Positions 1 through 27,860 of a DNA stretch of 27,860 bases are shown here, in pieces (position 1 is the stretch's first letter; every line of letters starts with the position of its first letter). The notes below the pieces were generated by a model. That model worked only from the letters and a program-made list of their open reading frames with translations, did not search any database and was not told the origin of the DNA. The stretch lies in the IMG/VR virus record IMGVR_UViG_3300009176_000067, positions 1 to 27,860 of that record. One strand, written 5' to 3'. A program made the position numbers and the translations under genes. Source of the stretch: a virus.

Positions 1-2
1 AC

Positions 3-98
3 CGCGAGGATCAATGGAAAGAGTTGGCCTTGAATGGGGGCTATCTCGCGCGGCAAGCGGTCGATTCGTTGACCCGCCGCGCGAAGGAACGCGGCTGA
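3..98 (+). CDS. C-terminal end of an unidentified phage protein (partial)
   Basis: An open frame enters from the left window edge and stops with TGA at 96-98, overlapping the ATG of the next gene (TGATG). The visible 31 residues are charged and probably helical, ending 'DSLTRRAKERG'. The tight coupling to the next gene shows that it belongs to the same late operon. The visible part is too short to assign a family. Confidence 0.6.
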   Translation, partial: REDQWKELALNGGYLARQAVDSLTRRAKERG

Positions 99-295
99 TG
101 CGGCTCTGGCGATGGCTGCGTCGGCGTACGACTCCCGCCCCCGGGTGCGCGCGGCCCGTCCGCGATACCGACGATCCCGACGACGTGCTGCGCGACATCC
201 GCCATCAACGCGAGATCCGCGAACACCACGAACGGCTGCAGCAGTTGTCCGACGAGCTCTCCCTGATTCAGCGGGACGAAGGCCGTCGGCCATGA
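98..295 (+). CDS. Small charged hypothetical protein, 65 aa
   Basis: The start is the ATG at 98, which overlaps the upstream TGA; the frame is open to 14 but the coupled ATG is the more natural start. The N-terminus is basic (MRLWRWLRRR). The second half, from about residue 25, is a strongly charged predicted helix (DDPDDVLRDIRHQREIREHH), possibly a coiled coil. It ends in an ATGA overlap with the membrane protein that follows, just upstream of the lytic peptidase. I do not recognise the family. An accessory role in the lysis cassette is possible from position only. Confidence 0.55.
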   Translation: MRLWRWLRRRTTPAPGCARPVRDTDDPDDVLRDIRHQREIREHHERLQQLSDELSLIQRDEGRRP

Positions 296-768
296 TGGCC
301 CAGTGGTTCCCCAACGCGTATCCGGTGGAAATGTTTCAAGCCGTGACCTCGATTGCCGCGACGTTGATTCTCTTCTGGGCGGCCTACGATGCCGTGAAAG
401 CCGCGATCGGACTCCCGCCGAAAGAGCGTTACGGCGCGCGCTGGACGCTCGCGATCGGGAACGTGCATCGCGCGTTCTTTCGGTTGCTGAAGTCGGTCGT
501 GTTGGGGATGGCGGGGGGCGCGGCGCTCTTCCTGCCGCCCCCGCCGCCGGTCTATCGCGCGCTGGTGGACTCGCCGGAGATGCGGCTCGGGGCCGTCATC
601 GTCCGCACGGCCATTATCGTCGTCACGTTCCTGATGCTGGCCGACGCCTCGGTCGAGCGGGTGTTCCGTCAACGCTATATCCGCAAACTGCGGATGGACG
701 GCGAAGACTCGGCGCCGCGGAACCCGAATGATCGGCGCCATCCGCCGGAGGGGGAGCGGCTGTCGTGA
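292..768 (+). CDS. Three-helix membrane protein, holin candidate
   Basis: A 158-residue protein starting at ATG 292 (ATGA overlap; a second ATG follows at 295). Three hydrophobic segments are visible at about residues 15-35, 65-82 and 100-118. A proline run follows the second, and a basic, highly charged tail follows the third (RQRYIRKLRMDGEDS). Three transmembrane segments with a charged C-terminus, directly upstream of and coupled to an M15-type peptidase, fit a class I-like holin that would release the peptidase through the inner membrane. The length is somewhat above typical holins (about 90-130 aa). The assignment rests on topology and neighbourhood, not on a recognised motif. It could instead be an unrelated membrane protein of the late operon. 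Confidence 0.6.
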   Translation: MMAQWFPNAYPVEMFQAVTSIAATLILFWAAYDAVKAAIGLPPKERYGARWTLAIGNVHRAFFRLLKSVVLGMAGGAALFLPPPPPVYRALVDSPEMRLGAVIVRTAIIVVTFLMLADASVERVFRQRYIRKLRMDGEDSAPRNPNDRRHPPEGERLS

Positions 769-1103
769 CGCTGCGCGACAAACAGTCCCTGTTCGTGCTG
801 CTCGTGGGGGACCTGATCGCATTTGCGGCCGAGGAGGGCTACGAGCTCACGTTCGGCGAAGCCTATCGCTCCCCCGAGGAAGCCGCGCGTCTGGCGGCAC
901 TCGGGAAAGGCATCAAGAACTCGCTGCACACGGTGCGACTGGCGATCGACTTCAATCTGTTCAAGGACGGCACGTACCTGACCTCCTCCGACGCCTACAG
1001 GCCGCTCGGTGAATGGTGGGAGACGCACCATCCGCTCTGTCGCTGGGGCGGTCGTTTCAACGATGGCAACCATTTCTCTCTGGAGCATGAAGGAAGAAAA
1101 TGA
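765..1103 (+). CDS. M15-family peptidase, probable endolysin
   Basis: A 112-residue single-domain enzyme starting at GTG 765 (GTGA overlap with the membrane protein). The zinc-site pattern of M15 peptidases (L-alanyl-D-glutamate or D-Ala-D-Ala peptidases) is visible: S53-L-H55, D62 in 'HTVRLAIDFN', the 'WGGRFND' block, and H103 in 'NHFSLEH'. Arg35 in 'EAYRSPEEA' matches the conserved Tyr-Arg-Ser of the fold. There is no signal peptide, so it would need the upstream holin candidate to reach peptidoglycan, where it would cut the peptide stems. The size fits phage-type stand-alone M15C enzymes. Confident for the family, less so for the exact bond cleaved. Confidence 0.85.
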   Translation: MTLRDKQSLFVLLVGDLIAFAAEEGYELTFGEAYRSPEEAARLAALGKGIKNSLHTVRLAIDFNLFKDGTYLTSSDAYRPLGEWWETHHPLCRWGGRFNDGNHFSLEHEGRK

Positions 1104-2275
1104 TCCGGCGCTGGTTCCCTGGTGGCAGCTACGTCGACGCGACGCCGACCGCGTTCGCTGTGAAGTTCGCGGACCGCTTCGAGACCTCGGCCGGCCGCGT
1201 GGCCTATCCGGCCGATGGCAATCATCCGCTCTATCACCGCCTCACCGACGTCGGCGGGTTGCGGTTCGCCGGACAGGCGCAGGTCGGCACAACGACGCTC
1301 GAGTGGGCTAACGGGTGGTGGCATAGCTGGCCTATGGCGGTGGGCGTGTCGCCAGTCATTTACGACCTGTCCGGCGTTATGCATCGCAGCGACGGGTCCA
1401 TCGGCTCGCAGGGCTATCGCTACGTCGCGGAGGACGGGCGCTTGGTGACGGGCGACGAGACCTACAGCCCGAATACGGACTTCGCGCGGTCGCTCGGTGT
1501 GCAGGGCATTGCCGAGTGGAGCGCTTACGGCGGTGTCTACATCGGCCAGGGCTACGACGGCGGCGCGCTGGTCTGGGACGGCACGGTACTGCGACTGCTC
1601 GAGCCCGGCGTGTGCACGTTCATCCGCGTGCAAGGGGCCGCGGATGCGGTCGCGGTCTCGATCGTCAAGCCGGACGGCGCGGTCATCATCGACACGACGG
1701 TCGCGGAACTGCGCGCGCTGCCACCGGTCGAGGCCCCCGAACCGGAACCGGTGCCGCCGGAGCCCACGCCGGAACCACCGGAGCCGGAGCCGACCCCCGA
1801 GCCTCCGGATCCGGAGCCCGTGCCGCCGCAACCGCCGCCGCTCTTTCAACGCGCGCAACCCGTCGAGGTGTCTATGGAGACTGTCGCCTGCGTCCTGCGC
1901 ATGGGATCGTTCTACGCGCAGATCCTCCCGTCCCAGAATGGGAAGGGCCCGTTCGGCTGGTATCCGGTCGCGTTCACGACGGACCGTGCCGACACGACCT
2001 GCCACTTTACGCGCAGCAGTCCCGACGGGGAACGGCTGCTGCTGCGCCACGATGCGACGCAGGCCGCGCTCGGCGCTGATGCGACCGAGTTCATCGCCGG
2101 CGGGAACGTGTGCGCGCAACTCTACGGCAAGCCGAACCTGTCCGAGGCTGACTGGGGCGGCTACGAAGCGTGGCACGGCTGGGAGCTCGACCAGGACCGC
2201 CGCATCGTGCTCGTCGAATACGATCGCGAAGATGGGCGCTCGACGTCGCTCTGTCTCACCGTCGAGGATCGGTGA
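1100..2275 (+). CDS. Two-domain virion-type protein with proline/glutamate linker
   Basis: A 391-residue protein starting at ATG 1100 (ATGA overlap with the peptidase). An N-terminal domain of about 205 residues, rich in Gly, Tyr and Trp and probably mostly beta, is joined to a C-terminal domain of about 140 residues by a low-complexity linker at about residues 210-250 made of repeated PEPEP/PEPTPEPP units. Such linkers usually act as stiff spacers in surface or tail-tip proteins. There is no signal peptide and no recognised catalytic motif. It is followed through a GTGA overlap by a glycosidase-like protein, so the pair may act together at the host surface, for example in binding and trimming polysaccharide. 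That function is inferred from context only. Confidence 0.6.
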   Translation: MIRRWFPGGSYVDATPTAFAVKFADRFETSAGRVAYPADGNHPLYHRLTDVGGLRFAGQAQVGTTTLEWANGWWHSWPMAVGVSPVIYDLSGVMHRSDGSIGSQGYRYVAEDGRLVTGDETYSPNTDFARSLGVQGIAEWSAYGGVYIGQGYDGGALVWDGTVLRLLEPGVCTFIRVQGAADAVAVSIVKPDGAVIIDTTVAELRALPPVEAPEPEPVPPEPTPEPPEPEPTPEPPDPEPVPPQPPPLFQRAQPVEVSMETVACVLRMGSFYAQILPSQNGKGPFGWYPVAFTTDRADTTCHFTRSSPDGERLLLRHDATQAALGADATEFIAGGNVCAQLYGKPNLSEADWGGYEAWHGWELDQDRRIVLVEYDREDGRSTSLCLTVEDR

Positions 2276-3303
2276 CCCTCTTCCGACCGGCGCGGCGGTG
2301 GCCCTACAGCACCGCCGTCGGCCGTCTCACCGCCGACGGGAAAGTCTTCCGCCTGGACGGCGCGCCCTGGCGCTATAAAGGCGTGACGGCGTTCAAGCTG
2401 TGCGAACTCTTCGCGCGCGGGGACGACATCTCCGGCTTCCTGCGCGACTACGACGGGTTCAACGTGCTGCGCGTGTTCAGTTACACGCCGGCGAAGGACT
2501 GGGGCGCGCAGGCGTGGGACGAGCCTGCCGCGGGCACGCTGCTTGCCTGCTTAGAGGTCTGTGCCGCTCGCGGGTTTTGGGTTGAGTTCGTCTTACTCAC
2601 CGATGACGATCCCGAGCGTATAGAACCGGCGCACGACCTGATCGCCGAGCTCGCGGCGGCACAGCCAGCGAACCTGCTGCTCGAGATCGGCAACGAGCCG
2701 ATCACGCACAAAACGATCATCACCGAGTCGTTGCACTCGGCGTGCGCCGCGTCCGGGTTCCTCTACAGTTCCGGCGACTACGAAGACTCCGATCGCTGGT
2801 TCGGGACGTACTACACGTGCCACACCGCGCGCACCCAGGACTGGCCGCGCCGCGCGCATGACCTGATGGAGTTCTACGACGGGAGTGGGCCGGACAAGCC
2901 GACCGTGCCGCATCACGTCCCGTGCGTCGCCGACGAACCCATCCGCCCGGACCAGGCCGGCTACCACGTGCAGGACTTCCGCGCCTACTTCGGCGCGTCG
3001 TCGATCCTCGGAGGCGGCGCGACCTACCATTGCGAGTCGGGGAAGTTCGGCGAACCGCCCACCTCCGATGAGGCCGTGATCGCGGCGGTCGTGCTCGATG
3101 CCCTGAACGCGTTTCCGCCGGAGGCGCCCTTCGGCGCGTATCGCCGCATCGTGGAACCCGGGAACGAACCGGGCGGGCCGACGCAGGACTCACGCACCTA
3201 CGTCGTCGGGAACTGCATGGTCCGGTGCCAGCAGATGGGCACGGACGCGCCGGAACCAGGCTGGACGGCCCTCGATGCCGACGGCATTCTCTGGACGCGT
3301 TGA
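2272..3303 (+). CDS. Glycoside hydrolase-like (clan GH-A type) protein
   Basis: The preferred start is GTG 2272, coupled to the upstream stop; the frame is open back to ATG 2170, but that would overlap the previous gene by about 100 bases. The 343-residue product has TIM-barrel features: an N-terminal 'RLDGAPWRYKGV' block typical of GH5-like proteins, 'LLEIGNEP' with Asn-Glu142 as the classical acid/base of clan GH-A, and two possible nucleophiles, Glu222 in 'VADEP' and Glu255 in 'HCESGKFG'. It ends in a Trp-containing beta segment. In a phage late region such a protein could be a virion-bound depolymerase or a free lysis helper. No signal peptide is visible. The clan is fairly likely; the substrate is unknown. 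Confidence 0.7.
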   Translation: MTLFRPARRWPYSTAVGRLTADGKVFRLDGAPWRYKGVTAFKLCELFARGDDISGFLRDYDGFNVLRVFSYTPAKDWGAQAWDEPAAGTLLACLEVCAARGFWVEFVLLTDDDPERIEPAHDLIAELAAAQPANLLLEIGNEPITHKTIITESLHSACAASGFLYSSGDYEDSDRWFGTYYTCHTARTQDWPRRAHDLMEFYDGSGPDKPTVPHHVPCVADEPIRPDQAGYHVQDFRAYFGASSILGGGATYHCESGKFGEPPTSDEAVIAAVVLDALNAFPPEAPFGAYRRIVEPGNEPGGPTQDSRTYVVGNCMVRCQQMGTDAPEPGWTALDADGILWTR

Positions 3304-3444
3304 ATGCTGTGGGGCGCACTCGGCATCGTCGTCGTCATCGGTTGCGTCGCTGCGGTGGCGATCTCGCGACGCCACCGCGTCATCACGATCGACCCGATCT
3401 CGGAGCAACACACGGCCGAGATGCGGAAGAACCACACCCCGTAA
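3304..3444 (+). CDS. Single-span membrane microprotein, 46 aa
   Basis: An ATG immediately follows the TGA of the glycosidase-like gene, giving 46 codons and a TAA. Residues 2-20 form one strongly hydrophobic helix (ALGIVVVIGCVAAVAI), followed by a basic stretch (SRRHR) and a polar tail, so the C-terminus should face the cytoplasm. It could be a small lysis accessory such as an antiholin or pinholin-like protein, but no family motif is seen. Confidence 0.5.
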   Translation: MLWGALGIVVVIGCVAAVAISRRHRVITIDPISEQHTAEMRKNHTP

Positions 3445-3462
3445 CCCCAAAGGAAGAGACGC

Positions 3463-3891
3463 ATGAGGACAGCCGACCGTCGGAGACCACACCGGACGAT
3501 CCCGTATGACGGCGTGCTCGCCGTGCTGGTGAATTTCGTGATCGCCGTCACGGTGGGCGTGTACGCCTGTGGCCCGCACCCGCCGACCCTCACGCCCGTC
3601 GGCACGGCGGCGTATCACGCCACGCAAGTCGTCAAGGCGCTCGACGTGCTGCGGGACGCCGCGATCGATGCCGAGGCGCAGACGCCGAAACTGATCTCGA
3701 CCGACAACACCCGGAAGATCGTGACCTTCCACGAAGCCGCCGTGAAGACGATCCATGCCTCACCGGGCGGGTGGAAGCCGACGGTCGTGGCCGCGCTCGA
3801 TCAACTGCAGCATGACATCTTGCCGGCGGAGTGGTCGCGGATCTTGCCGTACGTTTCACTCGTGAAGACCCTAATCGATGTGACCAAATGA
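3463..3891 (+). CDS. Membrane-anchored hypothetical protein of the lysis region
   Basis: ATG 3463 is preceded by a good ribosome site (AAGGAAGAG, about six bases upstream). The 142-residue protein has a basic N-terminus, one hydrophobic segment at about residues 18-35, and a 'VYAC' sequence that resembles but does not fully match a lipobox. The exported remainder is helical and hydrophilic (ATQVVKALDVLRDAAIDAEA), ending in a 'LPYVSLVKTLI' helix. A membrane-tethered periplasmic helical protein beside lysis genes recalls spanin subunits, but an overlapping spanin partner is not evident. Similar proteins occur in other phage lysis regions as hypotheticals. Function unassigned. Confidence 0.6.
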   Translation: MRTADRRRPHRTIPYDGVLAVLVNFVIAVTVGVYACGPHPPTLTPVGTAAYHATQVVKALDVLRDAAIDAEAQTPKLISTDNTRKIVTFHEAAVKTIHASPGGWKPTVVAALDQLQHDILPAEWSRILPYVSLVKTLIDVTK

Positions 3892-3979
3892 CCGTTGTTA
3901 TCTGCACATGTACGGTGGTAACTGGTGGACACGTCGCGTTGAATCCGGGGTGCCCGGTTCACGCGCCAAAGGGAAAGTC

Positions 3980-4219
3980 ATGAGCCCAACCGACTACACC
4001 GCGATCGCCACGACCGCGATCAACGCGCTGCCGGGGATCCTCGCCTTGCTGAAGGCGAACCACGCGCAGCAGAACCCGGGCGCGCCGGCGCTGACCGATG
4101 CGGACGCGCTGCGGGGACTGAACGATGCTGTGTTCTCGACGGTGGCCAAGGATGAAGCGTGGAAAGCGGCCCACCCGGCGAACGCGGCGAGCGTCAATGG
4201 CCACGCCGGCCCCGACTGA
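3980..4219 (+). CDS. Small helical hypothetical protein, 79 aa
   Basis: Start chosen at ATG 3980 because AAAGGGAAAG lies just upstream; the frame is open to 3908, but that extension has no ribosome site. The product begins 'MSPTDYTAIATTAINALPGILALLKANH', a moderately hydrophobic amphipathic helix of about 20 residues, followed by an Asp/Ala-rich helical region containing 'DAVFSTVAKDEAWKA'. It might associate with the membrane. It lies between the exported helical protein and a zinc-ribbon protein at the very end of the late region. I do not recognise the family. Confidence 0.5.
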   Translation: MSPTDYTAIATTAINALPGILALLKANHAQQNPGAPALTDADALRGLNDAVFSTVAKDEAWKAAHPANAASVNGHAGPD

Positions 4220-4331
4220 TCTCCGGTGCCCGCACTGCCGGGAAACGCAACTGATCGAACCGGTCGACCGGCAGCCGGGCGTCTACTTCTGCGCGGTGTG
4301 TGCGAAGACGTTTCGCGTCGCGGAGGGCTGA
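4197..4331 (+). CDS. Zinc-ribbon microprotein, 44 aa
   Basis: ATG 4197 lies inside the end of the preceding gene (overlap of 23 bases). The peptide is essentially one zinc ribbon: C10-P-H-C13 near the start and C32-A-V-C35 near the end, separated by 18 residues containing 'PGVYFCAVC'. Such single-ribbon proteins are frequent in phages as DNA, RNA or protein adaptors. It is the last gene of the rightward late unit, ending at the hairpin between the convergent genes. Confidence 0.55.
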   Translation: MATPAPTDLRCPHCRETQLIEPVDRQPGVYFCAVCAKTFRVAEG

Positions 4332-4383
4332 GGCTCGCTGGGAACCGTCAACGACCCCGGTTGACGAGGGGGAGTCTCAGCCC
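4325..4383. terminator. Putative bidirectional terminator between convergent genes
   Basis: Nested inverted repeats sit between the converging stops at 4331 (+) and 4401 (-). The outer arms are GGGCTGAG (4325-4332) and CTCAGCCC (4376-4383). The inner perfect 7-bp hairpin is CGTCAAC (4346-4352) and GTTGACG (4360-4366) with a 7-base loop. There is no clear U-tract on either strand, so termination would not be of the classic intrinsic form. Confidence 0.45.
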
Positions 4384-4400
4384 TTCCCGTCCAGGGCCGT

Positions 4401-4982
4401 CTACCGCGTTCGTAGCCAGCCAGGCGGCACGCCGGCACGTCGCGCCTCTTCCTGCAAGTTATCGATCGCTACCGCGTCCGTCCTCGCGGCGGCGGTCAAC
4501 CGGCTGACCTCGTCCCGGGCGTCCAGGGCGCGCCGCTGGTACTCCCGGCTGACGAGGGTGACGCCGTTGATGTCCACCCGGGACCGCTCGAGCACGGTCT
4601 GGTACTCCCGCAGCCGCGTGATCGCGGCATCCAGGGCGAGCGTGTCGGCCGTCGCCTGGGCTTCTAGCGTCCGCATCCGGTCCTTCCAGTAGCCCTCGCC
4701 GCGGGTCACCTGTTCGGCCCGGTAGGACGTTTCGGACTGCGGCACGGGGATCGGGTCCGGCGTCGGCGCGGTCACGACTGGGGCCGTCGTGCTGGGAAGC
4801 ACGGGCTTGACAGCCTCGAGATCCTTGTTCGTGTAGGTTTTCGCGGCGGGTGCGGTCTTCCCGTCCTGAGTCGCTTTCGTCTTCGCGTCGGCGTTTTTCT
4901 TGGCGACGTCGCCCAGCGACTGAGCCGACACACTGGCAACGGCGAGAACGAGCATCGAGGCGGTCATCAACTGGATCTTCAT
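4401..4982 (-). CDS. Secreted acidobacterial-type protein, candidate moron
   Basis: On the opposite strand to its neighbours. The start is ATG at 4982 (an ATG at 4997 is also in frame), with GAGGG about ten bases upstream. The first 20 residues are a clear signal peptide (MKIQLMTASMLVLAVASVSA, Ala-X-Ala before Gln21). The 193-residue product then has 'SLGDVAKKNADAKTK', a Pro/Thr-rich linker, 'GEGYWKDRMRTLEAQ', a long helical, coiled-coil-like region, and ends 'NLQEEARRAGVPPGWLR'. From memory, this order of blocks is typical of secreted hypothetical proteins in Vicinamibacteria-type acidobacteria. Its own strand and promoter, and its place beside the attachment core, suggest a cargo gene expressed in lysogens or host DNA captured by imprecise excision. 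Molecular function unknown. Confidence 0.7.
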   Translation of the reverse strand: MKIQLMTASMLVLAVASVSAQSLGDVAKKNADAKTKATQDGKTAPAAKTYTNKDLEAVKPVLPSTTAPVVTAPTPDPIPVPQSETSYRAEQVTRGEGYWKDRMRTLEAQATADTLALDAAITRLREYQTVLERSRVDINGVTLVSREYQRRALDARDEVSRLTAAARTDAVAIDNLQEEARRAGVPPGWLRTR

Positions 4983-5006
4983 GGGGCCAACCCTCACAAA
5001 ATTGCG

Positions 5007-5034
5007 GATATATGCATGATACTACGAGGCGCAA
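5007..5034 (-). promoter_or_regulatory. Possible promoter of the secreted-protein gene
   Basis: On the minus strand, TTGCGC (5034-5029) is followed after 16 bases by TATATC (5012-5007). Transcription would begin near 5000 and give a short leader containing GAGGG before ATG 4982. The -35 and -10 matches are only fair, but this is the most AT-rich spot in the area. Confidence 0.35.
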
Positions 5035-5125
5035 ATCCTCTTTTCTCTGTCGCTTGTGGGCCAGGCGACTGGGCCACTACATCTAGGGCGAGCGTCGTCA
5101 ATTGGTTACGAGTACAGCGAATCGC

Positions 5126-5170
5126 CTCCGGAGCCGAAGGTTGCAGGTTCGAGCCCTGCCGGGCGCACCA
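5126..5170 (+). other. attP: tRNA-Arg(CCG) 3' half, probable attP core
   Basis: The sequence matches the 3' part of a tRNA: anticodon loop CTCCGGA (5126-5132, anticodon CCG), 3' anticodon strand GCCGA, variable AGGTT, a perfect T-arm GCAGG-TTCGAGC-CCTGC (5143-5159), 3' acceptor strand CGGGCGC (5160-5166), discriminator A and encoded CCA (5168-5170). No GCGCCCG-like 5' acceptor strand exists at the expected place near 5087-5093, although TCAATTGGTTA at 5098-5108 resembles a D-loop. The integrase gene ends six bases away. This is the usual look of a phage attachment core that restores the 3' end of a host tRNA gene on integration. A decayed tRNA gene is the alternative. Confidence 0.75.
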
Positions 5171-5175
5171 ACAAC

Positions 5176-6393
5176 TTACGGCGATTTCGAGCCGTCTGAC
5201 CCAGCCTTAGTCTTCCGCTCTTCTCCACTTTTTTCCTCGGGTTTTCCGCTTTTCTCCGAAGGCGCTGGGCCAGCGCCTGGGCCAGCGTGGGGAGTATCGC
5301 GCCAGTGCGCCAGCGCGGCCGTCAGGACCGGATTCACGGCCGCCAGGGCATAGCGGCGGGTCGTGCGCAGATCCGTCTGCCGGAGCAGCTCCGCGACGAC
5401 CTGCAGGTTCCCGGTGACGCGGTAGACGCGCGCGCCGAAGCTGTGCCGCAGATCGTAGGGCCGCACGCCTGGCAGCGGCTCGACCTTCGCGACGGCGCGC
5501 AGAAACGACTGCCGCATCGAGGAGGCGTGAAAGGGACCCTCGGCGCCGGCGGCGAAGAAGGCGCGCAACGCTTCGACGGCCTCCGGGAGCAGCGGCAGCC
5601 GTTCCGGCTCGACGCCTTTGCCCTTCTTCCGCCAGGTGAGGAGCGTGCCGGCCTCAAGGTCGACGTGCTCGCGTTTCAGTGCGGTCAGCTGCTTATGCGC
5701 GAGGCCGGTCCAGGCCATCACCCGAAGCCGCAGCTTCGTCAGCGACACGGTCGCTCGCTTCTGATGCCGAAGCCCTCGGCCGCGGTCTGGCAGCGCGTCA
5801 AGGATCCGCTGGATGAGGTCATAGGGTAGGTCGCGCGGGAGTTCCGGCGTCTCGTCGGCCTCCGGCACGTCACGCACCGGATTCGGGGCGCGGCGGCCAT
5901 CCAGGACGGTCCAGAGGTTCGAGAGCGCGCGGAGGCGGTGGTTCACCGTCGAGCCGCTCAGCGGCAGCGGGCGAGCCTCCCAGAGACCTGGCAGATCGCG
6001 GGTCGGCTTCCGGTAGACCATCTTCGGCCCGACCGTCAGCCACCGATCACGCACGGCGCGAATCTCGGCCGCGGTAATGCTCGCGCGCCGGCGCGGGCCG
6101 AACTCGGCGACCCAGAGCGCGATGTCCCGGCGACGCTCCTCGATCGTCGACAGCGCCGCGACGGCGTCCAGGTAGCGGCGCGCATCATCGGCGAACGTGC
6201 CGCGCTTCGCGCCGACGAACGGGTCGCGCGTGCGCGTTTCCTTGCGCAGCGCATAGCGCTCGTCTTCCTGCCATTCGACCATGCGATCGAAGGACTCCTC
6301 GAGCGCGAACTGCTTCGTCGATCGCCCGACGCCGGCGACCGAGACGCGCACTTGCCATCCAGCCCCGTGGCGACGGATGCCTGGCGGCGGCAC
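5176..6393 (-). CDS. int: Tyrosine recombinase, phage integrase
   Basis: The 405-residue integrase starts at GTG 6393 with AAGGAA about seven bases upstream. The N-terminal part carries an arm-binding-like domain and a SAM-like core-binding domain (about residues 60-180, with 'STVNHRLRALSNLWTVL'). The catalytic domain follows, with 'RLRVMAWTGLAHKQL', 'TWRKKGKGVEPERLPL', 'PYDLRHSFGARVY' (Arg316) and 'LRQTDLRTTRRYA' (nucleophile Tyr348). Several classical residues differ: the Arg of 'TGLR' is Ala, the first His of box II is Tyr313, and the usual His/Trp is Gln339. The last 40 residues are a Lys/Glu/Ser-rich tail with EKSG repeats. It would integrate and, with the excisionase, excise the phage at the adjacent tRNA-derived core. 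Confidence 0.9.
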   Translation of the reverse strand: MPPPGIRRHGAGWQVRVSVAGVGRSTKQFALEESFDRMVEWQEDERYALRKETRTRDPFVGAKRGTFADDARRYLDAVAALSTIEERRRDIALWVAEFGPRRRASITAAEIRAVRDRWLTVGPKMVYRKPTRDLPGLWEARPLPLSGSTVNHRLRALSNLWTVLDGRRAPNPVRDVPEADETPELPRDLPYDLIQRILDALPDRGRGLRHQKRATVSLTKLRLRVMAWTGLAHKQLTALKREHVDLEAGTLLTWRKKGKGVEPERLPLLPEAVEALRAFFAAGAEGPFHASSMRQSFLRAVAKVEPLPGVRPYDLRHSFGARVYRVTGNLQVVAELLRQTDLRTTRRYALAAVNPVLTAALAHWRDTPHAGPGAGPAPSEKSGKPEEKSGEERKTKAGSDGSKSP

Positions 6394-6499
6394 CGTTTAT
6401 TCCTTCAATGTGCCGACACAACGATCGGGCATGCACATGCGCGGATAGCAGCGACGTCGGCCGCGCCAACACGTACAGGGTGCCCAAAACGGAAAGTGA

Positions 6500-6841
6500 T
6501 CAGCGAGGACGGCCACGCTTTCCCTTGTGCTGCTGTGGGCGTCGTTCCTTCGCCGCAGCGTCAGGCTGCAGCGTCACCTCCGTTCCCTGCCCCGCAGCGA
6601 ATTCCTCGGGCAGCTCACGACTCGGAGACGGAATCAGATCGATGAAATCGCGGTAGGTCAATCCGAAGGCTTCGGCGATCCGCGTGATCGTCGTCCGAGT
6701 CGGCTCCTTCGTCTTGCCGCTTTCGATCCGATGAATCACCTGCATGCTCACGCCGCTTCGGTCAGCCAGGTCCTTCAGGCGCATGCCCGCGATGTTGCGC
6801 AGCTTCCTGACCACATCACCATCAGTCCACCAAATCTGCAT
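6500..6841 (-). CDS. XRE-family repressor, CI-like
   Basis: A helix-turn-helix protein reading away from the cro-like gene, as in lambdoid switches. The start is placed at ATG 6841 (MQIWWTDGDVVRKLRNIAG), which matches where XRE domains normally begin; the frame extends to ATG 6898, adding 19 residues with no obvious homology, and neither start has a strong ribosome site. The XRE domain spans about residues 8-62 (MRLKDLADRSGVSMQVIHRIESGKTKEPTRTT in two parts around the recognition helix). The C-terminus is short, basic and polar (KERRPQQHKGKRGRPR) and lacks the LexA-type protease domain of lambda CI, so RecA-stimulated self-cleavage is not expected. It probably maintains lysogeny by binding the palindromes at 6917-6975. 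Confidence 0.75.
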   Translation of the reverse strand: MQIWWTDGDVVRKLRNIAGMRLKDLADRSGVSMQVIHRIESGKTKEPTRTTITRIAEAFGLTYRDFIDLIPSPSRELPEEFAAGQGTEVTLQPDAAAKERRPQQHKGKRGRPR

Positions 6842-6916
6842 CGATGGCACAAAGCCTAAGGTGGTCAGCGACCCGCAAACCACTGATTTATGGGGCATTA
6901 GAACATATCGCCGCGT

Positions 6917-6934
6917 AAGTGTAAATTTACGCTT
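6917..6934. promoter_or_regulatory. Operator-like palindrome 1
   Basis: AAGTGTAAATTTACGCTT is an 18-bp near-perfect palindrome with one mismatched pair and a perfect GTAAATTTAC centre, standing out in a GC-rich genome. It lies between the divergent repressor and cro genes and overlaps the start of the rightward -35 box, so bound protein would block RNA polymerase. Confidence 0.6.
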
Positions 6935-6961
6935 GACCGACTAGCCTCACGAGCCTATATT
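6933..6961 (+). promoter_or_regulatory. Rightward early promoter (PR-like)
   Basis: TTGACC (6933-6938), a 17-base spacer and TATATT (6956-6961) form a near-consensus sigma-70-type promoter. The expected transcription start (about 6967-6969) coincides with the GTG start of the cro-like gene at 6969, so the message would have no leader. Palindromes overlap both the -35 and the -10 elements. Confidence 0.7.
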
Positions 6962-6975
6962 TAGTCGCGTGAGGC
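6944..6975. promoter_or_regulatory. Operator-like inverted repeat 2
   Basis: GCCTCACG (6944-6951) and CGTGAGGC (6968-6975) are perfect 8-bp inverted arms separated by 16 bases that contain the -10 box. The right arm covers the likely transcription start and the GTG of the cro-like gene. Its sequence differs from the palindrome at 6917-6934, so a second regulator (Cro itself) could be the ligand. Confidence 0.5.
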
Positions 6976-7181
6976 AAACACAGACCCCGCTCCGAAATGT
7001 GCGACGCGCGCGCACGTTGACTCAGGTCGACATGGCGCGATTGCTCGACGTCACGCAGCAGACGTACAGCAAGTACGAGTCTGGCCAGCTTCGCCCACCG
7101 GTCGACGTGCAGGCGCGGATCGCCGCGGTCCTCGGTGTGCCGGCGCGCGAACTGTTTCCCGACCAGGCGGTCGCCTCATGA
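6969..7181 (+). CDS. XRE-family Cro-like regulator, 70 aa
   Basis: A minimal helix-turn-helix protein: 'MRQTQTPLRNVRRARTLTQ', turn region 'VDMARLLDVTQQTYSKYESG' and 'LRPPVDVQARIAAVLGV' cover the whole XRE fold in 70 residues. The start is GTG 6969; there is no upstream ribosome site, which agrees with the promoter geometry predicting a leaderless message. It is the first gene of the rightward early operon and diverges from the repressor gene, so a Cro-type role (repressing the lysogeny repressor and tuning early transcription) is the natural inference. Coupled to the next gene by ATGA. Confidence 0.8.
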   Translation: MRQTQTPLRNVRRARTLTQVDMARLLDVTQQTYSKYESGQLRPPVDVQARIAAVLGVPARELFPDQAVAS

Positions 7182-7435
7182 CGATCGCGATCGGCGCGTG
7201 GCCGCTCGAGGAACCGTTTCCGGTCGTCCTGCGCGACGCCGACCTGATGCGCGTGCTCAACCTGAAGCACTCGCGCTTCTATCTCCGCAAGAAGGCCGGC
7301 GACTTCGACTTCCTGATGGTGCGTCCGCAGCCGAAGGGCCTCGCCACGCTCTATAGCGGACGGCTCGTCGAGCAGTGGACGCGCGGCGAGCTCGGGGAGT
7401 CGCGCTTCTTCCAGGCTGCGCGGAGGCGCGCATAA
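7178..7435 (+). CDS. Excisionase-like DNA-binding protein
   Basis: An 85-residue protein in ATGA overlap with the cro-like gene. Residues about 18-70 ('LRDADLMRVLNLKHSRFYLRKK', then 'LYSGRLVEQWTRGE') look like the winged-helix fold of AlpA/Xis proteins (MerR-like helix-turn-helix type), where a recognition helix is followed by a short beta wing and a helix ending in a Trp-containing motif. In temperate phages this position and size suit an excisionase acting with the integrase at 5176-6393. It could instead be a transcription factor. Confidence 0.6.
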   Translation: MTIAIGAWPLEEPFPVVLRDADLMRVLNLKHSRFYLRKKAGDFDFLMVRPQPKGLATLYSGRLVEQWTRGELGESRFFQAARRRA

Positions 7436-7439
7436 CGTC

Positions 7440-7871
7440 ATGAGAGCCACTGTGCACGTGCGGGCCATCCCGCGTCAGTCGAAAGCCTTTGCGGAGTCGG
7501 AGGCGGACCTGGCAACGCACGTTGCCAGCACGCTCGCGCTGCTGCGGCGCTGCGTCGCCGACACCAGCTGGACCCTCGAGGCGCTCCAGACCGAGATGGG
7601 CCTCGACAAGTCGCAGATCTCGCGCGTGCTCAACGGCGAGCGGCCGTTGACGCTGCCCTTCCTGCTCCTGCTGCCAGACGACCTTGAGGCCCTCTTCGAA
7701 CAGCGGCGGGCCGAGGGCTTCGGCTTGATCGTGGTGCCCCCGGTGCACGGCGAGCAGGCGGTCCGCAATCTCGTCAGCGGGCTCGTCGGCGTGCTGACCG
7801 CGAAGCTGCCGGTGCGCGCTGAGCGTATGGCGCGCGCGACGCTGCCGGGTGATCCGGAGGCGCAGTCGTGA
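7440..7871 (+). CDS. Helix-turn-helix regulator, CII-like position
   Basis: A 143-residue protein starting at ATG 7440. A helix-turn-helix lies at about residues 40-75: 'TSWTLEALQTEMGLDKSQISRVLNGERPLTLPF', with 'LDKSQISRVLNG' as the turn and recognition helix. The rest includes a hydrophobic beta segment (GFGLIVVPPVHG) and a helix. It is the third regulator in a row after the switch, where lambdoid phages place CII or antiterminators. The target and the sense of regulation cannot be told from the sequence. It ends in a GTGA overlap with a 42-codon gene. Confidence 0.65.
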   Translation: MRATVHVRAIPRQSKAFAESEADLATHVASTLALLRRCVADTSWTLEALQTEMGLDKSQISRVLNGERPLTLPFLLLLPDDLEALFEQRRAEGFGLIVVPPVHGEQAVRNLVSGLVGVLTAKLPVRAERMARATLPGDPEAQS

Positions 7872-7996
7872 TCGCCGCGATCGTCGCGTGGTTGTCGCGG
7901 TTGCTCGACGCAAAGGCGCAGCAACGGCCGTACTGGCTCGACGAGCCGGCGCTAACCGTGTCGTGTGTCGCGAAGTTCGAAGGACGGGCCGCATGA
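7868..7996 (+). CDS. 42-aa hypothetical protein
   Basis: A short frame starting at GTG 7868 (GTGA overlap) and ending in an ATGA overlap with the next gene, exactly filling the gap between them. The N-terminal half is hydrophobic and amphipathic (IAAIVAWLSRLLDAK), the remainder polar (QQRPYWLDEPALTV). Start and stop coupling on both sides is the main evidence that it is real. Confidence 0.45.
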   Translation: MIAAIVAWLSRLLDAKAQQRPYWLDEPALTVSCVAKFEGRAA

Positions 7997-8382
7997 GCAG
8001 GATGACGGTCGGTCGCATCGAGCAACTGACGCACACGCCCGGCCCGTGGGAACCGGAGTACCTCTACGACGGCGGACGAACCATCGCGCAGATCCGGAGC
8101 CGGAAGACGCTGCTCTGCGTCAATGCGGCCGCGCATCCGCAGCTCGACCAACAGGGCGAACTCAAAAGCGCAGAGCAACTCGAAGTCGAGTCGCTCCGAA
8201 ATGCGCACCTGATCGCCGCGGCACCGGAACTCTTGAGCGCGCTGCGCCGGATGCTCGAGTGCCACCAGGCCGCGATGGATGCCGCGCAGAGCAACGCCGT
8301 TCGTTTCGTCGAGAAGCGGTGTGAATGCGGCGCGTGCGACGAGGCTCGTGCCGCCATCGCGAAAGTTGAGGGGCGCGCATGA
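7993..8382 (+). CDS. Phage early protein with 'HTPGPW' and 'LIAAAPEL' motifs
   Basis: A 129-residue protein starting at ATG 7993. It has the layout of a widespread phage/prophage family: an N-terminal 'LTHTPGPWEP', a small beta-rich segment (DGGRTIAQIRSRKTLLCVNAA), then 'SLRNAHLIAAAPELLSALRRML' and a helical C-terminus with 'CECGACDEARAAIAK'. The His-Thr-Pro-Gly-Pro-Trp start and the Asn-Ala-His-Leu-Ile-Ala-Ala-Ala-Pro-Glu-Leu block are, from memory, hallmarks of that family, whose role is unknown. The CxC-x2-C cluster may bind metal. Confidence 0.65.
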   Translation: MSRMTVGRIEQLTHTPGPWEPEYLYDGGRTIAQIRSRKTLLCVNAAAHPQLDQQGELKSAEQLEVESLRNAHLIAAAPELLSALRRMLECHQAAMDAAQSNAVRFVEKRCECGACDEARAAIAKVEGRA

Positions 8383-8501
8383 CGGGCGAACCGATCCGCG
8401 ACGCCAGCGGCCGCGTCATCGCGCCGCCGCAACCCCAGTACACGCCGAGGCCGGAAGGCCCGTGGACGCAGAACGGAGCGCGGACGTGCGAACCATCCTG
8501 A
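8379..8501 (+). CDS. 40-aa proline-rich hypothetical protein
   Basis: The frame starts at ATG 8379 in ATGA overlap with the previous gene and ends at 8501, overlapping the next small gene by 16 bases. The product is polar and proline-rich (IAPPQPQYTPRPEGPW) and probably disordered. Only the coupling supports it. Confidence 0.4.
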   Translation: MTGEPIRDASGRVIAPPQPQYTPRPEGPWTQNGARTCEPS

Positions 8502-8614
8502 CGGGGCTGATCGCCCTGTTTCTGATCGCCGTGGTGATCATCGCGTCCGGGTTGCTGGTGGTGAAGCGCGGCGGGTGGGAACTCGAGCAGTCCGACGGGG
8601 AGGATCCGCACTGA
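8486..8614 (+). CDS. Single-span membrane microprotein, 42 aa
   Basis: GTG 8486 has CGGAG seven bases upstream, preferred over a GTG at 8462. Residues 4-26 are one strong transmembrane helix (ILTGLIALFLIAVVIIASGL), followed by a Lys-Arg pair and an acidic tail (EQSDGEDPH). An early, membrane-inserted microprotein could modify the host envelope (for example superinfection exclusion or inhibition of a host membrane protein), but nothing specific is visible. Confidence 0.5.
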   Translation: MRTILTGLIALFLIAVVIIASGLLVVKRGGWELEQSDGEDPH

Positions 8615-8802
8615 TGCCCGAGCACGAACGCGCGCCGACCGTTGGCGAGCGCTTGAAGGAACTCCTGATCGCGCGCTTCGGCGTGGGCGGCTGTCGTCAC
8701 GACTACCGCCTCGTGCAGCAACGCCGCGGGACGTCGATCCGCTGCTGTCTCTGCGGCCACGAAACGGAGCTGTTTCAGATCGTCGGCGATCGGAAGCCGT
8801 AA
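8614..8802 (+). CDS. Small cysteine/histidine protein, likely zinc-binding
   Basis: A 62-residue protein starting at ATG 8614 (TGATG overlap). An amphipathic helix (VGERLKELLIARFG) precedes a potential zinc site made of 'GCRHDYRLVQQRR' and 'RCCLCGHE', that is, Cys-x-His then Cys-Cys-x2-Cys-x-His. It ends at the hairpin at 8811-8840. Unknown family; probably a nucleic-acid or protein adaptor. Confidence 0.55.
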   Translation: MPEHERAPTVGERLKELLIARFGVGGCRHDYRLVQQRRGTSIRCCLCGHETELFQIVGDRKP

Positions 8803-8810
8803 ACGACGAA

Positions 8811-8840
8811 GCCCGCCTACTGCGCGAACAGCGGGCGGGC
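8811..8840 (+). terminator. GC-rich hairpin, possible attenuator
   Basis: GCCCGCC (8811-8817) pairs with GGCGGGC (8834-8840); inside the loop CTG and CAG can add three more pairs. It sits in the only non-coding gap (8803-8867) of this part of the early operon. No T-run follows, so it may be an attenuator, a Rho-related site or an mRNA-stabilising element rather than a full terminator. Confidence 0.35.
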
Positions 8841-8867
8841 CTCAAGCACCTAGAAGGGACGTGGCGT

Positions 8868-9158
8868 GTGCCCCAGCGTAGCACCCTCCGGCTCGTGAAG
8901 GAAATCCCCCTTCAACAGATCGCCGCCGCCGCCGTCGCCGAGCACCGGCGCAAAGTGGCGCTCGTTGACGCGCGCGAGACCCTGCGCTGCATCGCCGTCG
9001 AGCACGGGCACTTCCTCGGCTGGTGGCGCGTCGAGAGCGAGGCGACCGCGCTCGTGCAGTGCCGCATCTGCGGCGAAGGCGCCGTGCTGCGGCTTGACAC
9101 CGCGGCGACGCGCCTCACGGACGGCTTCGGCCAGGCGTGCCCGGGAACATTCCAATGA
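8868..9158 (+). CDS. Hypothetical protein with CxxC motif, 96 aa
   Basis: Starts at GTG 8868 with AAGGGAC about eight bases upstream. A basic N-terminus is followed by a helical region (QQIAAAAVAEHRRKVALVDARETL) and a compact C-terminal half with 'HGHFLGWWRVES', 'VQCRICGEGAVLRLD' and a last Cys in 'FGQACPGTF', which together could bind zinc. It ends in an ATGA overlap. It is the first gene after the hairpin, so its expression may depend on read-through. Family not recognised. Confidence 0.6.
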   Translation: MPQRSTLRLVKEIPLQQIAAAAVAEHRRKVALVDARETLRCIAVEHGHFLGWWRVESEATALVQCRICGEGAVLRLDTAATRLTDGFGQACPGTFQ

Positions 9159-9448
9159 CTTCCGGCGCCGACCGCTTCAGCGTGCTCGACGTGATCGTGG
9201 TGCAGACGTACTTCGTGCGCCGTCGGCCGACCGACGATCCCTTCTTCGAGGTGCAGGTCGCGCGGGACGCCCAGGCGAAGACGCCGCGGTCGGCGTTCCT
9301 GACACGCGACGAGGCGCTCTACGAGACGGCGCTCGCGCTCGAGGCCTCCGAGGAGCGGGTCGATCTCGCGTGGAAGCCCGGGCGCAGGCAGAACGGACAG
9401 GTCGCGCAGCTGCTCGTCGCGGTGCGCCCGCATCGGGAGGCCGCGTGA
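9155..9448 (+). CDS. Hypothetical protein, 97 aa
   Basis: ATG 9155 overlaps the upstream stop; the stop overlaps the GTG of the methyltransferase. The sequence suggests a small beta-alpha fold: strands 'FSVLDVIVVQTYFVRRRP' and 'FFEVQVARDA', then a helix 'TRDEALYETALALEAS' and a final basic segment 'WKPGRRQNGQVAQLLVAV'. There is no cysteine cluster and no catalytic motif. Its coupling to the methyltransferase gene suggests a link in expression, not necessarily in function. Confidence 0.55.
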   Translation: MTSGADRFSVLDVIVVQTYFVRRRPTDDPFFEVQVARDAQAKTPRSAFLTRDEALYETALALEASEERVDLAWKPGRRQNGQVAQLLVAVRPHREAA

Positions 9449-10452
9449 AGACAGGACTCCGTTTGGCGGATCCGGTGCTTGTGAAGCTCGAACAGGCGCG
9501 CAGCGCGCTCTCGCAGGCGAAGACGATACAAGGCGTCAAACGGATCGCCGATCTCGCGGCGGCGGCGAAGGTCTACGCCCGCCAGCAGCAGCTCGGGCAG
9601 GAATCGATCGACTTCGCGCACGCCGTCCGCATCGAAGCCCTGCGCCGTCTGGGCGAACTGCTCAAGGTGACGCCGAAGAACTCTGGCGTCGCGACGCGCG
9701 ACAAGCGCGGAATGACTCGCGGTTCCTCCGGAGTACCGCGAGTCGCAGAGCCGCCGACGCTCGCCGACGTCGGCCTTACGAAGAAGCAATCGTCGATCGC
9801 GCAGAAGCTCGCGGAGCTCCCGAAGAAGCAGTTCGAGGACGTCCGCCTCGGCGTCGCCTCGATTGCGCAGGCGATCCGCGAAGTCGAGCACGCGAAACGG
9901 CCGACGACGCCACTGCCCGTCACCGACACGTACCGGGTGATCTACGCCGATCCGCCCTGGTCGTACGGCAACAGCGGCGTGATCAACGACTCCGACAACT
10001 ACGGCCGCGCTGCGCGTCATTACCCGTCGCTGTCGATCGCAGAGCTCTGCGCGCTGCCGGTAAAGGCGCTCGCCGATCCCGATGCGGTGCTCTTCCTGTG
10101 GGTGACGTCGCCATTGCTCGCCGAGTGCTTCGCCGTCGTCGCCGCCTGGGGCTTCACCTATAAGAGTTCGTTCGTCTGGGACAAGGTCCGGCACAATTTC
10201 GGCCACTACAACAGCGTCCGGCACGAGCTACTGCTGGTCTGCACGCGCGGGTCATGCACGCCGGATGTCCGGACGCTGCACGACTCGGTGCAGACGATCG
10301 AGCGGTCGGACGTGCATAGCGAGAAGCCCGAGCACTTCCGCTCGATCATCGATGATCTCTACCCGCGCGGTGCCCGAATCGAGCTGTTCGCGCGCTGTGC
10401 GGCGCCGGCACCGTGGGAAACGTGGGGGAACGAACTGCGAGCGCGAGCATGA
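9445..10452 (+). CDS. MT-A70 family adenine-N6 DNA methyltransferase
   Basis: A 335-residue enzyme starting at GTG 9445 (GTGA overlap). The C-terminal MT-A70 domain begins at about residue 160: 'YRVIYADPPWSYG' holds the DPPW catalytic motif (169-172). Then come 'HYPSLSIAELCALPV', 'VLFLWVTSPLLAECFAV', 'WGFTYKSSFVWDK' and the 'SEKPEHF' and 'LYPRGARIELFAR' blocks that complete the SAM-binding fold. The first 150 residues form a helical domain (EALRRLGELLK, LADVGLTKKQSSIAQKL) like ParB- or Sak-type DNA-binding extensions found in phage MT-A70 proteins. It would methylate adenine in phage DNA, plausibly to escape restriction. No partner restriction nuclease is obvious, although the next gene may be a nuclease. 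Confidence 0.88.
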   Translation: MKTGLRLADPVLVKLEQARSALSQAKTIQGVKRIADLAAAAKVYARQQQLGQESIDFAHAVRIEALRRLGELLKVTPKNSGVATRDKRGMTRGSSGVPRVAEPPTLADVGLTKKQSSIAQKLAELPKKQFEDVRLGVASIAQAIREVEHAKRPTTPLPVTDTYRVIYADPPWSYGNSGVINDSDNYGRAARHYPSLSIAELCALPVKALADPDAVLFLWVTSPLLAECFAVVAAWGFTYKSSFVWDKVRHNFGHYNSVRHELLLVCTRGSCTPDVRTLHDSVQTIERSDVHSEKPEHFRSIIDDLYPRGARIELFARCAAPAPWETWGNELRARA

Positions 10453-11063
10453 GCAGCTACGACGCGTACCGGAAGAACAAGATCGAATCGGGCCTGCTCT
10501 TTCAGGACTTCATCGTCGACCTGATGCTGCAGGTGCTGCGCTTTCCCGTGACGATCTACAGCAGCCGTCTGTACCAACAGACCGTAGGTGAAGGCCCTGC
10601 AGGCGTCGAGATCAAACACGACGAGAATTACGCCCGCACCGGGAACCTGTGGATCGAGGTCGCAGAGAAAGCCTGCCCGCGGCCGGGAGACTACGCGCGA
10701 TCCGGGGTTTTTCGTGACGACAATTCGTGGCTCTACATCATCGGCGACTACGACACGGTCTTCGTCTTCGCCAAGGTCGCGCTGCAGTCGCTCGCACGCA
10801 GCGACAGATTCCGCATCCTTGAGAACCGAACTAAGACGTCGAAGGGTTATCTGCTCCCTGACGCCGTCGCCAGGCGCTGTGCCGCCCGGGTGCTCGCGCC
10901 GAAGGCGAAGCAAAAGATTGTCGTCGCTGTTGGTGATCTCCACGAACTCGGTCGGCAGCTGCATCGTGCGGCGCTTGCTAATCCGGCCCAGCGCGCGCTG
11001 TTTCAATTCAACGATGAGCCAGCGCCGGATCCCGCATCAGCCGAGAGGAAGGAGTCGGCGTGA
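10449..11063 (+). CDS. Putative PD-(D/E)XK-type nuclease
   Basis: A 204-residue protein starting at ATG 10449, in ATGA overlap with the methyltransferase. 'GVEIKHDENYARTGNLWIEVAEKA' (about residues 52-75, written here as motifs E54-I-K56 and E70...E73-K74) followed by 'DDNSWLYIIGDYDTVFVFAK' looks like the core of a restriction-endonuclease-like fold: an acidic strand, then Glu-x-Lys, then paired strands. The C-terminus is acidic and disordered. Similar proteins occur in phage early regions as hypotheticals. The direct coupling to an adenine methyltransferase raises the possibility of a modification-linked nuclease, but recombination or repair is equally possible. The catalytic assignment is tentative. 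Confidence 0.55.
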   Translation: MSSYDAYRKNKIESGLLFQDFIVDLMLQVLRFPVTIYSSRLYQQTVGEGPAGVEIKHDENYARTGNLWIEVAEKACPRPGDYARSGVFRDDNSWLYIIGDYDTVFVFAKVALQSLARSDRFRILENRTKTSKGYLLPDAVARRCAARVLAPKAKQKIVVAVGDLHELGRQLHRAALANPAQRALFQFNDEPAPDPASAERKESA

Positions 11064-11422
11064 TGGACAAGCGCAGCGAGTACGGCTTCCGTCACAACCT
11101 GCCGGTCCGCATCGGCTCGCCGACGGGCCCGAAGGGGCGCCTACTGCAGTGCAACGGCCGCACCGGCCAGTACTGGAAGGTCAAGCTCGACTCCGGCGAC
11201 TGGGTCTGGCCCGACGACATCATCGTCGACGACGGCGGCGACCGAATCGAGATCTGCCTGGACTGCCGGCTGCGGTTCCTTGGCAAGCCCGGCGAGTTGA
11301 TCTGCCGCCGGTGCCAGGAGACCACCTTCGGGACCGCGGATGAGCGGCGCACCGCTGTCGACGACGCACGCTACCGACCGCGCAGCCGCGGCACGTACCG
11401 CCGGCGCGGATCTCACATCTGA
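11060..11422 (+). CDS. Hypothetical protein with zinc ribbon, about 120 aa
   Basis: Start GTG 11060 (GTGA overlap) or ATG 11063, both served by AAGGAG upstream. The N-terminal part has an SH3-like beta pattern ('VRIGSPTGPKGRLLQCNGRTGQ', 'YWKVKLDSGDWVWPDD'). A zinc ribbon follows with Cys pairs in 'EICLDCRLRF' and 'LICRRCQETTF'. The C-terminus is strongly basic (RYRPRSRGTYRRRG), fitting nucleic-acid binding. It directly precedes the recombination genes. Family not recognised. Confidence 0.6.
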   Translation: MMDKRSEYGFRHNLPVRIGSPTGPKGRLLQCNGRTGQYWKVKLDSGDWVWPDDIIVDDGGDRIEICLDCRLRFLGKPGELICRRCQETTFGTADERRTAVDDARYRPRSRGTYRRRGSHI

Positions 11423-11445
11423 CTTTTCCGACAGGAGCGCACTGA

Positions 11446-12402
11446 ATGGCTGAAGCCGAACTCGTCGACGACAACGTCCCGATGCCCGTAGATCCACTCG
11501 AGGCGCGACGGCCCGACGTGCCGATCACGCTCAGCGAGCTCGCCGCGGAGAAGGGCGAGGCCGTCGAGATCATCAACGCGCGCGCGCTCGTGCTGCAGAC
11601 GCTGCGGAAGGCGGCGATCCTCGCGACCTCGCCGGAAGACTGGCTGCTCTTTAAGGCCCCGGACGAACAGGGCGGCCAGGTCGTCGGCTATCTGCAGGAC
11701 TGCGGCGCCGACCGCGTGCGCGATCTCTACGGCATCGAGATCTTCAACGTCAGCAAGCCCGAGAAGGTCGTCGGCAGCGAGCCGGGCGTCTTCCACTACC
11801 TGATCACCGGCAGCGGTCGCTGCAAGCTGACGCGCCAGGTGCTCGAGGACGTCGAGGGCGGGCGGTCCTCGACCGACGACTTCTGTAAGGACAAGAAGGG
11901 CGTCGAGCTCGAGCTCGCCGTGCGGAAGGCGGCGCGCGCCAATCTCGACGGCAACATCTCGCGCGAGCTGGCGGGCCTGAAGTCGGTGCCGATCTCGGAG
12001 CTCGAAGAGGTCTGGAAGGGCACGGCGAAGAAGATCGAACAGTGCCGCCGCGGGCGCGGCTTCGGCACGCGCGATCAGCGGCTCGGCGGTGGCGAGCGGC
12101 CCGACGAAGGCGTCGACGTGCCGCCGCAGTGTCGCGTCTGCAAAAAGCCGATGGTGCTGCGCAAGGGCAGCAAGGGCTATTTCTACTCCTGCGCCGACTA
12201 CAAGCAGCACCAGGATGCCGGGCAGAAGTCCTTCACGATCGATCTCGACAAATGGAAGGAGGAACTGGCGAAGCGTGCCACGGCGGCCACGCCTGAGCAA
12301 CCGGCCGCGGCGGCCGCTTCGCCAGCGAAGGTCGAGCCGCCGAGCGCCGACGAGGTCTTCGGCACCAAGTCGGCCGGGCGCGTGCCGGGGCAAGAAGGGT
12401 AA
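11446..12402 (+). CDS. Putative single-strand annealing/recombination protein
   Basis: A 318-residue protein starting at ATG 11446 with a modest upstream AGGAG. A helical region 'RALVLQTLRKAAILATSPEDWLLFK' leads into the core 'GYLQDCGADRVRDLYGIEIFNVSKPEK', 'FHYLITGSGRCKLTRQVLEDVEGGRSSTDDF' and 'ELAVRKAARANLDGNISRELAGLKSVP' (listed as separate short blocks). A zinc-ribbon-like part (C229, C232, C249) and an Ala/Pro-rich tail follow. From memory, proteins of this layout sit directly upstream of Cas4/RecB-like exonucleases in phages and are treated as annealing-protein candidates. That arrangement, analogous to lambda Bet-Exo, is seen here. Activity is inferred from context. Confidence 0.6.
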   Translation: MAEAELVDDNVPMPVDPLEARRPDVPITLSELAAEKGEAVEIINARALVLQTLRKAAILATSPEDWLLFKAPDEQGGQVVGYLQDCGADRVRDLYGIEIFNVSKPEKVVGSEPGVFHYLITGSGRCKLTRQVLEDVEGGRSSTDDFCKDKKGVELELAVRKAARANLDGNISRELAGLKSVPISELEEVWKGTAKKIEQCRRGRGFGTRDQRLGGGERPDEGVDVPPQCRVCKKPMVLRKGSKGYFYSCADYKQHQDAGQKSFTIDLDKWKEELAKRATAATPEQPAAAAASPAKVEPPSADEVFGTKSAGRVPGQEG

Positions 12403-12414
12403 GGCAACGCCACG

Positions 12415-13416
12415 ATGCCACCCACGGCCTCGCTCGCGCCCGCCGACATCGCCGCCCGCATCCATGCCGCCTGGGGGCAGCACTACGCCCGCCAGGCGCG
12501 CCCGTCGTCGCCGCACGCCTACGTCTACGCCTCGTCGTGGCGGGCGTGCGAGCGGCGCATGGTTTACGAACTCACGATCCCCGATCAGCAGCCGCCCTTC
12601 CCGCCGGAAGTGCTCGCGAAGTTCCGGCGCGGCGACGACCGCGAGCGCGAGCTGCTGATCGACCTCGCGCGCGTCGGCCGCGAGACCGAGCCCGAATTCA
12701 AGGTCATCGGCCAGCAGGAACGCTTCACGCTGAAGGATCACAAGGGGCGCGTCGCGATCGTCGGGAAGGTCGATGCGCGCCTCGAGATGCAGGGCGCGCG
12801 GCCGCCCCTCGAGGTGAAGGCCTGGTCGCCGATGATGACCGACCGCGTCGAGCGGTTCAGCGACCTCTTCGACAACCCGTGGACCGTGAGCGGCGCGCAC
12901 CAGCTCCTCGCGTATCTCTTCGCCGCCGGCGAGCCCTACGGCTTCCTGCTGCTCGATCGCTCCGGCCTGCCGAAGCTCCTCGAGGTCGAGCTCGAGCCGC
13001 ACCTCGATCGCATGGAGGACTTCCTGGCGCGCGCCGAGCGCGTGCTCGATCACGTCGCCGCCGGCACCGAGCCGGACTTCCTCGACGACCCGGCCTCGTG
13101 CCGGCGCTGCCCGTGGTTCGGCGGCATCTGCCAGCCGCCCCTGAGCGCCGCCGGCGCGACGCTGCTGAACGATCCCGACCTCGAGGCCGCCCTCGAGCGC
13201 CGCGAAGCCCTGAAGGCCGCCGCGGACGAATTCGACGACATCGACAAGCGCGTCAAGCAGCAGCTGCGCGGCGTCGAGCAGGGCATCGCCGGCCGCTTCG
13301 CGATCAGCGGCAAGTGGGGCAAGCAATCGAAGGTCGAGCTGCCCGCCGACCTGAAAGCCAAGTACACGAAGACCGACCCGAAGGGGCGGTTCACGCTGGA
13401 GATCACAAAGCTATGA
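12415..13416 (+). CDS. Cas4/RecB-like PD-(D/E)XK exonuclease with Fe-S cysteines
   Basis: A 333-residue protein starting at ATG 12415. The nuclease core is visible as 'IVGKVDARLE' (Asp120) and 'PLEVKAWSP' (Glu133-x-Lys135), with 'SGAHQLLAYLF' as the motif IV-like helix after it. Four cysteines have Cas4/AddB spacing for an iron-sulphur cluster: Cys45, then C229-x2-C232-x6-C239. The last 80 residues form a helical arm and a small beta domain ending the protein. It would resect double-stranded ends and hand 3' tails to the annealing protein encoded just upstream, supporting phage recombination and concatemer formation. Confidence 0.82.
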   Translation: MPPTASLAPADIAARIHAAWGQHYARQARPSSPHAYVYASSWRACERRMVYELTIPDQQPPFPPEVLAKFRRGDDRERELLIDLARVGRETEPEFKVIGQQERFTLKDHKGRVAIVGKVDARLEMQGARPPLEVKAWSPMMTDRVERFSDLFDNPWTVSGAHQLLAYLFAAGEPYGFLLLDRSGLPKLLEVELEPHLDRMEDFLARAERVLDHVAAGTEPDFLDDPASCRRCPWFGGICQPPLSAAGATLLNDPDLEAALERREALKAAADEFDDIDKRVKQQLRGVEQGIAGRFAISGKWGKQSKVELPADLKAKYTKTDPKGRFTLEITKL

Positions 13417-13589
13417 GCGAAGTCAGCAAGATCGTCACGCACTATCTCGAGGAGATAGTGCGTAGCGCTGGACTGAAAGGTTTCGACGAAATTCGCGCGG
13501 AGATTGAGTCGGCCGCCGAACAGGACGACCGGCGCCTCGAGCAACTCGAAGAGAAGGTCGAAACGCCCGACTGGCGGGAGCGCCGCTGA
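13413..13589 (+). CDS. 58-aa acidic helical hypothetical protein
   Basis: ATG 13413 overlaps the exonuclease stop (ATGA); the TGA overlaps the next ATG. The product is a single charged helix/coiled coil (VTHYLEEIVRSAGLKGF, then EIRAEIESAAEQDDRRLEQLEEK). A perfect 12-bp inverted repeat lies within codons 9-17. Unknown function; possibly a small partner of the exonuclease. Confidence 0.55.
   Translation: MSEVSKIVTHYLEEIVRSAGLKGFDEIRAEIESAAEQDDRRLEQLEEKVETPDWRERR
13437..13463. repeat. Perfect 12-bp inverted repeat inside a coding region
   Basis: ACGCACTATCTC (13437-13448) and GAGATAGTGCGT (13452-13463) are exact complements around a GAG loop. The element lies in the early codons of the 58-aa gene. 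As DNA it could be a protein-binding dyad; as RNA it is a very stable hairpin about 25 bases after the start codon. Confidence 0.8.
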
Positions 13590-13771
13590 TGGCCCGCCGA
13601 AAAGACCCCGCCGCTGCGGTCATCGAGTTTTTCGAGACCGCGACCCCAGACGCCGCCGAGACCGTACTCGGTATCTGCAAGGCCATCGTGGCGCGCCGCA
13701 ACGCCGGCAAGCCGAAGCCGCGATCTGTCCGAGCACAGGCCGCGCCGGAATCCCCAAAGGCGAACGAATAG
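13589..13771 (+). CDS. 60-aa hypothetical protein
   Basis: Coupled by TGATG to the previous gene. The N-terminal half is a helical segment (AAAVIEFFETATPDAAETVLGICKAIVARR) and the C-terminus is basic and disordered (KPKPRSVRAQAAPESPK). It sits directly upstream of the replication initiator, where a small accessory replication protein would be plausible. No family recognised. Confidence 0.5.
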   Translation: MARRKDPAAAVIEFFETATPDAAETVLGICKAIVARRNAGKPKPRSVRAQAAPESPKANE

Positions 13772-13785
13772 CGATCAGTTTTGCG

Positions 13786-14709
13786 ATGGCAGACGACCGG
13801 TTATTTCACAAACGCCTCGGACATTCGGAAAAAGTGAACGCGCTTTCTGCAGAAGAGGAGCTCGTTTGGCGAACATACGTGCAGGAAGCCGACGATTTCG
13901 GCGTGATGTTGATGTCCGGAATTGAGATTCAGGGCGGCCACGATCGCTTCCGAAACATGCGGCCGAAGGTCGTGCAGCAAATGCTCGACCGTGTCCTGAA
14001 GGTGGGTCTCGTGCGCGCGTTCGAACACCAGAACCGCGTCTACTGCTACCAGCCAGACTGGCAGACCTATCAAAAGGTCCGCTACGCCCTCGGCACGATT
14101 AACCCACGCATTCCAGCGGAGTTACTCCGCCAGTGCGATCGGCCGACGCAGTGGCTGCACACCCTCTGGCCTGGCGCCGCCGGGCGTGGCCGGAAGCTCT
14201 CCAGTTGGACGCCGCCTGATGACTGGACGCCGCCGGAGTGGACCGACCGTTCCGGAAACGTTCCGTCAACGACGGCTGAGCGTGTTCCGTCAACGTTGCC
14301 GGAACGTTCCGGAAATGTTCCGCCCCTCGCGCGACACGCGCGCGCGCGATCAGGGGGAGGGGATAGGGATAGGGAGATCTTGGGGGGTGTGGGGGGAAAC
14401 GGCTCGGCCGCGACCGGCGCCGTCGATGATCTCACCGAGCAGGAAGCCCGGGCCGGACGCTTTGTCGAGCGGTACGCCGCGCTGTTCTACCAGTTCCGCC
14501 ACGGGGCGCGCTACGTCAGCAAGCCGGCGCTCGACTACCAGGAGGCGCTGCAGCTCGTGGCGACCTGGGATGACGCGCGGCTCGACACGCTCGTCGAGGC
14601 ATTCCTCACCACCGACGAGCCCTTCTGCCGCAACGGCAGCGGCACCATCGCCCAGTTTCGATCGCGTGCGTCGTGGTGCGATGCGCGCCTACGCGAGAGC
14701 GGCTTATGA
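13786..14709 (+). CDS. Replication initiator with N-terminal winged helix (O-like)
   Basis: The start is ATG 13786 (MADDRLFHKRLGHSEK); upstream sequence in this frame belongs to the preceding genes. Residues 1-110 look like the winged-helix domain of phage replication proteins (ALSAEEELVWRTYVQEADDFG, VVQQMLDRVLKVGLVRAF, VYCYQPDWQTYQ). A disordered linker at about residues 140-205 encodes two near-copies of 'RSGNVPS/P' and a Gly-rich stretch, and at DNA level it carries iterons and G-runs. A C-terminal helical domain ('FVERYAALFYQFRHGARYVSKPALDYQEALQL') may contact the host helicase or loader. The plan - DNA-binding domain, internal origin, partner domain in 307 residues - matches lambda O, although sequence homology is not claimed. 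Confidence 0.7.
   Translation: MADDRLFHKRLGHSEKVNALSAEEELVWRTYVQEADDFGVMLMSGIEIQGGHDRFRNMRPKVVQQMLDRVLKVGLVRAFEHQNRVYCYQPDWQTYQKVRYALGTINPRIPAELLRQCDRPTQWLHTLWPGAAGRGRKLSSWTPPDDWTPPEWTDRSGNVPSTTAERVPSTLPERSGNVPPLARHARARSGGGDRDREILGGVGGNGSAATGAVDDLTEQEARAGRFVERYAALFYQFRHGARYVSKPALDYQEALQLVATWDDARLDTLVEAFLTTDEPFCRNGSGTIAQFRSRASWCDARLRESGL
14248..14322 (+). repeat. ori: Iteron-like repeats, predicted replication origin
   Basis: Two 18-bp repeats, CGTTCCGGAAACGTTCCG (14248-14265) and CGTTCCGGAAATGTTCCG (14305-14322), differ at one base. Between and across them, GTTCCGTCAACG occurs at 14260-14271 and 14284-14295, and a perfect palindrome CCGGAACGTTCCGG spans 14299-14312. The hexamer GTTCCG begins at 14249, 14260, 14284, 14306 and 14317, spacings of 11, 24, 22 and 11 bases, close to whole helical turns. 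Located in the linker of the initiator gene, as in lambda. Confidence 0.65.
14353..14396 (+). other. G-run tract with G-quadruplex potential
   Basis: Six runs of G (lengths 5, 4, 3, 3, 6, 6) at 14353-57, 14359-62, 14366-68, 14372-74, 14382-87 and 14391-96 are separated by one to seven bases and satisfy the usual four-run rule. An alternating CG tract (14329-14349, with a short ACA interruption) lies just before it. Directly downstream of the iterons, on the same strand; could help strand opening or block the fork. Confidence 0.6.
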
Positions 14710-15017
14710 CCTGCCCGATCTGCGCCGGCCTCGGCATGGTGCGCGTGCGCTATCACGACGGCTCGCCCGACGACTTCGGGATCTGTCAGTGCGAGGGCGG
14801 TCAGGCGCTGCGCGCGGCGAGCAACGCGCGTCCTGGGCGTACAGGCTGGCCGCTCTGGACGGCCTTCGCCGCGTCGCGCGACATCCCGCTCGAGCGCGTG
14901 TCGATGGTCGAGGATCTCCTCGAGGAAGACGACCTCGCGCGCATTCCGGTCGCGCCGGCCGTCGGCAGTCGCGGATCAGTCGCCGCGACGATGCAGACCC
15001 GGAGGCCACGGCTGTGA
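14706..15017 (+). CDS. Hypothetical protein with cysteine cluster, 103 aa
   Basis: ATG 14706 overlaps the initiator stop. 'MTCPICAGLGMVRVRYHDG' and 'GICQCEGGQALR' give a Cys-x2-Cys and Cys-x-Cys pair, as in DnaJ-type or ribosomal-protein-like zinc knuckles. The C-terminal half contains 'WPLWTAFAASRDIPLERVSMVEDLLEE', a helical segment, followed by a basic tail. It lies where helicase loaders often follow an O-like gene but has no ATPase motifs and is far too short for one. Function unknown. Confidence 0.6.
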   Translation: MTCPICAGLGMVRVRYHDGSPDDFGICQCEGGQALRAASNARPGRTGWPLWTAFAASRDIPLERVSMVEDLLEEDDLARIPVAPAVGSRGSVAATMQTRRPRL

Positions 15018-15523
15018 GTCTCACGCTCGATCGCAGGCGCGTGCATTTCGTCGTCCTCGGCGAGGCGATGACAAAGGGCAGCGCGAAGGCCTTCGTGCCG
15101 AAGAAGTGGGCGCAGGCCGCGGTCGCCCAGGGCAAGGCCCCGCGCGCCATCGTCGTGAACGATAACCCCAGGGCGAAAGATTGGGAGCAGCGCATCGCCA
15201 CGGAGGCGCAGAAGGTCGGCGGCGGCGCGCTCTTCACCGGCCCCGTGATCCTGACCGTCGCTTTCCACCTGCCGCGGCCGAAGTCACTCCCGAAGCGCGT
15301 CTCGCATCACATGACCAGGCCGGACTGCGACAAGGCGACGCGCTGCGTGCTCGACGCGCTCACCGGCGTGCTCTACGGCGACGACGGCCAGGTCGTCGAG
15401 CTGCACGTCCGGAAGCAGTTCGCGGAGCTCGGCGTCGCGCCCCGGGCCGACATCACCCTCGAGGAAGCCGTCGCGGCCGAGCCCACCGAGATCCAGCCGG
15501 CGGCGGCCGGCCTATTCAGCTGA
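15014..15523 (+). CDS. rusA: RusA-family Holliday junction resolvase
   Basis: A 169-residue protein starting at GTG 15014 (GTGA overlap). It shows the RusA signature: Asp104 and Asp106-Lys107 in 'TRPDCDKATRCVLDAL', Asp114, then 'TGVLYGDDGQVVEL' with Asp123-Asp124. Upstream are 'GPVILTVAFHLPRPKS' (a strand of the dimer core) and a 'GEAMTKGSAKAFVPKK' N-terminus typical of the family. As a dimer it cuts four-way junctions symmetrically; in phages this clears branched DNA before packaging. It fits with the annealing protein and exonuclease upstream. Confidence 0.9.
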   Translation: MSLTLDRRRVHFVVLGEAMTKGSAKAFVPKKWAQAAVAQGKAPRAIVVNDNPRAKDWEQRIATEAQKVGGGALFTGPVILTVAFHLPRPKSLPKRVSHHMTRPDCDKATRCVLDALTGVLYGDDGQVVELHVRKQFAELGVAPRADITLEEAVAAEPTEIQPAAAGLFS

Positions 15524-15536
15524 GAGGAGCGTGCGC

Positions 15537-15908
15537 ATGGCGAAGAGGAAAGCAGCGAAGACCAACGGCGACGCAGCACCGCGGCGCGGCCGCCCGCGCC
15601 AGGAGGATCTCCCAGGCACGGAGGATCGCGCAATCAAGCCGCTCGAGCAGGCCGCCGCGGAGTATGCCGACATCCGCGATCAACGCATGGAGCTGAACGA
15701 GAGCGAAGCGCAGCTGAAGGCCAACCTGCTGAAGCTGATGAAAAAGCACGGCAAGACGGTCTACCACCGCGACGGGATCACGATCACCGTCGTGAGCGAG
15801 GAAGAGTCCGTGAAAGTGCGCGTGAAGAAGGCTGGCGAAAACGACGAGACGCCGGCGAACGGCCGCGAATTCGACAACGAGCGCGCTGCCGCGGTGGCGG
15901 AGGACTAA
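15537..15908 (+). CDS. Hypothetical protein with basic N-terminus, 123 aa
   Basis: ATG 15537 has a strong ribosome site (GAGAGGAG, about eight bases upstream). The N-terminus is basic with an AT-hook-like 'APRRGRPRQ'. The middle is a charged helix ('AAEYADIRDQRMELNESEAQLKANLL' region), then a small beta unit 'HGKTVYHRDGITITVVSEEESVKVRVKK', and an acidic tail. The central helix-hairpin pattern resembles small phage proteins of unknown role that track with recombination genes. DNA binding is plausible. Confidence 0.6.
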   Translation: MAKRKAAKTNGDAAPRRGRPRQEDLPGTEDRAIKPLEQAAAEYADIRDQRMELNESEAQLKANLLKLMKKHGKTVYHRDGITITVVSEEESVKVRVKKAGENDETPANGREFDNERAAAVAED

Positions 15909-15912
15909 ACCC

Positions 15913-16560
15913 ATGCCGCGCACGAAATCCTCACCGAAGCCGAAGAAGGTCGCCTACGAGCTGATCGACCCGACCAGCGTCGCTGGTCACCCGATGTATC
16001 GCCTCCTGGCCGAGTTGGTGACCGCATACCACGAGGATCTGGCCAGCGCGCGGATCACGCTCGCCTGGTGCACCTCGTGGCAACCCGACATCGACGGACA
16101 CGTCACGATCGGAAAGTGCAAGCGGTCGGGCGACCTCGATCGCGAGCTCGCGCAGTTCGACTTCGTCATCCTGCTGCGGCGATCGTTCTGGCTCGACACG
16201 CGCGTCAGCGATGCGCAGCGCGCGGCGCTGCTCGATCACGAGCTCTGTCACGCCGGCGTGAAGCTCGATCGCCGCGGCGATCCGGCCGTCGACGATCGCG
16301 GCCGCATCGTCTACCGCACGCGCAAGCACGACATTGAGGAGTTCACGGCCATCGTCGCCCGGCACGGCTGCTACAAGGCCGACCTCGAGGCGTTCGCGAA
16401 GGCACTAATCCTGCGCGGCACGCCAGAGTTCACCCCGTGCGACCTCTGTCGTGATCGGCCTGGCTGGGTAGTCGTCAACGTCGGGGGCGTCGAGCGCGTC
16501 ACGCGCTGCGAGTGCTTCGTGTGCTGGCAGCAGCAGAAGGCGCTGGGGAAATCAGCATAG
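15913..16560 (+). CDS. Putative phage metallopeptidase with C-terminal zinc ribbon
   Basis: A 215-residue protein starting at ATG 15913. 'ALLDHELCHAGV' contains H109-E110-x2-H113, a zinc-peptidase motif with Cys at the variable place; a third ligand could lie in 'KHDIEEFTAIVARHG'. The N-terminal 'AWCTSWQPDIDGHVTIGKCKR' and 'FDFVILLRRSFW' blocks match what I recall of the putative phage metallopeptidase family found in phage early regions. The C-terminus adds 'TPCDLCRDRPGW' and 'CECFVCWQQ', a zinc ribbon. It lacks a signal peptide, so a cytoplasmic target, perhaps a host protein, is inferred. Substrate unknown. Confidence 0.75.
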   Translation: MPRTKSSPKPKKVAYELIDPTSVAGHPMYRLLAELVTAYHEDLASARITLAWCTSWQPDIDGHVTIGKCKRSGDLDRELAQFDFVILLRRSFWLDTRVSDAQRAALLDHELCHAGVKLDRRGDPAVDDRGRIVYRTRKHDIEEFTAIVARHGCYKADLEAFAKALILRGTPEFTPCDLCRDRPGWVVVNVGGVERVTRCECFVCWQQQKALGKSA

Positions 16561-16562
16561 CC

Positions 16563-16820
16563 ATGCGCATCGGCAGGCAGCACGCGAACGCTCTGATCCG
16601 CGCGCTCGAGGTCTTTGTCGAGATCCGCGGCGCTGACGCCGTGCCGGAACGAGCGGCCGCTATCGCTGCGCTGCCGCAGAAGACCTGGCGCGGCGTTCAG
16701 GTCTTCGCGCTCACCTGCGCGGGTCCGTTCGGGCGCGGCCCGCACGTGCAGTACGTCCCCGAATACGTGTGTTGGTCGCTGATCGACCTGCGTCAGTTCC
16801 TATGTCCGTTTCACCGGTGA
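16563..16820 (+). CDS. Hypothetical protein, 85 aa
   Basis: ATG 16563 follows the metallopeptidase stop by two bases; the frame is open further upstream but overlaps that gene. The first half is helical (GRQHANALIRALEVFVEIRGADAVPERAAAIAAL in two helices), the second has 'TWRGVQVFALTCAGPFG' and 'EYVCWSLIDLRQFLC', rich in aromatic residues and Cys. No motif is assigned. Coupled by TGATG to the next gene. Confidence 0.5.
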   Translation: MRIGRQHANALIRALEVFVEIRGADAVPERAAAIAALPQKTWRGVQVFALTCAGPFGRGPHVQYVPEYVCWSLIDLRQFLCPFHR

Positions 16821-17023
16821 TGTGTATGACCGACATCGACGACGACGCGATCACCGAGGCGATGATCCAGTACGGCGGCAGCTTCGTCGCCACGCTCGGC
16901 ACGCTCTACCGCAAGGGCGACCCGATCAACCAGGCGCGGCTCAAGGCGGCGTCTCCCGACTTCTGGGCGGAATACGCTGCGCTCGTGCGGCTGCGCAGCA
17001 CCACGAAGGGAGAACGGCCATGA
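16820..17023 (+). CDS. Hypothetical protein, 67 aa
   Basis: Starts at ATG 16820 (TGATG overlap) or ATG 16826. A compact helical protein: 'DDDAITEAMIQYGGSFVATLGTLYRKGDP' then 'QARLKAASPDFWAEYAALVRL'. This pattern is common among tiny phage early proteins of unknown role. The gene ends immediately before a run of 13 G bases. Confidence 0.5.
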   Translation: MCMTDIDDDAITEAMIQYGGSFVATLGTLYRKGDPINQARLKAASPDFWAEYAALVRLRSTTKGERP

Positions 17024-17029
17024 AAGTCC

Positions 17030-17042
17030 GGGGGGGGGGGGG
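17030..17042 (+). repeat. 13-base homopolymeric G tract
   Basis: An uninterrupted run of 13 G lies between the stop at 17021-17023 and the ATG at 17054. An ATG at 17020 opens a frame that enters the run; with 11 or 14 G it would fuse in frame to the gene at 17054. Such tracts are slippage-prone in replication and also error-prone in sequencing. Confidence 0.85.
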
Positions 17043-17053
17043 CGTCATCAGCC

Positions 17054-17434
17054 ATGACCGGCACGAGCCCGATCGCGCGCGCCATCGCCGAGCTCGAGAC
17101 GGAGCGCGAGAACCTGCGCGCCAGGATCGCGAAGGTCGACACGGCCATCGCGTCGCCGCGCGAGCTGTTCCACCTGCCGGCCGACCGTCTGGCGAAGGCG
17201 CCGGCGTCGTCGAACGGCAACAGACACGACACGGGCATCAACGCGAAGATCCGCGCCGCGCTGAAGCATGGGCCGCTGTCGCCCTCGGCGCTGGCGACCG
17301 CCGTCGGGATGGAGCGGCACACGCTCCGCACGTTCATCGCGGATCTCGAGCGGACCGGCACGATCGTCTCGTCAGGCGCGACCGCGAACCGGCGGATCGC
17401 GCTGGCCGCGGATGCGGCGAAGGAGGCGCCCTGA
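17054..17434 (+). CDS. Coiled-coil plus winged-helix DNA-binding protein
   Basis: A 126-residue protein starting at ATG 17054. Residues 5-35 form a helix/coiled coil (IARAIAELETERENLRARIAKVD). After a linker, residues about 65-120 form a winged helix: 'NAKIRAALKHGPLSPSALATAVGMERHTLRTFIADLERTGTIV' (two adjacent blocks), with a wing ending 'RRIALA'. It resembles small MarR/ArsR-type or DprA-tail-like DNA-binding modules. The usual ribosome site is replaced by the G tract about 11 bases upstream, so tract length could affect translation. Target unknown. Confidence 0.65.
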   Translation: MTGTSPIARAIAELETERENLRARIAKVDTAIASPRELFHLPADRLAKAPASSNGNRHDTGINAKIRAALKHGPLSPSALATAVGMERHTLRTFIADLERTGTIVSSGATANRRIALAADAAKEAP

Positions 17435-17720
17435 CGAACCTGCCGCGCACCGGCTGCCTGGCGATCGACGCCTGCTCATCGACTACCACGAGCGCATCCT
17501 GGCCGACTCGCGATCGCCAGACCGGCGCCAGCGGTCCGAGCGCGCCCTCGAGCGGTTGCGTCGAGAACAGCAGGAAGAGGCCGACCGCCTGCGCCGCATC
17601 AACGCCCCGATGCCGCCGGCGAGCACACTCGACGGGCAGATTCAGCGCCGCGTGCGCGCGCGCGACGAGGAGGAATTCGAAACCGTGTGGCACGGCGGCG
17701 AGGGCCTGACGAGTCGCTGA
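17412..17720 (+). CDS. Charged helical hypothetical protein, start uncertain
   Basis: The certain part is the C-terminal 80 residues: 'LLIDYHERILADSRSPDRR', a highly charged helix (SERALERLRREQQEEADRL) and 'EEFETVWHGGEGL'. The only standard upstream start that avoids deep overlap is ATG 17412, inside the end of the preceding gene, and it gives an unnatural Arg-rich N-terminus. A different frame beginning at 17431 reads 'TNLPRTGCLAIDA' and would join smoothly near 17472 if one base were added. A frameshift (real or sequencing) or a CTG start is therefore possible. Coupled by TGATG to the next gene. Confidence 0.5.
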   Translation: MRRRRRPDEPAAHRLPGDRRLLIDYHERILADSRSPDRRQRSERALERLRREQQEEADRLRRINAPMPPASTLDGQIQRRVRARDEEEFETVWHGGEGLTSR

Positions 17721-17962
17721 TGGGCGCCCCACTGACGCGACGGCCGGCGAACGCGCGCAACGTCGCGCTCGTGCGCCTCTTCCGCCTGATGCGGCTGCTC
17801 CTCGAGCCGCGGACGATTCCGGAGTTGGCGACGGCACTCGGCGTGACGACGCGCACGGTGCGCCGCGACCTGAAGGTGCTGCAGGCGGCGCAGCTGCCCA
17901 TCTGGCGGTCCTTCGAGACCGGGCGCTGGCAGATGGATCACGACCTCGAAGGAGTCGCGTGA
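17720..17962 (+). CDS. DeoR/HTH_11-type DNA-binding protein, 80 aa
   Basis: ATG 17720 (TGATG overlap). Residues about 12-65 are a winged helix-turn-helix of the DeoR/HTH_11 kind: 'ALVRLFRLMRLLLEPRTIPEL', 'ATALGVTTRTVRRDLKVLQAA' (the canonical 'TxRTVRRDL' recognition helix), and the wing 'LPIWRSFETGRWQMD'. No effector domain is present. As the last regulator of the early operon it could act on late transcription, which would otherwise lack an evident activator. The DNA-binding domain is clear; the role is inferred. Confidence 0.75.
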   Translation: MGAPLTRRPANARNVALVRLFRLMRLLLEPRTIPELATALGVTTRTVRRDLKVLQAAQLPIWRSFETGRWQMDHDLEGVA

Positions 17963-18160
17963 ATGGCCAAGGGTTTCACGAAGGGCGACCCGCGCATCGT
18001 CGCGGCCGCGCGCAAAGGGGGCCAGGCGTCGGGGAAGGCGCGGCGCTGGCGCACACCGGATTACATCCGCGGCTACCAGGCCGGCGCGCGCAACGAGCGG
18101 CGACGGTGGCAACGCATCGAGCGCGAGCTCGAGGCCTGGCGCGGAGAGCAGGCGAGCTGA
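17963..18160 (+). CDS. KGG-motif basic protein, 65 aa
   Basis: ATG 17963 follows the previous stop directly (a GTG at 17959 is an alternative). The start 'MAKGFTKGDPRIVAAARKGGQASG' carries the Lys-Gly-Gly motif of stress-induced KGG-repeat (YciG-like) proteins in a single copy. The rest is a basic helix ('YIRGYQAGARNERRRWQRIEREL'). Proteins of this type are common, small and uncharacterised in phages; nucleic-acid binding is likely from charge. Confidence 0.6.
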   Translation: MAKGFTKGDPRIVAAARKGGQASGKARRWRTPDYIRGYQAGARNERRRWQRIERELEAWRGEQAS

Positions 18161-18414
18161 TGGCTGACACCCTGATTCGACTCTACGAAGACACGCAGAA
18201 GCCGGGCACGTGCCGCGGCTGCGCGGCGCCGATCGACTGGTACCGCACGCTGAACGACAAGGCGATGCCGATGAATCGCGGTGCCGTACCACGGAAGTCG
18301 GAAAACGAGCCGGCGACAAAACGGGTCGCCGCCTACTTCGCGTCGAGCGACTCGCACTGGGCGACGTGCCCCGATGCGGCCAAGTTTGGAAGGAAGTCAA
18401 ATGGCCTACGCTGA
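18160..18414 (+). CDS. Zinc-finger phage early protein, 84 aa
   Basis: ATG 18160 (TGATG overlap). 'KPGTCRGCAAPIDWYRTLNDKAMPMN' gives a Cys-x2-Cys pair plus the 'IxWYRTLNxKxMPMN' block, and 'SDSHWATCPDAAKF' supplies His and Cys, so a Cys3His zinc site is likely. This two-part arrangement is, from memory, a frequent family in GC-rich phages and plasmids, without known function. Confidence 0.65.
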   Translation: MADTLIRLYEDTQKPGTCRGCAAPIDWYRTLNDKAMPMNRGAVPRKSENEPATKRVAAYFASSDSHWATCPDAAKFGRKSNGLR

Positions 18415-18895
18415 AAACACGGACGTTCCAGTCGCCAAGTCTCGCGCCGAAATCGAGCGCCTGCTCCAGAAGCACAAGTGCTCGAAGTTCATGGCGGGCG
18501 TCGACAACGACGCGCACCGCGCGACCGTCCAGTTCCAGGCGCACAACCGGATCGTGAAGTTCGAGATCGACCTGCCCGACCCGAAAGACCCGAAGCACCG
18601 ACGCATCAAGGGCCGCTATCTCGAACGCACGGCCGCGGGCATCGCGAAGGTGGTCGATCAGGAGGAGCGCACGCGGTGGCGCGCGCTGCTGCTCGTCATC
18701 AAGGCGAAGCTCGAGGCCGTCGAGAGCAACATCGCCACCTTCGAGGACGAATTTCTCGCGCACGTGCTGCTGCCGAACCAGCAGACCGTCGCCGAGTACA
18801 TCGGGCCGACGGTCGCGCAGATCTACGAAACCGGGCGCATGCCGCTCGATCGTCGCCTGACGACCGGCGAGGTTATCGACCAGGAGAAACCCTAA
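18401..18895 (+). CDS. Conserved phage early protein, 164 aa
   Basis: ATG 18401 has AAGGAAG about six bases upstream and overlaps the preceding gene by 14 bases. The N-terminal half is an alpha-beta unit ('KSRAEIERLLQKHKCSKFMAGVD', 'RATVQFQAHNRIVKFEIDLP'); the C-terminal half has 'RTRWRALLLVIKAKLEAVESNIATFEDEFLAHVLLPNQQTVAEYI' split over two helices and 'YETGRMPLD'. This block order ('WRALLLxIKAKLExVExxIxTFExEF') recurs in phages as an early protein of unknown role, often close to single-strand-binding or recombination genes. Function not assigned. Confidence 0.7.
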   Translation: MAYAENTDVPVAKSRAEIERLLQKHKCSKFMAGVDNDAHRATVQFQAHNRIVKFEIDLPDPKDPKHRRIKGRYLERTAAGIAKVVDQEERTRWRALLLVIKAKLEAVESNIATFEDEFLAHVLLPNQQTVAEYIGPTVAQIYETGRMPLDRRLTTGEVIDQEKP

Positions 18896-19323
18896 TGCTG
18901 ACTACGATCCTGCTTGCCGCTCTCTTCGCGCCACCGCAAACGCTGAGCGTCACCGTCCCAGCGAACACGCCCTTAGACGTGTCCTTCAAGCACGACGGGT
19001 TGCTGATGCCGTCCTTCCGCTGGTGGTGTGACGGATCGATCGCGAAGAACTTCAGCGCGACGGAGACGCAGCCAGCCGGGACGCCCGACGCCGCGGGCCT
19101 GTTCACCTACACCGTCACCGTGCCCGGCCTGGCCGCTGGATCGCATACGTGCTTCGTCTCCGCCTTCAACGACCAGGGCGAAGTCAAGGCCGCCTGCAGT
19201 GCCACGGTGACGACGACCTGCGTCACGCCGATCACGTTCACGGTCGGCACGCCGACGCCAGTGGGCAAGCCGCCAGCGGTACCCGTCGACATTCGGATCG
19301 TCGTGCGCACAGGAGGCGTGTAG
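18895..19323 (+). CDS. Exported Ig-like domain protein
   Basis: A 142-residue protein starting at ATG 18895 (TAATG overlap). The N-terminus 'MLTTILLAALFAPPQTLS' is a short hydrophobic signal-like segment, with possible cleavage near residue 14. The remainder is a Thr/Val-rich beta protein ('LSVTVPANTPLDVSFKHDG', 'LFTYTVTVPGLAAGSHTCFVSAFNDQGEVKAACSATV') with the GLxxGxHxxxVxAxN pattern of Ig/fibronectin-like domains and four cysteines that may pair after export. An exported protein inside the early operon may alter the host envelope, for instance to block superinfection. That role is speculative. Confidence 0.6.
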   Translation: MLTTILLAALFAPPQTLSVTVPANTPLDVSFKHDGLLMPSFRWWCDGSIAKNFSATETQPAGTPDAAGLFTYTVTVPGLAAGSHTCFVSAFNDQGEVKAACSATVTTTCVTPITFTVGTPTPVGKPPAVPVDIRIVVRTGGV

Positions 19324-19545
19324 GTGGATCTCGACGCGCGTGTCTCGGCGCTCGAGTCGGAATGCGATCGACTCCGTCGAGCGCTGGAGTTCATTGCGTC
19401 GTCGGAGTTCACAGACGGCTATCGATCAGCCTTCTACTCGCTCAGGTGGCACGCCCGGACAACCCTCGACGGAACCATCAGTCCCATGCGATCGCCGTCT
19501 ACGGGGAAGCGAAGCACCGGCAGCAGATCCGGGAGGCGCCGATGA
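19324..19545 (+). CDS. Hypothetical protein, 73 aa
   Basis: GTG 19324 has AGGAGG about eight bases upstream. The first part is a coiled-coil helix ('LDARVSALESECDRLRRALEFIA'), followed by an aromatic patch (TDGYRSAFYSLRWHA) and a basic, Ser-rich tail. It ends in an ATGA overlap with the HNH gene. No family recognised. Confidence 0.5.
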   Translation: MDLDARVSALESECDRLRRALEFIASSEFTDGYRSAFYSLRWHARTTLDGTISPMRSPSTGKRSTGSRSGRRR

Positions 19546-19976
19546 GTCCCCTGGCTCCACAGAAACCCTGTCCAGTGCCTGGCTGTCCTCAGCTCACCTC
19601 GGGTGGACGCTGTGCGACGCACGCTCGAGAACAGGAACACCGCCGAGGGACCGCCCACGCACGAGGCTACACCTACCGAGACTGGCAACCCTTCCGCAGA
19701 GCCTTCCTGGGGGCCCTTGTCCAGGCAGGAATAGACCCTATCTGTGGAGCCGCCCTCCCATCAGGCCCGAAGACGAACGACAGTCAGTGCCGAGCCCAGG
19801 GGTGGCTAACCTACACCAGTGCGGATGGGTCCAGTCTGCACCTCGACCATGAGCCCCCGCTGCAGGACGGGGAACGTGCGAACGTCGAAGCGATCTGTGA
19901 TCGCGATCGGATTCAACTTCTGTGCGCGTCCTGTCACGCCGCACAGGATTCGCGGCGGGTGGGGGGGAGATTTTGA
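19542..19976 (+). CDS. HNH endonuclease
   Basis: A 144-residue protein starting at ATG 19542. A first Cys set ('CPVPGCPQLTSGGRCATH') precedes 'RRGTAHARGYTYRDWQPFRRAFL', the usual linker of phage HNH proteins. The catalytic fold follows with 'LHLDHEPPLQDGERA' (Asp-His) and 'LLCASCHAAQDSRR' (Cys-x2-Cys-His). HNH proteins of this type lie directly upstream of the terminase genes in many HK97-like phages and are needed there for efficient terminase cutting and packaging, as shown for HK97 gp74. The same place is occupied here. Confidence 0.85.
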   Translation: MSPLAPQKPCPVPGCPQLTSGGRCATHAREQEHRRGTAHARGYTYRDWQPFRRAFLGALVQAGIDPICGAALPSGPKTNDSQCRAQGWLTYTSADGSSLHLDHEPPLQDGERANVEAICDRDRIQLLCASCHAAQDSRRVGGRF

Positions 19977-20067
19977 ATATGCGGGTGGGTCCGACGGAAA
20001 CCGCCCGGCCTGAAAGCTCGCGTGCCGTTCGATCAAACGATTTTCTGGAGGACTGAGGACATCCGAA

Positions 20068-20568
20068 ATGCCACGAGGGGGCCACGGGAAAAGCGGACGT
20101 CCCGCACACGACGCTCAGACACGGAAACTGCGCGCCGCTGAGACGCGAGAACGTCACCGGAGAAAGGGCGACGTCGGTCAGCCGATGCTTGTCTGCGCCG
20201 CGCCACCGGGCTGCACGCGCCTCGAGCGCGCGTACTGGAACTACTATGCGCCGCTGCTCGCTGCAGAACGGCGACTGACCATGAAGGCCCGCGACACGCT
20301 GGCGAAGTACTGCACCGCCCTGGCGGTTGTGACCGGACTGCGGCGGTCCCTGGCCTCGAGACGGCCGAAGGAGATCGCCGTTCGCGACAAGACCCGGAAG
20401 GAGCTCCGGCAATGGGTCCTGGCCGCACGGCTCTACGAGAACGACCTGATCCTCAACCCGGCGAGCGCCATCCGCGCACCGAAGGAAGACGTCCCGCCAC
20501 CGATCCCGCCTGGCGCGCCGGTCAGCGACTTCGATACCGAATTCGATGCCGATGACACCGTCAACTGA
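20068..20568 (+). CDS. terS: Terminase small subunit, P27-like
   Basis: A 166-residue protein; ATG 20068 has TGGAGG and TGAGGA upstream. A basic N-terminus ('MPRGGHGKSGRPAHDAQTRKLRAAETRERH') is followed by 'AYWNYYAPLLAAERRLTMKARDTLAKYCTALAVVTGLRR', the helical core of P27-type small terminases, and a disordered acidic tail. It would bind the phage packaging site and recruit the large subunit, whose gene overlaps by 23 bases. The 91-base gap upstream (19977-20067) is a plausible place for the packaging site, but no diagnostic repeat was found. Confidence 0.8.
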   Translation: MPRGGHGKSGRPAHDAQTRKLRAAETRERHRRKGDVGQPMLVCAAPPGCTRLERAYWNYYAPLLAAERRLTMKARDTLAKYCTALAVVTGLRRSLASRRPKEIAVRDKTRKELRQWVLAARLYENDLILNPASAIRAPKEDVPPPIPPGAPVSDFDTEFDADDTVN

Positions 20569-22363
20569 CGCCCTCGCCTCGCCGGCGCCACCTCGCGTGG
20601 ATGTCCTCACGAACCCGGTCGATCTCTACGCGCATCAGGTCGTCTCCGGCGAGATTCCCGCGGGCAAGTATCACCGGCTGGCGTGCGCCCGCCATCTTCG
20701 CGATCGGGGGCGCGAAGGCACACCCGAGTTTCCTTATCGCTTCATCTGGGAAGAACGGGACGCCGCCGGCAAGCTCGTGGGCTGCGCCGTGCGGTTCCTC
20801 CAGTTCGCCAGCCGGTTTCGACACTACAAGGGCAAGCGGAGCTGGGCGGGCCAGTTCTTCCGCCCAAGTCCATTCCAGGTGTTCCGGTTGGGCTCGCTCT
20901 TCGGCTGGCGGCATGTCCGAACGGGGTTACGTCGCGTGACGACCAGCTACAACGAGATTCCCAGAAAGAATGGGAAGTCCTTCGAGGCGGGCATCGTGAC
21001 GCTCTACGTCACGTTCTTCGAAGGGACGCCAGGTGCTGAGGGCTACGTGATCGCCACGAAGCGCGAGCAGGCGAACATCGTCTTCGAGATCGCCCGGCAG
21101 CTCGTCATCCGCAATCGCGTCGGATCGCGCTTGCTCTCACGCCTCGTCGTCGGGAAATACCACATTCACGACGAGACCACCGGGTCGATGCTCAAGCCGC
21201 TCGGCGCGGACGCGGATTCGACCGACGGCCTGAACCCGAGCATGACGACGGCCGACGAGCTCCACGCCTACAAAGACCGTGGACTGCTCGATGTCATGGA
21301 GTCGGCCACCGGCGCGCGCGACAACCCGCTGATGTTTCAGATCACGACGGCCGGCGATGACATCGTCAGCGTCTGCGGCGATCAGCACGACTACGCGTGC
21401 AAGATTCTCGATCAGGTCCTCGAGGACGAGGCGACGGACGCGTTCTTCTGCTGCATCGCGCACGCGGATCCCGAAGATGACTGGCTCGACGAGCGCACCT
21501 GGCGGAAAGCGAACCCGCACTATGGGCTTTCGGTTGATCCGGTCGAGGTGCGAAAGATGGCGCTGAAGGCGAAGAATATGCCGAGCGCCGCCGCGGAGTT
21601 TCAGCAGAAGATCCTCAACCTCTGGGTGAACACGGGCCAGCCGTGGCTCTCCCTCGAGGGCTGGCGCCGCGGCCAGTCGCACTGGGACTGGCGTGAACTC
21701 CGCGGGCGGGCGTGTTGGATCGGCGTCGACATGTCCTCGAAGATCGACCTCACGGCCGTGGTACTCGTCTTTCCCCCGGTGGCCCCGCGTGGTCCGTGGC
21801 GGCTGATCGTCTGGTGCTTGACGCCGGAGGACACGTTGCTCGATCGCGCGCACCGTGATCGGGCGCCCTATCAGCGGTGGACGGTCCCGGACGTCTCGAT
21901 CGACGAGGCGGGATCCGGGCTCCGCACGAACCCTGGCAACCGGATCGATCAGGGCGCCGTCCGGGCCTGGCTGCGCGTGGCGAAGACGCTGTTCGACGTG
22001 CAGCAGGTGGGGATCGACCCGTGGAACGCGGGCAACCTCGTCCAGGATCTCACCGAGGACGGGCACCAGGTGATCGAGATCCCGCAGACGCTGCAGCAGA
22101 TGTCGGCGCCCTCGAAGGACTTCGAGGCCGACGTCCTCGATGGCCTGATCGACGCCGGTGGGAATGAACTTATGCGGTGGTGCGTGAGCAATACCGTCGT
22201 GCAGCGGGACGGGAAAGACAACATCTACCCGGTGAAGAAGAAAAGCCGGGGGCGGATCGATCCGGTGATCGCGACGCTGATGGCGCGCAAGCTCGCGACG
22301 ATGAGTCAGGAAAAGCCTGCGGCCTACCAGCTGCTGGTGCTCGGGGGAGGCCCGGCGTCATGA
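20546..22363 (+). CDS. terL: Terminase large subunit
   Basis: A 605-residue packaging motor, ATG 20546 (or 20552). The ATPase domain shows Walker A 'IPRKNGKS' (residues 138-145) with the Arg-Lys-Asn-Gly-Lys form of HK97-type terminases, Walker B 'MTTADELHAY' (Asp237-Glu238), and the coupling region 'MFQITTAGDD'. The nuclease domain begins near residue 390 with 'WIGVDMSSKIDLTAVV' (first metal-binding Asp), includes 'VGIDPWNAG', and ends near 'GRIDPVIATLMA' (last Asp). It translocates DNA into the prohead and cuts it. Full length and apparently intact. Confidence 0.93.
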   Translation: MPMTPSTDALASPAPPRVDVLTNPVDLYAHQVVSGEIPAGKYHRLACARHLRDRGREGTPEFPYRFIWEERDAAGKLVGCAVRFLQFASRFRHYKGKRSWAGQFFRPSPFQVFRLGSLFGWRHVRTGLRRVTTSYNEIPRKNGKSFEAGIVTLYVTFFEGTPGAEGYVIATKREQANIVFEIARQLVIRNRVGSRLLSRLVVGKYHIHDETTGSMLKPLGADADSTDGLNPSMTTADELHAYKDRGLLDVMESATGARDNPLMFQITTAGDDIVSVCGDQHDYACKILDQVLEDEATDAFFCCIAHADPEDDWLDERTWRKANPHYGLSVDPVEVRKMALKAKNMPSAAAEFQQKILNLWVNTGQPWLSLEGWRRGQSHWDWRELRGRACWIGVDMSSKIDLTAVVLVFPPVAPRGPWRLIVWCLTPEDTLLDRAHRDRAPYQRWTVPDVSIDEAGSGLRTNPGNRIDQGAVRAWLRVAKTLFDVQQVGIDPWNAGNLVQDLTEDGHQVIEIPQTLQQMSAPSKDFEADVLDGLIDAGGNELMRWCVSNTVVQRDGKDNIYPVKKKSRGRIDPVIATLMARKLATMSQEKPAAYQLLVLGGGPAS

Positions 22364-22557
22364 GTGACCCGCGCCGCCCGGGCCGTCCTCCGATCGACGA
22401 CGCCGGTGTCGAGCGTGTGAACCTCACGGTCGCCGCCAACGAATATGACAAGGCGGCCTCGATCGCGCGCCGGGATGGCGTGTCGGTGCCCGAGGTGATC
22501 CGCCGCGGGTTGCATCGGTATCTCAGCGACGATCCCGACCCCCCGCAGGGCAATTAA
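22360..22557 (+). CDS. Ribbon-helix-helix protein, 65 aa
   Basis: ATG 22360 overlaps the large-terminase stop. A 'PRRPGRPPIDDAG' AT-hook-like start is followed by 'VERVNLTVAANEYDKAASIARRDGVSVPEVIRRGLHRYL', here split into the strand and two helices of a MetJ/Arc or CopG-like fold. Such dimers bind operator DNA through the strand. Its place between terminase and capsid genes suggests autoregulation of the late head genes or DNA contact during packaging. Confidence 0.7.
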   Translation: MSDPRRPGRPPIDDAGVERVNLTVAANEYDKAASIARRDGVSVPEVIRRGLHRYLSDDPDPPQGN

Positions 22558-22607
22558 GGTGACAAATATTCGCGGTTGCGCCAAACCGTCGCACACTGTC
22601 CGGCGAC

Positions 22608-24548
22608 GTGACCCGTCACGCACACAGCCACTTCCTCGTCAAGTCCGTTGATGCGGACAAGCGCATCATCACCGGCGTCGCCACGACACCGACCCCGGAT
22701 TCGTACGGCGATGTGGTCGAGCCGGAAGGCGCCGAGTACAAACTCCCCCTGCCGCTGCTCTGGCAGCACGACGCGCGCGGCCCCGTCGGCGAAGTCTTCG
22801 CCGCGAAGACGACACCCGAAGGCATTGAGATCAAGGCGCGCATTGCGCAGACCGACACGCCAGGCACCGTCAAGACACGGCTCGATGACGCCTGGGAGAG
22901 TCTGAAGCTCGGCCTCGTCAAGGGGCTCTCGATCGGCTTCCGTTCGATCGAGGAAAGTTACGACAAGACCACCGGCGGGTACCACTTCCTGAAGTGGGCG
23001 TGGCACGAGCTGAGTCTCGTCACGATTCCCGCTAACAGCGATTGCACCATCCAAACCATTCGCGCCGCGTCTGGCGCTTCATCTTCGCCCGTCGGTTCGG
23101 GCTCTTCGCGCGTCCGTCTGATGCGCCCGGACCGCTCCATGAAGAAATCATTCGCCGATCAGATCGCCGACTGGGAAAGCACCCGCGCGGCGAAAACCGC
23201 CCGGCAGGAAGCCATCCAGGAGAAAACGACCGCCGAGGGCCGTAACAAAGACGCCGCCGAGCGCGAAGAATTCGACACGCTCGACGCCGACATCGCCGGG
23301 ATCGACCAGGAACTCGTCGATCTGCGGAAGCTCGACGCGCGGGAGAAAGCGGCCGCCGCCGCGGTCACCGGCCGCACGTCCAGCGACGGATCGCAAGCGC
23401 GCACGGCCGTCGTCACCGTCGAGAAGAAACTCCCGCCGGGGATCGCGTTCGCGCGTTACGCGATGTGCATGGGCATGGCGCGCGGGGATGAATACCGCGC
23501 CATCCAGATCGCCCGCGACAACTACGGCGACGATGCGCACGGCCTGATCAAGCTGATCGAGCTGCAGCAGAAGGCCGCCGTCGGCGCGGCGAACACGCAG
23601 ACCGCGGGCTGGGCCTCGGAGCTCATCCCCTACACGATCATGGACGACTTCATCGAGTTCCTGCGGCCGGGGACGATCCTCGGCAAGTTCGGGACGACGG
23701 TGGGGGGCGTCACCTATCCCTCGTTGCGGCGCGTGCCCTTCAATACGCGCGTGTCGGGTTTCAGTGCCGGGCTGACGGCCAACTGGATCGGGGAAGGGTT
23801 GCCGATCCTGCTGAGCAAGGCCACCAGCTTCACGACCTCGCTGACCTGGTCGAAACTCGGCGCGCTGGCCGTGCTGACGAAGGAAGAGATCCGCTTCAGC
23901 AACCCCAGTGCGGAAGCCAAGGTCCGCGACGAGCTCGCCCGCGCGATGATCGCGAAGCAGGATCTGGACTTCATCAACCCGGCGAAGGCGGCGGTCGCGA
24001 ACGTCTCGCCGGCCTCGATCACCTGGAACACGACCCCGATCCTCACGACGGGCGCGACGGCCGCGGCGCTCCGCACGGATCTCGCCACGCTCATCGCGAC
24101 GTTCGGCACGGCGAATTTCGATCCGTCCGACATCGTGCTGATCATGAACACGGTCGACGCGTTGAACATCTCGCTGATGATCACCACGCTCGGCAATCCC
24201 GTGTTCCCGGGCCTGACGATGGCCGGCGGCAACCTGCTCGGCTTCCCCGTGATCACGACGACCGCGATGACGGGCATCGGCTCGCCCGTGTCGAACATCA
24301 TCGTCGCGGTCAAGGCCAGCGAGATCTATCTCGCCGACGACGGCGTCGTCACGGTCGATGCCAGCGATCAGGCGTCGGTCGAAATGGTGGACGCGTCGTC
24401 ACAGTCCGGCATCACCGGCACTGGGGCGAGCCTCGTCAGTTTCTGGCAGGCGGGCCTCGTGGGCCTCAAGGCGACGCGCGAGATCAACTGGAAGCTGCGG
24501 CGCACCGGCGCGGCACGCTACATCTACAACTCGCTGTACAAGGCGTAA
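22608..24548 (+). CDS. Fused prohead protease / HK97-type major capsid protein
   Basis: A 646-residue polyprotein starting at GTG 22608. Residues 1-150 are an S78-type prohead protease: His54 in 'LLWQHDARG', Ser108 in 'GLSIGFRS' and Glu134 in 'HELSLV' match the His-Ser-Glu arrangement. Residues about 155-275 are a charged, helical scaffold (delta-domain-like: 'RQEAIQEKTTAEGRNK', 'AGIDQELVDLRKLDARE'). Residues about 280-646 are an HK97-fold capsid subunit ('ELIPYTIMDDFIEFLRPGTIL', 'GLTANWIGEG', 'NPVFPGLTMAGGNLLGFPVI', 'EINWKLRRTGAA'). The separate protease, scaffold and capsid genes of HK97 are thus one frame here. The protease must release itself and the mature subunit by cleavage in place. 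Confidence 0.92.
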   Translation: MTRHAHSHFLVKSVDADKRIITGVATTPTPDSYGDVVEPEGAEYKLPLPLLWQHDARGPVGEVFAAKTTPEGIEIKARIAQTDTPGTVKTRLDDAWESLKLGLVKGLSIGFRSIEESYDKTTGGYHFLKWAWHELSLVTIPANSDCTIQTIRAASGASSSPVGSGSSRVRLMRPDRSMKKSFADQIADWESTRAAKTARQEAIQEKTTAEGRNKDAAEREEFDTLDADIAGIDQELVDLRKLDAREKAAAAAVTGRTSSDGSQARTAVVTVEKKLPPGIAFARYAMCMGMARGDEYRAIQIARDNYGDDAHGLIKLIELQQKAAVGAANTQTAGWASELIPYTIMDDFIEFLRPGTILGKFGTTVGGVTYPSLRRVPFNTRVSGFSAGLTANWIGEGLPILLSKATSFTTSLTWSKLGALAVLTKEEIRFSNPSAEAKVRDELARAMIAKQDLDFINPAKAAVANVSPASITWNTTPILTTGATAAALRTDLATLIATFGTANFDPSDIVLIMNTVDALNISLMITTLGNPVFPGLTMAGGNLLGFPVITTTAMTGIGSPVSNIIVAVKASEIYLADDGVVTVDASDQASVEMVDASSQSGITGTGASLVSFWQAGLVGLKATREINWKLRRTGAARYIYNSLYKA

Positions 24549-24584
24549 GTCGTGCATGGTGGGACTCTCGAGGAGGGATGCACG

Positions 24585-24767
24585 ATGACGCAGCACAGCA
24601 AGGGGCAGGTCGGGGCGATGTCCACGCAGGACAACAAGCCCGCGACCTCGGACGTGAGCAAGCCCGGCGAACCGCCGCCGGGACCGAAGCCGACGACGAC
24701 GCCGGACTCGACGCCGGGCGGACAGGAGCCGACGGGCGAGCCGGGACAGACGACCGGCAACCGGTAA
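24585..24767 (+). CDS. Proline/threonine-rich disordered protein, 60 aa
   Basis: ATG 24585 has GAGGAGGGA upstream; an ATG at 24552 is also in frame but has no ribosome site. The product is almost wholly Pro, Thr, Gly, Ser and charged residues ('KPGEPPPGPKPTTTPDSTPGG'-like composition) and should be unstructured. Located between capsid and portal genes, it may be a minor head or linker protein. Confidence 0.5.
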   Translation: MTQHSKGQVGAMSTQDNKPATSDVSKPGEPPPGPKPTTTPDSTPGGQEPTGEPGQTTGNR

Positions 24768-24845
24768 CGCGCAGACGGCGGACGGTTCAGCCGCGGATCG
24801 GCTGGGCCGTCCGATCGTGGGGCGTGGCGGTCAGGGAGGGAGATC

Positions 24846-25055
24846 ATGGACCCATCCACGCTCCACAAGTACCGCGCGTTGAAGGAATGCCCGCAAGGGC
24901 AGGAACCCGGCGAGGTGTTTGAAGCCACCCGGGACGCCGGCGACGTGCTCGTCTCCGTCGGCGCTGCGGAGGCCGTCACCCCCGACACGCCGCTCGGCAA
25001 AGCCAATTCCAAGCGTCAGCTGTACAAGCGCCGCGATCTGCGCGCGGAAGAGTAA
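24846..25055 (+). CDS. Small head-region protein, 69 aa
   Basis: ATG 24846 has GGGAGGGAG about six bases upstream; the TAA overlaps the portal ATG. The sequence 'YRALKECPQGQEPGEVFEATRDAGDVLVSVGAAEAV' suggests a compact beta fold (an SH3-like or Rho-like small domain), followed by a basic tail (KANSKRQLYKRRDL). Similar small proteins are frequent between capsid and connector genes. Structural role inferred from place. Confidence 0.55.
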   Translation: MDPSTLHKYRALKECPQGQEPGEVFEATRDAGDVLVSVGAAEAVTPDTPLGKANSKRQLYKRRDLRAEE

Positions 25056-26440
25056 TGCGGCTGTTCGGGTTTGAGATCACGCGGCAGAAAGCCGCGACGA
25101 CGGATCTCATCACGCACGTCCCGGGCCCCTACTCCTGGTGGCCCGTCGTCAAGGAACCGTTTGCGGGCGCGTGGCAGCGCCACGTCAGCACCCCCATCGA
25201 AGATGCGCTGTCGCATCCGACGTTCTGGGCCTGCGTCACGCTGATCGCCGGCGACGTCGCGAAGTGCCGCCCGACGCTCGTGGAGGAAGACAGCGACGGC
25301 ATCGAGACCGAGGTCGACAACCCCGCCTACTCGCCCGTGCTGCGGCGACCGAACCACTACCAGAACCGGATCCAGTTCTACACCTACTGGATGCTCTCGA
25401 AGTTGACGCGCGGGAACACCTACGCGCTGAAAGAGCGCGACAACCGCGGCGTGGTGACGGCCCTCTATCTACTCGATCCGACGCGCGTGCAGCCACTGGT
25501 GGCGCCGGCGTCGGGGAATGTCTACTACGCGCTGCAACAAGACGCACTCTCCGGGGTGCCCGAAGCCTCGATCGTCGTGCCGGCGCGCGAGATCATCCAC
25601 GACATCGCCTTCGCGCCGTATCACCCGCTGTGCGGCGTGTCGCCGGTCTATGCGTGCGGCCACGCGGCCATGCAGGCGCTGACGATCCAGAACAATGCGA
25701 CGCGGCTCTTTCGATCCGGGGCGCAGACCGGCGGGATCCTCACGGCGCCCGGCACGATCGGCCCAGAGGATCAGAAAAAGCTCGAAGCCTGGTGGACGGC
25801 GAACTACACCGGCCCGGAGAACATCGGCCGCGTCGCGGTGCTCGGCGGCGGGCTGAAGTTCGAGAAGCCGACGACGATGTCCTTCGTCGACGCGCAGCTG
25901 ATCGATCAACTGAAATGGGACGACGAAAAGATCTGCGCAGTCTTTCACGTGCCGCCCTACAAGGTCGGCGTCGGACCGCTGCCGTCCTACAACAACGTCG
26001 ACGCGCTCGGCCTCGACTACTACGGCGACTGCCTGCAACTGCCCATTGAGTCCATCGAGCTCTGTCTCACGGAAGGGCTCGAGCTCAAACCGCGCCTCAG
26101 CGTGGAATTCGATCTCGAAGCGCTCAGTCGCATGGACTCGGTGCAGAAGATGGACACGGCGACGAAGGGCGTGGTCGGCGGGATCTATTCACCGAACGAA
26201 GCGCGCGCCAAGTTCAACCTGAAGCCGGTCAAGGGCGGCGACACGCCGTACCTGCAGCAACAGAACTACTCGCTGGCGGCGCTCGATCGCCGGGATACGG
26301 CGGAACCCACGCCACCGCCGGCGCTCCCGCCGACGCCTGAACCGATGCCGATGGCTGACACCCCGCCGCCGCCGCCGAAGGCGCTCGACGGCGCCGCGCT
26401 GCTCGCGGCCGTGCTGAAGGGCCTGGAGGTGGCGGCATGA
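25055..26440 (+). CDS. Portal protein, HK97 family
   Basis: A 461-residue protein starting at ATG 25055 (TAATG overlap). Family features are present in order: 'THPTFWACVTLIAGDVAKC'-type N-terminal block (here beginning with SHPTF), 'TYWMLSKLTRGNTYALKERD', 'LYLLDPTRVQPL', 'ARLFRSGAQTGGIL'-like helix (with TRLF), 'MSFVDAQLIDQLKWDDEKICAVFHVPPYKVG', and 'NEARAKFNLKPVKGGD'. The C-terminus is a Pro-rich tail (PPPALPPTPEPMPM) with a final helix. Twelve copies would form the DNA entry ring at one capsid vertex. It lies downstream of the capsid gene rather than between terminase and protease. Confidence 0.92.
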   Translation: MRLFGFEITRQKAATTDLITHVPGPYSWWPVVKEPFAGAWQRHVSTPIEDALSHPTFWACVTLIAGDVAKCRPTLVEEDSDGIETEVDNPAYSPVLRRPNHYQNRIQFYTYWMLSKLTRGNTYALKERDNRGVVTALYLLDPTRVQPLVAPASGNVYYALQQDALSGVPEASIVVPAREIIHDIAFAPYHPLCGVSPVYACGHAAMQALTIQNNATRLFRSGAQTGGILTAPGTIGPEDQKKLEAWWTANYTGPENIGRVAVLGGGLKFEKPTTMSFVDAQLIDQLKWDDEKICAVFHVPPYKVGVGPLPSYNNVDALGLDYYGDCLQLPIESIELCLTEGLELKPRLSVEFDLEALSRMDSVQKMDTATKGVVGGIYSPNEARAKFNLKPVKGGDTPYLQQQNYSLAALDRRDTAEPTPPPALPPTPEPMPMADTPPPPPKALDGAALLAAVLKGLEVAA

Positions 26441-26787
26441 GCGATCTCGTCACCATCTCGGAAGTCATCGTGGCCGCCGTCAAGGTGCAGACCGCGGCGA
26501 TTCTGACGCGCTGCGAGCAGCTCGAGACGCGCATCGCGACCCTCGAAACCCGTGCCGCTGAACCCGGGCCGCCGGGACCGCCGGGCGCACCGGGCCCGCC
26601 AGGAGAACCGGGCCCCCGCGGCCAGGACGCCGAGGCGCCGGCCGACGAGCTCGACGCCGACGCGATCACCGCGGCGTTGACGGAGCTGCTCCGGAAGGAA
26701 CTCGGCGATCTGACCGTGCCGGTCACGCGCAAGCGCACGGTTCGCGACGCCACTGGTGCCGTGAAGTACGAGATCGAAGAGACCTAA
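26437..26787 (+). CDS. Coiled-coil protein with collagen-like repeats
   Basis: A 116-residue protein starting at ATG 26437 (ATGA overlap). Residues about 5-43 form a heptad coiled coil ('AVKVQTAAILTRCEQLETRIATLETR'). Seven consecutive Gly-X-Y triplets follow, most with Pro (GPP, GPP, GAP, GPP, GEP, GPR, GQD), then an acidic helical segment and a C-terminal beta-like part 'VTRKRTVRDATGAVKYEIEE'. The coiled coil would trimerise and register the triple helix, as in known phage collagen-like fibres. A head fibre or connector decoration is likely from its place after the portal. Confidence 0.7.
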   Translation: MSDLVTISEVIVAAVKVQTAAILTRCEQLETRIATLETRAAEPGPPGPPGAPGPPGEPGPRGQDAEAPADELDADAITAALTELLRKELGDLTVPVTRKRTVRDATGAVKYEIEET

Positions 26788-26789
26788 CC

Positions 26790-27218
26790 ATGGCAATCAC
26801 CGCGGCGGTCTGCAACAGCTTCAAGAAAGAACTCCTCGACGGGAGCGGCACGCATCTCGCCGCAGACGTCTACAAGATGGCGCTGTACACGTCGTCGGCC
26901 ACGCTGTCGAAGTCCACGACGGCGTACAGCGCCACCAACGAAGTCCCCGACTCGGGCACCTACGCGGCCGGCGGCTTCACGATGGTCGGCTTCACGCCAT
27001 CGCTCGATACCGACACCGCGATCCTCGACTGGACGACGGATCCCAATTGGACAAGTGCGACGATCACCGCGCGCGGGGCGCTCATCTACAACAGCTCGAA
27101 AAGCAACAAGGCCGTCGCGGTGCTCGACTTCGGCGGGGACATCACGAGCACCAACGGGACGTTTACGGTGCAGTTGCCGGCGGCGACCGCCGCTGCGGCG
27201 ACGGTACGGATCGCGTGA
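26790..27218 (+). CDS. Phage virion protein, beta-rich, 142 aa
   Basis: ATG 26790 follows the previous stop by two bases. The sequence follows a widespread phage structural family: 'VCNSFKKELLDGSGTH', 'YKMALYTSSATLSKSTTAYSATNEV', 'AAGGFTMVGF', 'TDTAILDWTTDPNWTSATITARGALIYNSSKSNKAVAVLDFGGD' and 'NGTFTVQLP' (given as short blocks). These proteins are found among head-tail and tail genes and are probably decoration or fibre components. The function is not established, though the family resemblance is strong. Confidence 0.75.
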   Translation: MAITAAVCNSFKKELLDGSGTHLAADVYKMALYTSSATLSKSTTAYSATNEVPDSGTYAAGGFTMVGFTPSLDTDTAILDWTTDPNWTSATITARGALIYNSSKSNKAVAVLDFGGDITSTNGTFTVQLPAATAAAATVRIA

Positions 27219-27227
27219 GGGGGATCG

Positions 27228-27782
27228 ATGGCTGATGGACTCTTCTATCTCGACACGCGCGAGCCGCACTTCGTCACGAACCTGGCGCCGATCACGATGA
27301 CGACGACCGCGAAGGCGATGTATCCCGCCTCGGCGTTCCCAGTGCTCGGCGGCCAGTACTTCAACCGGCCTGGCAAGGCGATCAAGATCGAAGTCGCCTT
27401 CCTGTTGACCCTGCCCGCGACGCCCGGGAACTTTTCGTTCAACGTCCTGTGGGGAACGGGCGCCGATGCCAACGGCACCCTGATCTGCGCGGCTGGCACG
27501 CCCGTGGCCGCGACAAATGCGACCAAGCGCGGCAAGGTCGAAGTGATCGTGCGGTGCCTGACGACCGGGACGGCCGGGACGCTCGAAGCCACCGGCATCG
27601 CATGGTTCGACCCGGGCGTGATCGCCTCGACGCTGCAGCCGATGATGATCCCGACGACGGGCGCCGCGGCGTCGGCGTCGCTCGATCTCACGCTCGCCAA
27701 CATCGTCTCGATCCAGCCGCTGCAGTCGGGGACAGCTGGCACCATCACCGTGGAAGAGTTGAAAGTCACGGCGCTGAACTGA
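27228..27782 (+). CDS. Beta-rich structural protein, 184 aa
   Basis: ATG 27228 has GTGAGGGGGA just upstream. The protein is Thr/Ala/Gly-rich with alternating strands ('KIEVAFLLTLPATPGNFSFNVLWGT', 'GKVEVIVRCLTTGTAGTLEATGIAWFD', 'SLDLTLANIVSIQPLQSGTAGTITVEELKVTAL' in three strand-rich zones), like jelly-roll decoration or tail-spike modules. It belongs to the virion operon; the exact location is unknown. Overlaps the next start by one base (TGATG). Confidence 0.65.
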   Translation: MADGLFYLDTREPHFVTNLAPITMTTTAKAMYPASAFPVLGGQYFNRPGKAIKIEVAFLLTLPATPGNFSFNVLWGTGADANGTLICAAGTPVAATNATKRGKVEVIVRCLTTGTAGTLEATGIAWFDPGVIASTLQPMMIPTTGAAASASLDLTLANIVSIQPLQSGTAGTITVEELKVTALN

Positions 27783-27860
27783 TGCCGATCCTCTGGCCGC
27801 TGGCGGCGAAACTCCAGCCGGTGCTCTGGCAGCAGCGCCCCATCTGGACGGCGAACTGTC
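27782..27860 (+). CDS. Unidentified protein, N-terminal fragment (partial)
   Basis: ATG 27782 is coupled by TGATG to the previous stop and the frame is open to the window end. The 26 visible residues start 'MPILWPLAAKLQPVLWQQRP', with repeated Leu/Trp/Pro. Presumably the next structural gene; too short to classify. Confidence 0.5.
   Translation, partial: MPILWPLAAKLQPVLWQQRPIWTANC

Follow-up and report, generated by a model that had tools for sequence, protein, structure and literature searches.

Our findings suggest that positions 14248 to ~14401 of the window, the 27,860-nt stretch of viral DNA analyzed here, very probably represent a phage replication origin, lambda-like and iteron-based, lying within the part of the phage's initiator gene that codes for the protein's linker. 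An origin had originally been predicted from the repeats in this gene, and that interpretation is supported: the computed evidence comprises the repeats, selection at the DNA level, a conserved place between two protein domains, sequence turnover among relatives and a purine-rich tract, from which we infer origin status. The origin-in-initiator layout is already known from lambda and SPP1; the initiator family and the GC-rich character of the opening tract appear to make this a new variant. The features are collected in Table 1.

Table 1. Features of the initiator gene and of the proposed origin (positions in the window)
Feature	Position	Strand	Description and basis
Replication initiator gene	13786-14709	+	307 aa; ORF and weak PHROG matches to phage replication initiators
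N-terminal domain (residues 1-110), putative winged-helix DNA-binding	13786-14115	+	PHROG match region; helices in low-confidence model
Iteron 1	14248-14260	+	CGTTCCGGAAACG, 13/13 to CGTTCCGKMAACG
Iteron 2	14259-14271	+	CGTTCCGTCAACG, 13/13 to CGTTCCGKMAACG
Iteron 3	14283-14295	+	TGTTCCGTCAACG, 12/13 to CGTTCCGKMAACG
Iteron 4, inverted	14294-14306	-	CGTTCCGGCAACG, 13/13 to CGTTCCGKMAACG
14-bp perfect palindrome	14299-14312	.	CCGGAACGTTCCGG; junction of inverted iteron 4 and direct iteron 5
Iteron 5	14305-14317	+	CGTTCCGGAAATG, 12/13 to CGTTCCGKMAACG
Half iteron 6	14316-14322	+	TGTTCCG; GTTCCG at 14317, right half without match
CG-alternating tract encoding ARHARAR (minor feature)	14327-14349	.	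Sequence; similar tract behind iterons in L004 and L012
Purine-asymmetric GC-rich tract, putative unwinding element	14350-14401	+	Purine maximum; G-quadruplex motif at 14353-14374
C-terminal domain (residues 211-307), presumed helicase/host replisome recruitment	14416-14706	+	Helical in low-confidence model; L048 domain 54% identical

The repeat array

The five copies of GTTCCG described in the original prediction are all present, at 14249, 14260, 14284, 14306 and 14317 (spacings of 11, 24, 22 and 11), and every copy lies inside the initiator gene. The pair of near-identical 18-bp repeats was likewise recovered (14248-14265 and 14305-14322, 17/18 identical) as part of a 28-bp direct repeat with 82% identity, and so was the 14-bp palindrome. 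Beyond these five copies, CGGAAC at 14300 constitutes a sixth, inverted one. A better repeat unit is the near-palindromic 13-mer CGTTCCGKMAACG, with CGTT and AACG as its outer arms; the array then has five full sites, four direct and one inverted, plus a half site, and is located just after the N-terminal domain. Elsewhere in the 27.9-kb window, a single site matches this 13-mer at 12 or more positions, an isolated 12/13 copy with the sequence of iteron 3 at 662-674, far from the initiator, which may be either a further binding site or a chance occurrence.

The repeats had also been described as phased by helical turns, a claim that holds in part. With a period of 11 bp the copies are clustered (R 0.85), a degree of phasing reached by 3% of random placements when the period is chosen freely, and with one of 10.5 bp they are not (R 0.36); the 24-bp step displaces the second cluster by ~65 degrees at the 11-bp period and by 103 degrees at 10.5. 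Strict helical phasing, being unsupported at 10.5 bp, was dropped.

A signal at the DNA level

Synonymous recoding of residues 153-181 with phage codon usage reached five GTTCCG copies in 0/20,000 sequences. This motif was chosen post hoc, a flaw from which two motif-free statistics are exempt, with the choice of region still post hoc: the count of the most frequent 6-mer was attained in 0/20,000 cases by recoding and in 7/20,000 by codon permutation within the gene, and the number of out-of-frame 6-mer pairs in 5/20,000 and 1/20,000, respectively. Since the core CGTTCCG, on either strand, is present in all three reading frames of the linker, and given the recoding tests, the RSGNVPS protein repeat is a by-product of the DNA, just as predicted. 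The repeats are confirmed as real rather than a product of chance, and as a DNA-level signal.

A comparison across genes was based on the number of 7-mer repeat pairs per 90 nt, evaluated against synonymous permutation, with lambda O, whose iterons are annotated in its record, as the positive control. The initiator scored 24 pairs, its relative L004 28 and lambda O 25 (0/300 in each case); lambda P and the DnaC/ParB-type neighbors were not significant, and two genes of the window, at 12415 and RusA, gave 5/300 and 1/300 at much lower scores of 10. These near-equal values for the initiator and O, together with the location of the repeats between the N- and C-terminal domains, support the anticipated likeness to the lambda oriL-within-O layout. 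The original prediction saw no obvious sequence relation between the protein itself and O, and none was found here: hhalign assigns the pair a probability of 0.5%, and the window protein has no O-like PHROG match.

The initiator and its relatives

All PHROG matches of the window protein are to replication initiation proteins, and they are weak and N-terminal only. The whole protein matched phrog_1408 (replication initiation protein) over residues 10-110 at E 2e-4 and phrog_2149 at E 0.018, and its N-terminal part, searched alone, gave a weak phrog_1408-type initiator match at E 5e-5. The putative winged helix of the N-terminal domain is taken from family membership; the AlphaFold model (pLDDT 36), too poor for confirming a winged helix or for a fold search, contains helices in the N-terminal part and a helical C-terminal domain, and the domain borders were set by the profile matches together with this low-confidence model. 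The C-terminal domain, which presumably recruits a helicase or the host replisome, matched no PHROG or Pfam model. Among the annotated phages searched there was no relative of the whole initiator or of its C-terminal domain; a search for relatives of the repeat DNA found none, the solved structures offered no useful match to the initiator, and a genome-collection search with the alignment of the pair returned no match. Literature searches, limited to an open-access library, turned up neither this initiator type nor CG-alternating phage origins.

In the collections searched, the initiator has only two close relatives. One (L003) belongs to the same virus, with 2 mismatches in 10.9 kb, and the other (L004) is 47% identical over residues 1-203. 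The L004 linker reads RNGSGPVADPFRNGSGP, with CGGAACGGGTCCGGACC twice, an iteron that differs from that of the window, and it carries, at a comparable junction, a perfect palindrome of 24 bp that contains CGTTCCGGAACG, which is the window's core in palindromic form. CGTTCCG occurs there three times (216/20,000 by synonymous permutation), in another frame and encoding other residues, and the two linker proteins align poorly; the core therefore survives in L004, whereas the linker protein does not. This is the opposite of relatives that keep the linker protein without the repeats, which the original prediction had named as evidence against itself.

A more distant phage, L048, has the C-terminal domain alone in common with the initiator (54%), joined to another N-terminal domain, and is classified as a replication initiator by PHROG (phrog_2447, E 7e-19; phrog_3926, E 2e-16). 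Its linker contains GAAGTTC/GAACTTC repeats from residue 108 onward (0/200), unrelated to those of the window. The window phage, L004 and L048 carry three different iterons at one position. A scan of viral contigs for CGTTCCGGAANCGTTCC gave 24 loci, mostly due to chance, two of which (L012 and L030) fall in genes with linker-type repeats of their own; L030 has the PHROG class helicase loader/initiator, and L012 has no PHROG match.

The tracts behind the sites

Across the whole window, purine content peaks in a 40-mer and a 52-mer that both start at 14348, immediately behind the sites, and the purine content of codons 14350-14403 was matched in 3/20,000 synonymous resamplings, a bias beyond that of the amino acids. 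The tract is ~65% GC (0.67 for the 60-mer at 14350), and no AT-rich element adjoins the iterons; the lowest-GC 60-mer in the vicinity lies at 13774, right where the gene begins. The G-quadruplex motif within the tract is by itself no evidence, because 9% of synonymous recodings produce one. Since neither L004 nor L048 has a purine maximum behind its repeats, the purine tract is not universal among the nearest relatives. The (CG)n tract of the initiator gene was dropped as a selected element, as 1993/20,000 synonymous resamplings reach it.

Proposed mechanism and comparison with known systems

Under the proposed mechanism, the N-terminal domain of the initiator would bind the five full near-palindromic sites and the half site, probably as dimers and in cis, beside its own gene. 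The bound initiator would fold the DNA into an O-some-like complex, and the resulting torsion could open the adjoining purine-asymmetric tract; the C-terminal domain would then recruit the host helicase, leaving host enzymes to replicate the genome.

Lambda offers the closest parallel in layout, with near-palindromic iterons in the linker-coding part of O, between the DNA-binding and C-terminal domains, and directly downstream an opening tract that is strand-asymmetric in purines (PMC5043065). By our computation, the purine maximum of the lambda locus lies at its iteron end, as that of the window lies behind the sites. However, O (phrog_277 and relatives) shows no relation to the window initiator by hhalign or PHROG, its sites are 18 bp long at a spacing of 20-24 compared with 13-bp sites at 11-24 bp here, one of them inverted, and its tract is AT-rich, at ~27% GC. 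Lambda also has the adjacent helicase-loader gene P, whereas no P-like loader was recognized among the proteins scanned here. The oriL of SPP1 lies within gene 38, where direct repeats are found inside an origin-binding protein gene (PMC6316719), an arrangement shared with the window; its AT-rich unwinding element, loader gp39, helicase gp40 and second origin, oriR, have no recognized counterpart here. Among protein families, phrog_1408, phrog_2149 and phrog_2447 are the only ones matching the window protein or its C-terminal relative. At iteron plasmid origins (Rep-type), the initiator binds tandem iterons beside an opening tract (PMC5043065). The same adjacency is proposed for the window. 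In plasmids, the iterons are usually located outside rep, whereas those described here are inside the initiator gene.

Alternative explanations

The sites could instead form an operator, bound by the initiator itself or by a different DNA-binding protein of the phage, that blocks transcription as a form of autoregulation, with no origin involved. Repetition and a near-palindromic form are typical features of operator sites, and the extra site at 662 would suit such a role; however, unrelated initiator families have repeats of their own at the same inter-domain place, lambda O gives the same signal and is a proven origin, and a purine-asymmetric tract lies behind the sites. We regard a purely regulatory role as unlikely, although the operator and origin roles are compatible rather than mutually exclusive. 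It is very unlikely that the array is a protein-level RSGNVPS repeat, or the result of slippage or duplication in an unconstrained linker, devoid of any function as DNA. Linkers do tolerate duplications, and both 18-bp copies encode RSGNVP, but the spacings of 11 and 22 break the frame, the motif occurs in three frames and once inverted, the synonymous tests reject this explanation, a relative retains the core as DNA although its frame and the encoded residues differ, and genes neighboring initiators mostly lack a cluster (2/68, see below).

An RNA hairpin in the initiator transcript, acting as an attenuator or in translational control, would account for the inverted repeats, and the 91-nt segment does fold better as RNA than its shuffles (-38.7 versus -29.6, z -2.9). 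The advantage is equally present when the segment is folded as DNA (z -3.2), because near-palindromic sites in both orientations force folding; moreover, there is no Rfam match, direct copies outnumber inverted ones, and L004 and L048 have different repeats at the same place, all of which makes this explanation highly improbable. Repeats also occur at packaging and recombination sites, and the window does contain terminase genes, yet these are 6 kb away (20068-22360), whereas pac and cos sites of tailed phages usually lie near the small terminase gene. With the recurrence in the initiators of other families favoring replication, a pac/cos or recombination site is scarcely credible, and a replication origin remains our preferred reading.

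The layout in other initiator families

Across viral contigs, a scan for (CG)7 provided a sample of 81 tracts picked by the tract itself, of which 18 (~3 expected) lie no more than 120 bp from a repeat cluster significant at the 2% level. Seven of them fall in linkers of proteins mostly classified by PHROG as replication initiators, primosomal proteins or helicase loaders. In L051, L093, L097, L105, L113, L120 and L121, which represent several unrelated families, (CG)7 tracts encoding RARAR stand directly behind the initiator linker repeats; such tracts are possible Z-DNA-forming origin elements. Another class (L061, L068, L077, L080 and L086) has (CG)7-11 tracts with short inverted and direct repeats on both sides, e.g., GTGTCC, GTATCG, CGTTAC and GGTGGAACGG, and no ORF >250 aa across them; it looks like a different, possibly non-coding type of origin.

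Because the (CG)7 sample had been chosen by tract, the family of L097, which has no evident relation to the window protein, was fetched by its N-terminal domain only, yielding 71 distinct full genes. A repeat cluster that beats at least 99/100 synonymous permutations is present in 40/71 of these genes, compared with 2/68 neighboring ORFs, and starts at residues 105-160 in 37 of the 40; the members are akin to one another, so these counts do not represent independent events. In 33/71 genes (5.5 expected), the 40-mer richest in purines at the locus falls in the linker. The codon-level purine excess is modest (12/71 at p<=0.02, versus 9/71 in the N-terminal control), and the purine-rich linkers are in part an effect of amino-acid composition. 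By hand count, (CG)4+ runs occur at residues 135-186 in 9 genes of this family, versus ~1 expected from the flanks. The linker residues QKPEARSQ recur in many members (e.g., L172, L173, L176 and L187); judging from these residues, the underlying DNA could be a tandem repeat with a 7-nt unit such as CAGAAGC, which passes through every frame in turn.

Among annotated phages with L030-like initiators, most have repeats followed by a purine tract, in the same order. The repeat test was significant for ST974-OXA48phi18.2, vB_EalM-137 and Geobacillus virus E2 (2/300), and not significant for phi12.4, Fraca, A3926.3 and PhiR5_2, whose tandem QEQEQ linkers raise the background.

The layout thus recurs in sampled unrelated initiator families with different site sequences, in the window without the AT-rich melting segment of lambda. 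We tentatively propose, with slightly less confidence than doubt, that an origin in the linker is the default for phage winged-helix initiators rather than a peculiarity of lambda: each family would have its own iterons and a purine-asymmetric, sometimes CG-alternating, tract at the same place, position and polarity being conserved despite turnover of iteron sequence and frame, and the origins of GC-rich phages would open at purine-asymmetric rather than AT-rich DNA. If this is true, the origins of many uncultivated temperate phages could be read from the initiator gene, through codon-level repeats behind the N-terminal domain. Homologous pairs of initiators and iterons that diverged together would be useful for studying the co-evolution of initiators and their sites, and there would be a way of testing whether an opening tract needs strand asymmetry rather than AT-richness.

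Genomic surroundings

The gene order (integrase, methyltransferase, Cas4-type exonuclease, initiator, RusA, then terminase, head and portal) is that of a temperate tailed phage, with integrase, Cas4-type exonuclease and RusA indicating an early region around the initiator; the next genes encode a small zinc-finger-like protein and RusA. The GC-skew check suggested in the original prediction showed no turning point at 14.3 kb in the window or in a near-identical 34-kb record; the record is a fragment. No helicase, primase, polymerase or loader was recognized among the proteins scanned in the window and in the 14.4 kb by which the near-identical record G001 extends further upstream, so the phage probably uses the host replisome, a missing match being weak evidence. 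The early region also encodes an MT-A70-type DNA methyltransferase (8965-10449). An unusual run of 13 G at 17030-17042 is possibly a point of slippage or assembly.
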